A DNA stretch of 64,000 nt, taken from contig NZ_CP009498.1 in the NCBI RefSeq assembly GCF_001027545.1, positions 434,001-498,000 of the forward strand, in the 5' to 3' direction. The translations under genes and the position numbers were made by a program. The notes beneath the pieces were generated by a model. It was not told the origin of the DNA. It searched no databases and worked only from the letters and a program-made list of their open reading frames with translations. This stretch comes from Endomicrobium proavitum. Lineage in GTDB: Bacteria > Elusimicrobiota > Endomicrobiia > Endomicrobiales > Endomicrobiaceae. This document shows positions 1 through 64,000 of the stretch, in pieces (positions within the stretch are counted from its first letter, which is position 1; each line of letters starts with the position of its first letter).

Positions 1-921
1 GTGACTTAATTCTACGGTTAAAAATTTTGCTTTGGAATCTGCAAGTTTTGCAATGGCTTGCGAGGGGAAAGGCCATAAAGTTTGAGGTCTTAAAAGCCCT
101 GCCTTTACGCCTTCTTTTCTTGCAAGTTTTACCGCGGATTTTGCAATTCTTGACGATATTCCGTAAGCTACTACTACAACTTCCGCATCTCCTGTTTCGT
201 AAGACTCGCAGCGAACTTCATTTTTTGAAATTTCAGCGTATTTTTTTTGCAGCTTTATATTATGATTTTCCAACGCGCCGTCTTTCATTAAAAGCGATTG
301 CACCGAACGCGGCTCTCTTTGCGCGCATCCCGTAAGCGCCCAGCTTTTTTCGCCGAATTCTTTTTTATCGGGTCTGTTAAATTCTACGGGTTCCATCATT
401 TGCCCTACTATTCCGTCGGAAAGAATCATTACGGGTATTCTGTATTTTTCGGCTAAATCAAAAGCGTCGTAAGCGGTTTCATACATTTCCTGCGCGCTGT
501 TGGGGGCAAAAACCACTAATTTATAATCGCCGTGGCCGCCGCCTTTTACCGCCTGAAAATAATCAGCCTGAGAACCTGAAATATTTCCAAGTCCCGGTCC
601 GCCTCTTTGAACGTTTACAATTAACGCAGGCAACTCCATACCCGCCATATAAGAAATTGCTTCTTGCTTTAAAGAAATTCCGGGAGACGATGACGATGTC
701 ATTGCTCTTTTACCGGTTACAACCGCGCCCATAACCATATTTGCCGACGCTATTTCAGATTCGCCCTGAATAAAAACTCTTCCGAGTTCAACCATTTTTC
801 TTGAAAGGTATGCCGGGATTTCATTTTGGGGGGTAATAGGATAACCGAAATAAGCGTGAAGTCCTGCGGCAATGGCGCCTTCGCACAAAGCTATGTTTCC
901 CTTAATAAGTTTCTTTGACAT
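1..921 (-). CDS. vorB: 2-oxoacid:ferredoxin oxidoreductase subunit VorB (alpha-type), partial
   Basis: The reverse strand reads from an ATG at 921-919 to the window edge without a stop, giving the first 307 residues of a family that usually runs to about 350-390, so only the C-terminus is missing. It begins MSKKLIKGNIALCEGAIAAG and contains the pyrimidine-binding fold of the 2-oxoacid oxidoreductase alpha subunit, with YPITPQNEIPAYLS near residue 28, GESEIASANMVMGA near residue 52 and a glycine-rich QRGGPGLGNISGSQ near residue 107. The family oxidises branched-chain or other 2-oxoacids to acyl-CoA with ferredoxin as acceptor. Its ATG overlaps the stop of the upstream ferredoxin gene by one base, so the two are translationally coupled. 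The 2-oxoisovalerate (Vor) assignment over 2-oxoglutarate (Kor) is by resemblance and the substrate is not proven. Confidence 0.85.
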   Translation of the reverse strand, partial: MSKKLIKGNIALCEGAIAAGLHAYFGYPITPQNEIPAYLSRKMVELGRVFIQGESEIASANMVMGAVVTGKRAMTSSSSPGISLKQEAISYMAGMELPALIVNVQRGGPGLGNISGSQADYFQAVKGGGHGDYKLVVFAPNSAQEMYETAYDAFDLAEKYRIPVMILSDGIVGQMMEPVEFNRPDKKEFGEKSWALTGCAQREPRSVQSLLMKDGALENHNIKLQKKYAEISKNEVRCESYETGDAEVVVVAYGISSRIAKSAVKLARKEGVKAGLLRPQTLWPFPSQAIAKLADSKAKFLTVELSH

Positions 922-1124
922 TATTTGTAAACCTCTATGCATACGTCGGGACAAACAAGATAACAAAATCCGCAGCCTATGCACGCGTCTTGTTTTTCAA
1001 ACGTTGCCCAATGATAGCCCGCTTTATTGAACTCTTTTGAAAAAGCCAAACACTGCTTAGGACATGCGTTTATGCAAAGCGAGCACCCTTTGCATTTTTC
1101 GTTGTTTATTTCTACTTTTGGCAT
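921..1124 (-). CDS. 2x[4Fe-4S] ferredoxin subunit of the Vor oxidoreductase
   Basis: This 67-residue protein has two CxxCxxCxxxCP-type clusters: CKGCSLCINACP at residues 11-22 and CIGCGFCYLVCP at about 48-59. That is the pattern of the delta/gamma ferredoxin subunit (VorD/KorD/PorD) that passes electrons from the thiamine-diphosphate core to soluble ferredoxin. It is the first gene of a minus-strand operon and its TAA overlaps the vorB ATG (TAATG). An AAGG ribosome site lies about seven bases upstream of the ATG. A good promoter stands further upstream at 1159-1187. The family call is secure; which 2-oxoacid the complex uses is not. Confidence 0.88.
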   Translation of the reverse strand: MPKVEINNEKCKGCSLCINACPKQCLAFSKEFNKAGYHWATFEKQDACIGCGFCYLVCPDVCIEVYK

Positions 1125-1158
1125 AATTTACCTTATATATATGTATTTGAATGAGGGT

Positions 1159-1187
1159 ATTCTATGATTTTTAACGCTTTAAGTCAA
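1159..1187 (-). promoter_or_regulatory. Sigma-70-type promoter of the vor operon
   Basis: On the reverse strand TTGACT (1187-1182) and TAGAAT (1164-1159) are separated by exactly 17 bases, and the ferredoxin ATG follows 34 bases after the -10. This is a near-consensus vegetative promoter and the only good one upstream of the vor genes. Its -35 box is next to the -35 of the divergent tRNA promoter. Confidence 0.7.
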
Positions 1188-1188
1188 C

Positions 1189-1217
1189 TTGCGCTTAATC
1201 AATAAATATAGTATAAT
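1189..1217 (+). promoter_or_regulatory. Promoter of tRNA-Leu(UAA)
   Basis: TTGCGC (1189-1194) and a perfect TATAAT (1212-1217) are 17 bases apart and place transcription start near 1224, about 20 bases before the mature tRNA. It is divergent from the vor promoter, with the two -35 boxes one base apart. Confidence 0.7.
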
Positions 1218-1243
1218 CCTGACAACTTATTTATATAGGTGAT

Positions 1244-1329
1244 GGGCGGATGGCGGAACTGGCAGACGCACAGGACTTAAAATCCTGAGGCTCGCAAGAG
1301 CCGTGAGGGTTCAATTCCCTCTCCGCCCA
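1244..1329 (+). tRNA. tRNA-Leu (anticodon UAA)
   Basis: The acceptor stem GGGCGGA (1244-1250) pairs with TCCGCCC (1322-1328), with discriminator A at 1329. The anticodon stem CAGGA/TCCTG encloses the loop CTTAAAA, giving anticodon TAA. A long variable arm (GGCTCGCAAGAGCC) marks a class II tRNA, as expected for leucine. The T loop is TTCAATT. No CCA is encoded, so it must be added after transcription. Confidence 0.95.
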
Positions 1330-1340
1330 TTTTTCTTTTT

Positions 1341-1866
1341 GCTTCGTCTTTTGAGTTTATACTGCGTCAGAGCCTCGCTCATTTACGTTTAAGTAAACTT
1401 TACTCGGCTCTTCCTTGTCTAAACTCAAAATACTTCGCAAAAATTTGTTGGATCTTTTGAGTTTATACTGCGTCAGAGCTTCGCTCATTTACATTTGAGT
1501 AAACTTTACTCGGCTCTTCCTTGTCTAAACTTAAAATACTTCGCAAAAATTTGTTGGATCTTTTGAGTTTATACTGCGTCAGAGCCTCGCTCATTTACGT
1601 TTAAGTAAACTTTACTCGGCTCTTCCTTGTCTAAACTCAAAATACTTCGCAAAAATTTGTTGGATCTTTTGAGTTTATACTGCGTCAGAGCTTCGCTCAT
1701 TTACATTTGAGTAAACTTCACTCGGCTCTTCCTTGTCTAAACTTAAAATACTTCGCAAAAATTTGCTTCGTCTTTTGAGTTTGTGCTGCGTTGCACGCCT
1801 CCTCACGTGCATTTAGCACGCTTCGTCGGCGTGCGCCTTGCCTAAACTCAAAATACTTCGCAAAAA
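1341..1866. repeat. Five-unit tandem array of a palindromic element, 106-bp period
   Basis: The stretch between tRNA-Leu and the next gene is filled by five copies of one imperfect palindrome. Anchors at 1348, 1454, 1560, 1666 and 1772 give a period of exactly 106. Each copy starts with TTTTGAGTTTA and ends with TAAACTCAAAATACTTCGCA (or a one-base variant), with inner complementary arms AGAGC and GCTCT, so each could form a long hairpin. Units 1 and 3 are essentially identical, as are units 2 and 4, which shows an A-B-A-B higher order of 212 bases. Unit 5 keeps the ends but has a different centre built on GCACGCC and GGCGTGC. No gene is visible here. Confidence 0.9.
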
Positions 1867-1884
1867 GTTAACTTAAAGGAAGCT

Positions 1885-2751
1885 ATGCGTAAAAATAAAA
1901 AAAGCGTTCTTGTGGATTTTAGTTCTATAGAAAAAAATCTTGAGAAATTAAAAATAAAAAATCGCGGCGTATCGCCTATTGAGACGGATAAAATAGTGGG
2001 CAGTTTAAGCCGCTATAACGATTTTTCCGAAAATTTAATACCAAACAGAGACGGCGACGGGTTAAGGTATTCAAATATTAAAAACGGAATGCTTAACGGT
2101 ATAAATTTTCCGCCGATACAGGTTTATAAAGTTTTAGACAGCTACTTTATTATAGACGGGCATCACAGACTTATGGCTGCAACCGAACTCTTCAACGCAA
2201 AATATATAGATGCGGAAGTTTTGGAAGTTCAGTTTGAGTTTGATATATCGGCAAATAAAAAATATTCTTACAATACCGAAAGCGCAAAAAAGTTTTTAAT
2301 AAAACTTGAAGAGCATTCTTTCGTTGAAAAAACGTATATGTCAAACGATATTTTAATTCATCCTCTTAAAGTTACCGAATTCGGCAGTTACGCCAGACTT
2401 TACAGCGAGATAGAAGATTATAAAAAGAACTGTTCCGAATGCGAGCTTCACAGAAAACCTGTTATTTTTGCTTCTTTCGGGTGGTATGAAAAACGTTTTC
2501 TTCCGGCTCTTGAGGTTATGAAAAAGGAAAACGTTCTTGCTGGTTTTCCTCACAGAACATATACCGATCTTTACGTTTGGATTTCCAACCATAAATATTT
2601 CTTAAGCCAGAAAGCCGGTTATGACGTAGGCTTTGATTTTACCGCTCATGATTTTTTTACAAAATATAAAAAAGCCGGATTTATTTCTATGGCTCCGTCA
2701 AAAATAAAAAACTTTTTTAAATTTATAAAAAAACTTGCGGGTAAAAAATAA
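1885..2751 (+). CDS. ParB/sulfiredoxin-fold domain protein with DUF4032-like C-terminus
   Basis: This 288-residue protein starts after a clear AAAGGA ribosome site. Residues about 70-115 carry the ParB/Srx signature: PPIQVYKVLDSYFIIDGHHR followed by LMAATELF. The DGHHR motif is the conserved core of the fold, which in relatives binds nucleotides or DNA. The second half (about residues 150-250) has WYEKRFLPALEVM and FPHRTYTDLYVWISNH. These resemble the C-terminal region of ParB-like/DUF4032 proteins, a match made from memory of the motif and not from a search. No helix-turn-helix of true ParB is evident, so chromosome partition is unlikely. Its stop overlaps the next ATG by one base, which ties it to the phosphoesterase. 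The function is unknown. Confidence 0.7.
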   Translation: MRKNKKSVLVDFSSIEKNLEKLKIKNRGVSPIETDKIVGSLSRYNDFSENLIPNRDGDGLRYSNIKNGMLNGINFPPIQVYKVLDSYFIIDGHHRLMAATELFNAKYIDAEVLEVQFEFDISANKKYSYNTESAKKFLIKLEEHSFVEKTYMSNDILIHPLKVTEFGSYARLYSEIEDYKKNCSECELHRKPVIFASFGWYEKRFLPALEVMKKENVLAGFPHRTYTDLYVWISNHKYFLSQKAGYDVGFDFTAHDFFTKYKKAGFISMAPSKIKNFFKFIKKLAGKK

Positions 2752-3479
2752 TGAAAATACTTGCGGTTGCCGATGTTGAAGATATTTCTCTTGAAAAGCG
2801 TCTTGAATCCGGCGGCAAAAAGTTTGAAGAAACCGATTGCATAATTTCCTGCGGGGACTTGCCGGTAAAGTATCTTGAATTTGTAACCGACTCCTTAAAC
2901 AAGAGTTTTTTCTTTGTTTCGGGGAATCATTTTGTAAACCAGTTCTACGAAGACGTTTTTAAATCTAAAAAACTTGTTGCAAAACTTTACGGCGGCAAAG
3001 GGCAAAAACATAAATTCGGCGGCATAGACATGCACGCAAGAGTTGAGGTTTTCGGAGACTATATCCTTGCCGGCTTTGGCGGAGCCATGAGATATAATCC
3101 CGGCGCGTTTCAGTTTACCGAAAGCGAAATGACCCGCCTTGTAAAAAAAGTTATCTTTAAAATAAGAGTCTTGCGTTTTTTTGATTTTCTCTTTTTAAGA
3201 AAGCGGAAAGATATAGTAGTTCTTTCGCACGCTCCCGTTGCAGGCATACACGATAAAGAAGATAATTGCCACAAAGGCTTTGCGTGCTTTAGGGACTTTA
3301 TATTTAAGATAAAGCCCGTTCTTTGGCTTCACGGACACGTTCACCCTGAAGGTCAGCGTAAAAAACCGCAGCAAACTTATCTTATAGATACTCTTGTTCT
3401 CAATGTCATACCGTCAAAAATCATTGAAATAGGTAAAAAAGGGAAGATTTTTGTCCGCCAGATTTTTAATAATGGATAA
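2751..3479 (+). CDS. Calcineurin-like metallophosphoesterase
   Basis: A 242-residue protein of the dimetal phosphoesterase superfamily. Visible motifs in order are VADVED at residues 6-11, SCGDLP near 33, VSGNH near 56, LSHAP near 160 and LHGHVHP near 194. Together they supply most metal and phosphate ligands. The first block lacks the usual histidine of DxH, so one metal ligand may differ. There is no signal peptide, so it should act in the cytoplasm. The start overlaps the stop of the ParB-like gene (TAATG), so the pair is probably made together. Its substrate (nucleic acid, nucleotide or protein phosphate) cannot be told from sequence. Confidence 0.8.
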   Translation: MKILAVADVEDISLEKRLESGGKKFEETDCIISCGDLPVKYLEFVTDSLNKSFFFVSGNHFVNQFYEDVFKSKKLVAKLYGGKGQKHKFGGIDMHARVEVFGDYILAGFGGAMRYNPGAFQFTESEMTRLVKKVIFKIRVLRFFDFLFLRKRKDIVVLSHAPVAGIHDKEDNCHKGFACFRDFIFKIKPVLWLHGHVHPEGQRKKPQQTYLIDTLVLNVIPSKIIEIGKKGKIFVRQIFNNG

Positions 3480-3517
3480 CTTTTTATCAATTGCAAATAT
3501 TTAAGTTGTTATAGCGA

Positions 3518-3546
3518 TTGACTTTTTAGCGGTAGTTTGTTAAAAT
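3518..3546 (+). promoter_or_regulatory. Promoter of tRNA-Lys
   Basis: TTGACT (3518-3523) and TAAAAT (3541-3546) are separated by 17 bases. Transcription would start near 3553, about 25 bases before the tRNA. Confidence 0.7.
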
Positions 3547-3576
3547 TCTTTTTCAAAAATATATTCGTTTTGCAGA

Positions 3577-3649
3577 GCGCCATTAGCTCAATTGGTAGAG
3601 CAAACGACTCTTAATCGTTAGGTTATAGGTTCAAGTCCTATATGGCGCA
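3577..3649 (+). tRNA. tRNA-Lys (anticodon CUU)
   Basis: GCGCCAT (3577-3583) pairs with ATGGCGC (3642-3648), with discriminator A at 3649. The anticodon stem AACGA/TCGTT encloses CTCTTAA, giving anticodon CTT. The T arm is ATAGG-TTCAAGT-CCTAT. CCA is not encoded. Confidence 0.95.
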
Positions 3650-3655
3650 TTTTAT

Positions 3656-3752
3656 ACTTCGTCTTTTGAGTTTATGCTGCGTTGCGCTCCTGCTCACGTG
3701 CGTTTGCACGCTTCACAGTCGTGCGCCTTGTCTAAACTCAAAATACTTCGCA
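3656..3752. repeat. Single copy of the tRNA-associated palindromic element
   Basis: It starts six bases after tRNA-Lys. The outer arms CTTTTGAGTTTA and TAAACTCAAAATACTTCGCA are the same as in the 1.3-1.9 kb array, and the centre (CACGTGCG, CGCACG-like blocks) matches unit 5 of that array. It is about 97 bases long and could fold into one long imperfect hairpin. It is not obviously an intrinsic terminator because no T run follows. Confidence 0.85.
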
Positions 3753-3802
3753 TAAAAACGTTTCGTTATTGTGGAGTGTTTAATCTTTTTTATTGTTGAA
3801 AT

Positions 3803-3884
3803 GCGGCCGTGGCGGAATTGGCAGACGCGTATGGCTTAGGACCATATACCGCAAGGTGTGGGGGTTCAAGTCCCTCCGGCCGCA
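3803..3884 (+). tRNA. tRNA-Leu (anticodon UAG)
   Basis: GCGGCCG (3803-3809) pairs with CGGCCGC (3877-3883), with discriminator A at 3884. The anticodon stem TATGG/CCATA encloses CTTAGGA, giving anticodon TAG for CUN leucine codons. A variable arm is present (class II). CCA is not encoded. I see no convincing promoter of its own; it may be read through from tRNA-Lys. Confidence 0.94.
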
Positions 3885-3888
3885 AAAA

Positions 3889-3996
3889 TGCTTCGTCTTT
3901 TGAATTTTGAGCTGCGTTGCAGCGCTCGTCATTTAGGTTTTGCCTAAATTTCCTCGCGCTGCGCCTTGTCAAAATTCAAAATACTTCGCATTTTTT
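3889..3996. repeat. Palindromic element after tRNA-Leu(UAG), possibly acting as terminator
   Basis: A third member of the family begins four bases after the tRNA: TGCTTCGTCTTTTGAATTTT at the left and CAAAATTCAAAATACTTCGC at the right. The inner arms are GCAGCGC/GCGCTGC and ATTTAGG/CCTAAAT. The right end runs into a T6 tract (3991-3996), so this copy has the form of a long intrinsic terminator for the tRNA. Confidence 0.75.
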
Positions 3997-4066
3997 GTAT
4001 AGTATAGTTTTTTATATAGCTATTATATATAGGTATCAAAAGAATATCATTAAAAGGGAGCTTTAA

Positions 4067-5395
4067 ATGTCTCAGGAAAGTAAGAAGATTGATTATAAGT
4101 CAAGCGTTGTTACCAAAAAATCTTGTTCAATTACAATAGATGTTGAGGTTTCTGCGGATATTGCGGCTAAAGAAATTGAGGCGGCATACGGTTTAATACA
4201 GAAGCAGGCTAAAATTGACGGGTTTAGACACGGAAAGGCTCCTATTTCGGTAGTGAAAGAAAAGTTTTCAAAAGAAGCTAAAGACAGAGCTGTTGAAAAT
4301 GTAGTTAAAGCTACAGTTTTTGACGCGCTTACAAAAGAAAATTTTACGCCTATAGATTTTCCCGTTGTTGACGAATTTGATTACGAGCTTGGGCAGGTTT
4401 TCAAATATCGTTTCAGCGCGGAATGCCACCCTGTCGTAGAAATTAAAGATTACAAAGAAATTCCGGTAAAAAAAGAAATATTTAAAGTTACCGATAAAAG
4501 TCTTGCGCAAAGCCTTGACGCGTTAAGAGACAGAAACGCGAAACTTGTTCCTTCAAAAACGGGCGTTGTTAAAGAAGACAGTTTTGTGTCCGTAGATTAC
4601 GATGCTTTTGATAAAGACGGCAACGCGATACCTTCAATAAATGCAAAAAATCATCTTTTGGATTTAGGTTCGCAAGATACCGTTAAAGGTTTTCAGAAAG
4701 CTTTAAAAGGCGCGAAAATCGGCGATGAAGAAGACGCAAAAGTAGAGTATCCGGCTGATTACCCTAACAAAACGCTTGCCGGAAAAACCGTAACTTTTAA
4801 AACTAAAGTTGTAGAAATAAAAGAAAAAGAGCTTCCGGAGCTTAACGACGATTTTGCAAAAGATTTAGGCGCGGAAAACCTTGAAGATTTAAAGAAAAAA
4901 GTTACCGAAGCCGTTGAAGCGGAAGAAAAACGTCGTCAGGATATTGACGTTGAAAAGCAGGTAATGGATTATCTTTTATCAAAAAATAAATTTGACGTTC
5001 CTAAAACTCTTGTTGACGGACAGAAACAGACTTTGGTTGAAAGAATGGCGCAATACATGAAAAATCAGGGCGCTCCGCAGGAATATATAAACAAGCAGGC
5101 GGAACTCGGCGATAAAAAATTTGAAGAAGAAGCCGAAAGAACCGTCAGGCTTTCTTACATATTAAACGCAATTTACGCAAAAGAAAATCTTACGGTTACC
5201 GACGCAGATTTTGAAACCGCAAAGCAAAAAATGAAAGATGAAAATCCTCAAAGAGCGGCCGCGGTGGACAAGTATTTTGCGGAGAAAAAAGAGAACATAG
5301 GCATCTCAATAAAAGAAGAGAAGCTTTTTAAATTTCTTTTGGATAACGCTAAAATTAAAGAAGAAGTAAAAGATATGCCGCTTAAAAAAGATTAG
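4067..5395 (+). CDS. tig: Trigger factor, ribosome-associated chaperone and peptidyl-prolyl isomerase
   Basis: The length of 442 residues is normal for trigger factor. The N-terminal ribosome-binding domain contains the signature GFRHGKAPISVVKEKF at about residues 52-67. A central FKBP-like PPIase domain follows (DSFVSVDYDAFDKDG near residue 170, VKGFQKALKGAKIGD near 208), and then a charged helical C-terminal chaperone domain. It binds the ribosome exit tunnel and holds nascent chains. A strong AAAAGGGAG ribosome site precedes the ATG. lon follows 33 bases downstream, a protein quality-control pairing; the usual clpP/clpX partners are absent here. Confidence 0.96.
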   Translation: MSQESKKIDYKSSVVTKKSCSITIDVEVSADIAAKEIEAAYGLIQKQAKIDGFRHGKAPISVVKEKFSKEAKDRAVENVVKATVFDALTKENFTPIDFPVVDEFDYELGQVFKYRFSAECHPVVEIKDYKEIPVKKEIFKVTDKSLAQSLDALRDRNAKLVPSKTGVVKEDSFVSVDYDAFDKDGNAIPSINAKNHLLDLGSQDTVKGFQKALKGAKIGDEEDAKVEYPADYPNKTLAGKTVTFKTKVVEIKEKELPELNDDFAKDLGAENLEDLKKKVTEAVEAEEKRRQDIDVEKQVMDYLLSKNKFDVPKTLVDGQKQTLVERMAQYMKNQGAPQEYINKQAELGDKKFEEEAERTVRLSYILNAIYAKENLTVTDADFETAKQKMKDENPQRAAAVDKYFAEKKENIGISIKEEKLFKFLLDNAKIKEEVKDMPLKKD

Positions 5396-5428
5396 CCTGT
5401 CTTCGTTAAATACGGGAAAGGAGTTTAT

Positions 5429-7876
5429 GTGAGCGAATTAGACAGAATAAACAGCGATAAAAACGAAATGCCGAAAATTCCGGACACGCTTCCGCTGCTT
5501 CCGGTAAGAGAAATAATATTATACCCCGCAATGGTTTTGCCTTTAGCCGTTGGAAGGGATAAGTCTGTTAAAGCTTTGGAAGAAGCCATGGCTTCAAACA
5601 GGCTTATATTTGTTGTTACTCAAAAAAATAATCAAATAGAAGATCCGTCGCCGGACGATATTTATTCAATAGGCACGGTCTGCGAAGTGCTTCAGCTTTT
5701 AAAAATGCCCGACGGCACTCTTAAAGCGCTTGTAGAAGGAATATCAAGAGCGCAATGGACGGATTTTAAACTCAGCGACAAAGGTTTTATAGAGGTAGGC
5801 GTTAACGTTTTTGACGAGAAAATTGAAAAAACGCCCGAAGCCGAAGCTATAATGAGAAGAGCCGTTTCTCTTTTTGAACAGTATGTAAAATTAAACCCCA
5901 GAATGCCTATGGACGTTGCCGTGTCCGTGGGAAATATTTCAGACCCCGCAAGACTTGCCGACACAATAGCTTCGCATCTTTCAATAAAAAATAACGATAA
6001 ACAAATAATTCTTGAACTTGTAAGCCCGGTAGAAAGGCTTGAAAAAATCGTTCAAATTTTAAATGCCGAAATAGAAATATTAAACATTGAAAGAAGAATT
6101 CAAAGCAGAGTCCGAAACCAAATAGAAAAAACGCAGAAAGAATATTATCTTACCGAGCAGATGAAGGCTATTCAAAAAGAGCTAAAACAAAAAGACGACG
6201 CTCAAAAAGATTTGGAAGAGCTTAAAGAAAAATTAAAAAATACAAAAATGCCAAAACCCGCAAGAGACGCGGCGGAAAAAGAGCTTTCACGTCTTGAAAA
6301 GATGATGCCTATGTCTCCGGAAGCTACGGTTATAAGAACGTATCTTGAGTGGATTATAGATTTGCCGTGGGAAAAATCCACGCAGGATAATCTTGATTTA
6401 AAAAGAGCCAAAGAAATTTTAGATCAGGATCATTACGGGCTTGAAAAAGTTAAAGACAGAATTTTAGAATATCTTGCCGTTTTGTCCAGAGTAAATAAAA
6501 TCAAAGGGCCTATACTTTGCTTTATAGGACCTCCCGGCGTGGGAAAAACTTCAATTGCAAAATCCGTTGCAAGAAGTTTGGGCAGAAATTTTGTGAGAAT
6601 TTCCATGGGCGGCGTGCGCGACGAGGCGGAAATAAGAGGCCACAGACGCACATATATAGGCGCGCTTCCGGGTAAAATTATACAGTCAATGAAAAAAGCC
6701 GGGTCAAATAATCCGGTGTTTATTCTTGACGAAATAGATAAAATGGGTTCGGATTGGAGAGGCGACCCGTCGTCGGCTTTGCTTGAAGTTTTAGATCCGG
6801 AGCAAAACTACGCGTTTGGCGACCATTATCTTGACGTAGATTTTGATTTGTCAAAAGTTATGTTTATAACTACGGCAAACTCGTTAAGCAATATTCCCAC
6901 AACGCTGCTTGACCGTCTTGAACTTATAAGATTTTCCGGTTATACCGACGAAGAAAAACGCCGCATTGCCGAGCAGTTTATTCTTCCCAAACAAATAAGC
7001 GAACACGGCTTAACGCCGGAAGAAATTATTATTGAAACGGGCGCTCTTGACGCGGTAATTAAAAATTATACGCGCGAAGCGGGCGTTAGAAATTTAACGA
7101 GGGAAATTGCAAATCTCTGCAGAAAAATTGCCAAAGATTTGGCTTTTGACAAAAGCGTAAAATCAATAACCGTTACCAAAGAAAACGTAAATAAATATTT
7201 AGGCATAGCGTATTTTGAAAGAGAGCGCATTGCGGAAAACGATATAGGCGTGGTTACCGGACTTGCTTGGACGGAAGTAGGCGGGGAAACGCTTACAATA
7301 GAAGTAAATAAGATGAAAGGCAAGGGAAGTTTGTCTCTTACCGGAAAGCTCGGCGACGTTATGAAAGAGTCCGCGCAGGCGGCGTTAACGTATGTGCGCT
7401 CGTCGGCAAAAAAACTGGGCATTGACGAGAACGTTTTTAAAGAAACGGATTTTCACGTGCACGTTCCGGAAGGTGCGGTTCCTAAAGACGGGCCTAGCGC
7501 CGGCATAGCTTTGGCTACCGCTTTGGCGTCGGTGTGCATGAATAAAGCCGTTAAGAAAAAGCTCGCAATGACCGGAGAAGTTACGCTTCGCGGAAGAGTT
7601 CTTCCTATCGGGGGGCTAAAAGAAAAAGTTTTAGCGGCATACAGGGAAGGGATTACGACAATTTTATTTCCCGAAGGAAATAAAAAAGATTTAGCTGAAA
7701 TTCCGGAAGATATAAAAAAGAAAATAGAGATGATACCAGTAGGGCATATGGATGAAGTTATTTCTTTGGCTGTTGAAAATTCATCCGCAAAAAATGCGCC
7801 TGTAAAAAAATCTTCATTAAAAAGCAAGTTGTTAAAAATAAAGAAAAATAAAAAAAACGGGGGCAGTAAAAAATGA
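5429..7876 (+). CDS. lon: ATP-dependent Lon protease
   Basis: An 815-residue Lon with all three parts. The N-terminal substrate domain begins LPLLPVREIILYPAMVLPLA. The AAA+ module has Walker A GPPGVGKTS at about residue 366 and Walker B VFILDEIDKM. The C-terminal protease carries the catalytic serine in PKDGPSAGIALATA (about residue 690) and the lysine in PIGGLKEKVLAA (about residue 733). It degrades misfolded and regulatory proteins in the cytoplasm. The start is GTG at 5429 after AAAGGAG; an ATG two bases earlier is followed at once by TGA. The tail is lysine-rich and its last four bases overlap the next gene (ATGA). Confidence 0.97.
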   Translation: MSELDRINSDKNEMPKIPDTLPLLPVREIILYPAMVLPLAVGRDKSVKALEEAMASNRLIFVVTQKNNQIEDPSPDDIYSIGTVCEVLQLLKMPDGTLKALVEGISRAQWTDFKLSDKGFIEVGVNVFDEKIEKTPEAEAIMRRAVSLFEQYVKLNPRMPMDVAVSVGNISDPARLADTIASHLSIKNNDKQIILELVSPVERLEKIVQILNAEIEILNIERRIQSRVRNQIEKTQKEYYLTEQMKAIQKELKQKDDAQKDLEELKEKLKNTKMPKPARDAAEKELSRLEKMMPMSPEATVIRTYLEWIIDLPWEKSTQDNLDLKRAKEILDQDHYGLEKVKDRILEYLAVLSRVNKIKGPILCFIGPPGVGKTSIAKSVARSLGRNFVRISMGGVRDEAEIRGHRRTYIGALPGKIIQSMKKAGSNNPVFILDEIDKMGSDWRGDPSSALLEVLDPEQNYAFGDHYLDVDFDLSKVMFITTANSLSNIPTTLLDRLELIRFSGYTDEEKRRIAEQFILPKQISEHGLTPEEIIIETGALDAVIKNYTREAGVRNLTREIANLCRKIAKDLAFDKSVKSITVTKENVNKYLGIAYFERERIAENDIGVVTGLAWTEVGGETLTIEVNKMKGKGSLSLTGKLGDVMKESAQAALTYVRSSAKKLGIDENVFKETDFHVHVPEGAVPKDGPSAGIALATALASVCMNKAVKKKLAMTGEVTLRGRVLPIGGLKEKVLAAYREGITTILFPEGNKKDLAEIPEDIKKKIEMIPVGHMDEVISLAVENSSAKNAPVKKSSLKSKLLKIKKNKKNGGSKK

Positions 7877-9006
7877 AAAAACATTATCTTTTAACGCCGG
7901 GGCCTACGCCGATTCCGCCTGAAGTTGCTCTTAAAGAAGCTTTGCCGATACTACATCACAGAACAGGCGAGTTTGCCGCGATTTATAAAGACGTGGCGGA
8001 AGGTTTGAAATATGTTTTTCAAACCAAAAATGAAGTTTATACCGTTGCAGGTTCGGGAACCGCCACAATGGAAATTGCGGTTGTAAATTTACTTAGCGCA
8101 GGCGATGAAATTATAGTTGCAGGCTGCGGAAACTTCGGCGACAGATGGGCAAAAATTGCCCAGAGTTACGGCGTTAAAGTTATTTCCGCTTCCGCGCCGT
8201 GGGGAAACGTCGTTAAACCTGCGGAAATTGAAAAAGCGTTGAAAGAAAATCCTAACGTTAAAGCCGTTTACACAACTTTCACCGAAACTTCAACGGGCGT
8301 TGTAAACGATATTAAAGCTATCGGCGACATAGTGTCAAAAACTAACGCCGTTTTGGTTGTAGATACAATTTCCGGGCTTGTAGGTCAGGAGTTTAGAACC
8401 GACGAATGGAAAGTTGACGTAGCGGTTTCCGGCTCGCAGAAAGGTTTTATGCTTGCTCCGGGGCTTGCGTTTATTACGTTAAGCGAAAAAGCTTGGAAGC
8501 TTGCGGAAACTTCAAAACTTCCTAAATTTTATTTTGACATAAAAAAATATAAAAAATCTTACGCAACAAACGAAACGCCTTTTACTCCTCCGGTAACTTT
8601 GATAGTTTCTCTTCAGGAATCTATCAGACTTATAAAAGAAAGAGGAATAGAAAATTTGTGGAACGATTATAAACTTCTTGCAAAAGCCGCAAGAGCCGGC
8701 ATGAAGGCTTTGGGTCTTGAGCTTTACGGCGAAGTGCCTTGCGAAGTTGTTACAAGCGCGCAGGTTCCTGAAGCGATAGGCGGAAAAATAGTTAAAACCC
8801 TTCGCGAAAAATACGGCGTTTCAATTGCCGGCGGACAGGGCGACTTGAAAGGAAAAATTATAAGATTTGCGCATATGGGCTATATCGGCAAAGCGGATTT
8901 GCTCGTAGGTTTTGCATGTCTTGAAATGGTTTTGACAGAGCTTGGATTGAATGTTGAAAAAGGCAAAGCAGTAGCCGCCGCAGAAACAGAACTTCTGAGA
9001 GGATAA
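7873..9006 (+). CDS. Class V aminotransferase (serine/alanine-glyoxylate type), probable phosphoserine aminotransferase
   Basis: A 377-residue PLP enzyme. The N-terminus LLTPGPTPIPPEV and HHRTGEF match the alanine-glyoxylate/serine-pyruvate aminotransferase family. The PLP aspartate is in VVDTISGL and the Schiff-base lysine in VSGSQKGFM near residue 195. It overlaps lon by four bases and ends three bases before serA. That placement implies it supplies the transamination step of serine synthesis (3-phosphohydroxypyruvate to phosphoserine). No classical SerC is seen in the window. The family is certain. The substrate is inferred from position; a glyoxylate-linked role remains possible. Confidence 0.85.
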   Translation: MKKHYLLTPGPTPIPPEVALKEALPILHHRTGEFAAIYKDVAEGLKYVFQTKNEVYTVAGSGTATMEIAVVNLLSAGDEIIVAGCGNFGDRWAKIAQSYGVKVISASAPWGNVVKPAEIEKALKENPNVKAVYTTFTETSTGVVNDIKAIGDIVSKTNAVLVVDTISGLVGQEFRTDEWKVDVAVSGSQKGFMLAPGLAFITLSEKAWKLAETSKLPKFYFDIKKYKKSYATNETPFTPPVTLIVSLQESIRLIKERGIENLWNDYKLLAKAARAGMKALGLELYGEVPCEVVTSAQVPEAIGGKIVKTLREKYGVSIAGGQGDLKGKIIRFAHMGYIGKADLLVGFACLEMVLTELGLNVEKGKAVAAAETELLRG

Positions 9007-9008
9007 GA

Positions 9009-10589
9009 ATGTATAAAATTTTAATGACTTACGACAGCATGGAAGGGTTGGATACTTTAGTTGCTAACAAAGAGTTTAAAATTGAAGTGCACGCAAAACC
9101 TTCTGCGGAAGATTTTAAGAAACTTATAAAAGATTACGACGGGCTTTTAATTCGTTCCGAAGTAAAAGTTACCGCGGAAATTATTGAAGCCGCCGAAAAA
9201 CTTAAATTTATAGGGCGCGCGGGCACCGGCGTTGACAATGTTGACAAAGCCGCGGCTACCCAGAAAGGCATAGTTGTGGCAAACGTTCCCGGCGGAAACA
9301 CTATTTCCGTGGCCGAACACACAATAGGGCTTATTCTTTCCATGGCAAGAAGTTTGCCAGACGCCGTCGCTTCCATGAAAAATAAAAAATGGGAAAAGAA
9401 AAAGTTTATGGGCAATGAACTTTTCGGCAAAACTTTAGGGCTTATCGGTCTTGGAAGAATAGGCACCGAAGTTGCCAAAAGGCTTATATCTTTCGGAATG
9501 AAAGTTGTAGCTTACGATCCGTTTGCAAACGCAGATCTTGCAAAAAGCAACGGCATAGAATTAACTTCTCTTGACGACGTTTTCGCAAAAGCGGACTATC
9601 TTTCAATTCATTCTCCTCTTACCGACGACACGCGCGGCATGATAAATAACGCCAATATCGCAAAAATGAAAGACGGCGTTAGAATTGTAAACTGCGCGCG
9701 CGGAGCAATTATTAACGATAAAGATTTGTCGGAAGCATTAAAGAGCGGCAAAGTTGCAAACGCAGCTCTTGACGTTTTTGTAAAAGAGCCGCCGGAAGAC
9801 TGGTCTTTAATAGAAACTCAAAACCTTTTGGCTACGCCGCATCTTGCAGCTTCAACCGAAGAAGCGCAGGTAAAAATTGCGCAGGAAATGAGCGAAGTTA
9901 TTGTAGATTTCTTTACCAAAGGTTTAATAAGAAACGCGGTAAACGTGCCTACGGTAGATTGGGAAACTTACAAGAAAATGAAACCTTATATAGAGCTTGC
10001 TTCAAAAACAGGTTCTTTCCAGGGACAAATTATTGAAGGCGCAATTACGGAAATTCAGCTTGGATTTTACGGAAGTTTTTCAAACTATAACACAAACTCT
10101 CTTACAGTGGCGTATTTGGAAGGGCTTCTTACTCCTATATTAGATATAAAAGTAAATTCCGTAAACGCTCCGTCTTTGGCTAAAGAAAGAGGAATAAAAA
10201 TAAAAGAAGTTATAGACCACAATATTGAAGATTATGCTGGCATTTTGGTTGCAAAAATAAAAACGGAAAAAGGCGAAAATTCTTTTGCCGCGACGCTTTT
10301 TGAAGACAACAACCCGAGAATTGTAAAAATAAACGGACTTAACGTTGACGTAATTCCCGCGGGCGGCAAACTTCTTATAACTAACGACGACAAGCCCGGC
10401 GTTATAGGAAAAGTCGCTTCATTGCTTGGAGAAGAAGGCGTAAACATTGCCGGCATGAACGTAGGAAGAAAAGAAGTTGGCGGCGAAGCGTTAACTATTA
10501 TTGCCGTTGACAGCAAAGTTTCCGCGCAAACTCTTGAGAAGTTTGCAAAAATTGCAGGAGTTAAGAAAGCAAAATTTGTATCATTGTAA
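9009..10589 (+). CDS. serA: D-3-phosphoglycerate dehydrogenase, long type with ACT domain
   Basis: The 526-residue length is that of the long SerA class. The substrate domain begins near residue 1. The NAD-binding Rossmann motif LGLIGLGRIGTEVAKRL is near residue 141. The catalytic Arg is in NCARGAI, the Glu in VKEPPEDW and the His in ATPHLAAST. An intervening ASB-type domain (about 320-450) and a C-terminal ACT domain starting at KLLITNDDKPGVIGKVASLL complete it, so serine feedback is expected. It catalyses the first step of serine synthesis. It sits three bases after the aminotransferase, forming a two-gene serine unit transcribed with lon. Confidence 0.96.
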   Translation: MYKILMTYDSMEGLDTLVANKEFKIEVHAKPSAEDFKKLIKDYDGLLIRSEVKVTAEIIEAAEKLKFIGRAGTGVDNVDKAAATQKGIVVANVPGGNTISVAEHTIGLILSMARSLPDAVASMKNKKWEKKKFMGNELFGKTLGLIGLGRIGTEVAKRLISFGMKVVAYDPFANADLAKSNGIELTSLDDVFAKADYLSIHSPLTDDTRGMINNANIAKMKDGVRIVNCARGAIINDKDLSEALKSGKVANAALDVFVKEPPEDWSLIETQNLLATPHLAASTEEAQVKIAQEMSEVIVDFFTKGLIRNAVNVPTVDWETYKKMKPYIELASKTGSFQGQIIEGAITEIQLGFYGSFSNYNTNSLTVAYLEGLLTPILDIKVNSVNAPSLAKERGIKIKEVIDHNIEDYAGILVAKIKTEKGENSFAATLFEDNNPRIVKINGLNVDVIPAGGKLLITNDDKPGVIGKVASLLGEEGVNIAGMNVGRKEVGGEALTIIAVDSKVSAQTLEKFAKIAGVKKAKFVSL

Positions 10590-10610
10590 AAGGCTTGTTT
10601 TTTTGCGATT

Positions 10611-10735
10611 ATGCTTCGTTGCGCGCCGGCTCATTTACCGAAAAAGTGAACTTCACCGCCACGCGGCTTGCCTATACTTGCTGCGTAGTAGAAGTGAAGC
10701 GCCGAAGACGGATGCAAAATACTGCGCCTTGTTTA
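10611..10735. repeat. Degenerate member of the palindromic element family
   Basis: The 179-base gap after serA holds a diverged relative of the tRNA-associated palindrome: ATGCTTCGTTGCGCGCC at the left and ATGCAAAATACTGCGCCTTG at the right, with inner GAAGTGAAGCGCC-type blocks. It is not beside a tRNA, so the family is not restricted to tRNA genes. No promoter or gene stands out in the gap. Confidence 0.55.
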
Positions 10736-10768
10736 ATTTATTTAATAGATTTTTAATTGGAGAAGCAG

Positions 10769-11821
10769 ATGGCTCATAAAATTACGTTAATTCCGGGAGA
10801 CGGAACCGGTCCTGAAATATCGGAAGTTACGGCGAAAGTTGTGGAAGCTACCGGAGTAAAAATAGATTGGGAAATAGCTCACGCCGGCGTTGATATAATG
10901 GCAAAAGAGGGAACGCCTCTTCCTCAAAGCACTTTGGATTCCGTCAGGAAAAATAAAGTCGCTTTAAAGGGACCCGTTACAACTCCTATAGGAACAGGTT
11001 TTCGTTCGGTTAACGTTGCCATAAGAAAAGAGCTTGACTTATATTCCTGCTTAAGACCGTGCAAAACATACAAAGGCGTTAAATCAAAATACGACAATAT
11101 AGATTTAGTTGTCGTTAGAGAAAACACCGAAGATTTATACGCAGGCGTTGAATTTGCCGAAGATACCGACGAATCAAAAAAAATAATTGAGCTTTCTAAA
11201 AATAAAATAAGAGAGCATTCCGCAATTTCCATAAAACCTATTTCGGCTTTCGGAAGCGAAAGAATTGTCCGATATGCGTTTGAATACGCAGTAAAAAATA
11301 ACAGAAGAAAAGTTACCGCCGTTTCAAAAGCAAATATTATGAAAGCTACCGACGGACTTTTCTATAAAATTGCAAGAGAAGTTGCAAAAGATTACGAAGG
11401 CAAAATTGAATACGAAGAAAGACTTATAGATAATATGTGCATGCAGCTTGTGCAAAAGCCGGAACTTTACGACGTTATAGCGCTGCCGAATTTATACGGC
11501 GATATTTTGTCGGACTTGTGCGCAGGGCTTGTAGGCGGGCTTGGCGTTGCTCCGGGAGCAAATCTCGGAAAAGATATCGCGGTTTTTGAAGCCGTTCACG
11601 GTTCCGCGCCAAAATATAAAGGGTTAAACAAAGTTAACCCAACGGCGTTAATATTATCTGCAAAACTTATGCTTGAATATATCGGTGAAACAAGCGCCGC
11701 ATACAGACTTGAAAAAGCCGTTTCCGAAGTTATCGCCGAGAAAAAACAGGTTACTTACGATTTAGGCGGATATGCAGGAACTAAAGAAATGGGCGAAGCT
11801 ATTATAGCAAAGCTAAAATAG
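10769..11821 (+). CDS. icd: NAD-dependent isocitrate dehydrogenase (IDH/IPMDH superfamily)
   Basis: The 350-residue protein starts [20 protein letters not shown] use the ATG at 10769 because a GGAG lies six bases ahead; the TTG at 10757 overlaps that site. The substrate motif [18 protein letters not shown] near residue 75 has the serine typical of isocitrate dehydrogenases, and [24 protein letters not shown] and FEAVHGSAP are the family blocks. The short length and the [11 protein letters not shown] form resemble the NAD-type mitochondrial IDH3 class more than the 415-residue NADP enzyme. It makes 2-oxoglutarate, the carbon skeleton used by the glutamate synthase encoded later. Homoisocitrate or isopropylmalate dehydrogenase is less likely, since no leu or lys genes are near. 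Confidence 0.85.
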
Positions 11822-11921
11822 AGGGTAGGATGGCAGGAGTACAAGAAGATAGGCAAAGGCGCAAGATTTTTGGTCGTTGCATATCATCTTATCCTCATAT
11901 CTTCTTACCATCTAAAATAAA
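11822..11921. repeat. GATAAG/CTTATC interspersed intergenic element, copy 1
   Basis: The 109-base gap before ackA has a purine-rich left arm (GAGGGTAGGATGG, AAGAAGATAGG) and a pyrimidine-rich right arm (ATCATCTTATCCTCATATCT). The arms are roughly complementary. The same arrangement recurs at 21268-21371, 29681-29780 and in part at 51020-51062. It is non-coding. Confidence 0.6.
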
Positions 11922-11930
11922 GGAAATACA

Positions 11931-13139
11931 ATGAAAGTTTTAGTTGTCAACTGCGGGTCTTCGTCTGTTAAATATACGCTTTTTGATATGGACGGAGAGA
12001 AGAAAATAGCTTGGGGAATAATAGAGTGCATAGGGCTTCCCGAAGCTTATTATAAAAGACAAACTTCAGGGACCGAAGAAAAAAAAGATTCCGTTAAGGT
12101 TACAAACCATACGGAAGCGGTAGAACTTATAATAAAAAATCTTTTAGATAAAAAAACAGGCAGCATTAACAACATAGACGAAATTTCCGTTGTCGGTCAC
12201 AGAATAGTTCACGGCGGAGAAAAGTTTTCAAAACCGGTTCTTGTTACGCCGGAGGTTAAAGAAGGGCTGAAGTCGTGTTTTGCAATAGCGCCCCTTCACA
12301 ACCCTGCGCATTACGCGGGAATTGTCGCCGTTGAAAAAATGCTTCCCGGAATTCCTTCCGTTTTGGTTTTTGACACGGCTTTCCATCAGACAATGCCGGA
12401 CTACGCGTATATGTATGCGCTTCCTTACGAACTCTACGAAAAAGACCACATAAGAAAATACGGTTTCCACGGAACGTCTCACAATTACGTTTCACAGCGT
12501 GCGGCGGCAATGCTTGGCAAGCCTATCGGTGAACTTAATTTAATTACCGCGCATCTTGGAAACGGTTCAAGCATAACCGCAATACAAAAAGGTAAAGTTA
12601 TAGACACGTCCATGGGCTTTACTCCTTTGCCCGGCGTAGTTATGGGCACCCGCTGCGGAGATATAGACCCGGCGATAATTGCATATCTTATGGACGAATA
12701 TCCTCAATACAGAGACGGCGCAACTATTAATAATTTAATGAATAAAAAAAGCGGACTCTACGGAATTTCAGGGCTTTCCGGAGATATGAGAACTATCGTT
12801 AAAGCCGTAGCCGCCGGAAATAAAAAAGCCAAACTTGCTTTTGATATGCTTACATACAGCGTAAAAAAATATATAAGTTCGTATTTTGGGCTTTTAAACG
12901 GAATAGACGCGTTGGTGTTTACTGCAGGCATAGGGGAAAATTCTCCGTCAGTGCGCGAAAAAATTTGTGAAAATCTTTCCGCCTTGGGAATAGAAATGGA
13001 CGTTGCCGAAAATAACGAGCCGTCAGGGGAAGAAAGAGTAGTTTCCACCGCTAAATCTAAAGTTAAAATATTGATAATTCCTACAAATGAAGAACTTATG
13101 ATTGCGCGCGAGTCAAAGAAGGTTTTGTCAAACGGTTAA
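11931..13139 (+). CDS. ackA: Acetate kinase
   Basis: A 402-residue ASKHA-fold kinase that converts acetyl phosphate and ADP to acetate and ATP, the energy-yielding end of acetate fermentation. The two signatures are [16 protein letters not shown] at residues 3-18 and [14 protein letters not shown] near 182. [19 protein letters not shown] and [12 protein letters not shown] are also intact. An AAAGGA ribosome site precedes the ATG. No phosphotransacetylase gene lies next to it, so acetyl phosphate must come from an enzyme encoded elsewhere. Confidence 0.97.
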
Positions 13140-13221
13140 AATGCAATTTTTGTGCGCTTTTGTCTTTTGACAAAAGGTTCATAAACAGATACAATTTACC
13201 GTCTTTATTTAAGGTTGATTT

Positions 13222-13695
13222 ATGAAGCAGTTTCAAATTAATATTTCGGAGTTTTCATCGCCGGATGATATCGTTGAAAAGAAAGTTGATAATTTCAGCA
13301 TAGAAGGTCTGCCGAATAAACTTTCCGCCGATATTAAAGCCGTTAAAATAATAGGCGACAACAGGGCGTATGTAAGCGGAACCGTTAAAGGTTACGGCGA
13401 ACTTGAATGTTCCCGCTGTTTGGAAATATATAAACATCCGATAGATTTGAAAATAGCTTCGGATATAGTTTTTGACGAGGGTGTTGCGGATGTCGGCGAA
13501 GAAATTCGCCAGCTTGTAATTCTTGAAATGCCTTCAAGACCTTTGTGTTCGGATAAATGTCTTGGAATATGCAAAGTTTGCGGAAGAATAAATAAAGAAA
13601 ACGATTCCTGCTCTTGCGATAAAGAAGATAAGTCTATAAAAGAAACATGGGCAGGTTTGCTTGAAAATGCCCGCAATAAAAATAAAAAAAGTTAA
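13222..13695 (+). CDS. yceD: YceD/DUF177 family protein
   Basis: A 157-residue DUF177 protein with the typical cysteine pairs: CSRCLEIY near residue 62 and CSDKCLGICKVCGRINKEND near residue 111. The family is almost always directly upstream of rpmF, as here (21 bases), and has been linked to 23S rRNA maturation and ribosome assembly. It is the first gene of the yceD-rpmF-plsX-fab cluster, the conserved bacterial arrangement linking ribosome and lipid synthesis. Confidence 0.9.
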   Translation: MKQFQINISEFSSPDDIVEKKVDNFSIEGLPNKLSADIKAVKIIGDNRAYVSGTVKGYGELECSRCLEIYKHPIDLKIASDIVFDEGVADVGEEIRQLVILEMPSRPLCSDKCLGICKVCGRINKENDSCSCDKEDKSIKETWAGLLENARNKNKKS

Positions 13696-13716
13696 TAATA
13701 CCGGAGGATGTAAACA

Positions 13717-13941
13717 ATGCCAAATCCAAAAAGAAAACACACGCCCCATCGCAGAGATTCCAGAAGATCTGCAAACTCTAAACTTGATAATCCGAATTCA
13801 AGCAAGTGCTCAAATTGCGGTTCTCCTAAACTTCCGCACAGAATATGTCCGGAATGCGGGTTTTATAACGGCAAACTTATAGTTGCTAAAAAAGTAAAAA
13901 AATCTGCGGCTCAAAATCAGGAAAAAGAGGCTTCTAAATAA
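13717..13941 (+). CDS. rpmF: 50S ribosomal protein L32
   Basis: A 74-residue L32 starting MPNPKRKHTPHRRDSRRSAN, with a zinc ribbon of four cysteines in CSNCGSP and ICPECGFYNG. It keeps the C+ (zinc-binding) form. The C-terminal tail is lysine-rich and somewhat longer than usual. A CCGGAGG ribosome site precedes it. Its stop overlaps the plsX ATG (TAATG). Confidence 0.97.
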   Translation: MPNPKRKHTPHRRDSRRSANSKLDNPNSSKCSNCGSPKLPHRICPECGFYNGKLIVAKKVKKSAAQNQEKEASK

Positions 13942-14975
13942 TGATAATCGCGCTTGATGCGATGGGCGGAGACAACGCCCCGGTATCAACGGTTCACGGC
14001 GCTGTATTGGCGGCAAGAGAATCTAAACATAAAATTCTTCTTGTCGGTCAGGAAAAAGTTTTATCCGAAGAACTTTTGAAATATCATAAAAGATACGACC
14101 TTACTTCTCTCAACATTGAGATAGTAAACGCCACTGAAGTTATCGGTATGGGCGAACATCCGGCTAAAGCCGTGCGCCAAAAGAAAGATTCGTCTCTTTC
14201 TGTTTGCGCAAAACTTGTTGCGGACGGCAAAGCCGACGCTTTCGTTTCCATGGGCAACTCCGGAGCGGCAATGGCGGCGGCTCTTTTTTATTTAAAAAGA
14301 ATAGAAGGCGTTTTAAGACCGGCGATATCTACAACTTTCCCGACAATAGACGGAAGCTGTCTTATTGCCGACATGGGCGCCAATGTAGATTGCGAGCCTG
14401 CGCATCTTTTGCAATTTGCGCTTATGGCTTCAATATACAGCGAAAAAGTTTTAGGCATTACAAACCCAAGAGTAGGTCTTGTTTCCATAGGCGAAGAGCC
14501 TTCCAAAGGAAACAAACTTACGCTTGCGGCGTATGAACTTATAAAAAATACAAATTTAAATTTTGTAGGAAATCTTGAAGGCAGAGATATTCCCGCATCA
14601 AAAGCAGACGTAGTTATAGCCGACGGTTTTGTAGGAAATGTAATACTTAAATTCGGCGAAGGGCTTGCCGAGATGATTTTAAAGCTTGTAAAAAAAGGAT
14701 TAAAGAAGCACCCCGTAGCATGGGCGTCGCTTCCTTTTTTATGGCTTGCAATTAAAGATTTAAGAACAAAAGTAGATTATAATTCCACCGGCGGAGCTCC
14801 TCTTTTGGGAGTTAACGGCGTGTGCGTAATAGGGCACGGCAGATCCGAAAGCAAAGCGGTAAAAAATGCTATTTTTGCGGCAGCTAACGCCGCAGAGCAC
14901 GACCTTACCCACGAAATTAAAGCGGCGGTTGAAAAATACAGCGTAAATGCTCAAAGTGAAAAAACAAATGAATAA
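13941..14975 (+). CDS. plsX: Phosphate acyltransferase PlsX
   Basis: The 344-residue PlsX begins MIIALDAMGGDNAP, the family hallmark, with GMGEHPAKAVRQKKDSSL near residue 71 and SMGNSGAAMAAALF near 99. It makes acyl-phosphate from acyl-ACP for phospholipid synthesis at the membrane surface. It overlaps rpmF by one base and fabH by eight. The motifs are unbroken. Confidence 0.97.
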   Translation: MIIALDAMGGDNAPVSTVHGAVLAARESKHKILLVGQEKVLSEELLKYHKRYDLTSLNIEIVNATEVIGMGEHPAKAVRQKKDSSLSVCAKLVADGKADAFVSMGNSGAAMAAALFYLKRIEGVLRPAISTTFPTIDGSCLIADMGANVDCEPAHLLQFALMASIYSEKVLGITNPRVGLVSIGEEPSKGNKLTLAAYELIKNTNLNFVGNLEGRDIPASKADVVIADGFVGNVILKFGEGLAEMILKLVKKGLKKHPVAWASLPFLWLAIKDLRTKVDYNSTGGAPLLGVNGVCVIGHGRSESKAVKNAIFAAANAAEHDLTHEIKAAVEKYSVNAQSEKTNE

Positions 14976-15957
14976 AAAAATCGGCGTAAAAATATTGGCG
15001 ACGGGTTCCTATTTTCCTAAAAAAGTTCTTACAAATGCGGACTTAGAAAAAATTGTTGACACTTCCGACGAATGGATAAGCACCAGAACCGGAATAAAAG
15101 AAAGACACATTTCCGAAAATAACGAGCCTACTTCCGAACTTGCTTACAAGGCTTCTTTGGAAGCTATCAAAACGGCGCAAATAAAAAATGAAGATATAGA
15201 TTTAATAATTGTCGCAACCGTAACGCCGGATATGCTTTTTCCTTCAACGGCGTGTTTCTTGCAGACAAAACTCGGGCTTAATTCAGCGCCGGCGTTTGAT
15301 TTATCCGCCGCTTGTTCCGGTTTTATTTACGCGCTTGCCACGGCAAAAGCTTATATAGAATCAGGGCTTTACAAAACTGTTCTTATAGCGGGCTCCGAAG
15401 AACTTTCTAAATTTACGGATTGGACGGACAGAAACACATGCGTGCTTTTCGGCGACGCTGCCGGCGCCATGATTCTTACGGCGTCGGAAGAAAATGACGA
15501 CGTATTATCCGTTTGCCTCGGCGCTGACGGTTCTTATTCGGAATTGCTGAATATGCCCGCAGGCGGAACGGTTAACCCCGCGACGGTTGAAACCGTTAAA
15601 GGCAAACTTCACACAATAAAAATGGCAGGCAAAGAAGTTTTTAAAGTTGCGGTTACAAAAATGGGTATTGCCGCAGAAAAAGCGCTTGTGCTTGCAGGTA
15701 AAAAACCTGAAGAAATAACTCTTTACATTCCGCATCAGGCAAATATGAGAATTATTGAAGCCGTAGCAAAAAAAGTCGGCGTTACAATGGACAAAGTTTT
15801 TGTTAACATTCATAAAACCGGAAATACGTCTTCCGCAACAACAATTACGGCGTTAGATGAAGCCATAAAAACCGGAAAATTAAAAAAAGGCGATCTTGTA
15901 GAGCTTGTAGCTTTTGGCGGCGGCTTTACCTGGGGCGCGGCAGTAATAAGAATTTAG
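14968..15957 (+). CDS. fabH: Beta-ketoacyl-ACP synthase III
   Basis: The 329-residue KAS III condenses acetyl-CoA with malonyl-ACP to start fatty acid synthesis. The catalytic Cys is in DLSAACSGFIYALA near residue 112, the His in IPHQANMRIIEA near 254 and the Asn in HKTGNTSSATT near 284. I prefer the ATG at 14968, which overlaps the plsX stop; an in-frame ATG at 14947 would add seven residues inside plsX. Neither start has a strong ribosome site, which fits translational coupling to plsX. Confidence 0.95.
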   Translation: MNKKIGVKILATGSYFPKKVLTNADLEKIVDTSDEWISTRTGIKERHISENNEPTSELAYKASLEAIKTAQIKNEDIDLIIVATVTPDMLFPSTACFLQTKLGLNSAPAFDLSAACSGFIYALATAKAYIESGLYKTVLIAGSEELSKFTDWTDRNTCVLFGDAAGAMILTASEENDDVLSVCLGADGSYSELLNMPAGGTVNPATVETVKGKLHTIKMAGKEVFKVAVTKMGIAAEKALVLAGKKPEEITLYIPHQANMRIIEAVAKKVGVTMDKVFVNIHKTGNTSSATTITALDEAIKTGKLKKGDLVELVAFGGGFTWGAAVIRI

Positions 15958-15959
15958 AC

Positions 15960-16045
15960 TACAGGTAAAAAGTAATAGGTAATATAAATTCAGTATTCTG
16001 GCATTAAACTTACTCCTTACTACTTTCTACTTACTACTTATTTTT
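15960..16045. repeat. Degenerate TAAGTAGTAAG-type intergenic repeat
   Basis: The gap between fabH and fabD has a left part GTAAAAAGTAATAGGTAAT and a right part TTACTACTTTCTACTTACTA. They are roughly complementary and built from short heptamer-like repeats. A related stretch follows phoH at 52566-52645. No gene is seen. Confidence 0.5.
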
Positions 16046-16062
16046 AAATCGGAGTTTTAACA

Positions 16063-16992
16063 ATGAAAATCGGTTTAATATTTCCGGGGCAGGGGTCTCA
16101 GGTTGTTGGAATGGGGAAAGATTTGTATGATAAATACCCCAAAGCTAAAGAAATAATAGATTTGGCTGGCGATGAACTCAAAAAGATTATTTTTGAAGGG
16201 CCGGAAGAAACTTTAAAAATTACAAAATACACGCAGCCTGCCATTTTTACCGTAAGCATGGCGGCCTTTGAAGTTTTAAAAGAAAATATAGACGCTTCAA
16301 AATTTGAATTTGTAGCGGCAGGGCACTCTCTGGGAGAGTATTCTGCTCTTTGCGCCGCTGGTTTTTTTAGTTTTGAAAACGGGTTGTCCATGGTTAAAGC
16401 AAGAGGCGAGTTCATTCAAAAAGCTTCGCAGGAAAATCCCGGAACAATGGCTGCAATAATGGGCTTGGAAAAACAGGTTTTGGAAGACGTTTGCAAAAAA
16501 GCTTCCGAATTCGGCGTTGTTGAACCTGTAAATTTTAATTCTCCCGGGCAAATAGTTATAGCCGGAACAGTCGCGGCAGTTGAAAAAGCCGTAGAACTTG
16601 CAACTGCTGCCGGTGCGTTAAAATGCGTTGTTTTAAACGTTTCGGGGCCGTTTCATTCTTCTCTTATGTCTTCTGCCGCAGATTCAATGGCGCAAGAACT
16701 TAAAAAATATACTTTTACAGCTCCTGCGTTTGGCGTTTACACAAACTGCGATGCGCTATTGACAACAGACTCAACAATTGTTAAAGATAAGTTGTTCAAG
16801 CAAATTAAAAGCGCCGTAAAGTGGGACGAAAGCATTCAAAATGCAATTTCCGGCGGCGTTGAAACTTTCATAGAAGTGGGTCCGGGAAAAGTTTTGTCCG
16901 GTCTTTTAAGAAGAATAGACAGAAGCAAAAAAGCGTTAAACATTGAAGACGAAGCATCTTTGCAAAAAACGCTTGCGGCGCTTAACGCTTAA
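16063..16992 (+). CDS. fabD: Malonyl-CoA:ACP transacylase
   Basis: A 309-residue acyltransferase starting MKIGLIFPGQGSQVVGMG. The active serine is in AGHSLGEYSAL near residue 90 and the catalytic His in VSGPFHSSLM near 200, followed by GPGKVLSGLLRRI. It loads malonyl groups on ACP for FabH and FabF. CGGAG precedes the ATG. It lies in the standard fab gene order. Confidence 0.97.
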   Translation: MKIGLIFPGQGSQVVGMGKDLYDKYPKAKEIIDLAGDELKKIIFEGPEETLKITKYTQPAIFTVSMAAFEVLKENIDASKFEFVAAGHSLGEYSALCAAGFFSFENGLSMVKARGEFIQKASQENPGTMAAIMGLEKQVLEDVCKKASEFGVVEPVNFNSPGQIVIAGTVAAVEKAVELATAAGALKCVVLNVSGPFHSSLMSSAADSMAQELKKYTFTAPAFGVYTNCDALLTTDSTIVKDKLFKQIKSAVKWDESIQNAISGGVETFIEVGPGKVLSGLLRRIDRSKKALNIEDEASLQKTLAALNA

Positions 16993-17043
16993 CTACACCT
17001 ATTACATATACTGTAAGTTTTAATTATAAAAGGGAGAAATAAA

Positions 17044-17787
17044 ATGAGACTTAAAGGAAAATCTGCAGTTATAACCGGTTCGGCGCAAGGTATAGGAAGA
17101 TCTATTGCCGAAACTTTTGCGGCTCAGGGCGCAAACGTAGTTATTTCGGATATTAACGCTGAACTTTCACAAAAAACAGCGGACGAAATTAAAGCTAAAT
17201 ACGGCGTTGAAACAGCAGCCGTAGCGTGCAACGTTGCAAAACTTGAAGAGTGCGAAAATCTTATAAAAACCTCGCTTGACAAATTCTCCAAAATTGATAT
17301 ACTTGTTAACAATGCCGGCATCACAAAAGACAATCTTGTTTTAAGAATGACCGAAGCGGAATGGGACGCGGTTATAGCAGTTAATCTTAAAGGCGTTTTT
17401 AATTGCATTAAAGCCGCCGCAAAACCTATGCTTAAGCAGAGAGAAGGCAGAATAATTAACATAGCTTCAGTTGTGGGGCAAATGGGTAACGCGGGACAGG
17501 TTAACTATTGCGCAACAAAAGGTGGAGTAATAGCCGTAACAAAAACTTGCGCTAAAGAGTTTGCTTCAAGAAATATTCTTGTAAATGCCATAGCGCCCGG
17601 ATTTATCCGCACAGCCATGACAGATAAGCTTACCGAAGATCAGAAGAAAGCAATGTCGGACACAATTCCGCTTTCCAGACTCGGCGAAGCCCAAGACATA
17701 GCAAACGCAGCATTATTTTTCGCAAGCGACGATTCTTCATACATAACAGGACACGTTTTGGCAGTTAACGGCGGAATGTACATGTAG
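17044..17787 (+). CDS. fabG: 3-oxoacyl-ACP reductase
   Basis: A 247-residue short-chain dehydrogenase. The NADP-binding TGSAQGIGRSIAETF is at residues 10-24, NNAG near 88, the catalytic serine in NIASVVGQ, Tyr-Lys in NYCATKGG, and the proton-wire Asn is conserved. GHVLAVNGGMYM closes the protein as in FabG. It reduces 3-oxoacyl-ACP during elongation. GGGAG precedes the ATG. Confidence 0.96.
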   Translation: MRLKGKSAVITGSAQGIGRSIAETFAAQGANVVISDINAELSQKTADEIKAKYGVETAAVACNVAKLEECENLIKTSLDKFSKIDILVNNAGITKDNLVLRMTEAEWDAVIAVNLKGVFNCIKAAAKPMLKQREGRIINIASVVGQMGNAGQVNYCATKGGVIAVTKTCAKEFASRNILVNAIAPGFIRTAMTDKLTEDQKKAMSDTIPLSRLGEAQDIANAALFFASDDSSYITGHVLAVNGGMYM

Positions 17788-17847
17788 TTTCAGCAGTTCA
17801 AATATAAAAAACAAGTAGTAACAAACAAAAAAGGGAGGAAGTACAAA

Positions 17848-18087
17848 ATGGCAGACTTTGAAGCTAGAGTTAAAGAAATTATTGTTGAACAGTTGGGTGT
17901 AGATCCGGCGGAAGTTGTAGTCGGCGCATCGTTCGTAAATGATTTGGGCGCAGATTCATTGGATACCGTTGAACTCGTTATGGCTTTTGAAGAAGAGTTT
18001 GGTATTGAAATTCCCGATGAAGAAGCTGAAAAAATCCAGTCAGTCGGAAATGCGATAGATTACATTAAAGCCCACGCGGCAAAATAA
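17848..18087 (+). CDS. acpP: Acyl carrier protein
   Basis: A 79-residue acidic helical protein with the phosphopantetheine attachment serine in [12 protein letters not shown] near residue 36, followed by [16 protein letters not shown]. It is the carrier for all fab enzymes encoded around it. The very strong GGGAGG ribosome site fits the need for high ACP levels. Confidence 0.98.
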
Positions 18088-18108
18088 ATTTTATTGCAAG
18101 GCATTCTA

Positions 18109-19350
18109 ATGAAAAAGAGAATAGTTATAACCGGTATAGGGATAGTTTCCCCTATAGGAACAGGAAATAACGAGTTTCAGGCTGCTTTAAAAGCCGGAAA
18201 GTCGGGAATTTCGCCAATAGAGCATTTTGACGTCACGGATTTTCCTGCCAAAATCAGCGGATACATCAAAGATTTTGATCCTGAAAAATTTATTGACAAG
18301 AAAAAAGCTAAAAGAATGGCGAGATTTACTCAAATGGGCGCGGCTGCCGCAAAGCTTGCCGTTGAAGATTCCGGACTTGATTTATCTAAAGAAGATTTAT
18401 CAAGAATCGGCGTTATCACCGGCACAGGCATGGGCGGGCTTGGCGTAATTGAAGAAGAGGAGCAAGCGCTTCTTTCAAAAGGTCCCAGAAGAGTAAGCCC
18501 TTTTCTTATTCCTATGATTATCACGAATATTCTTCCCGGAGAAATAGCCATAAGTTACGGTTTTACCGGACCTAATTACGCGGTTAGCAGCGCATGCGCT
18601 TCAGCTAATCACGCAATGGGCGACGCTTTAGGCTTACTTCGTTCGGGAGCCGCAGACGTTATGATTTCAGGCGGAGCCGAAGCTGTAATTACTCCTTTAG
18701 GGCTTGCCGGATTTTGCAATATGAAAGCGGTTTCTACAAGAAACGACGAACCGACCAAGGCTTCCAGACCTTTTGACAAAAACCGCGATGGTTTTGTTAT
18801 GGGCGAGGGCGCTGGCATAGTGGTTTTGGAAACTCTTGAGCATGCATTGGCAAGAGGCGCAAAAATTTATGCCGAACTTGCGGGATACGGCGCTTCCGAT
18901 GACGCTTATCATATAACTGCTCCGGATTCGCAAGCAAAAGGCGCAGTTTTGGCTTTGGAAAAAGCCATTGCCGACGCAGGAATTTCTAAAGACGAAGTAG
19001 ATTACATCAACGCTCACGGAACCTCTACGGGTTTAAACGATAAAACGGAGACTTTGGCGATAAAAAAAGTTTTCGGCGAACGCGCTTACAAAATACCGGT
19101 TTCTTCCACAAAATCCATGACCGGACATCTTTTGGGAGCCGCCGCCGGAGTAGAACTTATCGCTACGGTGCTTTCAATGCAGGGCGGTTTTATTCACCCT
19201 ACCGTTAATTACGAAACGCCTGATCCGGACTGTGACCTTGATTATGTTCCTAATACCGCAAGAGAAGCGCAGATTACATGCGCGCTTTCAAACTCTCTCG
19301 GTTTTGGCGGGCATAACGCAACCGTAGTAATTAAAAAATATGTTAAATAA
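18109..19350 (+). CDS. fabF: Beta-ketoacyl-ACP synthase II
   Basis: The 413-residue elongating KAS begins MKKRIVITGIGIVSPIG. The catalytic triad is visible: Cys in SSACASANHAMG near residue 163, His in NAHGTSTGLNDKTE near 303 and His in KSMTGHLLGAAAG near 340. I start at the ATG at 18109, which has AAGG seven bases ahead; an upstream TTG at 18094 would add a nonconserved pentapeptide. It follows acpP by 21 bases and overlaps rnc by 11. Confidence 0.96.
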   Translation: MKKRIVITGIGIVSPIGTGNNEFQAALKAGKSGISPIEHFDVTDFPAKISGYIKDFDPEKFIDKKKAKRMARFTQMGAAAAKLAVEDSGLDLSKEDLSRIGVITGTGMGGLGVIEEEEQALLSKGPRRVSPFLIPMIITNILPGEIAISYGFTGPNYAVSSACASANHAMGDALGLLRSGAADVMISGGAEAVITPLGLAGFCNMKAVSTRNDEPTKASRPFDKNRDGFVMGEGAGIVVLETLEHALARGAKIYAELAGYGASDDAYHITAPDSQAKGAVLALEKAIADAGISKDEVDYINAHGTSTGLNDKTETLAIKKVFGERAYKIPVSSTKSMTGHLLGAAAGVELIATVLSMQGGFIHPTVNYETPDPDCDLDYVPNTAREAQITCALSNSLGFGGHNATVVIKKYVK

Positions 19351-20029
19351 TAGTCTTGAAAAACTTCAAAAGGTTATTGAATATAAATTCAATAACCTTG
19401 AAGTTTTAATAACGGCGCTTACGCATAAATCTTACGCGTCGGACGCCGGAAGCAAAAATTGCAACGAACGTATGGAATTTTTAGGCGACAGTATTTTGTC
19501 CGCGGTTGTGGTTGAAGTTCTTTACAATACTTTTCCCGATGAGTCGGAAGGAAAATTGTCGCAGTATAAATCTCAAATTGTTTCGGCGGCAAATTTAAGC
19601 CGTTGGGCAAAGCTGATAGATTTAGGAAGTTTTATTTTTTTAGGAAAAGGCGAAGACACTCCGACGGCGCGCAACAGAGAAAGTTTGCTTTGCGACGCGT
19701 TTGAGGCAATTGTCGGAGCTTTGTATATTGACGGCGGTCTTGAAGCCGCAAAAAAGTTTGTTTCAAAATTTTTTGATTTTAATTTGGCGCAGGGCGTAGA
19801 AATAACGGATTATAAAAGCAGGTTGCAGGAAAGCGTTCAGTCTGAATACAAAAGACTTCCGCAGTATGAAATTTTAAAAGAGTTCGGGCCTGACCACAAC
19901 AAACAGTTTGAAGCGGGCGTTTACGTGAAAAATAAGCTTTTAGGCACCGGCGCGGGGCGCACAAAAAAAGAAGCGCAGCAAGCCGCTGCAAAAAAAGCTA
20001 TAGAAAATACAAAAAAGACAGAGAAATAA
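19340..20029 (+). CDS. rnc: Ribonuclease III
   Basis: A 229-residue RNase III. The signature ERMEFLGDSILSAVV is near residue 36 and CDAFEAIVGALYIDGG near 115, which carry the metal-binding acidic residues. A C-terminal double-stranded RNA-binding domain runs from about 150, ending in GRTKKEAQQAAAKKAIENT. It cuts double-stranded RNA in rRNA maturation and mRNA turnover. The start lies inside the fabF end (11-base overlap), a common acpP-fabF-rnc arrangement. Confidence 0.96.
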   Translation: MLNNSLEKLQKVIEYKFNNLEVLITALTHKSYASDAGSKNCNERMEFLGDSILSAVVVEVLYNTFPDESEGKLSQYKSQIVSAANLSRWAKLIDLGSFIFLGKGEDTPTARNRESLLCDAFEAIVGALYIDGGLEAAKKFVSKFFDFNLAQGVEITDYKSRLQESVQSEYKRLPQYEILKEFGPDHNKQFEAGVYVKNKLLGTGAGRTKKEAQQAAAKKAIENTKKTEK

Positions 20030-20090
20030 ATAGTAGAGTTTAGTTAAACTTTAATATTTAATATTTGTCGTTAAAATAGGGAGTTTTTAA

Positions 20091-21260
20091 ATGGTAATGG
20101 ACTATTTTTTGTCTGAAGAAGAAAAGATGATGGTTGAGACGGCAAGAACTATCGCTATTGAAAAAATGAAACCCGTCAGAGAGCATTACGACGAAACCGA
20201 AGAGTTTCCGTGGGACATTGTAAAAGAATTCGCGCAGGCTGATTTGTGCGGAGTTTATATTCCCGAAGAATACGGCGGATTCGGAAAAGGCATAATGGGT
20301 CTTGTTTTGGTAGTGGAAGAACTTTGCAAAGTTGACGGCGGAATATCTTTGTCTCTTGCCGCAACCGCGCTTGGGACTCTTCCTATTCTTGTAGCGGGAA
20401 ATGAAGCGCAGAAGAAAAAATATCTTCCCGATATAGCATCAGGCAAAAAACTTGCCGCTTTCGGTTTAACCGAAGCCGGCGCAGGTTCGGACGCAACCGG
20501 AATGTCAACAACTGCCGTTAAAGACGGAGATTATTACATATTAAACGGAACGAAATGTTTTATTACCAACGGCGGCGACGCTGAAACTTACACTATTTTT
20601 GCAAAAACAAATCCTTCAAGAGGCGCAAGAGGAATATCTTGCTTTATCGTAGAAAAAGGCACTCCGGGTTTTGAATTCGGCAAAAAAGAAAAGAAAATGG
20701 GAATAAGAGCTTCTTCCACAAGAGAATTAATATTTAACAATTGCAAAATTCACAAAGACCAGCTTCTTGGAAAAGAAGGACACGGTTTAATGATAGCTCA
20801 GGCAACGCTTGACAATTCCCGTCCGGGAGTTGCGGCGCAGGCTTTGGGTATAGCCGCCGGCGCACTTGACGAAGCGGTGGAATACGCAAGAAAAAGAGTT
20901 CAGTTCGGTCAGGCTATATCTTCTTTTCAGGGAATTCAGCACATGCTTGCCGAGATGGCTACGGAAGTTGAAGCCGCAAGAGCTCTTCTTTACGCGTCCG
21001 CAAGAATGATTGATTCCGGAACCGATAAACGCACCAGCAAAGAATCCGCAATGGCAAAACTTTATTGCTCCGAAGTTGCAATGAAAGTTACCACAAACGC
21101 AGTTCAAATTTTCGGCGGATACGGATACACAAGAGAATATCCCGTAGAAAAAATGATGAGAGACGCAAAAATAACAACATTGTATGAAGGAACAAGCCAA
21201 ATTCAGAAAAACGAAATTGCGCTTAACCTTATAAAAGAATCAGCGGCGAAAGGAAAATAA
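20091..21260 (+). CDS. Acyl-CoA dehydrogenase (Etf-linked)
   Basis: A 389-residue FAD flavoprotein with AFGLTEAGAGSDATGMSTTA near residue 130, CFITNG and RPGVAAQALGIAAGALDEA near 243. The catalytic glutamate is in TLYEGTSQIQKNE near residue 366. It belongs to the short-chain (butyryl-CoA-like) acyl-CoA dehydrogenases. EtfB and EtfA follow directly, so electrons pass between this enzyme and Etf. In a fermenter the likely direction is enoyl-CoA reduction. Start at 20091: GGGAG is seven bases ahead; a second ATG at 20097 is less well placed. The precise acyl-CoA is unknown. Confidence 0.92.
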   Translation: MVMDYFLSEEEKMMVETARTIAIEKMKPVREHYDETEEFPWDIVKEFAQADLCGVYIPEEYGGFGKGIMGLVLVVEELCKVDGGISLSLAATALGTLPILVAGNEAQKKKYLPDIASGKKLAAFGLTEAGAGSDATGMSTTAVKDGDYYILNGTKCFITNGGDAETYTIFAKTNPSRGARGISCFIVEKGTPGFEFGKKEKKMGIRASSTRELIFNNCKIHKDQLLGKEGHGLMIAQATLDNSRPGVAAQALGIAAGALDEAVEYARKRVQFGQAISSFQGIQHMLAEMATEVEAARALLYASARMIDSGTDKRTSKESAMAKLYCSEVAMKVTTNAVQIFGGYGYTREYPVEKMMRDAKITTLYEGTSQIQKNEIALNLIKESAAKGK

Positions 21261-21267
21261 TAAATAC

Positions 21268-21371
21268 GGAGGGTAAGAGGAAAAGAGGGTAAGAAGATAG
21301 GTAAAGACAAAGGCTGTGTTGCAGTTTGGTCTGTTGCGTATCATCTTATCATCTTCACATCTTATCCTCAT
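21268..21371. repeat. GATAAG/CTTATC interspersed intergenic element, copy 2
   Basis: The 125-base gap before etfB has a purine-rich left arm (AGGGTAAGAGG, GGTAAGAAGATAGG) and a right arm (CGTATCATCTTATCATCT, CATCTTATCCTCA). It is the same arrangement as the element before ackA. Confidence 0.6.
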
Positions 21372-21385
21372 TTATCGGAGTTATA

Positions 21386-22171
21386 ATGAACATCATCGTT
21401 TGCATTAAGCAAGTTCCTAACACTACTAACGTGCAGATTGACGCGGAAACCGGAAGGCTTAAAAGAGAAGGCGTTGAATCTATAATTAATCCGTTTGACG
21501 AATACGCTATAGAAGAAGGCGTTCGTCTTAAAGAAAGAATCGGCGGAAAAGTTACCGTTGTTACAATGGGGCCTCCTCAGGCGGAAAGCGCTTTAAGAGA
21601 AGCAATTTCAAGAGGAGCCGACGAAGCTGTTTTGGTTAGCGACAGAGCTTTCGGCGGCGCCGACACTTTGGCAACCTCTTATGCTTTGGCGTCTGCAATA
21701 AAAACTATCGGCGATTACGGCATAATTATTTGCGGCAAGCAGGCAACCGACGGAGACACGGCGCAAGTTGGTCCCGGAATTGCCGAAATGCTTAATATCC
21801 CGCACGTGGCTTACGTTAAAAAAGTTGAGTCCGCTGATGCAAGCGCAATAAAAGTAGAAAGAATGATGGAAGACGGGTACGATTTAATAGAATCTCCGCT
21901 TCCCGTTCTTCTTACCGTTGTAAAAGAAATTAACACGCCGAGAATTCCGTCGTTAAAAGGTAAAATGGCGGCAAAAAAAGCCGTTATAAAAACGCTTTCA
22001 GCAGCCGATATAAAAGCCGATACCCAAAAGACAGGGCTTAACGGTTCTCCTACGCAGGTTATGAAAATTTTTACGCCTCCTCAGAGAAAAGGCGGAGAAA
22101 AATTTTCGGGAGAAGCCCAAGACGTTGCGAAATCTTTAACGGCAAAGTTGTCTGAAATCGGAATAATATAA
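21386..22171 (+). CDS. etfB: Electron transfer flavoprotein beta subunit
   Basis: The 261-residue protein starts MNIIVCIKQVPNTTNVQI at 21386 after CGGAG. The EtfB signature is visible as VKEINTPRIPSLKGKMAAKK near residue 183, with GKQATDGDTAQVGPGIAEML near 117. Together with EtfA it carries electrons between acyl-CoA dehydrogenase and NADH or ferredoxin. In bifurcating Etfs this subunit holds the second FAD; the DGDTAQVGP region is compatible with that, but sequence alone does not settle it. Confidence 0.95.
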   Translation: MNIIVCIKQVPNTTNVQIDAETGRLKREGVESIINPFDEYAIEEGVRLKERIGGKVTVVTMGPPQAESALREAISRGADEAVLVSDRAFGGADTLATSYALASAIKTIGDYGIIICGKQATDGDTAQVGPGIAEMLNIPHVAYVKKVESADASAIKVERMMEDGYDLIESPLPVLLTVVKEINTPRIPSLKGKMAAKKAVIKTLSAADIKADTQKTGLNGSPTQVMKIFTPPQRKGGEKFSGEAQDVAKSLTAKLSEIGII

Positions 22172-22201
22172 GTTTACACTTCTAAAACGGGGTCTTAAAA
22201 A

Positions 22202-23407
22202 ATGGCAAACAGTATAAAAGTTTTATCTGATAAATGCGTAGGGTGCGCAGCTTGCGTGGACGCTTGTCCGTTTGGCGCAATAAAAATGGACGGAGCTTTA
22301 GCCGCTATAGATTTGGATCAGTGCAAATATTGCGGCGCCTGCGTAAAAAATTGTCCGGCAAATGCAATTGAACTTCAAAAAGAAGAGCAGAAAGTTGCAA
22401 TAAATAAAAATGACTATAAAAACGTCTGGGTTTACGCCGAGCAAAGACACGGCGAAATTTCAAGCGTTGTTTTTGAACTTTTGAACGAAGGCAGAATACT
22501 TGCCGATAAGCTTGGCGTGAAACTTGCCGCGGTTTTAATTGGCGACAACATAAAATCCAAAGCGCAGGAATTAATAAACAGGGGCGCGGATAAAGTTTAC
22601 GTTTACGACGATCCCGCTTTCATAGAATTTCAAGACGACCCTTACAGCAGCGTTTTAACGCAGCTTATAACCAAAGAAAAGCCTGAAATAATTTTGATGG
22701 GCGCAACAAATATAGGGCGTTCTTTTGCGTCAAGAGTTGCCGCAAGAATTAATACCGGTCTTACGGCAGACTGCACCGCGTTAGACATAGATTTGGAAAC
22801 AAGAAACCTTCAGCAGACGCGTCCGGCGTTCGGCGGAAACATAATGGCTACAATTTTAACGCCCAAACACCGCCCGCAGATGGCTACCGTTCGTCATAAA
22901 GTTTTTAAAGAAGCAAAAGTTCAGGAAGGAAGAAAGGGCGAAGTCGTAGAGTGCAAAGCCGACATTTCAACTTTGTTAAACAGAACTAAATTTTTAGGGT
23001 TTATTAAAGACGCAAGCGGCAATGTAAATATTTCCGATGCGGATATTATAGTTTCGGGCGGAAGAGGTTTGGGAAAACCGGAAGGTTTCAAGCTTATTGA
23101 AGAGCTTGCCGAACTTCTCGGCGGAGCCGTAGGCGCTTCAAGAGCGGCTGTGGACGCGGACTGGATACCGTATTCGCACCAAGTGGGGCAAACCGGCAGA
23201 ACCGTGGCCCCTAAAGTTTATGTTGCCTGCGGAATTTCCGGACAAATCCAGCATATGGTGGGAATGGGTTCTTCCGACGTTATAATTGCAATAAACAAAG
23301 ACGCGTCATGCCCTATGATGCAAACTGCAACTTACGCGCTTGAAGGCGATTTGTATGAAATAATTCCAAACATAATTAAAGAAATAAAAGCGTCAAGATG
23401 CGCATAG
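22202..23407 (+). CDS. etfA: Electron transfer flavoprotein alpha subunit with N-terminal 2x[4Fe-4S] ferredoxin domain
   Basis: A 401-residue fusion. Residues 1-62 are a two-cluster ferredoxin (CVGCAACVDACP and CKYCGACVKNCP). Residues about 70-400 are EtfA with the FAD-binding block SGGRGLGKPEGF near 284, PYSHQVGQTGRTVAPKVY near 323 and CGISGQIQHMVGM. The same fusion occurs in the alpha subunits of clostridial caffeoyl-CoA reductase-Etf complexes (CarE of Acetobacterium), which bifurcate electrons from NADH to enoyl-CoA and ferredoxin. With the upstream dehydrogenase it probably forms such a complex. The operon ends at the intrinsic terminator just downstream. Confidence 0.95.
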   Translation: MANSIKVLSDKCVGCAACVDACPFGAIKMDGALAAIDLDQCKYCGACVKNCPANAIELQKEEQKVAINKNDYKNVWVYAEQRHGEISSVVFELLNEGRILADKLGVKLAAVLIGDNIKSKAQELINRGADKVYVYDDPAFIEFQDDPYSSVLTQLITKEKPEIILMGATNIGRSFASRVAARINTGLTADCTALDIDLETRNLQQTRPAFGGNIMATILTPKHRPQMATVRHKVFKEAKVQEGRKGEVVECKADISTLLNRTKFLGFIKDASGNVNISDADIIVSGGRGLGKPEGFKLIEELAELLGGAVGASRAAVDADWIPYSHQVGQTGRTVAPKVYVACGISGQIQHMVGMGSSDVIIAINKDASCPMMQTATYALEGDLYEIIPNIIKEIKASRCA

Positions 23408-23420
23408 TTTAAAAATTTAA

Positions 23421-23457
23421 AAGCCGCGGAGCTCAACTAAATCCGCGGCTTTTTTTA
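23421..23457 (+). terminator. Intrinsic terminator of the acd-etfBA operon
   Basis: AAGCCGCGGA (23421-23430) and TCCGCGGCTT (23442-23451) form a perfect 10-bp stem with an 11-base loop, followed by a T run. Confidence 0.92.
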
Positions 23458-23503
23458 TTTTTTTTTAGCGAAATATTAAAATTTTAATTACACAAGAGAA
23501 AAA

Positions 23504-24454
23504 ATGAAGAAATTGTTATTGGCTTTGGTTATTTCAATATCCTGTTTTTGCGCGGCGTATGCGCAGGTAAATAAAGGCGGCGTTTTTATAGCCAACGTTT
23601 TAACCGTGCCGTCTTTTGCAGACGCGCAAACTTCCGCGTTAAACAATTTGCATCAGTATAAAGAAGCTAATATTTCCGCCGAAGTTTCTCTCGGATCTTT
23701 CAAATACAAAAAAGAAAACGCCATAGACGCCGATTTTGACGGCAAAGAAAGAAATCTTCTTGTAGGTCTTGATATGTATAAAACAGACAGCGTTACGCTG
23801 GGAATGCTTGTAAAATATTCCGTTACGGAGCTTGACGAGTTTGGCGATTATTCAAAAATAACTGATATCGGCGTAGGCGGTTATCTTGGGTATTTTTTTG
23901 AAAAATTAGACGTAAAAGCCGTTTTAAGAACCGGTTATCAAACGTATTCCAACGAAAAAAATACAAGCGTTATAAAAACTTCAAAAGGCGAATTTACGGG
24001 AAACAGTTTTATGGCCAACGTTGAAGCAAAATATAAAATACCTGTTAACGAAGTTTTTGTGTTAAAACCGTTTGTTGCTTTTGACGCCGGCGCTAATTTT
24101 TATAAAGGCGTATCGCTTGACGGGTTCTCGCTAAAAGGCGGGTCTTACTTTAAAAGCGCAGTTGAAGGCGGGGCAGGCATTGAAGCCCAATTGTCCGGAG
24201 TATTTCTTTATTTGGATATTGGAGTAGGGTATTTGCTTAGCGGAAATAAAAACACAATAACCGCCGATGTTTTAGGCGTTGAAACCGAAATAGAAGGCAC
24301 AAAACAAAGCAGAGTTGCGGCAAAAACCCGCATAGGCGCGGAAGTTGATCTTAACTCGGACGTAGCGCTGTTTTTTAACGCGGGATACAGCGAATCGTCA
24401 AGCTTTAGAAACGTATTTGCCGCTATAGGCGTAAATTGCAAAATAGGCGAATAA
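23504..24454 (+). CDS. Outer-membrane beta-barrel protein, function unknown
   Basis: A 316-residue secreted protein with a clear signal peptide (MKKLLLALVISISCFCAAYA, cleavage after AYAQ). The mature part alternates short amphipathic strands rich in G, Y, F and K, such as LSGVFLYLDIGVGYLLSG and VAAKTRIGAEVDLNSD. It ends near VFAAIGVNCKIGE, which fits an OmpA- or autotransporter-like barrel of 8-12 strands. I do not recognise a specific family. It stands alone between the etf terminator and the promoter of the glutamate synthase operon. Confidence 0.65.
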   Translation: MKKLLLALVISISCFCAAYAQVNKGGVFIANVLTVPSFADAQTSALNNLHQYKEANISAEVSLGSFKYKKENAIDADFDGKERNLLVGLDMYKTDSVTLGMLVKYSVTELDEFGDYSKITDIGVGGYLGYFFEKLDVKAVLRTGYQTYSNEKNTSVIKTSKGEFTGNSFMANVEAKYKIPVNEVFVLKPFVAFDAGANFYKGVSLDGFSLKGGSYFKSAVEGGAGIEAQLSGVFLYLDIGVGYLLSGNKNTITADVLGVETEIEGTKQSRVAAKTRIGAEVDLNSDVALFFNAGYSESSSFRNVFAAIGVNCKIGE

Positions 24455-24459
24455 AACTC

Positions 24460-24488
24460 TTGATTTTTTCACTGTTTTTATGTAAACT
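24460..24488 (+). promoter_or_regulatory. Probable promoter of the glutamate synthase operon
   Basis: TTGATT (24460-24465) and TAAACT (24483-24488) are separated by 17 bases, predicting a transcript start near 24495. That would produce a leader of about 130 bases before the first gene. The -10 is imperfect, so confidence is moderate. Confidence 0.5.
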
Positions 24489-24493
24489 TTTGT

Positions 24494-24590
24494 GACTCCA
24501 AAAACGAAATTCTGCAGCAATAAAATCAACAGGGCAACGGAGTCCTAAATTAACCTCTTAAAAGGGGCGTTATTTTAGGGCATTTTTTTA
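24494..24590 (+). promoter_or_regulatory. Transcription attenuator with ANTAR-type hexaloop hairpin ahead of glutamate synthase
   Basis: Two mutually exclusive structures are visible. AGGGC (24531-24535) and GTCCT (24542-24546) pair around a six-base loop AACGGA, which has A at loop position 1 and G at position 4, the known recognition signature of ANTAR proteins. TCCTAAA (24543-24549) instead pairs with TTTAGGG-type sequence (24574-24580), with inner pairs TAAC/GTTA and CTCT/GGGG, followed by CATTTTTTTA, an intrinsic terminator. The shared bases 24543-24546 mean the first hairpin blocks the second. A third option, GACTCC (24494-24499) with GGAGTC (24539-24544), would undo the hexaloop hairpin. 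I did not find the usual first hexaloop hairpin (P1) of the two-hairpin ANTAR target. Confidence 0.65.
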
Positions 24591-24623
24591 TACATACTTT
24601 TCTATTATACATGTGGAGGAACA

Positions 24624-25715
24624 ATGTTACGAGAAGGCGACGTTCGCATACCTTCCGGCTGTGCTATAAGCGGCATTATAGATAAAACCGGAAAAAGATT
24701 CAGCGGCGAAGACATTATAAAATCTATCGCTCTCATGCACGACCGCTCAAACGGTCTTGGCGGCGGATTTGCGGCTTACGGCATTTATCCGGAATACAAA
24801 GATTTTTACGCGCTGCACATATTTTTTGACACTTTAACCGCAAAGGTTAACGCGGAAGAATTTCTTGAAAAACATTTTGATATTGAAAGCGCCGGCGATA
24901 TTCCTACCACTCCCATTGACGGCATTACAAACAAACCTTTAATATGGCGTTATTTCGTTCGTCCGAGAGTTCACATGATGCAGGACGAATTTATAGACGA
25001 AGACGAATTTACCGCAAGATGCGCAGTTAAAATAAACACGGAATTTACGGGCGCATACGTTTTTTCAAGCGGTAAAAATATGGGAGCTTTTAAAGGCGTC
25101 GGTTATCCCGAAGATATCGGCAAATTTTATATGCTTGAAACTTATAAAGCCCATTTCTGGACGGCGCACGGAAGATTTCCTACAAACACGCCGGGCTGGT
25201 GGGGCGGAGCGCATCCGTTTACTTTGCTTAATTGGTCTGTGGTTCACAACGGAGAAATTTCTTCTTACGACGCAAACAGACGCTTTGTGGAAATGTTCGG
25301 TTACAAATGCACGCTTCAAACCGATACCGAAGTTATAACTTATCTTTTTGATCTTCTCGTCAGAAAACATAAACTTTCATTAGAAAAAGCCATTCAAATA
25401 GTATGCGCTCCTTTCTGGACGGACATTGAAAGAGAAAGCGCCGAATTAAAAAAAGATCTTAAAGCTTTAAGAGCCGTTTATTCAAGCGCTCTTATCAATG
25501 GACCTTTTTCAATAATTCTCGGAAGCGAAAAAGGAATGATAGCTTTAAACGACAGAATAAAACTTCGTTCAATGGTTGCCGCCGAGAAAGGCAGCAAAAC
25601 TTTTGTTGCAAGCGAAGAAAGCGCAATAAGAATAATTTGTCCTAACCCCGATAAAGTATGGTCTCCAAGAGGCGGCGAGCCTGTTGTTGCCTTTCTTGAA
25701 GGAGCAAGCAAATGA
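24624..25715 (+). CDS. Glutamate synthase amidotransferase subunit (class II GATase domain as separate protein)
   Basis: A 363-residue protein corresponding to the glutaminase domain of glutamate synthase. The probable nucleophile is Cys13 in IPSGCAISGII, which would become N-terminal after removal of a 12-residue leader. HGRFPTNTPGWWGGAHPFTL near residue 172 and VVHNGEISSYDANRR near 196 are the class II glutaminase blocks. It splits glutamine and feeds ammonia to the FMN subunit encoded next, whose ATG overlaps this stop (ATGA). It matches the archaeal-type split GltB1. GTGGAGG precedes the start. Confidence 0.9.
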   Translation: MLREGDVRIPSGCAISGIIDKTGKRFSGEDIIKSIALMHDRSNGLGGGFAAYGIYPEYKDFYALHIFFDTLTAKVNAEEFLEKHFDIESAGDIPTTPIDGITNKPLIWRYFVRPRVHMMQDEFIDEDEFTARCAVKINTEFTGAYVFSSGKNMGAFKGVGYPEDIGKFYMLETYKAHFWTAHGRFPTNTPGWWGGAHPFTLLNWSVVHNGEISSYDANRRFVEMFGYKCTLQTDTEVITYLFDLLVRKHKLSLEKAIQIVCAPFWTDIERESAELKKDLKALRAVYSSALINGPFSIILGSEKGMIALNDRIKLRSMVAAEKGSKTFVASEESAIRIICPNPDKVWSPRGGEPVVAFLEGASK

Positions 25716-27217
25716 GTTTAAATTTTATTACTCCGTTATTTGAAGTTGTCCGCGATGATAAAAAATGCATACGTTGTAAAGTTTGCGTTAAGCAGTGCTC
25801 CAATCAGGTTCACTCTTACGACGAGCAGGACGATATTGTTCTTGCCGACGACATTAAATGCGTAAACTGCCACAGATGCGTTTTGCTGTGCCCCACAAGA
25901 GCGCTGCAAATAAAAAAATATCCTTTGGAATTTAGAGAAAACGCAAACTGGACGGGTCAGGCGATAAACGAAATTTACAAACAGGCCGACACGGGCGGAG
26001 TTTTGCTTACCAGTATGGGAAATCCCAAACCGTTTCCTATTTACTGGGATAAAATGCTTCTTAATGCAAGTCAGGTTACAAATCCTTCCATAGATCCTCT
26101 TCGCGAGCCTATGGAAACAAAAACCATAATAGGCAGAAAGCCCGACAAACTTGAGTTTGATAAAAAGGGAAAGCTTACAACCGAAATGCCTCCGCAGCTG
26201 GAGCTTAACGTGCCTATAATGTTTTCCGCAATGAGCTACGGCTCTATTTCAAGAAACGCGCACGAGTCTTTGGCAAGAGCCGCTACGGAGCTTGGCACGC
26301 TTTACAACACGGGCGAGGGCGGGCTCAACAGAGATTTTTATAAATACGGAGCAAACACAATAGTTCAGGTTGCTTCGGGAAGGTTCGGCGTAAGTCCGGA
26401 ATATTTAAATGCGGGCGCGGCTATAGAAATTAAAATAGGTCAGGGCGCAAAACCCGGAATAGGCGGACATTTGCCCGGCAGAAAAGTTGACGAAGACGTT
26501 TCGGCTACAAGAATGATTCCCGTAGGTTCAGACGCTATTTCGCCTGCTCCTCACCACGATATTTATTCCATTGAAGATTTGAGACAGCTTATATATTCGC
26601 TTAAAGAAGCCAGCGGTTACAAGAAACCGGTTTTTGTAAAAATAGCCGCAGTTCACAACGCGGCGGCAATTGCTTCAGGAGTTGTCAGAGCCGGCGCAGA
26701 CGCCGTTATTGTTGACGGGTTCAGGGGCGGCACGGGCGCAGCGCCTTTAAGAGTAAGAGACAACGTAGGTATTCCCATTGAACTTGCTCTTGCGGCGATA
26801 GATCAAAGGCTTAGAGAAGAAGGCATAAGAAATCAAGCGTCGCTTGTAGTTGCGGGTTCTATAAGAAACAGCGCCGATATTGTAAAAGCAATAGCGTTAG
26901 GCGCGGATGCGGTTTATATAGGTTCTGCGGCGTTAATAGCTTTGGGTTGTCATATGTGTCATTCCTGCTCCACGGGAAAATGCAACTGGGGAATAGCAAC
27001 GCAGGAACCGGAACTTGTTAAAAGATTAAATCCGGACATTATGTATAAAAGACTCGTAAACCTTGTGTCGGCGTGGAATCACGAAATTCAAGAATTAATC
27101 GGCGGCATGGGTATAAACGCAATAGATAGTTTACGCGGCAACAGGCTTATGCTTCGCGGAGTAGGTTTGAATGAGAAAGAGCTTGAAATACTCGGCATTA
27201 AGCACGCGGGGGAATAA
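25712..27217 (+). CDS. Glutamate synthase FMN/synthase domain with N-terminal ferredoxin domain
   Basis: A 501-residue protein. Residues about 15-68 are a two-cluster ferredoxin (CIRCKVCVKQC and CVNCHRCVLLCP). The rest is the glutamate synthase central TIM barrel: MFSAMSYGSISRNAHES near 171, GEGGLNRDFYKY near 202, GAKPGIGGHLPGRKV near 245, DGFRGGTGAAPL near 343 and the Fe-S cysteines in CHMCHSCSTGKCNWG near 415. It combines 2-oxoglutarate and ammonia into glutamate using ferredoxin-level electrons. This is the GltB2 part of the split enzyme. Confidence 0.94.
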   Translation: MSLNFITPLFEVVRDDKKCIRCKVCVKQCSNQVHSYDEQDDIVLADDIKCVNCHRCVLLCPTRALQIKKYPLEFRENANWTGQAINEIYKQADTGGVLLTSMGNPKPFPIYWDKMLLNASQVTNPSIDPLREPMETKTIIGRKPDKLEFDKKGKLTTEMPPQLELNVPIMFSAMSYGSISRNAHESLARAATELGTLYNTGEGGLNRDFYKYGANTIVQVASGRFGVSPEYLNAGAAIEIKIGQGAKPGIGGHLPGRKVDEDVSATRMIPVGSDAISPAPHHDIYSIEDLRQLIYSLKEASGYKKPVFVKIAAVHNAAAIASGVVRAGADAVIVDGFRGGTGAAPLRVRDNVGIPIELALAAIDQRLREEGIRNQASLVVAGSIRNSADIVKAIALGADAVYIGSAALIALGCHMCHSCSTGKCNWGIATQEPELVKRLNPDIMYKRLVNLVSAWNHEIQELIGGMGINAIDSLRGNRLMLRGVGLNEKELEILGIKHAGE

Positions 27218-27222
27218 AATAT

Positions 27223-27684
27223 ATGAAAAGAGTTTACGCGTTTGAAAACAGATGTTTGGGCTGCGGACTTTGCGAGGTTTATTGTAAAACCGCGCATTCA
27301 AAATCTAAAGATATTATTAAAGCAAACAGAAATGAAAATATAACTTCGGCAATAGTTATAGAAGAAATTCTTCAGCCTAAAGCCGTAGCGTATTTTGCTT
27401 TGCAATGCCGTCATTGCGACGACGCAAAATGCGTTAAAGCCTGCATAGCGGGCGCAATGTATAAAGATGAAAACGGCGTTGTCAGAAACGATAAAGACAA
27501 ATGCGTCGCTTGTTTGTCGTGCCTTTTGGTTTGTCCGTTCGGCGCGGTCAAAAAGACTGAAGAGGGAAAAACCGTTTCCAAATGCGACCTTTGCATAGAT
27601 TTCGGCGCCCCTGCCTGCGTGGAAAACTGCCCTAACGGAGCTCTTAAACTTTTAGACGATAAAGAAGCGGAGGCGTTAAAATGA
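27223..27684 (+). CDS. Polyferredoxin, four [4Fe-4S] sites (HycB/NapG-like)
   Basis: A 153-residue iron-sulfur protein with four cysteine sets: CLGCGLCEVYC near residue 10, CRHCDDAKCVKAC near 63, CVACLSCLLVCP near 93 and CDLCIDFGAPACVENCP near 117. It probably wires the NAD(P)H oxidoreductase encoded next to the synthase subunit. It is five bases from the synthase gene and overlaps the oxidoreductase gene by four, so it belongs to the same operon. Confidence 0.88.
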   Translation: MKRVYAFENRCLGCGLCEVYCKTAHSKSKDIIKANRNENITSAIVIEEILQPKAVAYFALQCRHCDDAKCVKACIAGAMYKDENGVVRNDKDKCVACLSCLLVCPFGAVKKTEEGKTVSKCDLCIDFGAPACVENCPNGALKLLDDKEAEALK

Positions 27685-28937
27685 AATACGTAATCATCGG
27701 CAACAGCGCCGCCGGCGTTAACGCTGCAGACGCTATAAGAAAAAACGACAAAAAAGGTCAAATAACAATAATTTCAAACGAAGAGTTTCCGGCATACGGC
27801 AGACCGCTTATTTCTTATTATTTAAGCGGAAAAGTTAAACCGGAAAATATGTCTTACCGCGACGCAAGTTTTTATAAGTCAAGAAAAATTGACGTTTTGC
27901 TTAACACTGAAGTTACAAAGATAGATTCAAAAAATAAAAAAGTTATTACTTCCGGCGGCAAGAAAATAGATTATGACAAACTGCTTATAGCTACGGGAAG
28001 CGTTCCGTTTGTTCCGCCTACAAACGGTTTGGCAAATCAGGAAAACGTTTTTACGTTTTTAACTTACGGCGAATCAAGAAGGCTTAAAACAGCCGTAAAT
28101 AAAAACTCAAAAGTTGTTATTGTCGGCGCGGGTCTTATAGGTTTGAAGGCCGCCGAAGGTTTGTTCGGGCAGGTTGCAAAAATTACCGTTTTAGATTTGG
28201 CGGACAGAGTTATGGCGTCGGTTTTAGATAAACCGGCGGCAAAATTAATTCAAAGCCATATAGAACAAAACGATATAGATTTTAAACTCGGCGTAAGCGT
28301 TGCCGAAGTTGTCGGCGAGAAAAAAGTTTCAAAAGTTGTTCTTTCAAACGGAGAGTCGCTTCTTTGCGATATTTTAATAGTTGCCGTCGGAGTTCGCCCT
28401 AACGTTGCTCTTGCAAAGGAATCCGGTATTAAAGTTAACAGAGCTATAATTGTTGACGAATATATGCAAACTTCACAGAAAGATATTTACGCCGCGGGCG
28501 ACTGCGTTGAATCTTGGGATTGTCTTGCAAACGCTTGCAAAGTTTTGGCTTTGTGGCCTAACGCGTCTAATCAGGGCGAAACGGCGGGTTTTAATATGTC
28601 CGTCGGAAATAAACAAAAAGCGCCCGTTTCGTTTGCGATGAACGCAATCTCATTTTTCGGCTTGCAGTTAATATCCGCCGGAATTATAGGCGAAGCCAAT
28701 AAAAATTCAATTTTTGACAGAGCCGCAAATAAACTTAGAAGATTAAATATTGTTGACGACAAACTTTTGGGATACGTTTTAATTAACGACACCCAGAGAG
28801 CCGGAATTTATACCGCATTAATCAACGATAAAACAAAACTATCGTCTCTTGAATACGATATAACAAAAAAAGATATAGGCTTAAGCGTATATCCGAAAGC
28901 GTCAAGAGTTTGCAAAATATGGGGTCAAACAAAATGA
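27681..28937 (+). CDS. FAD-dependent pyridine nucleotide-disulfide-type oxidoreductase of glutamate synthase
   Basis: A 418-residue flavoprotein of the NADH:rubredoxin/nitrite reductase-like class. The FAD-binding VIIGNSAAGVNAADAIRK is at the N-terminus, the NAD-binding VVIVGAGLIGLKAAEGLF near residue 148 and the FAD-closing motif DIYAAGDCVE near 268. There is no redox-active CxxxxC pair. In this operon it most likely supplies NAD(P)H electrons to the split glutamate synthase in place of the classical GltD. It overlaps both neighbours by four bases (ATGA). Confidence 0.88.
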   Translation: MKYVIIGNSAAGVNAADAIRKNDKKGQITIISNEEFPAYGRPLISYYLSGKVKPENMSYRDASFYKSRKIDVLLNTEVTKIDSKNKKVITSGGKKIDYDKLLIATGSVPFVPPTNGLANQENVFTFLTYGESRRLKTAVNKNSKVVIVGAGLIGLKAAEGLFGQVAKITVLDLADRVMASVLDKPAAKLIQSHIEQNDIDFKLGVSVAEVVGEKKVSKVVLSNGESLLCDILIVAVGVRPNVALAKESGIKVNRAIIVDEYMQTSQKDIYAAGDCVESWDCLANACKVLALWPNASNQGETAGFNMSVGNKQKAPVSFAMNAISFFGLQLISAGIIGEANKNSIFDRAANKLRRLNIVDDKLLGYVLINDTQRAGIYTALINDKTKLSSLEYDITKKDIGLSVYPKASRVCKIWGQTK

Positions 28938-29668
28938 AAACAATTAACGCCGAAGGCTTATATTATCGTCAGTTAAACGAGCAAATAGACAAAGTTGTTA
29001 AGACCGATAAAAACATAATTTTAAACAACGTTTTCGGTCAAAGATATATCGGCAGAGCTCTTCCTGAAAAAGTTAAAATTAAAATTAACGGTTTTCCGGG
29101 AAACGATATGGCGGCTTACATGGACGGCGCCGAACTTGAAGTTTTCGGCAACGGTCAAGACGCCGTGGGAAATACAATGAACGGCGGGCGCATAATAGTT
29201 CACGGAAATTGCGGCGACACCACGGGCTATGCAATGCGCGGCGGCGAAATCTATGTTGAAGGTTACGTGGGTTACAGAGTCGGCATTCATATGAAAGAGT
29301 ATAAAGAAATAAAACCGGTAATAGTTATAGGCAAAAAAGCCGGCGACTTTTTGGGCGAATATATGGCAGGCGGAGCAATTATAGTTTTGGGCGTAGGACT
29401 TGATAAAAATGAAGATTTAATAGGCAAATACTGCGGCACGGGTATTCACGGCGGAGCTATTTTTCTTAACGGTTCTCCTGATAAATATAAATTAGGCAAA
29501 GAAGCCGCTAAAACGGAGCTTACCGATGCCGATAAAGCGTTGCTGAAAAAACATATTGAAGCTTACGGAAAATACTTTAAAAAAGACGTCAGCAAAATAA
29601 AAGCGGAAAAATTTTCAAAATACGCTCCGCTAAGCGCCAATCCGTACAGCAAGATGTACTCTAAATAA
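28934..29668 (+). CDS. Glutamate synthase GXGXG (alpha-domain 3) subunit
   Basis: The 244-residue protein is the beta-helix GXGXG domain of glutamate synthase as a separate chain (archaeal GltB3). Repeated glycine turns include GNDMAAYMDGAELEVFGNGQ, GNTMNGGRIIVHGN, GYAMRGGEIYVEG and GEYMAGGAIIVLG. I start at the ATG at 28934, which overlaps the previous stop as ATGA, in line with all other joints of this operon; an in-frame ATG at 28910 lies inside the upstream gene. In whole GltB this domain is structural and connects the glutaminase and synthase sites. Confidence 0.92.
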   Translation: MKTINAEGLYYRQLNEQIDKVVKTDKNIILNNVFGQRYIGRALPEKVKIKINGFPGNDMAAYMDGAELEVFGNGQDAVGNTMNGGRIIVHGNCGDTTGYAMRGGEIYVEGYVGYRVGIHMKEYKEIKPVIVIGKKAGDFLGEYMAGGAIIVLGVGLDKNEDLIGKYCGTGIHGGAIFLNGSPDKYKLGKEAAKTELTDADKALLKKHIEAYGKYFKKDVSKIKAEKFSKYAPLSANPYSKMYSK

Positions 29669-29680
29669 AACAAGCGGCAA

Positions 29681-29780
29681 CAGGCAAGATGATAAGAAGG
29701 TAGGAGGGCAAGAGGATAAGCAACGTCTTTTTGAGCCTTTACTCACCATCTTATCCTCTTATCTTCTCATCCTCTGCCTT
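29681..29780. repeat. GATAAG/CTTATC interspersed intergenic element, copy 3
   Basis: The 267-base gap before glnA starts with a purine-rich arm (GATGATAAGAAGG, AGGATAAG) and a matching pyrimidine-rich arm (CCATCTTATCCTCTTATCTT), as in the copies before ackA and etfB. The rest of the gap holds the glnA promoter region and attenuator. Confidence 0.6.
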
Positions 29781-29882
29781 CTGTGTCTATTTGTCGTTGA
29801 CGTTAATTTGTAATTGTTAAAAAAGGTATAAAATGTTTTATAAAATGTTTCACTGCTTATTTCCTATAGTGCATAAAAATAT

Positions 29883-29914
29883 AAACCCTGAAAATGTTTG
29901 TTTTCAGGGTTTTT
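29883..29914 (+). terminator. Intrinsic terminator (attenuator) directly ahead of glnA
   Basis: CCCTGAAAA (29886-29894) pairs perfectly with TTTTCAGGG (29901-29909) around TGTTTG and is followed by TTTTT, ending only nine bases before the glnA ribosome site. Any promoter for glnA must lie upstream, since no room is left after it, so this terminator should control glnA. A hexaloop hairpin TATAA-AATGTT-TTATA with loop A1/G4 occurs at 29827-29842, but it coincides with -10-like TATAAA sequences and may be promoter DNA instead of an RNA element. Confidence 0.8.
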
Positions 29915-29935
29915 CTCTATAAAAAGGAGATTAAA

Positions 29936-31264
29936 ATGAATTACACAAAAGAACAGATTATTCAGATTGTAAAAGAAAACAATGTAAAGTTTATACGCTT
30001 ACAGTTTACCGACATTTTGGGAAATTTAAAAAATGTTGCAATAACCGCAAGCCAGCTTGAAAAGGCTTTGGATAATAAGTGCATGTTTGACGGTTCTTCA
30101 ATAGAAGGTTTTGTGCGCATTGAAGAAAGCGACATGTATCTTCGTCCGGATTTAGATACGTTTGTAATTTTTCCGTGGAGACCGCAGGACGGAAAGGTTG
30201 CAAGATTTATTTGCGACGTTTATACTCCCGACGGAAAACCTTTTGAAGGCTGTCCCAGATACGCTTTGAAAAAAGTTTTAAAAGAGGCCGCGGATTTAGG
30301 GTATTCTTTCAACGTAGGTCCGGAATGCGAATTTTTCTTGTTTGTTACCGACGAGAAAGGTAAACCCACAACCATAACTCAAGACGACGCCGGATATTTT
30401 GATTTGGCGCCTATAGATTTGGGCGAAAATGCCAGACGGGATATTTGTTTAACTTTAGAAAATATGGGTTTTGAAATAGAAGCGTCTCACCATGAAGTTG
30501 CAAGAGGACAGCACGAGATAGATTTTAAATATGCGGACGCTTTAAAAGCCGCCGACAATATTAACACGTTTAAAATGGTTGTAAAAATCGTCGCGCAAAA
30601 ACACGGTCTTCACGCAACGTTTATGCCTAAACCTATAGCAGGAATAAACGGTTCGGGAATGCATACGAACATGTCGCTGTTTAAAGACGGAAAAAACGCG
30701 TTTTACGATGAAAAAGACGCGCTGCAGCTTTCTCAAACCGCTTACAATTATATCGGCGGGCTTATAAAAAATATGCGCTCTATGGCGGCGGTTACAAACC
30801 CGCTTGTAAACTCTTACAAAAGGCTTGTGCCGGGCTATGAAGCGCCTGTAAACATTGCGTGGTCTTGCCATAACAGAAGTCCGCTTATAAGAATTCCCGC
30901 GGCGCGCGGCGCCAGCACAAGAGTTGAACTGCGTAGCCCCGATCCGTCGTCAAATCCTTATTTGGTTTTAGCGGCGTGTTTGGCGGCAGGTCTTGACGGG
31001 GTAAAAAATAAAATAAAACCTCCAAAACCTGTGGAGCAGAATGTTTTCAAAATGACAAAAGAAGAAAAAGCTAAAGCCGGCGTAGGCGATTTGCCGTCGG
31101 AATTAAACGAAGCTTTAACGGAATTGCAAAACAGCGCGCTTATGAAAAACACGTTGGGCGAACATATTTTTGAAAATTATTTGGAAGCAAAACGCGAAGA
31201 GTGGTTTGAATATATAACTAAAGTTCATCAGTGGGAGTTAGACGAGTATCTTTCTGTCTATTAA
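29936..31264 (+). CDS. glnA: Glutamine synthetase type I (alpha class)
   Basis: A 442-residue [19 protein letters not shown] near residue 49, GPECEFFLF near 132, the ATP-binding [15 protein letters not shown] near 240 and [10 protein letters not shown] near 318 are intact. Its length and the lack of an adenylylation NLYDLPPE segment place it with the Bacillus-type GSI-alpha enzymes, which are controlled by feedback and transcription, not by adenylylation. The ATG at 29936 follows AAGGAG. It makes the glutamine used by the split glutamate synthase upstream and by carA, purF and pyrG downstream. Control is probably at the terminator just ahead. Confidence 0.97.
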
Positions 31265-31341
31265 TGTTTCCTTGTTTTGTTTCTGTTTTTACGAGCGGGG
31301 AATATGCCGTTGTTATTTTAAAAACGCATAAAGGTTAATTG

Positions 31342-31926
31342 ATGGATAAAGCTAAAATACTTATAGCTTCTTCAGATAAGTCTGTTTTAAGCTTGCTGAA
31401 AGTTCAGCTTGAAACGTCTTTATATAATGTGTTAGACGGACACTCTTCGGGAAATGAAGTTATAAGAAAAGTTAACACTCTGTTTCCCGATTTGGTTATA
31501 TCCGACTATAACTTGTCTGACATGACGGGTTTGGATCTTGCAAAATCCGTGGAAGATTCGCGCACGTGCCCGATAATAGTTTTGGCAAATGCCGCGCAAA
31601 GCGAATATGTTGAAGAGCTAAAGCGCGATTCGCTTGATATATTTTGCATAACAAAACCGGTGAATGCCGCCGTGTTAAATCATATGGTTGCGCTTGTATT
31701 AAGACTTTCAAGAAAAATGCAGGAATACGAAAGTCAGGTGGACAGTTTAAAAAACCAGCTTGAAGACAGAAAAATTATAGACCGCGCAAAAGGCATTCTC
31801 ATGAGTAAGTTTAACATGAGCGAAGACGCCGCCTACAAAGAGCTGCGCAAAAAAGCCATGAACGCCTCAAAAACGCTCGGACAGATAGCAAAAACAATAG
31901 TAGATATGTTTGCCGCAATGGACTAA
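31342..31926 (+). CDS. ANTAR-domain RNA-binding antitermination regulator with degenerate receiver
   Basis: A 194-residue protein. Residues 4-118 form a receiver fold with the phospho-acceptor Asp55 (LVISDYNLSD) and Lys105 (ITKPVN). The usual acidic pair at the first strand is replaced by serines (IASSDKS, only Asp12 remains) and the switch Thr/Ser position is alanine (VLANAA). A linking helix leads to an ANTAR domain at about 134-190 (RKIIDRAKGILMSKF, AYKELRKKAMNASKTL). ANTAR proteins bind hexaloop RNA hairpins and prevent termination, often for nitrogen genes. It follows glnA by 77 bases with no kinase nearby. The start at 31342 has AAAGG seven bases ahead. Targets are inferred to be the two attenuators upstream. 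Confidence 0.92.
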   Translation: MDKAKILIASSDKSVLSLLKVQLETSLYNVLDGHSSGNEVIRKVNTLFPDLVISDYNLSDMTGLDLAKSVEDSRTCPIIVLANAAQSEYVEELKRDSLDIFCITKPVNAAVLNHMVALVLRLSRKMQEYESQVDSLKNQLEDRKIIDRAKGILMSKFNMSEDAAYKELRKKAMNASKTLGQIAKTIVDMFAAMD

Positions 31927-31937
31927 AAAGCAAAGCT

Positions 31938-31966
31938 TTTTCACAATGCTAAATATTTGGTATAAT
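31938..31966 (+). promoter_or_regulatory. Probable promoter of carAB
   Basis: A perfect TATAAT (31961-31966) has TTTTCA (31938-31943) 17 bases upstream. It lies in the 62-base gap before carA, so the pyrimidine/purine genes can be expressed apart from glnA. The -35 is weak. Confidence 0.5.
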
Positions 31967-31988
31967 ATATAAAAATTCTGAGGAAAAC

Positions 31989-33140
31989 ATGAAAAAAGAG
32001 ACGAATGTTCTTGGAAAAAAAATCAAAAAAGCCCGTCTTGAATTGTCAAACGGCATTGTTCTTGAAGGACGCGCTATCGGCGCTTCTGTCAGCGTAAGCG
32101 GCGAAATGGTTTTCAACACCGGAATGCTTGGCTACAGCGAAGCTATGACAGATCCGTCATATCTTGGTCAAATTTTGGTTTTCAGCTTTTGCTTAATAGG
32201 AAATTACGGTATCCCTGCCCCCAAAGGCGGGGATTTTTTTAATGCAAAAGGGCATGAAAGCAATTCCATAAAAACGCAGGGTATAATAGTTTCGGATATT
32301 TTCGGCGGATGCCATCACCACGACGGCGGAATTTCTCTTGAACAGTGGATGATAGAAAATAACGTCCCCGGAATTGCGGGAATAGACACAAGATATTTAG
32401 TGCAAATGATAAGAGAAGAAGGAAATCTTTCGGGGCGCATAATTCCCGAAGGCGCGCCGAAAACAAAAATAAACAGATTTGAATTTTTAGAGAAATTTAC
32501 CGACGACGAATACGTTGACCCGTCAAAATATAATCTTATGCCGTCGGTATCCACGAAAGAAATACAAAAATTCGGCGCAGGCAAAAAGAAAGTTGCCGTT
32601 ATAGACTGCGGAGCAAAATTAAATATCTCAAGAATGCTCGTTGACAGAGGATGCGAAGTTTATCTTCTTCCGTGGGATACGGATTTTTCAAAAATAGACG
32701 TTGACGGCTGGCTTATAAGCAACGGCCCGGGCGATCCGCAAAACACGGGCAATTTAGTTGAGCGGGTTAGAAAAGACGTTTTAGGCTCGGGAAAACCTGT
32801 GCTTGGAATATGTTTGGGGCATCAAATACTATCTTTGGCGTCGGGCGCAAACACAAGAAGACTTCCTCACGGGCACAGAAGCCACAATCAGCCGGTTTTC
32901 TCGCTTCCTGAAAAACGCGCGTATATGTCAAGCCAAAACCACAGATACGCGGTTGAAAAAAAGACAATACAGCCCGGGTGGGAATTGTGGTTTGTAAACG
33001 CAAACGACGATTCCGTTGAAGGCTTAAAACATAAAACAAAACCGATGATGTCGGTGCAGTTTCACCCTGAAGCGTCGTCGGGACCAAACGATACAAGCTG
33101 GATAATGGATAAATTCATAGATTTAATAAAAAATAAATAA
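31989..33140 (+). CDS. carA: Carbamoyl-phosphate synthase small (glutaminase) subunit
   Basis: A 383-residue CarA. The N-terminal domain contains GEMVFNTGMLGYSEAMTDPS near residue 38. The class I glutaminase domain has the nucleophile Cys in VLGICLGHQILSLA near 270 and the His/Glu pair in SVQFHPEASSGP near 355. It releases ammonia from glutamine for CarB, encoded 23 bases downstream. An SD GAGGAAA precedes the ATG. Confidence 0.97.
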   Translation: MKKETNVLGKKIKKARLELSNGIVLEGRAIGASVSVSGEMVFNTGMLGYSEAMTDPSYLGQILVFSFCLIGNYGIPAPKGGDFFNAKGHESNSIKTQGIIVSDIFGGCHHHDGGISLEQWMIENNVPGIAGIDTRYLVQMIREEGNLSGRIIPEGAPKTKINRFEFLEKFTDDEYVDPSKYNLMPSVSTKEIQKFGAGKKKVAVIDCGAKLNISRMLVDRGCEVYLLPWDTDFSKIDVDGWLISNGPGDPQNTGNLVERVRKDVLGSGKPVLGICLGHQILSLASGANTRRLPHGHRSHNQPVFSLPEKRAYMSSQNHRYAVEKKTIQPGWELWFVNANDDSVEGLKHKTKPMMSVQFHPEASSGPNDTSWIMDKFIDLIKNK

Positions 33141-33163
33141 TTGACATATAAAGGGAAAAAAAC

Positions 33164-36100
33164 ATGCCGATTTTAGATTTTTTGCTTCCTAAAAACGGGA
33201 AGAAACAGAAAGTAATTTTGCTGGGTTCCGGCGCGCTGTCTATAGGGCAGGCGGGGGAATTTGATTATTCAGGGTCGCAGGCCGTTAAGGCTTTGGAAGA
33301 AGAAGGGCTTGAGGTTATTATTATCAATCCTAACATTGCTTCCGTGCAAACCAACAGCGGAGCAAACAAAAAAGTTTATCTGTATCCTATAACTCCTTTT
33401 TGGGTAGAAAAAGTTATAAAGATTGAAAAACCGGCGGCAATTATTTCATCTTTCGGCGGGCAGACGTCGCTTAACTGCGTTATAGAACTTGATAAATCGG
33501 GCGTGTTAAAAAAATACGGCGTTAAAGTTTTAGGTACGCAGGTTGACGCTTTGGAAATGTCCGAAGACAGAGATTTGTTTGCAAAACAAATGCAGTCTAT
33601 AAAAGCGCCTATTGCTAAAAGCCACTCCGCTGATACCGTTGAAGACGCGTTAAAAGTTGCGGAAGAAATAGGTTACCCCGTAATTACGCGTTCCGCATTT
33701 GCTTTGGGCGGGCTTGGCTCGGGGCTTGCAAGAACTCCGGCGGAATTAAAAAAATTAACGCAGTCGGCGCTGATGTCTTCTCCGCAGGTGCTTATTGAAA
33801 AATCTCTCCACGGCTGGAAAGAAATAGAGTATGAAGTAATGCGCGACAAAAGCGGCAACTGCATAACTATTTGTAACATGGAAAATTTTGACCCCATGGG
33901 TATTCATACGGGCGATTCAATTGTTATCGCTCCGTGCCAAACAATAAATAATATTGAAAATAACATGATGCGCGATACCGCAATTAAAATTGCGCAAAGC
34001 GTCGGCATCGTCGGCGAGTGCAACGTTCAATATGCGCTAAACCCTAAAGATTACGGGTTTTACGTTATAGAAATTAACGCGCGTCTTTCGCGCTCTTCAG
34101 CGCTGGCAAGTAAAGCTACGGGTTATCCTATAGCTTACATTGCCGCAAAAATAGTTATCGGTTTTGATTTGCTTGAACTTAAAAACCCCGTAACGGGAAC
34201 CACGTCGGCATTTTACGAGCCGTCGCTTGATTACGTAACGCTTAAAGTTCCCCGTTGGGATTTAAGCAAATTTTCCGGCGTTTCAAAGCTTCTCGGCACG
34301 CAGATGAAATCCGTCGGCGAAGTTATGGCTATAGGCAGAAATTTTTGCGAAGTGGTTCAGAAAGCTTTAAGAATGGTAAACGAAAACGAAGAAGGAATTA
34401 CCGTAGGTATTTCCAGAAATTCTACCGATCAGGATTTGGAAAAAGAATTATTAGAGCCTACAAATTTGCGCATATTTGCGGTTTACGAATGTTTTAAGAG
34501 AGGAAAAACTCTTGAATACGTTCACGATAAAACAAAAATAGATTATTGGTTTTTAACGCACGTTCAAAATATTGCAAAAACGGAAAATGAACTTTTGGAA
34601 TTTTTTGCCGTAAAAAATAAAAAAGATTTTGCCGCTAAAGAAGAAATTACAAAAGAATTTAAAAAGCTCGGCAGAGAATATATCCACCGTTTAAAATCTT
34701 GGGGATTTTCGGATTTCCAGCTTACAAAAATATTTTTGTCGGCATACACAACCGGCAAAAATAAACTTACCATAAGGGAAATAAGAAACTTATCGCTTGC
34801 CGTGCGAAAGCTGAGAAAAAATCTTAAAATACAGCCCGTGGTAAAACAAATAGACACAACTTCGTCGGAATACCCTACAAAGTCAAATTACCTCTATCTT
34901 ACTTACGACGGCATTCATAGCGACGTAAACCAGAAGAAAAATAAAAACAGCATAATAACTTTGGGCAGCGGAAGCTACCGCATAGGTTCGTCGTTAGAGT
35001 TTGACTGGTGCTCGGTAATGACAAGCAGTTATTTTAAACAAAAGAAAAACGACAGTGTTATTATTAACTGTAATCCGGAAACCGTTTCAACGGATTTCTC
35101 GGCGTCGGACAGGCTTTATTTTGAAGAGCTTTCTTTTGAGCGCGTTTTAGATATTATAGATTTGGAAAAACCGAAAGGCGTTATAGCCTGCATGGGCGGG
35201 CAAAACCCTAATAATTTAATTCAGCCTTTATCTGAAGTGAAAGTAAATATTTTAGGGCACAGCCAAAAAAGCGTTGACGGCGCGGAAGACCGCGTTAAAT
35301 TTTCCGCCATGCTTGATAAATTCGGCATAGATCAGCCGGATTGGACTTCCGCCACATCAAGAGAAGAAATAGAAAAATTTATTGTAAAAGTCGGCTTTCC
35401 TGTTTTAATACGCCCAAGCTTTGTATTGTCGGGAACGCTTATGAACGTTGCCAACGATCAAAAAAGTTTAGATTATTATTTATCTCTTACAAAAGATATT
35501 TCCGCGGATTTCCCTGTTGTAATTTCCCGCTTTATTCTTGACGCAAAAGAAATAGAGTGCGACGGAATAGCTAAAGACGGCGACGTAATTTTATCTCTTA
35601 TAAGCGAACACGTTGAAAACGCGGGCGTGCATTCCGGCGATGCAACAATGGTGTTTCCGCCGCAGAAATTATATACGCAAACCGTAAACGTTATAAAAGA
35701 CATAACCAGAAAAATTGTTAAAGGTTTAAACCTTAACGGACCTTTCAATATTCAATTTATTGCAAAAGAAAACGACGTGAAAGTTATAGAATGTAACGCG
35801 CGCGCGTCGCGATCTTTTCCGTTTATTTCAAAAGTTTCGGGCACAAACCTTGCGGAGCTTGCGTGTAAAGTTATGAACAATGAAAAAATAAAAGAAATAT
35901 TAATAGATGAAAGTAAAATTCCTCACATAGGCGTTAAAGCGTCAATGTTTAGCTTTCAGCGTTTAGACGGCGCAGACCCCGTTACCGGCGTAGAAATGGC
36001 TTCAACCGGCGAAGTGGGGTGTCTCGGTAAAAACTTCAACCAGTCAATGCTATTGTCTATGGCAGCCACAAAAATTATAAAGCCGAAAAAAGGAATATTG

Positions 36101-36475
36101 CTTAGCACCGGCAGAGAAAAAGATAAAGTTAAGTTTATGGAAGTTATAGATAATATTTACAAACTCGGCGTTCCTGTTTATGCCACAAAAGGAACCGGAG
36201 AGTATTTGCAAAAACACGGATACGAAGTAAATATAGTGCACTGGAACAGAACTCCTCGCGCGGTTGACACAATTATTGACGGAAAAGTTGATTTTGTAAT
36301 AAACATAGCCAAAAACTTAACGGTTGACGAGTTAAAAAATAATTCCGAAATAAGAAAAATTGCGGTAAAGTGCGGCTGCTCAATTCTTACGAATTTAGAA
36401 AAAGCCATAGCGTATCTGCGCGCTTACGATTCTTACGACAGCCTGCAGAATTTAGAAAATTTAATAAGCTTATAA
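33164..36475 (+). CDS. carB: Carbamoyl-phosphate synthase large subunit
   Basis: A 1103-residue CarB made of two homologous ATP-grasp halves. The N-terminal half has LLGSGALSIGQAGEFDYSG near residue 18 and NARLSRSSALASKATGYP near 306; the second half has LGSGSYRIGSSLEFDW near 605 and NARASRSFPFISKVSG near 877. A C-terminal MGS-type allosteric domain carries LSTGREKDK and GVPVYATKGTGEYL near 1005. It makes carbamoyl phosphate for pyrimidine and arginine synthesis. It is slightly longer than the E. coli enzyme, mostly in linkers. The operon position after carA is standard. Confidence 0.97.
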   Translation: MPILDFLLPKNGKKQKVILLGSGALSIGQAGEFDYSGSQAVKALEEEGLEVIIINPNIASVQTNSGANKKVYLYPITPFWVEKVIKIEKPAAIISSFGGQTSLNCVIELDKSGVLKKYGVKVLGTQVDALEMSEDRDLFAKQMQSIKAPIAKSHSADTVEDALKVAEEIGYPVITRSAFALGGLGSGLARTPAELKKLTQSALMSSPQVLIEKSLHGWKEIEYEVMRDKSGNCITICNMENFDPMGIHTGDSIVIAPCQTINNIENNMMRDTAIKIAQSVGIVGECNVQYALNPKDYGFYVIEINARLSRSSALASKATGYPIAYIAAKIVIGFDLLELKNPVTGTTSAFYEPSLDYVTLKVPRWDLSKFSGVSKLLGTQMKSVGEVMAIGRNFCEVVQKALRMVNENEEGITVGISRNSTDQDLEKELLEPTNLRIFAVYECFKRGKTLEYVHDKTKIDYWFLTHVQNIAKTENELLEFFAVKNKKDFAAKEEITKEFKKLGREYIHRLKSWGFSDFQLTKIFLSAYTTGKNKLTIREIRNLSLAVRKLRKNLKIQPVVKQIDTTSSEYPTKSNYLYLTYDGIHSDVNQKKNKNSIITLGSGSYRIGSSLEFDWCSVMTSSYFKQKKNDSVIINCNPETVSTDFSASDRLYFEELSFERVLDIIDLEKPKGVIACMGGQNPNNLIQPLSEVKVNILGHSQKSVDGAEDRVKFSAMLDKFGIDQPDWTSATSREEIEKFIVKVGFPVLIRPSFVLSGTLMNVANDQKSLDYYLSLTKDISADFPVVISRFILDAKEIECDGIAKDGDVILSLISEHVENAGVHSGDATMVFPPQKLYTQTVNVIKDITRKIVKGLNLNGPFNIQFIAKENDVKVIECNARASRSFPFISKVSGTNLAELACKVMNNEKIKEILIDESKIPHIGVKASMFSFQRLDGADPVTGVEMASTGEVGCLGKNFNQSMLLSMAATKIIKPKKGILLSTGREKDKVKFMEVIDNIYKLGVPVYATKGTGEYLQKHGYEVNIVHWNRTPRAVDTIIDGKVDFVINIAKNLTVDELKNNSEIRKIAVKCGCSILTNLEKAIAYLRAYDSYDSLQNLENLISL

Positions 36476-36495
36476 TTTTGTAAAAGGATAACATT

Positions 36496-37866
36496 ATGTG
36501 CGGAATTATCGGCGTAGAAAACAGTAAAGACGCAGCGACTCTTGTGGCCGCGGGGCTTATGACTTTGCAGCACAGAGGCGAAGAATCCGCAGGCATAACA
36601 ATTTCCGGCGACGGAAATATGAAAACTTTTCGCTCTATGGGGCTTGTGGCGCGCTTGGTTAACAGCGACGCGTTAAACAAGCACGAAGGGACTGCCGCAA
36701 TAGGGCATGTTCGCTACACTACGTCCGCAAAAAGCACGCTGATAAACGCGCAGCCGTTTCAAATAGAATGCATACACGGTCAGGTTTCCGTGGTTCATAA
36801 CGGAAACATTACAAATTTTATAAAACTTAGAGATATGCTCTTGAAAAAAGGGGCAATTTTCAGTCATACGTCCGACACCGAAGTTTTCCTTCATTTAATA
36901 GCTATGTCAAAAGGCAATTTTCCAAACGTCGTAGCTAAATCAATGAGCTTGGTTGAAGGCGCGTTTTCTTTGGTAGTTTTAAGAGATAAAACTTTAATCG
37001 GCGCAAGAGACGTTCACGGTTTTAGACCTTTGGTTTTGGGTAAGCTGGATAATTCTTACATTATAGCGTCGGAAAGCGCGGCGGTTGAAGTGCTCGGCGG
37101 AAAGTATATAAGAGATATTGCTCCGGGCGAAATTGTAGTTATAGAAAACGGCAAAATTGTAAAATCTTTCTTTTATAAAAAATCAAAGAAACAATCTACG
37201 TGTATTTTTGAGCAGGTTTATTTTTCAAGACCGGACAGCATAATGTTCGGGCAAACGGTAAAATCCGCGCGCATGAAAATGGGTCAGCTTTTAGCCCGTC
37301 AAATGAAAGGCGTTAAGGCGGATCTTGTTATGCCGGTTCCGGATACGGGTTATTACGCGGCGCTCGGTTTTTCAAGAGAATCGGGAATTTTGTTTGAACA
37401 AGGTTTTGTAAGAAATCATTATTTGGGACGTTCTTTTATTAAGCCGGCGCAAAATTTAAGAGATTTAACCGCAAAACTTAAACTTCGTCCGATAAGAGAA
37501 GTTGTAAGCGGCAAAGAGATAATTGTTATAGACGATTCTATTGTCAGAGGAACAACTTCCCGCAGAATGATAAACGCTCTTAAAGAAGCCGGCGCAAAAA
37601 AAATACATTTTGTTTTATCGTGTCCGCCGATAATAGGTTCGTGTTATTACGGCATAGACACTCCGACAAAAAATCATTTAATAGCCGCAAACCAAGCAAC
37701 AGATCAAATAAGAAAATATTTGGGCGTAGAAACGCTTACGTTTTTAAATTTACACAACATGGTGAAAGCCTGCCGCGGCGAAAAAGACAACGTTTTCTGC
37801 ACAGGCTGCTTTACCGGAAAATATCCTACAAAAATTTCTAAAGATACTTATAAAGAAGGGTGTTAG
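36496..37866 (+). CDS. purF: Amidophosphoribosyltransferase
   Basis: The 456-residue enzyme begins MCGIIGVE, so Cys2 becomes the N-terminal glutaminase nucleophile with no propeptide. The PRPP-binding motif EIIVIDDSIVRGTTSRRM is near residue 340. Cysteines near the C-terminus (ACRGEKDNVFCTGCFTG) together with others suggest a structural 4Fe-4S cluster as in the Bacillus type. It carries out the first committed step of purine synthesis. It follows carB by 20 bases with its own AAAGGA site, so it is probably cotranscribed. Confidence 0.96.
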   Translation: MCGIIGVENSKDAATLVAAGLMTLQHRGEESAGITISGDGNMKTFRSMGLVARLVNSDALNKHEGTAAIGHVRYTTSAKSTLINAQPFQIECIHGQVSVVHNGNITNFIKLRDMLLKKGAIFSHTSDTEVFLHLIAMSKGNFPNVVAKSMSLVEGAFSLVVLRDKTLIGARDVHGFRPLVLGKLDNSYIIASESAAVEVLGGKYIRDIAPGEIVVIENGKIVKSFFYKKSKKQSTCIFEQVYFSRPDSIMFGQTVKSARMKMGQLLARQMKGVKADLVMPVPDTGYYAALGFSRESGILFEQGFVRNHYLGRSFIKPAQNLRDLTAKLKLRPIREVVSGKEIIVIDDSIVRGTTSRRMINALKEAGAKKIHFVLSCPPIIGSCYYGIDTPTKNHLIAANQATDQIRKYLGVETLTFLNLHNMVKACRGEKDNVFCTGCFTGKYPTKISKDTYKEGC

Positions 37867-37937
37867 TAACGGCAATTACGAATTAGGAATTACTAATTAT
37901 AAATTTTGAAAAGACATTTAAAATAGAGGCGGAGTTT

Positions 37938-39527
37938 ATGGCGAAATTTATTTTTATTACCGGCGGGGTAGTTAGTTCGCTTGGCAAGGGAATTTCAGGG
38001 GCAAGCATAGGCAAGCTTTTGCAGCTTAGCGGGTTTAAGGTTAATATGGTTAAGTTTGACCCGTATATCAACGTTGATCCGGGAACTATGAACCCGTATC
38101 AGCACGGAGAGGTTTACGTAACCACCGACGGAGCGGAGTCGGATTTGGATTTGGGCACTTACGAAAGGTTTCTTGACATATACACCACAAAAGCCAACAC
38201 AAACACCTCCGGCGATATTTATCAAACCGTAATTAATCGCGAAAGACGCGGAGATTACGACGGAGCTACCGTTCAGGTAATTCCTCATATAACGGATGAA
38301 ATTAAAAGCAGATTTTTCGCCTCAAGCAAAGGCTACGACATTACTATAATTGAAATCGGCGGCACCGTGGGCGACATTGAAGGTTTGCCTTTTATGGAAG
38401 CTGTGCGCCAGTTTCAGCTTGAAAATAAAAAAGACGTGTTCAGTATTCACGTTTCATATATTCCTTACATTGCAGGCGCGCACGAGTTAAAAACAAAACC
38501 TACGCAGCATTCCGTTACAAAATTAAGAGAAATCGGAATATCTCCGGATATGATAATTTGCAGAACGGAATATTCTCTTGACGAAGGCATGAAGAAAAAA
38601 CTTTCGCTTTTCTGCAACGTTAAAGAAGAAAACGTTGTGGAAGCAAAAGACGCGGCGTCAATATATTTTATACCGCAGGCTCTTTACAATCAAAACGTTG
38701 ACAAAATTATTATCAAACAACTAAATATTAAACCTAAAAAGAAGTTTGACGCAACTTGGTTTAAGAAAATTAAAGAAATCGCAAAATACAAAAAAGAAGT
38801 GAAAATTGCCGTTGTCGGAAAATATGCGGATTTAAAAGACGCGTACAAATCTATAGACGAGTCTTTAAATATTGCGGCGTGGTCGCTGGGCGCAAAAGCA
38901 AAAGTTGATTATTTAGGCGCGGAAGATAAAAATTTAGCTGCAAAATTAAAAGGCTATAATGCAATTTTAGTTCCGGGCGGTTTTGGAAACAGGGGTATTG
39001 AGGGCAAAATTAAATCAATTACTTACGCGCGTCAAAACAATATTCCGTTTTTGGGAATATGTCTTGGCATGCAGTGCAGCGTTATAGAAGCGTCGCGCAA
39101 TTTAGCGGGTTTTGATAACGCCAACTCAACCGAGTTTGACGAAAAAGCAAAACATCCCGTAATTAAAATTTTAGACGAACAAAGAAACGTTAAATACCGC
39201 GGCGGCACAATGCGTTTGGGCAATTATAAATCCGAAATTAAGAAGGGAACGCGCATACATTCTTTATACGGTAAAACGGAAATAGAAGAAAGACACAGGC
39301 ACAGATATGAAGTAAATCCAGAATATATTTCCGCTCTTGAAAAAAAAGGATTTATTGTTACGGGATATCATAAAGGCATACTTCCGGAAACAATTGAAAT
39401 TCCCAAACACCCGTTTTTTATAGGCGTGCAGTTTCATCCGGAATTCGGCTCGCGTCCTATGAAACCGCACCCTTTGTTTAAAGGTTTTGTAGAAGCTGCA
39501 ATAAAAAACGCAAAATCCAAGCGGTAA
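37938..39527 (+). CDS. pyrG: CTP synthase
   Basis: A 529-residue CTP synthase. The synthetase domain starts KFIFITGGVVSSLGKGISGA and includes KFDPYINVDPGTMNPYQHGE near residue 40. The C-terminal glutaminase domain has the nucleophile Cys in FLGICLGMQCSVIEAS near 375 and His/Glu in GVQFHPEFGSRP near 503. It aminates UTP with glutamine. It is the last of four glutamine-consuming enzymes in a row. AGGCGGAG precedes the ATG. Confidence 0.97.
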   Translation: MAKFIFITGGVVSSLGKGISGASIGKLLQLSGFKVNMVKFDPYINVDPGTMNPYQHGEVYVTTDGAESDLDLGTYERFLDIYTTKANTNTSGDIYQTVINRERRGDYDGATVQVIPHITDEIKSRFFASSKGYDITIIEIGGTVGDIEGLPFMEAVRQFQLENKKDVFSIHVSYIPYIAGAHELKTKPTQHSVTKLREIGISPDMIICRTEYSLDEGMKKKLSLFCNVKEENVVEAKDAASIYFIPQALYNQNVDKIIIKQLNIKPKKKFDATWFKKIKEIAKYKKEVKIAVVGKYADLKDAYKSIDESLNIAAWSLGAKAKVDYLGAEDKNLAAKLKGYNAILVPGGFGNRGIEGKIKSITYARQNNIPFLGICLGMQCSVIEASRNLAGFDNANSTEFDEKAKHPVIKILDEQRNVKYRGGTMRLGNYKSEIKKGTRIHSLYGKTEIEERHRHRYEVNPEYISALEKKGFIVTGYHKGILPETIEIPKHPFFIGVQFHPEFGSRPMKPHPLFKGFVEAAIKNAKSKR

Positions 39528-39593
39528 ATTTTTCTGCTGTATTTTTTATGCCGCAACATTGCCGTGCATTGCGTAAAACTGTAACTTTTTATA

Positions 39594-39621
39594 TTGAATT
39601 GGCGTCAGATAACTGTATTAT
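39594..39621 (+). promoter_or_regulatory. Probable promoter of autotransporter 1
   Basis: TTGAAT (39594-39599) and TATTAT (39616-39621) are 16 bases apart in the 190-base gap after pyrG. The transcript would have a leader of about 90 bases. Nothing else distinctive is seen in the gap. Confidence 0.5.
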
Positions 39622-39717
39622 GCGGTAATAAATCAAAATATTAAAAAACTAATTGTGTTAAAAATGAAATTAGGCGCGTTTCGTTTGTAAAACAAACAGT
39701 TTAAAAAGGTAAAACCA

Positions 39718-42700
39718 ATGAAAAAGTTTTTAAATTATATATCGGATGTTATTGCGGGAAAAAGCAAAGCCTTAAAAGTTGTTGCTTTTTCCTTATTTCT
39801 TTTAGTTTCAACTTTGTTTTTGGCGGCGCCAAAAACCTACGCCCAAATATATTTAGATGATATGATAGCGCAAAATTATTCATATGTAGTAGGTAGCAGC
39901 GGAATAGCTGCTCTACCTTGGTGGCATAATTTTATAGGAGCGCTTAATGTAAATAGTATAGGCGGTTACGTTCAATATTATAATTTGATAAATAAAAACA
40001 TAAGTTTATTAAGCAATACGCTAACGAGCGGAGATTTCGGAACCGCGGCGCAAGGCGGCGGGTTGTTTGTAGGCGGATCGGTATCCGCCGGAGAAGATCA
40101 TTCTCTTCCTCCTGCTATGTGGGAGCAATTGGTCAGCGGCGGTGAAGTGGTGGTAAACATAATATCGTCACCGTCAATAATAAACTTTACAAGCAATACG
40201 CTAACAAGCGGGGATTTCGGAACTGCAGCGCAAGGCGGCGGGTTGTTTGTAGGCGGCGCGGTGTCTGCCGGTATCAATTATACCAGCCTTGTCAGCTCTT
40301 TCGGTTTTGCCAGCAACGGTATGGCAACGGTAAACATTACATTGTCAACAGTAAACTTTACAGGTAATACGCTAACAGCAGGGGTTAATGATCAAGGAAA
40401 TCCCCCTAATGGAGCTGCAGCGCAAGGCGGCGGGTTATTTGTAGGCGGCGCGGTGTCTGCCGGCAACTATTCTATTGAGGCAAACAGTTCCGCCAGCAGC
40501 TCTACGGCGGTGGTAAACTTTACATCGTCAACAGTAAACTTTACAGGTAATACGCTAACAGCGGGGAATGCTAATAACCCGTGGAATCCCGGCGAGAATA
40601 GAAGAGCAGCGCAAGGCGGAGGATTGTTCGTAGGCGGCGCGGTATCTGCCGGCTTCGGCGCCGATGCTATGGATGCGGTGAATTTTAGCAGCAGCGGTAC
40701 GGCGATAGCAGCTTTCACAGATTCAATAATTAATGTAGGCAACAACTCAGCAATGCAAGGCGGGGGATTATTTGTTGGCGGTTCCGTGGCAGGAGGAAGC
40801 TCAAGGGAGGGGCGTAATTACGCAACCAATGGTATTGCGCAATTAACTTTTACAGGCTCAACGGTAACAATATACGGTAACAATGCAGGCGAAGGCGGAG
40901 GAATATACATAACAGGGAATTCAGGTGATTATGGAGCTAATTATGCCGCTGACGGATGGGCAAGTATAATATTTGAAAACTCTGCAGTATCAATATCAAA
41001 CAACACAGCGCAATATGGAGCGGCAATATTTGCCGTAAACGGAGCAAGCATAACATTTGATAATAACACAAGCGTAGAATTTTTATGGAACAATTCTCTC
41101 TACGGCAATGGCGTAGTGGATTTCCAGAACGCGCCGAATTTCGGTTTGCAAAATGCAAATATAACCAAAGCAATAGGCAACCAATCCAACAACGGCGGAT
41201 TTTTATATTTAGTAAATCAAGGGACATGGACGTTTACAAATGCAGAAATGTCATCAAACACAGCGCGGGGCGGTCAAGGCGGAGCTCTATATTTAAGTAA
41301 TACAAACGTAGTATTTAACGAGGAAAGCACACTTAGTTATAATACGGCAACCTCTGTAGGCGGAGCGGTATTTGCCAACAACACAATATTAACAATAAAG
41401 AATGCAGTAATGACGTTTATGAATAATAAATCATTGTTAGGCGGAGCAGTTTACGCAAGCAACGGCTCAAGTATAACATTGTCGGGAAGAGGAAGTTTTA
41501 TAGGCAATGAGGCGAATGCCTCCTCGGGAGCAGCAATCTACATAACAGGCGGCAGCACAGTAACAGTAGAAGCCGCAAGCGGCGATATACTATTTACGGG
41601 CAATAAAGCCGCAGGAACGCCAAACGATATATACGCAGACAACAACACGCAGCTAAACTTAATAACCTCCGGAACAAACACAATAAGCTTAGCCGGAGGA
41701 ATATTAAGCAACGCAGCGGGCACAGGAATAGTTGTCAATAAAACCGGAGCAGGAACATTATTACTTGGAGGCGACAACGTAGTTTACGGCGACTTCATAG
41801 CCACGGAAGGAAAAGTAGGGCTGATAAGTAACGCAAGCTACACCGGCAATAGTTTAATATTGACAGGCGCGGAATTTGACATGACCGATGATGATGCAAG
41901 CCGCGTAAATATAGCAAGCGTAACAACGTTTACAAGTATAACAAAAGCAACAATGGGAATATTCGCCAACGGGGAAAACGACACTGTGTACGCAGGCAGC
42001 GCAACAATAGACGGAGCGTTGTATATAAAAACCGGTTTAGGCGATTACGGCACACAAAAAACATACGATTTAATAATATCAACAACGTTTGGAATAAACC
42101 AAATATACGGCGTATTTGCGTCAAGCGCAATAAGCAACACAACATTACAATATACGTTAGATTACAGCAATCCGGGAATAGTAAGATTAACTGTAGCGGG
42201 GGGAGCGGCACAAAGTAACTTTGCGGCAATAAAGCAATTAACGCCTAACCAAAGAGAAGTGGCAAAAACGTGGGACAGCTTGTCTGTAATACTGTCAAGC
42301 GGGGACTTGTTGAATGTAATGAACGGAGCATGGAATAACACAACAACGGACGAAGAAAAGAAAGGAGCGTTAAACATAGCGTCAGGCTATTTTTTAAGCA
42401 ACGTAATAAAGTCGGCAGCGTTAGACAGCGACAATAACGAGTTGTATAACAGAATAAAAAGCAATGCGCAAAGCGAGAATTCCAAAGCGGCAATATGGAC
42501 GCAGGCAACAGGGGCAAGCGCAAAGTTTGGCAGAGATAAAAACAGTTTAGAAGAATACACAGATGGCAGGTATGGAGCAACGGCAGGCATTGACGTTCAT
42601 CTTGGAGCAGGCAATGTAATGTTGGGAATATACGCAGATTATAAAGACCATTCAATAAGCGAAAAAAACAGTAAAGCAACGCTCAACAAAATAGGCGGCG

Positions 42701-43791
42701 GGTTATACGGCGGATATGTATCGGATGAATGGGAAATTAAAACAATAATAAGCGCAAGCAAAGATAAGTATGAAACGTCAAGATATATAGAATTGAGCAA
42801 ATATTTGCCTTTATACGCGGATAGAATAGCAAATGCAAGTTATGAAGGCATGACAATAGGGGCAGACATAGAAGGAGCATTAAAAATAAAAATAAGCAAT
42901 AACACAACCTTCAAACCATATATAGGCGTGGAAGTAAAGAACGCGCAGTATGATAGCTTCAAAGAAACGGGCGCAAGCGGACTAAACTTAAATGTAGCGG
43001 CGGGCAATTATTTAAGAAGCGTCGCAAGATTAGGCTCCGGAGTAAGTTATGACAACAAAACGTGGGCAGGATATATAGATTTTGAAGGGAAGTTTTTGCT
43101 TATCGGAGCAATGACGGAAATAAAAAGCATGTTTGAAAATACTGAATTAGAGTTTACTAGCCGCGGATACAGCGAAGGAGTAGTTGCCTGCGGAGTTGGA
43201 ATAGGCGGGTCTGTTAGAATAACAGAATGGTTGAAACTCTTTGTAAACGGCAATTTTTACAGGTCTAATAAGTTTACAAATTTATACGGCAACGCAGGGC
43301 TGAACTTTAGCTTTGGCAGTGTAACAAACAAGGGTTCAAATCAACCAAACTCTAAACAAGAACCTGCGCCAACGCCTGCACCTGAGCGCAGTTATAATGA
43401 TGACGATTTATCCGATGAGTTACGAAACGCCCTTAGCGGTGGTGCAGCCGGCAATGTTTCAACACAGCCAACCCCTAAACCTGCGCCAACGCCTGCACCT
43501 GAGCGCAGTTATAATGATGACGATTTATCCGATGAGTTACGAAACGCCCTTAGCGGTGGTGCAACCGGCAATGTTTCAACACAGCCAACCCCTAAACCTG
43601 CGCCAACGCCTGCACCTGAACGCAGTTATAATGATGACGATTTGTCTGATGAGTTACGAAACGCTCTTAGCGGCGGTGCAACCGGCAATGTTTCAACACA
43701 GCCAACCCCTAAACCTGCGCCAACGCCTACGCCTGAACGCAGTTATAACGAGGATGATTTGTCTGATGATTTGCGAAATGCTCTTAGGTGA
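39718..43791 (+). CDS. Giant Pmp-like autotransporter with C-terminal 39-residue repeats
   Basis: A 1357-residue surface protein. An extended signal peptide ends near KTYAQ (about residue 42). Residues about 50-800 form a beta-helix passenger rich in the chlamydial Pmp-type motifs GGGLFVGG, GGAVYA and FTGN/FTSN, including about five imperfect repeats of 60-65 residues. A passenger-barrel junction and autotransporter beta-barrel occupy about 915-1202 (AAIWTQATGASAKFG to AGLNFSFGSV). After the barrel come four Pro-rich/acidic repeats of 39 residues (about 1216-1357) with core SYNDDDLSDELRNALSGG. Barrels normally end the protein, so this tail is unusual. Codons such as ACA, ATA and GCA dominate, unlike the neighbours. 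Role: presumably adhesion or surface variation. Confidence 0.85.
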   Translation: MKKFLNYISDVIAGKSKALKVVAFSLFLLVSTLFLAAPKTYAQIYLDDMIAQNYSYVVGSSGIAALPWWHNFIGALNVNSIGGYVQYYNLINKNISLLSNTLTSGDFGTAAQGGGLFVGGSVSAGEDHSLPPAMWEQLVSGGEVVVNIISSPSIINFTSNTLTSGDFGTAAQGGGLFVGGAVSAGINYTSLVSSFGFASNGMATVNITLSTVNFTGNTLTAGVNDQGNPPNGAAAQGGGLFVGGAVSAGNYSIEANSSASSSTAVVNFTSSTVNFTGNTLTAGNANNPWNPGENRRAAQGGGLFVGGAVSAGFGADAMDAVNFSSSGTAIAAFTDSIINVGNNSAMQGGGLFVGGSVAGGSSREGRNYATNGIAQLTFTGSTVTIYGNNAGEGGGIYITGNSGDYGANYAADGWASIIFENSAVSISNNTAQYGAAIFAVNGASITFDNNTSVEFLWNNSLYGNGVVDFQNAPNFGLQNANITKAIGNQSNNGGFLYLVNQGTWTFTNAEMSSNTARGGQGGALYLSNTNVVFNEESTLSYNTATSVGGAVFANNTILTIKNAVMTFMNNKSLLGGAVYASNGSSITLSGRGSFIGNEANASSGAAIYITGGSTVTVEAASGDILFTGNKAAGTPNDIYADNNTQLNLITSGTNTISLAGGILSNAAGTGIVVNKTGAGTLLLGGDNVVYGDFIATEGKVGLISNASYTGNSLILTGAEFDMTDDDASRVNIASVTTFTSITKATMGIFANGENDTVYAGSATIDGALYIKTGLGDYGTQKTYDLIISTTFGINQIYGVFASSAISNTTLQYTLDYSNPGIVRLTVAGGAAQSNFAAIKQLTPNQREVAKTWDSLSVILSSGDLLNVMNGAWNNTTTDEEKKGALNIASGYFLSNVIKSAALDSDNNELYNRIKSNAQSENSKAAIWTQATGASAKFGRDKNSLEEYTDGRYGATAGIDVHLGAGNVMLGIYADYKDHSISEKNSKATLNKIGGGLYGGYVSDEWEIKTIISASKDKYETSRYIELSKYLPLYADRIANASYEGMTIGADIEGALKIKISNNTTFKPYIGVEVKNAQYDSFKETGASGLNLNVAAGNYLRSVARLGSGVSYDNKTWAGYIDFEGKFLLIGAMTEIKSMFENTELEFTSRGYSEGVVACGVGIGGSVRITEWLKLFVNGNFYRSNKFTNLYGNAGLNFSFGSVTNKGSNQPNSKQEPAPTPAPERSYNDDDLSDELRNALSGGAAGNVSTQPTPKPAPTPAPERSYNDDDLSDELRNALSGGATGNVSTQPTPKPAPTPAPERSYNDDDLSDELRNALSGGATGNVSTQPTPKPAPTPTPERSYNEDDLSDDLRNALR
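43363..43791 (+). repeat. Four in-frame 117-bp repeats at the end of autotransporter 1
   Basis: Copies begin at 43363, 43480, 43597 and 43714 with an exact 117-base (39-codon) period; the last stops after 78 bases at the stop codon. Copies 1 and 2 differ by very few bases, which points to recent slippage or unequal recombination. Encoded core: PAPTPAPERSYNDDDLSDEL. Confidence 0.95.
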
Positions 43792-43872
43792 GAAGTTGTA
43801 AAAATAAAACTAAATATTGTATAATACCAACAATATGAGCTATAAAAGCGACAGCTACTACTTTTCTTCTAG

Positions 43873-43878
43873 TATAAT
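43873..43878 (+). promoter_or_regulatory. -10 element (TATAAT) upstream of autotransporter 2
   Basis: A perfect TATAAT at 43873-43878 lies ahead of autotransporter 2; a second TATAAT is at 43820-43825. No strong -35 accompanies either (GACAGC at 43850-43855 is 17 bases upstream of the first). If used, transcription would begin near 43885, about 20 bases ahead of the CAGA microsatellite. Confidence 0.4.
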
Positions 43879-43903
43879 TTGCACAAACATGCTTGCCTGC
43901 CTG

Positions 43904-43940
<37 letters not shown>

Positions 43941-44091
43941 GCACCCTTTAAATACTTCGTTGGTGTTGTTATCCGAAAAAAATATCCTTGCTGTCAATTC
44001 CAATAAAATAGAATGCGCTGAATGCCAAACGGCAACCGGCGTTTTTTCATTTATAAAAAAAACTAAAAATACAATTTGCAAGAGGAAGAAA

Positions 44092-47000
44092 ATGAAAACA
44101 ATTTTGCGTGCAGTCATTACATTTTTTGTATGCGTCTGTCATACCGTGCTTGACACGGTATCCATGTTAAATAAAAAACGGATTCCGATTTTCAGCGCAA
44201 TGACAAATAAAAAATCTGTCATCAAAAGGTCTGTCTTGAGGGCAATTGCCCTTCAGGATCTGCTGTTGTCGTTAAAATTCCACTTTTCACTTTCCACTTT
44301 CCACATTGCCTTATTAATAGCTTTTTCCTTGTTTTTGGCAGCGCCAAAAACCAATGCCCAAACATCTGTAAATAACTTCGCAGATTTTATAGCCATAACA
44401 ACCACAACAAACAATTACGACATATCTTTAACCGGCGATATCTTCTTTTCCGGCGGTAATTTTAATATTTTAAGCGGAGCAATTACAGGAAACGGATACG
44501 CGTTAGACGGACAAAATGTAAATGCCGGAGTTCTGCTTACTTCCGGAAATAATTTATTTTTTTATGGCCCCATAACATTTCAAAACTTTTCAAAAGCATC
44601 AGCTAATTATGGAAAAGCATCGCAGGGAGGAGCGTTATTTGTAGCCGGAGCATATAATGTGTATTTAGATAGCGCAACTATATTAAACTTTGCATCGTCA
44701 ACAATAAACTTTGCAGGCAATACGGTAATAAGTGGAGGTGAGGGAACAGCTTCGCAAGGCGGAGGACTCTTTGTAGGCGGTGCGGTTGCAGCCGGAAGAT
44801 CTTATGCCGGAGCAAACAATTCCAGTAGCGCCACAGCAGTAGTAAATTTCACATCGTCAACAGTAAACTTTGCAAGCAATACGGTAATAAGTGGAGGTGA
44901 TGGAGCAGCCGCACAAGGCGGAGGGCTCTTTGTAGGCGGTGCGGTTGCAGCCGGAGCATTTGATGCCGGAGCAAACAATTCCAGCAGCGGCACAGCGGTA
45001 GTAAATTTCACATCATCAACAATAAACTTTACAAGCAATACGGTAATAAGTGGAGATTATGGAACAGCCGCACAAGGCGGAGGACTGTTTGTAGGAGGAG
45101 CGGTTTCTGCCGGGACATATTATTATGGAATCAGCAATGCCAGCAGCGGCACAGCAGTAGTAAATTTCACATCGTCAACAATAAACTTTACAAGCAATAC
45201 GGTAGCAAGTGGATTGTATGGAGCAGCAGTACAAGGCGGAGGACTGTTTGTAGGCGGTGCGGTTGCAGCCGGAGCAAAAAGTAATGCAGTCAACAATTCC
45301 AGCAGCGCCACAGCAGTAGTAAACTTCACATTGTCAACAGTAAACTTTGCAAGCAATACGGTAATAAATGGAGGTTATGGAACAGCCGCACAAGGCGGAG
45401 GACTCTTTGTAGGCGGTGCGGTTGCAGTCGGAGTATATAATGATGGAGCAAACAACGCCAGCAGCGCCACAGCAGTAGTAAACTTCACATCGTCAACAAT
45501 AAACTTTGCAGGCAATACGGTAATAAGTGGAGATGAGGGAACAGCTTCGCAAGGCGGAGGACTCTTTGTAGGCGGTGCGGTTGCAGCCGTAATACTTTAC
45601 GGAGTAAATGATTCCAGCAGCGCCACAGCAGTAGTAAATTTCACATCGTCAACAGTAAGCTTTGCAAATAATACAGTAACGAGTGGAAATAATGGAACAG
45701 CCGCACAAGGCGGAGGACTCTTTGTAGGCGGTGCGGTTGCAGCCGTAGTAGCTGGTTCCGGAGCAAACAACGCCAGCAGCGGCACAGCAGTAGTAAACTT
45801 TACATCATCAACAATAAATTTCACAAGCAATACGGTAACGAGCGGAGGCAATGGAAGCGCATCGCAAGGCGGAGGACTGTTTGTAGGAGGAGCGGTCTCT
45901 GCCGGTGCAGTTTACGGAGCAGCTAATTACAGCAGTAGCGGCACAGCAACAGTAACTTTCACAAATTCAATAGTTAACATAGGTAACAACGTAGCGCAAG
46001 ACGGCGGCGGGCTATTTGTAGGCGGCTCTGTGTCAACAGGCGCATATACTAACGGTGTAAACACAGCCACCAATGGCATAGCGCAAGCAACATTTACCGG
46101 TTCAACGGTAACAATAATAGGCAACGCTGCAAGCGCTAGTGGCGGAGGAATATATATAGCGGGCAACTATGGAGCCGGCGCCACAGACGGACAAGCAAGC
46201 CTAATATTTGAGAACACAAAAGTAACAATAGCAAGCAACACGGCGCAGCAAGGGGCGGCAATATACGCAGTAAACAGAGCAAGCGTAGTATTTAATAACA
46301 CAAACATAGAATTCTTGTGGAACAAAAGCGCCGCCGGAAACGGGGTAGTGTATTGGGACACAAGTTCATATGTTGGGTTAGAGAATGCAAAAATAACAAA
46401 AGCAATAGGGAACCAAGCCAATAACGGCGGATTTTTGTATTTGGTAAATGGCGTCACAGTAACGTTTGCAGGAACGGCAACATTTGACGGCAATAAAGCA
46501 AGCGTAAACGGCGGAGCATTGTATATAACCGGCAATACAAGCCAGATAATTTTTGCAGATGGCAGCACAATAACATTTACAAATAACAACGCGGCGCAAG
46601 GCGGAGCAGTATATGCAACAGCCGGAGCAAACGTAGTATTTACAACCGGAGCGCATTACGTAGTAAGCAACAACACGGCAACCTACGGCGGATTTATAGC
46701 GGTAAATAATGCAACAGCAACGTTTAAATCGGGAGTAGATTTTAGCTTAAGCAATTCAAGCGCAACTTACGGCGGATTTTTATATGCAACAAATAATGCA
46801 ATAGCCAATTTTGAAAATATATATGCATCATCAAACAGCGCAGCATTAGGCGGATTTGCAGCAGCGGAAAGCGGCGCAGTAATAAACATAGGAAGCGCAG
46901 TAATAACCGGCAACGTGGCAACAAGCAGCGGCGGAGCAATATATTTACAAACCAGCACAGCGAATTTTAACAGCGCAACCGGCGCAATAGTATTTGCAAG

Positions 47001-50000
47001 CAACACGGCAAACGGAAAAGCGAATGATATTTACGCAGCGGGTTCGTTTATAAATTTCAACGCAGAAAATAATCAAATAAGAATAGAAGACGGAATATAC
47101 ATAGGAGCCGGCGGAAATAACACAATAAGCAAAACGGGATTAGGGGAATTGTATATAAGCGGAAACAATTATATACAGGGAGCATTTAACCAAACAGCAG
47201 GAACAACGTTAATAGAGAAAGCAACGTGGACATTTGAAAACGGAAATTGGAACGTAACAACATCGTCAGGGGTAAGAATAACAAGCTCGGTAGTAACGGT
47301 AGCAAACACAGTAATAACAAGTTTTACATATAATTCGTTTGCCGCGGGTGTTTCGTCTATAACCAATGCAAATGCAAGAGCGCTAACGTTAAATGCAAGC
47401 GCGGCAGTTTTTGACGGGAATATGTATTTTTCAAGCAACACAAGCGCAATGATGGTAAACGGAGGAGCGGTTGGAATATATTCAAGCAGCGTGCAGTTTA
47501 ATGGGTATGCATCGTTTGTAGGAAATACAGCGACCGGCGGAAGATTAACATTTTCAAACAATGGGGCAAACGGCGGAGCAATATATGCGCAAAACAGCGT
47601 TATAGAATTTAACGGGAAATCGAATTTTGCAGGAAACAGTGCGCAAAGAGCGACAACAGGCGCTGATGGTAACGGTAGCGGTATATATGCGTTGAATTCA
47701 CAAATATACTTTAATGAAATATCATCATTTACCGGTCAACTGGGTGGAAATTCACAATATGGCGGGGCAATATATATTGAACAAAGCACGATAGTATTTA
47801 ATAAGGGCGCATATTTTGAGAGCAATGTAAGCATGGGCGCAGGAATATATTCAAGCGGATCATATGTAAGTTTCCGGAATAGTCCTGTAGCATTTTTCAA
47901 TAATACAGCAGGTGACTATAATCAGTCAGGAGCTCTGTATGTGCGTCAAGGGTCGTTAATTGAATTTGTCGGTGCAGATGCGAATTTTACAAATAATAAA
48001 TCGCAACACGGAGGAGGAGCTATCTACCTTTTGGCAGGCTCAACAATGACGTTTAGTAATAACAATGTTGTATTTTCAAGTAATACAGATAATACGTCTG
48101 GCGGAGCAATATATAGTAATGGGCTAATATTGTTTAACGCTGCGCAAGTGTTGTTTGCAGATAATAAAGTAGCTAATGGCAGTTCAATGGCTCCGGTGAG
48201 AGGTTTGGGAGGAGCAATCATAATAAGAGCTGGCGGCGAAATAGATTTTATTGGCAGCTCTGTAGCATTTGCAAGAAACAGTGCGTATACGCTTGGCGGA
48301 GCAATATATGCTGATGCAGGAAGCACAATAACCTTTGCATCAGCGCCGGCAATATTTGATGATAATGTAGCCGAGTCAAGCGGAGGAGCAATCTACAGCA
48401 ACTTGGCGAACATAACATTTAACAACGGCAACGCAACGTTTACAAACAACAAAGCGCTAACAGGAAGCGGAGGAGCAATCTACGCGGTGGATGATTTAGT
48501 CTTTGACGGAGCAAACGTAGATTTCACCGGAAACGAAGCGTTGAGCGGAAACGGAGGAGCAATATTTGCCGACGACACAATACTAACAATAAAGAACGCA
48601 GTGATGACGTTTATGAACAACAAAGCATTGCTTGGCGGAGCAGTTTACGCAAGCAACAATTCAAACATAACGTTAAGCGGGCGTGGAAGTTTTATAGGAA
48701 ATGAGGCGAATGCCTCAGGAGCAGCGGTTTACGTAACAGGCGGCAGCACAGTAACGTTAGAAGCAGCAAGCGGCGATATACTATTTACAGGCAACAAAGC
48801 CGCCGGAACGCCAAACGATATATACGCGGACAACAATAGCCGACTAAATTTAATAACCGGGGGAACCAACACAATAAGTATAGCAGGAGGAATATTAAGC
48901 AACACAGCCGGCACGGCAATAGAAGTAAACAAAACCGGAACGGGAACGCTCTTTATGGGCGGGGATAACGAAATATGGGGCGACTTTACGGCGACAGCGG
49001 GAAAAGTGGTGCTGTTAGAAAGCGCAACGTTTAAAGCAAACAACATAATATTTAACGGAGCCGAGTTAGACATGACCGACGCCGACCTGTATGATAACTT
49101 GCACGTAAACGTAGCAACGGCAACAACGATGTTTGCAAGCAATACAAGCTTGTTAATGGACATATTTGAAAACGGAAACAACGACCAAATATTTGCAAGC
49201 TCTGCGCAAATAGGAGGGAATTTGCAAATAAAAGCGCACTTTGGGGTGTACAATAATCAGGAATACCATTTGATAATGTCGAGTGAAAACGCGATAAACG
49301 GAACGTTTGCAAACGCAACGTTTGTATATGTAGGAACAGGAGCATTTAGCTATCAAGTGAAGTATAACGATATAACGGATTGGACAGGCGTAGTGAGAAT
49401 AATAGTAAACGGAATAAACAAAGGGGACTTCCAAAACTTGCCGAAGTTAACGTTCAACCAAAGCGAAGTGGCAAAAACGTGGGACGAATTATCAATAATT
49501 CTGCCGACAAACGACTTGAAAGAAATAATGGAAGCAACGGCAAACTTAAGCGACCAAGAAGAACAAAAGAAAGTGCTGGCAATAGCGTCAGGCTACTTCC
49601 ACAGCAACGTAATAAAGTCTGCAGCGTTGGACAGCGACAATAACGAGTTGTATGACAGAATAAAAAACCACAGCACAAGGGAACACACAAACAGCGCAAT
49701 ATGGGCGCAAGTAACCGGAGGAAACACAAAGTTAGGCGGCGACGAAAACAGCCTTGGCGAATACAAAGATAATAGATATGGAGTAATGGCAGGGTTTGAC
49801 ATATACTTTGGAAGCATGAGCAGCATAAACAAAACGATGTTGGGAATATATGTAAACTATAAAGACCAAAGCATGAACCAAGAAGCAAGCAAAGCAACGC
49901 TAAATAAAATAGGCGGCGGATTATACGGCGGCTACATAGAAGAAAGCTACGAAATAAAAGCAATGATAGGCGGAAGTAAGGATAGTTACGAAACAACAAG

Positions 50001-51009
50001 AAATATAGCAATAAGTCAGTACCTGCCGGTACCGCCATACGCCGACAGAAACGCAAAAGCCAACTACGAAGGCTTCACGTTAGGAGCAGACGTGGAAGGC
50101 GCATTGAAATACAAAATAGGAAACAACACAAACTTCAGACCATACGCAGGAGCAGAATTAAAGAACGTGAGCTACGACGGCTTCACAGAAACCGGAGCAA
50201 ACGGATTAAACCTAAAAGTAGAAGCAGGCAACTATTTAAGAACAACCGCGCGAGTAGGAGCGGGAGTAAACTACGACGATAAGACATGGGCAGGATATGT
50301 AAACTTGGAAGGAAAATACTTATTAACAGGAAAGAAATACGAAATAGAAAGCGTATTTGAAGGAACGGAAGTGAAGTTCTTAAGCCGAGGCTACGAAGAA
50401 AACGGGTTGATATTAGGAGCAACATTAGGCGGAAGCGTGAGAATAACCGAAGGTCTAAAATTCTTCATAAACGCCAACGCCCACACAGCCGAAAAGTTCA
50501 CAAACCTCTACGCCAACGCGGGATTGAGATACAATTTCTGCGGAATAACACACAAAGAAAAAGAAGAACCCGTTGTAGAAAAAGCAGCCCCCGCACCGGT
50601 AGTTGTAGAGCAACCAAAACCGGAAATAGAAGAACAGGCAAAGCCTGCTGTGGAAGCAGGCAAGAAGCAGATACAGCCATACAGATCAAGGGCAGTAAAC
50701 TTTGACACAAACAAATATTTGTTGAAGAGCAATCATATAAGCAGCATAAAAGAGCATGCAGATTACATAAAACAGCACGATTATAACAAAGTAGTAATAG
50801 AAGGACACACAGACAGCACGGGAAATGAGAAAGTAAATCAGCCGCTGTCCGAAAGAAGAGCGCAGAGCGTATATAATGAGCTGGCAAACAACGGAATACC
50901 AAAAGAGAAAATGGAAATAGTAGGACATTCGTCAAAGAACCCGGTTGATACCAACAAAACAAAAGAAGGAAGAGCCAACAACAGAAGAACAGAAATTGTT
51001 GTTGAATAA
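44092..51009 (+). CDS. Giant Pmp-like autotransporter with C-terminal OmpA peptidoglycan-binding domain
   Basis: I start at the ATG at 44092 because AGAGGAAG precedes it, giving 2305 residues; the same frame is open back to 43879. A very long signal region of about 90 residues ends IAFSLFLAAPKTNAQ. The passenger (about 95-1740) starts with eight tandem 53-residue repeats (GGGLFVGGAV core) followed by Pmp-type GGAIY and FxxN motifs. An autotransporter barrel lies at about 1865-2152 (SAIWAQVTGGNTKLGG to AGLRYNF). A Pro/Glu-rich linker leads to an OmpA-like domain at about 2193-2305 with VVIEGHTDSTGNEKVN, LSERRAQSVYNEL and GRANNRRTEIVVE. It is homologous to autotransporter 1 through much of the passenger and the barrel. 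The protein is presumably displayed on the surface and anchored to peptidoglycan. Confidence 0.85.
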   Translation: MKTILRAVITFFVCVCHTVLDTVSMLNKKRIPIFSAMTNKKSVIKRSVLRAIALQDLLLSLKFHFSLSTFHIALLIAFSLFLAAPKTNAQTSVNNFADFIAITTTTNNYDISLTGDIFFSGGNFNILSGAITGNGYALDGQNVNAGVLLTSGNNLFFYGPITFQNFSKASANYGKASQGGALFVAGAYNVYLDSATILNFASSTINFAGNTVISGGEGTASQGGGLFVGGAVAAGRSYAGANNSSSATAVVNFTSSTVNFASNTVISGGDGAAAQGGGLFVGGAVAAGAFDAGANNSSSGTAVVNFTSSTINFTSNTVISGDYGTAAQGGGLFVGGAVSAGTYYYGISNASSGTAVVNFTSSTINFTSNTVASGLYGAAVQGGGLFVGGAVAAGAKSNAVNNSSSATAVVNFTLSTVNFASNTVINGGYGTAAQGGGLFVGGAVAVGVYNDGANNASSATAVVNFTSSTINFAGNTVISGDEGTASQGGGLFVGGAVAAVILYGVNDSSSATAVVNFTSSTVSFANNTVTSGNNGTAAQGGGLFVGGAVAAVVAGSGANNASSGTAVVNFTSSTINFTSNTVTSGGNGSASQGGGLFVGGAVSAGAVYGAANYSSSGTATVTFTNSIVNIGNNVAQDGGGLFVGGSVSTGAYTNGVNTATNGIAQATFTGSTVTIIGNAASASGGGIYIAGNYGAGATDGQASLIFENTKVTIASNTAQQGAAIYAVNRASVVFNNTNIEFLWNKSAAGNGVVYWDTSSYVGLENAKITKAIGNQANNGGFLYLVNGVTVTFAGTATFDGNKASVNGGALYITGNTSQIIFADGSTITFTNNNAAQGGAVYATAGANVVFTTGAHYVVSNNTATYGGFIAVNNATATFKSGVDFSLSNSSATYGGFLYATNNAIANFENIYASSNSAALGGFAAAESGAVINIGSAVITGNVATSSGGAIYLQTSTANFNSATGAIVFASNTANGKANDIYAAGSFINFNAENNQIRIEDGIYIGAGGNNTISKTGLGELYISGNNYIQGAFNQTAGTTLIEKATWTFENGNWNVTTSSGVRITSSVVTVANTVITSFTYNSFAAGVSSITNANARALTLNASAAVFDGNMYFSSNTSAMMVNGGAVGIYSSSVQFNGYASFVGNTATGGRLTFSNNGANGGAIYAQNSVIEFNGKSNFAGNSAQRATTGADGNGSGIYALNSQIYFNEISSFTGQLGGNSQYGGAIYIEQSTIVFNKGAYFESNVSMGAGIYSSGSYVSFRNSPVAFFNNTAGDYNQSGALYVRQGSLIEFVGADANFTNNKSQHGGGAIYLLAGSTMTFSNNNVVFSSNTDNTSGGAIYSNGLILFNAAQVLFADNKVANGSSMAPVRGLGGAIIIRAGGEIDFIGSSVAFARNSAYTLGGAIYADAGSTITFASAPAIFDDNVAESSGGAIYSNLANITFNNGNATFTNNKALTGSGGAIYAVDDLVFDGANVDFTGNEALSGNGGAIFADDTILTIKNAVMTFMNNKALLGGAVYASNNSNITLSGRGSFIGNEANASGAAVYVTGGSTVTLEAASGDILFTGNKAAGTPNDIYADNNSRLNLITGGTNTISIAGGILSNTAGTAIEVNKTGTGTLFMGGDNEIWGDFTATAGKVVLLESATFKANNIIFNGAELDMTDADLYDNLHVNVATATTMFASNTSLLMDIFENGNNDQIFASSAQIGGNLQIKAHFGVYNNQEYHLIMSSENAINGTFANATFVYVGTGAFSYQVKYNDITDWTGVVRIIVNGINKGDFQNLPKLTFNQSEVAKTWDELSIILPTNDLKEIMEATANLSDQEEQKKVLAIASGYFHSNVIKSAALDSDNNELYDRIKNHSTREHTNSAIWAQVTGGNTKLGGDENSLGEYKDNRYGVMAGFDIYFGSMSSINKTMLGIYVNYKDQSMNQEASKATLNKIGGGLYGGYIEESYEIKAMIGGSKDSYETTRNIAISQYLPVPPYADRNAKANYEGFTLGADVEGALKYKIGNNTNFRPYAGAELKNVSYDGFTETGANGLNLKVEAGNYLRTTARVGAGVNYDDKTWAGYVNLEGKYLLTGKKYEIESVFEGTEVKFLSRGYEENGLILGATLGGSVRITEGLKFFINANAHTAEKFTNLYANAGLRYNFCGITHKEKEEPVVEKAAPAPVVVEQPKPEIEEQAKPAVEAGKKQIQPYRSRAVNFDTNKYLLKSNHISSIKEHADYIKQHDYNKVVIEGHTDSTGNEKVNQPLSERRAQSVYNELANNGIPKEKMEIVGHSSKNPVDTNKTKEGRANNRRTEIVVE
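44137..44205 (+). repeat. Palindromic element inside the signal region of autotransporter 2
   Basis: The 69-base segment (23 codons, in frame) is bounded by TGTCAT (44137-44142) and ATGACA (44200-44205) and contains the inner palindrome ACCGTGCTTGACACGGT and a CGGATTCCG block. This layout resembles the dispersed TGTCATnCCG...ATGACA elements known from many bacterial genomes. Just downstream (44278-44305) a CACTTTTCACTTTCCACTTT heptamer-type run encodes part of the hydrophobic stretch. Confidence 0.65.
44690..45990 (+). repeat. Eight-unit 159-bp coding repeat array in autotransporter 2
   Basis: The block GGAGGACTCT/GT-TTGTAGGCGG occurs at 44761, 44920, 45079, 45238, 45397, 45556, 45712 and 45871. 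Seven spacings are 159 bases, except one of 156. Each unit encodes 53 residues (VVNFTSSTINFTSNTVISG..AAQGGGLFVGGAVAAG...). High identity between units makes copy number change by recombination likely. Outer boundaries are approximate. Confidence 0.95.
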
Positions 51010-51105
51010 CAAAAACGGCAAAGACAGATGATGGGAAGGTGAGATGTTGAGAGGGTGAGTAACGACAAAACTATAAAGACAAGGCAGTAGATTCAGGAAC
51101 AAGTT

Positions 51106-51165
51106 CGGACACAAAAAAAGAACAGGCGCTGGTTTTCTATTCGCGCCTGTTCTTTTTTTTGTCCG
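51106..51165. terminator. Strong bidirectional-looking intrinsic terminator
   Basis: Arms of about 23 bases, CGGACACAAAAAAAGAACAG and onward to GGCGC (51106-51129) against GCGCCTGTTC-TTTTTTTT-GTCCG (51143-51165), enclose a 13-base loop. The GC core AACAGGCGC/GCGCCTGTT is followed by T8 on the + strand and, read in reverse, by a T7 run as well. It ends autotransporter 2. The preceding 51020-51062 stretch is a partial copy of the purine-rich intergenic element. Confidence 0.93.
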
Positions 51166-51200
51166 TTTCAGATATTATCGTTATATGATTTATAGTGTCT

Positions 51201-51229
51201 GTGAAATCAATATGTTTTTTTGTTATAAT
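51201..51229 (+). promoter_or_regulatory. Probable promoter of phoH
   Basis: TATAAT (51224-51229) with GTGAAA (51201-51206) 17 bases upstream, in the gap after the terminator and 31 bases before the phoH ATG. Confidence 0.5.
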
Positions 51230-51260
51230 ATACAAAATTTGACCGATATAGGGAGGCTGG

Positions 51261-52565
51261 ATGAAAAAAACCTTTGTTCTTGACACTAACGTTTTGCTGC
51301 ACGATCCGGATTCAATATTTTCTTTTAAAGATAATAAAGTTGTTATTCCTATGATGGTAATTGAAGAGCTTGATACGTTTAAAAAGCTCAACGATGAAAG
51401 AGGAAGAAGCGCAAGACTTATTTCAAGAAGTCTTGACGCTTTAAGAAATATAGGCAAACTTTCCAAAGGCGTAAGCATTAAAGACAACGGTATTCTTAAA
51501 ATTGAAATGACGCCAAAAAACGTTACGCTTCCCGGCGATTTTCAGGGGCATAAATCCGACAATCAAATTCTTTCAATAGCGGTAAGTTTGAAGAAAAAAG
51601 GCGAGAAAGTAATTTTTATAACTAAAGATATAAACTTAAGAATTAAAGCCGAAATTTTAAACATACCCACACAGGATTATGAAAAATCAAAAGTAAAAAT
51701 AGACGAACTTTATCAGGGCTGGCGCGAAATGAAAGCGCCGGCGGCGGTAATAGACCAATTTTATAAAGAAGGAAAAGTCGCCTTGCCCGGAAGTTTTTAT
51801 CCGAATGAGTTTGTCGCTTTAAAAGACGAAGCCGGCTCTTCAAAAAGCGCGCTTACAAAATATTCCGCGGCAAAAAAAGCGCTTGCGCCTATTTTTCACC
51901 AAAACTCTCTTCCGTGGGGGCTTAAACCTTTAAACATTGAACAAAAGTTTGCAATAGAACTTTTACTTTGCGACGACATAAACCTTGTAACGCTCGTTGG
52001 AATTCCCGGCGCGGGAAAAACTTTGCTTGCCTTGGCGTGCGGTTTGCAGAAAACCGTTGAAGAAAGAATTTTTAGAAAACTCTATATTGCTCGCCCTATA
52101 ATTCCCATGGGAAAAGATATCGGATTTCTTCCCGGAACAAAAGAAGAAAAGCTCGGCGCGTGGATGGGCGCAATAAACGACAATTTGGAATTTTTAATGG
52201 ACAAAGGTCACACCGACGTAAAAACAGAAGAGAAAATAGATTATTTGTTCGGTTCGGGACAAATAGAAATAGATTCTTTAACTTATATAAGAGGGCGTTC
52301 TTTGCCGCAGCAATACATTATTATTGACGACGCGCAAAATCTTACGCCGCATGAAGTAAAAACTATTATTTCCCGCGCCGGAAGCGGAACAAAAATAGTT
52401 TTAACCGGCGACCCGTATCAAATAGATAATCCCTATCTTGACGCGTCTTCAAACGGGCTTACGTATCTTGTTGAAAGATTTAAAGGACAGTCGCTTTTCG
52501 GGCATATAACTTTCTCAAAGAGCGAAAGAAGCAATTTGGCGGCGCTTTCTTCGGAGCTGCTTTAA
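51261..52565 (+). CDS. PIN-PhoH fusion ATPase/RNase (PhoH2 type)
   Basis: A 434-residue protein. An N-terminal PIN nuclease domain spans about 1-130 (FVLDTNVLLHDPDSI, VIEELDTFKK and DNQILSIAVSL hold the acidic metal ligands). A C-terminal PhoH ATPase from about 215 has Walker A LVGIPGAGKTLLAL near 250, ARPIIPMGKDIGFLPGT near 278 and Walker B YIIIDDAQNLTPHE near 350, with TGDPYQIDNP. PIN-PhoH proteins unwind and cleave RNA in an ATP-dependent way. GGGAGG precedes the start. It is monocistronic by position, with its own promoter and a repeat after it. No antitoxin-like small gene lies ahead. Confidence 0.92.
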   Translation: MKKTFVLDTNVLLHDPDSIFSFKDNKVVIPMMVIEELDTFKKLNDERGRSARLISRSLDALRNIGKLSKGVSIKDNGILKIEMTPKNVTLPGDFQGHKSDNQILSIAVSLKKKGEKVIFITKDINLRIKAEILNIPTQDYEKSKVKIDELYQGWREMKAPAAVIDQFYKEGKVALPGSFYPNEFVALKDEAGSSKSALTKYSAAKKALAPIFHQNSLPWGLKPLNIEQKFAIELLLCDDINLVTLVGIPGAGKTLLALACGLQKTVEERIFRKLYIARPIIPMGKDIGFLPGTKEEKLGAWMGAINDNLEFLMDKGHTDVKTEEKIDYLFGSGQIEIDSLTYIRGRSLPQQYIIIDDAQNLTPHEVKTIISRAGSGTKIVLTGDPYQIDNPYLDASSNGLTYLVERFKGQSLFGHITFSKSERSNLAALSSELL

Positions 52566-52645
52566 ACTGCAAATAATAAATAATAAGTAAAAGGTAATAG
52601 GTACGGATTTTAGCGGCAAATAACGGATAATAAATAAAAGGTAAC
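52566..52645. repeat. Degenerate TAATAAGTAAAAGG-type intergenic repeat
   Basis: The 87-base gap between phoH and the PHP gene consists of two related stretches, AATAATAAGTAAAAGGTAAT and AATAATAAATAAAAGGTAAC. They resemble the left arm of the repeat between fabH and fabD. The second supplies the ribosome site (AAGGTAACGG) for the next gene. Confidence 0.5.
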
Positions 52646-52652
52646 GGGTTTA

Positions 52653-53507
52653 ATGTCAGAGTTTTATGTGGATTTGCATATTCATACTCATTATTCCGAC
52701 GGGGTTTTAACTCCTGCGGAAGTTGTTGAACGCGCTAAAAAACTTAAGCTTGCGGCTATAAGCATTACAGACCACGACAGCGTGGAAGGCATAGAAGAAG
52801 CCGTTTCGGCTGCTGCGGGAACAAATCTTGAGGTAATTGCCGGAATAGAACTTTCTTCTCAGGCGGATACTTCGCCGAAAAGCGAAATGCATATTTTGGG
52901 TTACTACATAAATTATAAATCCGAAAGTTTCAGAGCGGCTCTTGAGGTTTTCAAAAAAGCGCGCCTTGAAAGAGCTTATAAAATTTTAGAAAAGCTTAAA
53001 GAAAACGGCATAGTTTTAAAAAACGAAAGTTTTATTACCGATAATAATAAAAAATCCGTCGGCAGACTTCATTTCGCAAAAGCTTTAATTGAAGAAGGCT
53101 TTGTAGGAAGCATTCAGGAAGCCTTTCAAAGATATCTTGCCGAAGGCAAACCGGCTTATGTTCCCAAATTTCATATCAGCGCAAACGATGCGGTAAAACT
53201 TATAAAAAGCGTCGGCGGAGTTGCGGTTATGGCGCACCCGTATTACGCGCATTACAACGACAGAGCAATGCTTGACGCTTTAATAAAATCCGGTCTTGAC
53301 GGTCTTGAAGCTTGGCACATAAAACATCCTGAAAGCGCCGTGAAAAAATTTTTATCTCTTACGCAGGAACTCGGTCTTATAGCCACCGGCGGTTCCGATT
53401 GTCACGGACCGTATAAAAACGAGCCTCCGATAATCGGCAGAGTGAAAGTTCCGTATTCGGTTATTGAAAATTTAGAAAAAGCAAAGGAAAGACAAAGTGT
53501 AAAATGA
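52653..53507 (+). CDS. PHP-domain metallophosphoesterase (3',5'-nucleoside bisphosphate phosphatase-like)
   Basis: A 284-residue PHP protein. Motif 1 DLHIHTHYSDGVLTP is at residues 7-21, motif 2 ITDHDSVEGI near 38, VIAGIELSSQ near 66, MAHPYYAH near 193 and GGSDCHGP near 246. This is the full trinuclear metal set of the YciV/RNase AM family, which hydrolyses pAp and trims RNA 5' ends. A DNA polymerase-type PHP is excluded by its small size. The stop overlaps the next ATG (ATGA), coupling it to a nuclease gene. Confidence 0.88.
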   Translation: MSEFYVDLHIHTHYSDGVLTPAEVVERAKKLKLAAISITDHDSVEGIEEAVSAAAGTNLEVIAGIELSSQADTSPKSEMHILGYYINYKSESFRAALEVFKKARLERAYKILEKLKENGIVLKNESFITDNNKKSVGRLHFAKALIEEGFVGSIQEAFQRYLAEGKPAYVPKFHISANDAVKLIKSVGGVAVMAHPYYAHYNDRAMLDALIKSGLDGLEAWHIKHPESAVKKFLSLTQELGLIATGGSDCHGPYKNEPPIIGRVKVPYSVIENLEKAKERQSVK

Positions 53508-54964
53508 ATTATATAAACAAAACGGTTTTTTTAAACTACTTCAGTTGTCCTACGTTGGGTTGGCTTTCCAAACGCAGAAAACTTCCGAAACTTACGGGTC
53601 TTAACAATGAAGTTTTAATTCTTGAGGGAAATAACGTTCATGAGAAATCTCATGTTTTGTTTGCCGGCGCCGTTAACGCAAAAACAGGCAAACATCAGGA
53701 GTCCGTGGAATACACAAAAAAACTTGTTGCGGACGAAAACGTTAAAAGTATTGTAGAAGCTTCTTTTGTTGCCGACGGTTTTTCCGTGCGCGTTGACGCT
53801 TTGGAACGTCTTAGCGACGGCAGCTGGCATTTTTACGAAGTAAAATCGGGAAGCAAATATAAAGTAAAATACGTTCAGGATATGTCTTTTAGCGCCATGG
53901 TTTTGGCAAAAAGCGGGCTTAAAGTTGCCAACTCCACATTGCTGCATTTGTCGCACGAATATAATCTCGGCATGGACGATTCCAAACTTTTTACGGCGCT
54001 TGACTGCACGCAAAGAGTGGCGTTAAGAGTTCCCGGATATCTTGAATACGCCCCTAAAATTTTTGAAGATATAGAATCCGAAACTATGCCGGCGCCTTCT
54101 TTTAAAAGACAGTGTAAAAACTGCCCCGTTTTTGAGGAATGTTTGGGCAAAGGCGTTAAAAACTCTATTTTTGATTTGCCTCGTCTTTCAATTCCCGCTA
54201 TGGAAGAACTTGTTTTGAAAGGAATTGACACAATAGATAAAGTTCCCGAAGATTTTGAACTTACCGATATGCAGCGCATTGTGCGCAATTGCGTTATAAC
54301 CGGCACAACTTATATTTCCGAAAATCTCAAAACCGAAATTGAAAATATAAAGCCGCCGTTTTACTATCTTGATTTTGAATCAGTTACAACAATAATGCCT
54401 TTGTATCCAAACGTTGCTCCGCACACGCAGCTTTTAACGCAGTTTTCAATTCATAAAAGCGAAGTTGTGGGGGAAGTCCGCGCGCATTACGAGTATATTG
54501 CAGACCACACAAAAGACTGCCGCAGAGAAATAGCCGAAAAACTTATAGAGTATCTTGGCGACGGCGGCTCCATAATAACTTACGCAAATTTTGAGCATGT
54601 GGCAATTTTAAGACTTGCCGCAATGTTTCCGGATTTATGCGAAAAATTACAAGCCGTTGCCGCAAGAATTGTAGATTTTGAACTTATAATAAGAAAAAAT
54701 TATTACGATATCCGCTTTCACGGAAAATCTTCCATAAAAAAAGTTTTGCCCGTAATGATTGCCGACATGAGCTACGCGCAGCTTGAAATAGGCGAGGGTG
54801 GCGACGCGTCGGCGGCTTTTGCGTTTATGGCTATGGGGCTTTACGACAAAGAAAAAATTGAACAAACTAAAGCAAACCTTTTAAAATATTGCGCTCAGGA
54901 CACTCTGGCGCTGGTAAAAATTCATCGGTTTCTTCACAATATTACTATACAGAGCAACGTCTAA
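53504..54964 (+). CDS. DUF2779 protein: Cas4-like nuclease domain plus DEDD exonuclease-like domain
   Basis: A 486-residue protein. The N-terminal half looks like a Cas4/RecB-type PD-(D/E)xK nuclease: Cys15 in NYFSCPTLGW, Asp in VRVDALERL, EVK in FYEVKSGSKYK near residue 120, and a CKNCPVFEEC set near 203-212. Together these give a four-cysteine Fe-S arrangement like AddB/Cas4. The C-terminal half (about 285-480) is the DUF2779 region with YYLDFESVT, ITYANFEHVAILR and YCAQDTLALVKIHRFL, resembling a DEDD (DnaQ-like) exonuclease with all acidic positions. It overlaps the PHP gene by four bases and lies 107 bases ahead of recA. A DNA repair role is plausible but unproven. Confidence 0.75.
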   Translation: MNYINKTVFLNYFSCPTLGWLSKRRKLPKLTGLNNEVLILEGNNVHEKSHVLFAGAVNAKTGKHQESVEYTKKLVADENVKSIVEASFVADGFSVRVDALERLSDGSWHFYEVKSGSKYKVKYVQDMSFSAMVLAKSGLKVANSTLLHLSHEYNLGMDDSKLFTALDCTQRVALRVPGYLEYAPKIFEDIESETMPAPSFKRQCKNCPVFEECLGKGVKNSIFDLPRLSIPAMEELVLKGIDTIDKVPEDFELTDMQRIVRNCVITGTTYISENLKTEIENIKPPFYYLDFESVTTIMPLYPNVAPHTQLLTQFSIHKSEVVGEVRAHYEYIADHTKDCRREIAEKLIEYLGDGGSIITYANFEHVAILRLAAMFPDLCEKLQAVAARIVDFELIIRKNYYDIRFHGKSSIKKVLPVMIADMSYAQLEIGEGGDASAAFAFMAMGLYDKEKIEQTKANLLKYCAQDTLALVKIHRFLHNITIQSNV

Positions 54965-54990
54965 TTTTATATAATAAGCAAACATAACAT

Positions 54991-55020
54991 TTGACAAACA
55001 ATACATATGTATGCTATATT
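54991..55020 (+). promoter_or_regulatory. recA promoter with internal 12-bp palindrome (possible SOS operator)
   Basis: A perfect TTGACA (54991-54996) and TATATT (55015-55020) are 18 bases apart. The spacer contains the perfect palindrome ATACATATGTAT (55001-55012), which resembles the centre of Gram-positive LexA sites (GAACATATGTTC). An operator between -35 and -10 of recA would be typical SOS design. Confidence 0.6.
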
Positions 55021-55071
55021 GCAAGCCTGACAAAAGCGAAAACTAATTAATGTTAAAAACAGGGGGCTGTT

Positions 55072-56160
55072 ATGGCAAAAGACGAAAAACTTAAAGCTTT
55101 GGATTTGGCTCTTTCCCAAATTGAAAAAGATTTTGGAAAAGAAGCTATAATGAGACTGGGCGCAAAACACGCTAAAGAAAAAGTGGACGCTATACCTACG
55201 GGAGCGTTACCTCTTGATATAGCAATCGGCATCGGCGGAATACCCCGCGGAAGAGTAATTGAAATTTACGGACCTGAATCTTCCGGAAAAAGCACGCTTG
55301 CAATGTGCATGGTTGCAGAAACCCAAAAACTCGGCGGAATTGCAGCATATATAGACGCTGAACACGCCATGGACCCCGAGTACGCAAAAAAACTCGGCGC
55401 AGATATAGACAATTTGCTTATATCCCAGCCCGATTCCGGCGAACAGGCGCTTGAAATTGCCGATAAACTTATACGTTCCGGGGCTGTGGATATTATAGTG
55501 GTAGATTCCGTTGCCGCGCTTGTTCCTAAAGCTGAAATAGAAGGCGAAATGGGCGACTCTTTTATGGGTCTTCAGGCGCGTCTTATGAGTCAGGCTTTAA
55601 GAAAACTTACCTCAAACATTTCAAAATCTAATACTGCGATAGTTTTTATAAATCAGTTAAGGCAGAAAATCGGCGTTATGTGGGGAAATCCCGAAACTAC
55701 GCCCGGCGGACTTGCGCTTAAATTTTATTCTTCCGTCAGGCTTGATATAAGAAGAATAGAATCCGTTAAGAAGGGCGATGAAATTTTAGGAAACAGAGTC
55801 CGCGTTAAAGTTGTAAAAAATAAAGTTGCCGCTCCGTTCAAACAGGCGGAGTTTGAAATAATTTTCGGCGTCGGCATAGATAAAATGGGCTATCTTATAG
55901 ATATAGGCGTTAATGACGCAATTATAGATAAAGCCGGCGCATTTTTCAGCTATAAGGGAGAACGGCTCGGACAGGGAAGAGATAACGTTAAAGTTTATTT
56001 AACCGAACATCCTGAAATAGCGGCTGAAATTGAAGAAAAAATCCGCGCGAAAGCCTTTGGCGGCGCAGATGTTGAATCTGCGAATGAAGCTGTAAAAGAA
56101 GAATCTGCCGCGGAAGCTCCAAAAGAAAAAGCGGTAAAAGGTAAAAAAGCCGATAAATAA
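55072..56160 (+). CDS. recA: Recombinase RecA
   Basis: A 362-residue RecA. Walker A is [12 protein letters not shown] near residue 65, and [20 protein letters not shown] near 140 is the Walker B region. The L1/L2 DNA loops are [15 protein letters not shown] and [20 protein letters not shown]. The C-terminal tail is rich in Glu, Lys and Ala. It forms filaments on single-stranded DNA for recombination and SOS activation. A GGGGGC-type site precedes the ATG, preceded by the strong promoter described above. Confidence 0.98.
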
Positions 56161-56162
56161 AC

Positions 56163-58190
56163 ATGAAATACATAAGTAAAGTATTATTAAAGATTGCAGT
56201 TTTAAACATTATATTTTTGTTTGTAATGTCAGGGTTTAGAACTGCATTCTTTTTATATTACGGTAAAGGCATAGATTTTACCGGTTTGGGCGCAGATATT
56301 TTCAGAGCGTTTGTTATGGGGTTAAGGCTTGACGCCTGTGTGCTTGCTTTGTTAAATATTCCTGTTGTTATTGCGTTTACAGTGTTTTTAATTTTGTCAA
56401 AGCGCGAGTATTTTAAAAAGTTTTTTTCAGGATTAAAAATTTATTATACGGCGGCTGCAGGTTTGCTGTTTGTTTTTCTTGCGTGCGATTTCGGATTTTA
56501 TTCGTATTTTCAAAATCATTTTAACAGCATGATTTACGGGCTTTTTGAAGATGACACAAAAGCAATTTTGCTTACAATGTGGCATAATTACAACGTGCCG
56601 CTGCTTATTTTAGGGTTTGCCGCTGTTTTTGTTGCCGTTTATTTTATTTCCAAAGCTGTGTTGAAAACTGAAGTTTCTAAAAAACAATTAAAAATAAAAA
56701 TTTGGGCAAAAATCGCATTGCCGGTTGTTCTTGCATTTTTAACTTTAATTGTTGCAAGAGGGACTTTTGCCGAGCATCCTTTAATAGTAAACTATGCGGT
56801 GTCCTCTAATGTGTTTTTAAATAAAACCGCTATAAACGGCGTATTTACTTTTCAGGACGCAGTGGCTTCTAAAACCAGTGAAAATAACGAGCCGGATTAT
56901 ATAGCTCTTGCGGGATACTCCAACAATATAAGACAAGCGTTTGCGGATTATCTCGAGACGGATATAAAAAATATTCCGCAGACAAATCCGGAAAGTTCTT
57001 TGAATGTAAAGTATGGCGTAAACGATAAAATAGAGAAAATAAAGCCTAACGTTATAATTATAGTTATGGAAAGTTTCGGCTCGGATTTGCTTCAATATAA
57101 TTCTCCCGAGTTTAACGTTTTAGGAGAGCTTAAAAAACATTTTGACAGCGATTTGGTTTTCTATAATTATGTTCCGGCGTGGCATTCTACGCAGGAAAGC
57201 GTTGAAGGCATAATAACAAACGTTGCTATAAGACCTTTAGGATTAAGCAGGTTTCAAAGCAAGTATCAGTATGTTCATTACGATTCCGACGGGCATAAGC
57301 CGTATAAACAAAAAGGTTATCAAACGGTTTTTTTATACGGCGGCAACACGGGCTGGAGAAATATAGGAAATTACATGGCTAACTCCAGCTTTGATAAAGT
57401 AATAGGCGCAGCGGGAATGGACGCTTCTTATTCTTCAAACGAGTGGGGCGTTTACGACGAATATCTTTTTGATAAGCTTTATAAAATTTTAGACAACGGG
57501 CAAAATCAAAAATTTATTTATGCCTTAACTACTACCAATCATCCGCCGTATTCTTTGCCGGATAATTATACGCTTGTAAATTTAAATATTCCCAAAGAGC
57601 TTGACGAAAGAATTATAGGCAGAGATCTTGCATTAAAAAGATTTCAATCTTACAGATATGCAAACGAAATGCTCGGGCGTTTTTTAACGAAGTTTAAAAA
57701 TTCAAAATACGCGCAAAATACCATAATAGCCGTTGTGGGAGACCATAACTTTAAAAATATTTACTCTTATTTAGATAAAGATTTTTTTAATCAGGTAAGA
57801 GTGCCTTTTTATCTTTATGCGCCTGAGCAATTAAAACCTAAAAACGCCGATGTGAATGTTTTTGCTTCTTACTTGGACATTTTACCTACTTTGTATTCGT
57901 TGTCGCTTTCAAATGTTAATGTTAAAGTTATGGGTAAAAATATTTTCTCAAAAGATGCGGAAAATAATATTATATATAGTCCGGGAAACAATTTTTTGGC
58001 GGATAAAAATTATATTGTCCGATATTTTTTTGCAAATAACGGCGCTTTGGGCTGTTTTATTTGGAGCGACAAAACGCGCGGAGAAGTTGAATTTTCTGCG
58101 CAGCGCAGCGGGCATAAGCGTTTAGTAAAATATGCCAACGCTCAAATAGCGGTTGCCGATTATATAATTAAACATACGGGGGAAAAGTGA
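56163..58190 (+). CDS. LtaS-like membrane sulfatase-fold phosphoglycerol transferase
   Basis: A 675-residue membrane enzyme. Five hydrophobic helices occupy about residues 8-200, followed by an extracytoplasmic sulfatase/alkaline-phosphatase-fold domain from about 295. IIIVMESFGSD near 299 gives the first metal Glu. The nucleophile is a Ser or Thr in WHSTQESVEGIITN near 342, and TTTNHPPYSL and VVGDHNF complete the metal site. Relatives transfer phosphoglycerol or phosphoethanolamine to surface polymers. A Gram-negative cell has no lipoteichoic acid, so the target is probably a periplasmic glucan or surface glycan. It begins two bases after recA and its stop overlaps the next gene (GTGA). Confidence 0.85.
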   Translation: MKYISKVLLKIAVLNIIFLFVMSGFRTAFFLYYGKGIDFTGLGADIFRAFVMGLRLDACVLALLNIPVVIAFTVFLILSKREYFKKFFSGLKIYYTAAAGLLFVFLACDFGFYSYFQNHFNSMIYGLFEDDTKAILLTMWHNYNVPLLILGFAAVFVAVYFISKAVLKTEVSKKQLKIKIWAKIALPVVLAFLTLIVARGTFAEHPLIVNYAVSSNVFLNKTAINGVFTFQDAVASKTSENNEPDYIALAGYSNNIRQAFADYLETDIKNIPQTNPESSLNVKYGVNDKIEKIKPNVIIIVMESFGSDLLQYNSPEFNVLGELKKHFDSDLVFYNYVPAWHSTQESVEGIITNVAIRPLGLSRFQSKYQYVHYDSDGHKPYKQKGYQTVFLYGGNTGWRNIGNYMANSSFDKVIGAAGMDASYSSNEWGVYDEYLFDKLYKILDNGQNQKFIYALTTTNHPPYSLPDNYTLVNLNIPKELDERIIGRDLALKRFQSYRYANEMLGRFLTKFKNSKYAQNTIIAVVGDHNFKNIYSYLDKDFFNQVRVPFYLYAPEQLKPKNADVNVFASYLDILPTLYSLSLSNVNVKVMGKNIFSKDAENNIIYSPGNNFLADKNYIVRYFFANNGALGCFIWSDKTRGEVEFSAQRSGHKRLVKYANAQIAVADYIIKHTGEK

Positions 58191-59125
58191 AAATTTTGAT
58201 AACCGGCGGCGCCGGGTTTATAGGTTCTAACATAGCCGACGCTTTAATTGGCGCTAAACATAAAGTGGTAATTTTTGATAATCTGTCTTCCGGAAAAAAA
58301 GTAAATATAAATCTTAAGGCAAAATTTTATTGGAGCGATATAACCGATAAAAAAGCAGTTGACGACATATTCAGAAAAGAAGCGGCGGATGTTGTTATAC
58401 ATCTTGCGGCGCAGATAGACGTACGCAAATCCGTTGAAGATCCAAGATACGATGCAGGTATAAATATTTTAGGCTCTTTAAACGTTCTTGACGCATGCGT
58501 TAAAAATAAAGTTAAAAAAGTAATTTTTGCTTCTTCCGGCGGAACCATTTACGGAGAGTGCGCCTCAAAAGCTCCTGATGAAAAATCATTTCCAAACCCG
58601 TTGTCGCCGTATGGTATTGCGAAATACTCCGTTGAAAACTACATAAAATTTTTCTCCGCAATTCATAATTTAAAATACACTATATTAAGATATTCAAACG
58701 TTTACGGACCTCGCCAAGATCCTAAAGGCGAAGCCGGCGTAGTGGCTATTTTTGCGGGAAAAATTCTTGCAAACGAGCCTGTTTTTGTTTATGGAGACGG
58801 CAAACAGTTAAGAGATTACGTTTTTGTTTTGGATGTTGTAAATGCAAACATTAAAGCTCTTACAAAAGGCGATAACCAAACAATAAATATAGGCACGCAA
58901 AAAACAACTTCCGTAAACGATTTAGCGAAAGTTATGTCTAAATCATCGCTAAATTATACACAAAGCCCCGTCTATAAGCCCGCAAGAGACGGCGAGCTTT
59001 TTAAAAGTTTTTTAAATATTTCCAAAGCAAAAAAAGAGCTTGGCTGGCAGCCTAAAGTAAATATTAAAGACGGAATAAAAGAAACCTTGAAATATTTTAA
59101 AAAAATTAACGCGGAGAACAAATGA
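58187..59125 (+). CDS. NAD-dependent nucleotide-sugar epimerase (GalE-like SDR)
   Basis: A 312-residue extended short-chain dehydrogenase. The NAD-binding KILITGGAGFIGSNIADAL is at the N-terminus and HLAAQIDVRKSVEDP near 75. The catalytic Ser/Thr is in FASSGGTIYGE near 115 and Tyr-Lys in PYGIAKYSVENYI near 142. The form is that of UDP-glucose 4-epimerases with a WbpP/GalE-like C-terminus (RDGELFKSFLNISKAKKELG). The GTG start overlaps the sulfatase stop. It probably provides a sugar for the same surface polymer. Confidence 0.9.
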   Translation: MKILITGGAGFIGSNIADALIGAKHKVVIFDNLSSGKKVNINLKAKFYWSDITDKKAVDDIFRKEAADVVIHLAAQIDVRKSVEDPRYDAGINILGSLNVLDACVKNKVKKVIFASSGGTIYGECASKAPDEKSFPNPLSPYGIAKYSVENYIKFFSAIHNLKYTILRYSNVYGPRQDPKGEAGVVAIFAGKILANEPVFVYGDGKQLRDYVFVLDVVNANIKALTKGDNQTINIGTQKTTSVNDLAKVMSKSSLNYTQSPVYKPARDGELFKSFLNISKAKKELGWQPKVNIKDGIKETLKYFKKINAENK

Positions 59126-60138
59126 AAGCTTTTGTTTTGGCGGCAGGCGTAGGCGCAAGACTGCGTCCGTTAACTTCGGAAATACCAAAACCAATGGTGC
59201 CTATTTTAGGCAAGCCCGCTTTATGCCACACTTTTGAAAACCTTAAAAAATACGGTTTTACGGACATCTGCGTAAATCTGTTTCATAAAGCTGAAAATAT
59301 AACCCGGTATTTTGCAAACGCCAACACCTGCGTTAATTTGAATTATTCTCGCGAGCAAAAGCTTCTTGGCACCGCAGGCGCCGTGCGCAAAAACGCGGAT
59401 TTTTTTGACGATACTTTTGTCGTTATGTCCGGCGACGGATTAAGCGATGTTAATCTAAAAAATATTTTAAATTTCCACAAAAAGAAAAAAGCGCTTGTTA
59501 CCATAGCCCTTAAAAAAATAGACGCAAGATTTGATTACGGCATTACATTAACCGGTAAAGACGGTAAAGTAAAATCTTTTGTTGAAAAACCGTTTTGGAA
59601 AGACGTTTTTGCAAACACCGTAAATACGGGAATTTATGTTTGCGAGCCGGAAATTTTTGATTTTATTCCAAAAAATAAATTTTTTGATTTCGGATCGGAT
59701 TTATTTCCGCTTTTGTTGAAAAATAAAAAAAATGTTTTTGGTTTTGTAATGAACGAGTATTGGACGGATATCGGAAATATTTTTGAGTATAAAAAAGGCG
59801 TTTTTGACGCTTTAGACGGGAAAGTTGCAATCAATATTTCCGGAGAGAAAAAGCGTAGCGGTTTTATTGCAAAAAATGCTAAAATAGACAAATCCGCAAA
59901 AATTAGCAGACCGTGCTTTATAGGCAACAATGTAACTGTCGGTAAAAACGCGGTTTTAAACCCATATTCTGTGTTGCTTGATAATGTTGTTGTCGGTAAA
60001 AGTGCAATTATAGGGAAATCTATAGTTTGGAGCGGCTCCGTAGTCGGCAAAAATTCAAAAATTGACAATACTGTAGCGGGGTATAATTCCGTTATACCTG
60101 ACAATATAAATTTATTTGATTCTATTTTAATGGGGTAA
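59122..60138 (+). CDS. Sugar-phosphate nucleotidyltransferase with left-handed beta-helix
   Basis: A 338-residue protein. The N-terminal nucleotidyltransferase signature MKAFVLAAGVGARLRPLTSE is followed by IPKPMVPILGKP, with VMSGDGLSD near 110 and VNTGIYVCEPEIF near 174. The C-terminal part from about 250 has hexapeptide turns (IDKSAKISRPCFIGNNVTVG, VVGKSAIIG) forming a left-handed helix, as in GDP-mannose or glucose-1-phosphate nucleotidyltransferases. It overlaps the epimerase by four bases (ATGA). The activated sugar is unknown. Confidence 0.9.
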   Translation: MKAFVLAAGVGARLRPLTSEIPKPMVPILGKPALCHTFENLKKYGFTDICVNLFHKAENITRYFANANTCVNLNYSREQKLLGTAGAVRKNADFFDDTFVVMSGDGLSDVNLKNILNFHKKKKALVTIALKKIDARFDYGITLTGKDGKVKSFVEKPFWKDVFANTVNTGIYVCEPEIFDFIPKNKFFDFGSDLFPLLLKNKKNVFGFVMNEYWTDIGNIFEYKKGVFDALDGKVAINISGEKKRSGFIAKNAKIDKSAKISRPCFIGNNVTVGKNAVLNPYSVLLDNVVVGKSAIIGKSIVWSGSVVGKNSKIDNTVAGYNSVIPDNINLFDSILMG

Positions 60139-60158
60139 ATTAAATACGGGAGAAAGCA

Positions 60159-61328
60159 ATGGCTATAAAAAACGGTTACTTTTTTACATCGGAATCTGTT
60201 ACCGAAGGACACCCTGATAAAGTTTGCGATATCGTTTCCGATTCTATTTTAGACGCAATTTTAAAACAAGATTCTAAAGCAAGGGTAGCATGCGAAACTT
60301 TTGTTTCTCCCGGACTTCTTGTGGTTGGCGGTGAAATTACAACTTCCGCAAAAATTAATACAAAAAAAGTTATAAGAAACGCCATAAAAAACATAGGTTA
60401 CGACAGACCTGAATTCGGCTTTGACTACAGACATTGCGCCATTGCCGATATTATCAACGCCCAGTCTCCCGATATTGCGCAAGGCGTAGATATCGGCGGA
60501 GCCGGCGATCAGGGTCTTATGATAGGTTTTGCCTGCAAAGAAACTCCGGAGCTTATGCCTCTTCCTGTAATTTTAGCGCATAAACTTGCAAGAAAACTCA
60601 CTGAAGTCCGCAAGAAAAACATTCTTCCGTATTTAGGTCCTGACGGAAAAACGCAGGTTACTGTGGAATATGTAGATTGGAAACCCAAAAGAATAGACGC
60701 TGTTGTTCTTTCAACGCAGCATACGGAAGATATTTTGGACAAAACAGGAAACCGCATTACCGAAAAATCCAAAAAAGAAATATTTGAAAAAATAATAAAA
60801 CCGGTATTGGGAAAATATATAGATAAAGAAACTAAAATCTACATTAATCCTACCGGAAAATTTGTTATCGGCGGACCGCAGGGCGATACGGGGCTTACCG
60901 GCAGAAAAATTATTGTGGACACTTACGGCGGTATGGCTGCCCACGGCGGCGGAGCATTCTCCGGAAAAGATTCCACTAAAGTTGACAGAAGCGCGTCTTA
61001 CATGGCAAGACATATAGCAAAAAATATAGTTGCCGCCGGGTTTGCCGAAAAATGCACTATCCAACTTGCTTACGCAATCGGCGTTGCCGAACCGGTATCC
61101 GTTATGGTTGACACTCACCACAGCGGCAAAGTGTCCGGCACCGTTTTGGAACCAATCGTGAGAAAAGTATTTCCGCTTACGCCTAAAGGCATTACGGACT
61201 ATTTACAGCTTCGCAAGCCGATATTTGCGCAAACTGCGGCATACGGACATTTCGGGCGCAGCGAAAAAGAATTTACGTGGGAAAAAGTCAATAAAGTTGC
61301 AGAACTTAAAAAATACGTCAAAATTTAA
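60159..61328 (+). CDS. metK: S-adenosylmethionine synthetase
   Basis: A 389-residue Met[21 protein letters not shown] is at the N-terminus, [12 protein letters not shown] near residue 117, [20 protein letters not shown] near 234 and [16 protein letters not shown] near 263. It makes SAM from methionine and ATP. ACGGGAG precedes the ATG. The next gene recycles the SAM product, so the two form an activated-methyl-cycle pair. Confidence 0.97.
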
Positions 61329-61352
61329 CGTCTCTATATACGGGAGAACGCT

Positions 61353-62516
61353 TTGATACAAAAACTGTTTACGGATAAAAAACTTAAAGGCATTGTAGTT
61401 GCTATGGACGCGGAATTGTCTCCGGTTTTGGATATACTAAAGCCGTATCAAACTTTTAAATTTTTAGACAGAACTTTTTTTTATAATGATTCCGCTATCG
61501 CCGTAAAAAGCGGAATAGGCGAACTTTCTTCGGCAAGCGCCGCGGAAAGTTTAATTGCACTGCTCGGCGGAAAACAAAATTTAGACTCTATTATTAACGT
61601 AGGTCTTTGCGGAAGTTTGCACGACGGCTATAAAGTCGGCGACATTTTAATGGTCAAAGACGTTGTTCATTACGATTTTGACGTTACCGGAATAGATAAT
61701 GTTCAAAAAGGGCAGTATCCCGGAGCGGAAAGCCAATTTTTAAGCGCAGACATTTCATATTTTGACTCGCTGCAAAAAATATACGAAGATAAAATAAAAT
61801 TGGTTCGCTGCGCCAGCGGCGACAAGTTTATTTCCGACATAAAAATACAAAAACAAATAGTTCAAGATTTTTCCGCGGATATTTGCGAAATGGAAGCCGC
61901 GGGCGTTATTTTAACCGCAGGCAAACACGGTATTCCCGTTATAATTATTAAAGCCGTTTCAGATGTTGTTTCTTCGCAAGATTCCCTGAAAGATTTTAAA
62001 GAGTCAAAAGATACGGTTACAAAAAATTATATAGACGTGTTAAAATTAATTCTTGAAGATAAAGTTACAAGAACAATAGCGTCGTTTAATATAAACCACA
62101 ACAAACTTGAAGAAGGTTTTTACACTTCGCGCGTTGACGACGATATTTACACTTACGATTTAAGATTTACAAAACCAAACAAAGGCGATTATTTAAGTTT
62201 AGAGTCTATGCACAGCGCCGAGCATTTGGTGGCCACGGCTTTAAGAAACGGAAAAGATAAAGACAAAATTATCTATTTCGGACCAATGGGCTGCAGAACC
62301 GGCTTTTATCTTCTTTTGAAAAACGCGGATTACGACGAAGCAAAAAGAATTATTGAAACCGCTCTTGAAAGCATAGCGTCAGCCAAAGAAGTCGACGGAA
62401 CAAAAGAAATAGAATGCGGCAACGCGGCGTGCCACAGTTTGGAAGCCGCTCAGAAAGATTGCAAAGAATACCTCAAAAAAATAAAAGGCAAAAAATTTAA
62501 ATACCCTGCATATTAA
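61353..62516 (+). CDS. Pfs-LuxS fusion: methylthioadenosine/SAH nucleosidase joined to S-ribosylhomocysteine lyase
   Basis: A 387-residue two-domain enzyme. Residues about 1-232 are an MTA/SAH nucleosidase: AMDAELSPVLD with the catalytic Glu, INVGLCGSLHDGYKVGD, DICEMEAAGVI and the acid Asp in KAVSDVVSSQD. Residues about 233-387 are a complete LuxS: the zinc ligands and Glu in MHSAEHLVATAL, the catalytic Cys in GPMGCRTGFYLL and the zinc Cys in ECGNAACHSLEAA. One chain would thus take SAH through S-ribosylhomocysteine to homocysteine plus DPD, the autoinducer-2 precursor. It starts at TTG (61353), six bases after GGGAG. It sits 24 bases after metK. Confidence 0.93.
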   Translation: MIQKLFTDKKLKGIVVAMDAELSPVLDILKPYQTFKFLDRTFFYNDSAIAVKSGIGELSSASAAESLIALLGGKQNLDSIINVGLCGSLHDGYKVGDILMVKDVVHYDFDVTGIDNVQKGQYPGAESQFLSADISYFDSLQKIYEDKIKLVRCASGDKFISDIKIQKQIVQDFSADICEMEAAGVILTAGKHGIPVIIIKAVSDVVSSQDSLKDFKESKDTVTKNYIDVLKLILEDKVTRTIASFNINHNKLEEGFYTSRVDDDIYTYDLRFTKPNKGDYLSLESMHSAEHLVATALRNGKDKDKIIYFGPMGCRTGFYLLLKNADYDEAKRIIETALESIASAKEVDGTKEIECGNAACHSLEAAQKDCKEYLKKIKGKKFKYPAY

Positions 62517-62539
62517 AAATATAATTAAAGAGGCGGACA

Positions 62540-62914
62540 ATGAACATTCCTGCGGATCTTAAGTACACAAAAACACACGAGTGGGTAAAAGTTGAAGGAA
62601 ATAAAGCAAAAGTAGGCATAACAGATTTTGCGCAGCACGAAATTACCGACGTTGTTCATGTTGAACTTCCTGAAATAGGAAGAACCGTTAAAAAAAATCA
62701 GCCGGCGGCGGTTGTTGAATCCGTAAAATCAGCTTTTGATATTTACACGCCCGTCAGCGGAAAAATTGCCGAAGTAAACGAAGACCTTAGCGGCGCTCCG
62801 GAGCTTATAAATAATTCTCCGTATGAAAAAGGCTATCTTTTCACCGTTGAATTTTCCGACGCCGAGGAACTTGCCAACTTATTAAGCGCCGAAGATTATA
62901 AAAAAACAATATAG
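62540..62914 (+). CDS. gcvH: Glycine cleavage system H protein
   Basis: A 124-residue lipoyl carrier. It starts MNIPADLKYTKTHEWVKVEG, and the lipoyl lysine is in VVESVKSAFDIYTPVSG near residue 65. It shuttles the aminomethyl group between the P, T and L proteins. GAGGCGG precedes the ATG. gcvPA follows; gcvT is not next to it in this window. Confidence 0.97.
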   Translation: MNIPADLKYTKTHEWVKVEGNKAKVGITDFAQHEITDVVHVELPEIGRTVKKNQPAAVVESVKSAFDIYTPVSGKIAEVNEDLSGAPELINNSPYEKGYLFTVEFSDAEELANLLSAEDYKKTI

Positions 62915-62985
62915 TTGTTAAAAGCAATATTTAGTAAAAGCGGATTCCCTATAACGAATTTCGAAAATGACAAAACGGATATCAA

Positions 62986-64000
62986 ATGGAATACACCTCG
63001 CAAAATAAAAAAGATTTGCAAAGTATGCTTGAGTCTTGCGGAGTTAAAAGCGTTGAAGAACTTTTTAACGTAATCCCGCAGGAGCTGCGCGCAAAACAGC
63101 TGGACATTTCCGGCGGCAAAACCGAGCAGGAACTTTTGACTCTTTTTAAAAATCTTTCGGAAAAAAATAAAACTCTCGTTTCTTTCAGAGGCGCGGGAAT
63201 TTACGATCATCATATACCGTCGCTTGTCGGCGAAGTAACTTCAAGAAGCGAGTTTTGGACTGCATACACTCCTTATCAGGCGGAAGCAAGCCAAGGGACT
63301 CTTCAGGCAATTTTTGAATATCAAAGTTTTATCTGCGCTCTTACCGGTTTAGACGTTTCAAATGCGTCTCTTTACGACGGCGCCACTGCCGTTGCCGAAG
63401 CCGCGCTTCTTGCTTTAAGAGTAAGCGGCAAAAAGAAAATTTTAATTTCTAATGCGCTTAATCCTCAATACATACAAACCGTTAAAACTTACCTTGAAAA
63501 TTCAGCCGCAAATATAATTTTAATAGACACTTCCGCTTCCGGCGCGGTTGAAAGTTCTGCAATAGACGCCGCTATAGACGAAAATACCGCTGCGGTAATA
63601 ATACAATCTCCGAATTATTTGGGCGTTGTTGAAAACATGAGCGCTTTGTCGGCGCTGGCAAAAAATAAAAACGCGTTGTTTATTGCGGTTGTAAATCCGT
63701 TATCTCTTGCCGTTTTTCAGTCTCCGTCGGAATACGGCGCAGATATTGCCGTTGGCGAAGGTCAGCCTTTGGGCATACCTCAAAGCGCGGGCGGCGCAAC
63801 TTTTGGGTTCATGTCCGTGCGTAAAGGTTTAGAATGGAAAATGCCCGGAAGAATTGTCGGGCAAACCGTAGATAAAAACGGCAAAAGAGGTTTTGTTTTA
63901 ACATTGCAGTCCAGAGAGCAGCATATAAGAAGGGAAAAAGCCACTTCAAATATTTGCACAAACGCTTCTCTTAATGCGCTTGCGGCATGCGTTTATATGT
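62986..64000 (+). CDS. gcvPA: Glycine dehydrogenase (decarboxylating) subunit 1, partial
   Basis: The frame opens at the ATG at 62986 (MEYTSQNKKDLQSMLESC) and runs to the window end, giving 338 residues of a subunit usually about 440-450. It matches the N-terminal half of the split P protein: FRGAGIYDHHIPSLV near residue 66, YTPYQAEASQGTLQAIFEYQ near 90, SLYDGATAVAEA near 125 and GIPQSAGGATFGFM near 263. The PLP lysine belongs to the other subunit (GcvPB), expected just downstream. The ribosome site is weak (ACGGA). Confidence 0.93.
   Translation, partial: MEYTSQNKKDLQSMLESCGVKSVEELFNVIPQELRAKQLDISGGKTEQELLTLFKNLSEKNKTLVSFRGAGIYDHHIPSLVGEVTSRSEFWTAYTPYQAEASQGTLQAIFEYQSFICALTGLDVSNASLYDGATAVAEAALLALRVSGKKKILISNALNPQYIQTVKTYLENSAANIILIDTSASGAVESSAIDAAIDENTAAVIIQSPNYLGVVENMSALSALAKNKNALFIAVVNPLSLAVFQSPSEYGADIAVGEGQPLGIPQSAGGATFGFMSVRKGLEWKMPGRIVGQTVDKNGKRGFVLTLQSREQHIRREKATSNICTNASLNALAACVYM

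Follow-up and report, generated by a model that had tools for sequence, protein, structure and literature searches.

In the EutV-type ANTAR system, antitermination in the eut leaders obligatorily requires a first hairpin (P1) and its spacing to a second one (P2), the P1–P2 linker being 5–12 nt, and P1 is seen in the current model as the recruitment site (PMC3369931, PMC8934654). Under the accepted model, the ANTAR protein loads on P1 and passes to P2, and lone hexaloops are expected only in the absence of a time limit set by a moving polymerase (PMC3369931, PMC8934654). Because EutV requires P1 and its spacing, a lone hexaloop might not act fast enough there. For EutX and for mRNAs of mycobacteria, single-hexaloop ANTAR sites have been put forward (PMC8934654), and ANTAR targets have been predicted at glutamate synthase in Desulfotomaculum reducens and at nitrogenase genes in Pelobacter carbinolicus (PMC3369931). 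An earlier report of single-hexaloop ANTAR attenuators was not found in the open-licence literature.

Here, we analyzed a window of 64,000 nt (the whole stretch of DNA under study) from the genome of Endomicrobium proavitum (1,588,979 bp, a single contig), which contains a split glutamate synthase (glt) operon followed by glnA and an ANTAR protein gene (Table 1). Based on its structure, conservation, and genomic company, the leader of the glt operon is very likely an ANTAR-type antiterminator leader with one hexaloop.

Table 1 Features of the glt leader and the glt/gln gene cluster (positions counted from the first nucleotide of the window).
Feature	Position	Strand	Remarks
Predicted promoter, TTGATT-17-TAAACT with TG before the -10	24460–24488	+	8/12 hexamer matches plus extended -10; TTGATT at 24460, TAAACT at 24483–24488; predicted +1 at A24495 (or G24494); prediction only
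Proposed anti-antiterminator arm, GACTCC	24494–24499	+	pairs with GGAGTC 24539–24544; marginal energy
Antiterminator hairpin P2, AGGGC-AACGGA-GTCCT	24531–24546	+	5' arm 24531–24535, loop 24536–24541 (A1 = 24536, G4 = 24539), 3' arm 24542–24546; closing C-G
Intrinsic terminator, base arm common with P2	24542–24589	+	stem 24542–24581 (G24542–A24549 paired with U24574–C24581); T7 24583–24589
Split glutamate synthase, glutamine amidotransferase subunit	24624–25715	+	PF00310
Split glutamate synthase, FMN/FeS core subunit	25712–27217	+	PF01645 (1e-142)
4Fe-4S subunit of the glt operon	27223–27684	+	PF13247
Pyridine nucleotide-disulphide oxidoreductase subunit	27681–28937	+	PF07992
GXGXG subunit of glutamate synthase	28934–29668	+	PF01493
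glnA, type I glutamine synthetase	29936–31264	+	PF00120
ANTAR protein, degenerate receiver and ANTAR domain; presumed antiterminator	31342–31926	+	PF03861

An earlier note on this DNA had described a hexaloop hairpin with A1 and G4, which is present in the sequence, and a terminator at 24543–24580 that shares the 3' arm of this hairpin; the sharing holds, with each of the five P2 3' arm bases also used by the terminator stem, and the stem itself is slightly longer than described. The fold of 24494–24590 has an energy of -20.3 kcal/mol, compared to -14.3 ± 2.8 kcal/mol in shuffled sequences (z = -2.2). A loose scan for A1/G4 hexaloops overlapping a terminator returned seven matches in the window versus 2–4 per 64 kb in Markov controls, and among these seven only the glt leader joins five shared pairs to a terminator of -17 kcal/mol. 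With Rfam models, the window yielded only tRNAs at the gathering score, and relaxed thresholds gave nothing plausible in the glt leader.

To compare the leader among relatives, nine sequences were aligned (E. proavitum and eight relatives), all located before glt orthologues. In P2, the closing C-G, A1, and G4 are the invariant columns, and no others are. P2 is 97.8% paired with three of its five pairs changed on both sides, and the terminator is 93% paired with five of its eight pairs changed on both sides; none of the slid-pairing controls comes near either value. One leader is an exception in having a tetraloop (G008). The two structures are mutually exclusive, yet both covary, and since the P2 5' arm is dispensable for the terminator, its covariation argues that this arm is under selection. 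Orthologous leaders had been chosen beforehand as the place where loss of A1, G4, or the terminator overlap should be sought, and all three are kept in the glt relatives.

Two covariance models were used to find further modules: R1, built from the glt leaders, and R2, a wider model of 37 modules that was built because R1 missed modules in the E. proavitum genome. R1 recovered the E. proavitum glt leader, which is one of its training members, at 5e-8 and matched similar leaders in relatives. In E. proavitum, R2 matched the glt leader (E = 2e-4), two modules in series before a gene encoding an amtB-PII fusion of 559 aa (E = 3e-4 and 0.007; L115:3962–4098, G000:C1:279962–280097), and modules before glnN (type III glutamine synthetase; E = 0.07) and amtB2 (second ammonium transporter; E = 1.1), with target genes identified by Pfam. 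By E-value, the matches at glnN and amtB2 are weak; position, promoter-like sequence, hexaloop, and terminator favour them. Another weak R2 match, at 488141, was dropped as it lacked a hairpin/terminator module. No module was seen at nitrogenase genes among the inspected own-genome matches, and a search of this genome with a P2-core pattern gave no more matches than its reversed control. The glnA gene of E. proavitum has no ANTAR module, and several relatives have one at this gene. A strong 13-bp terminator-like hairpin with a T run and without an ANTAR hexaloop lies just upstream of glnA (29883–29912; 29883–29920 in the window with the T run), and E. proavitum glnA may be attenuated differently.

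In some 30 genomes, the two models found about 85 non-redundant modules. A1, G4, the closing C-G, and loop A2 each occur in 85/85 modules; the counts for A1 and G4 are partly made by the method, because the scan that picked the R2 training modules required hairpin pairing and A1/G4, and the closing C-G and A2 were not demanded by that scan. R1, being trained on glt leaders, biases its conservation counts in the same direction. For the most part, the modules precede nitrogen genes or ANTAR genes; in relatives, the genes concerned include glt, glnA, glnN, amt, purF, and gdh as well as genes for a PotD-like binding protein, porin-like proteins, and an N-acetyl sugar amidotransferase. In relatives, amt and glnA genes repeatedly have two or three modules in a row ahead of them. 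Some relatives (L193, L183, L173) carry a module before diaminopimelate dehydrogenase and epimerase genes, which would bring genes of the cell wall and the lysine pathway under nitrogen control. Two further sequence features were observed. A P2 with an A.C mismatch beside the closing pair (TGGAC-AAAGAA-GCCCA) is repeated across genes in genera g7 and g11 (L098, L096, L106, L198), perhaps as a deliberate weakening of the hairpin. A weak unpaired motif resembling AACAACUUAAUA occurs 6–22 nt before P2 in relatives (e.g., L098, L099, L163), with TTAATA preceding P2 in 19 of 73 modules, against 6 expected and at most 15 in 500 shuffles; the motif may serve in recognition or belong to the start region.

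These data bear on whether the hairpin and T run simply end transcription of the upstream outer-membrane-protein gene (23504–24454) in a constitutive manner, with a hexaloop that arose by chance. The distance of 90 nt from the end of this gene and the commonness of intrinsic terminators suit such a reading; however, a predicted promoter intervenes between the gene and the hairpin, the covarying 5' arm is superfluous for termination, and A1, G4, and the closing pair are invariant. In addition, the same module stands ahead of unrelated nitrogen genes in relatives, right after near-perfect promoters, and is rare in genomes without an ANTAR gene (see below). We therefore regard a constitutive terminator as extremely improbable and treat the glt leader as an ANTAR-type attenuator.

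The next question concerns P1. No A1/G4 hexaloop, even with a 3-bp stem, was found in the 45 nt upstream of P2 in the E. proavitum glt leader, in line with the one-hairpin variant proposed before, and an upstream P1 hexaloop (at least 3 bp, within 45 nt) is absent in 84 of the 85 modules, the single case comparing with 1.5 expected from shuffled sequence. Classical ANTAR targets do have a P1, as do more distant relatives in the phylum, and the glt leader could be a classical dual-hexaloop target in which this hairpin was overlooked. Yet the same scan detected tandem hexaloops in several leaders of those more distant members (L027, L029; by eye L028), where the two adjoin each other at glt in G044 and G055 (in G054 as judged by eye) and also at the G043 ANTAR gene, and still found P1 at chance level in the modules. 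Furthermore, several leaders have only 3–16 nt ahead of P2; the amtB-PII leader, for example, begins with AUAUUAAUAAUAAA and contains no G before P2. An overlooked P1 is thus very unlikely. Promoter placement was also informative, all transcription start sites being predictions: 38 of 84 modules have a promoter score of at least 11.5 (0.2 expected), 30 of these 38 have a predicted start 12–30 nt before P2 (0.1 expected), and the others are mostly second members of series. Many modules lie 12–23 nt downstream of a predicted start at a near-consensus promoter. Judged from these sequences, modules of the order Endomicrobiales lack P1 as a rule, and the glt leader is no local oddity in this respect. 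The glt leader is classified here as a single-hexaloop variant and not as a canonical dual-hexaloop target, because P1, a defining feature of the latter, was searched for and was absent.

It had also been suggested that GACTCC at the 5' end of the transcript is a built-in anti-antiterminator that pairs with GGAGTC and disrupts the hexaloop. The six pairs do exist, and with a start at G24494 constrained folding gave -7.0 kcal/mol for this pairing versus -5.8 kcal/mol for P2, an advantage of 1.2 kcal/mol that would apply before the terminator is complete. With the predicted start at A24495, the GACTCC pairing falls to -3.4 kcal/mol and P2 wins by 2.4 kcal/mol. The element is absent from the other glt leaders compared, and many orthologous and paralogous modules, with starts 12–23 nt before P2, leave no room for anything like it. 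The pairing is possible, but as a mechanism it is not supported, as it depends on the start base and is not conserved; we consider this role unlikely, although GACTCC may tune the glt leader alone. As a reason for the missing P1, it was rejected because P1 absence is general in the order.

The candidate regulator is encoded in the same cluster. A match to PF03861 (2e-19; 69.5 bits versus a curated cut-off of 27.3) and a match to the receiver domain confirmed the ANTAR gene that had been noted downstream of glnA, and it encodes the sole ANTAR domain in the E. proavitum genome. Eight of 11 EutV RNA-contact residues are identical in this protein (R142, K143, K149, E160, Y164, R168, M172, N173), and the remaining three are substituted (K147 to R, R175 to S, R177 to T). 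The residue set that serves as the criterion for two-component phosphorylation (acidic pair, Asp, Thr/Ser, Lys) is incomplete in the ANTAR proteins of the family: the acidic pair is lost in 12/12 and the Thr in nearly all, and Asp54 and the Lys are mostly kept. By these residues, the family's receiver is an AmiR-like pseudo-receiver. Because the receivers are degenerate, control by phosphorylation is unlikely, and the AmiR-like type makes a partner protein or ligand likelier than a kinase. We infer that the receiver responds to a protein partner and not to phosphorylation; a PII protein is the natural guess, since two PII domains occur in the regulon. Order-level relatives with single-hexaloop modules have different, longer ANTAR-protein N-termini (in G043, where this was tested, a GAF domain), so that having one hairpin does not depend on having a pseudo-receiver. 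Elsewhere in the window, 39718–43791 encodes a large autotransporter-like protein whose C terminus has near-identical repeats (PTPAPERSYNDDDLSDELRNALSGG).

To relate modules to regulators, the presence of both was compared among genomes. In the family of E. proavitum, modules at E ≤ 0.01 are present in 25/26 genomes with an ANTAR gene versus 4/51 without one (Fisher p-value of 5e-15, counting related genomes that are not independent, as 42 of the 51 ANTAR-less genomes belong to the single genus g8). In this endosymbiont-like genus, one of 42 genomes has a module at that threshold. G091 of this genus keeps a module before amtB (L180:1501–1551), with no ANTAR gene detected; the module is either a relic, or the ANTAR gene lies in a gap. 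The inspected glt leaders of g8 members and of G005, which keep glt and have no ANTAR gene, have lost the module. Modules without a detected ANTAR gene were found in G046, three incomplete g10 genomes, and G091, and the reverse case is G030; three of the four family exceptions are incomplete genomes from a genus that otherwise has the ANTAR gene. A module also precedes the ANTAR gene in genus g10 and in G043, and in many genomes across families this gene sits in the gln/glt cluster, a few kilobases from glt. Given that binding of the ANTAR protein to P2 is predicted from sequence, another RNA-binding protein might bind the hairpin, the link to ANTAR being coincidental. This is exceedingly unlikely in view of the co-occurrence and gene positions described above, the conserved EutV RNA contacts, and the A1/G4 hexaloop over a terminator, which is an ANTAR signature.

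Our proposal is that the E. proavitum glt leader is a one-hexaloop ANTAR attenuator. By default, the strong terminator would form and transcription would halt before the glt operon. Under nitrogen shortage, the ANTAR protein, presumably as a dimer, would capture the lone P2 as it leaves RNA polymerase, thereby tying up the base arm of the terminator and allowing the polymerase to read through into the glt genes. The same protein would run a small regulon comprising the glt operon, amtB-PII, amtB2-glnK, and glnN. We hold this explanation as a whole, including ANTAR-driven read-through into glt and the nitrogen regulon, to be highly probable, and the earlier note is supported on the ANTAR-type leader, the hexaloop, its terminator overlap, the ANTAR-gene link, the nitrogen role, and the lack of P1. 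A broader statement has about an even chance of being correct: that in Endomicrobiales a single hexaloop on a terminator suffices and P1 is dispensable, with an unphosphorylated pseudo-receiver ANTAR protein that reads nitrogen (e.g., via PII) and switches an ammonium-assimilation regulon.

Dozens of natural one-hexaloop terminator leaders would contradict the P1-first model or indicate that the kinetic problem is solved in another way; at about 70–100 nt, these leaders are small enough for direct tests. Because two-hairpin searches miss this class, ANTAR regulons are probably undercounted. The results also suggest a nitrogen regulon for Elusimicrobiota, of which the regulator and most of the switches are missing in an endosymbiont-like lineage.

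Compared to known systems, the amidase operon of Pseudomonas aeruginosa is similar in that AmiR, a pseudo-receiver plus ANTAR protein, controls termination; however, its amiE target is one of the dual-hairpin seed sequences (PMC3369931), E. proavitum has one hairpin, and no AmiC-like partner adjoins its ANTAR gene. The predicted targets in D. reducens and P. carbinolicus share ANTAR leaders at nitrogen genes and a regulon of several operons, but they were found with a two-hairpin model, and one-hairpin modules fall outside that definition (PMC3369931). The EutX and mycobacterial sites agree in that a single hexaloop is the least that is needed for binding, although they were proposed where polymerase sets no time limit, whereas here the hexaloop is on an intrinsic terminator. 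Relative to the EutV-type system, E. proavitum differs in lacking P1, in having a degenerate instead of a phosphorylated receiver, and in its targets, which are ammonium assimilation and transport genes. Nevertheless, it shares with the eut leaders of Enterococcus faecalis the A1/G4 hexaloop, the constrained closing pair, and a P2 3' arm that is part of the terminator, and the RNA contacts of the EutV-type ANTAR protein are conserved in its E. proavitum counterpart.
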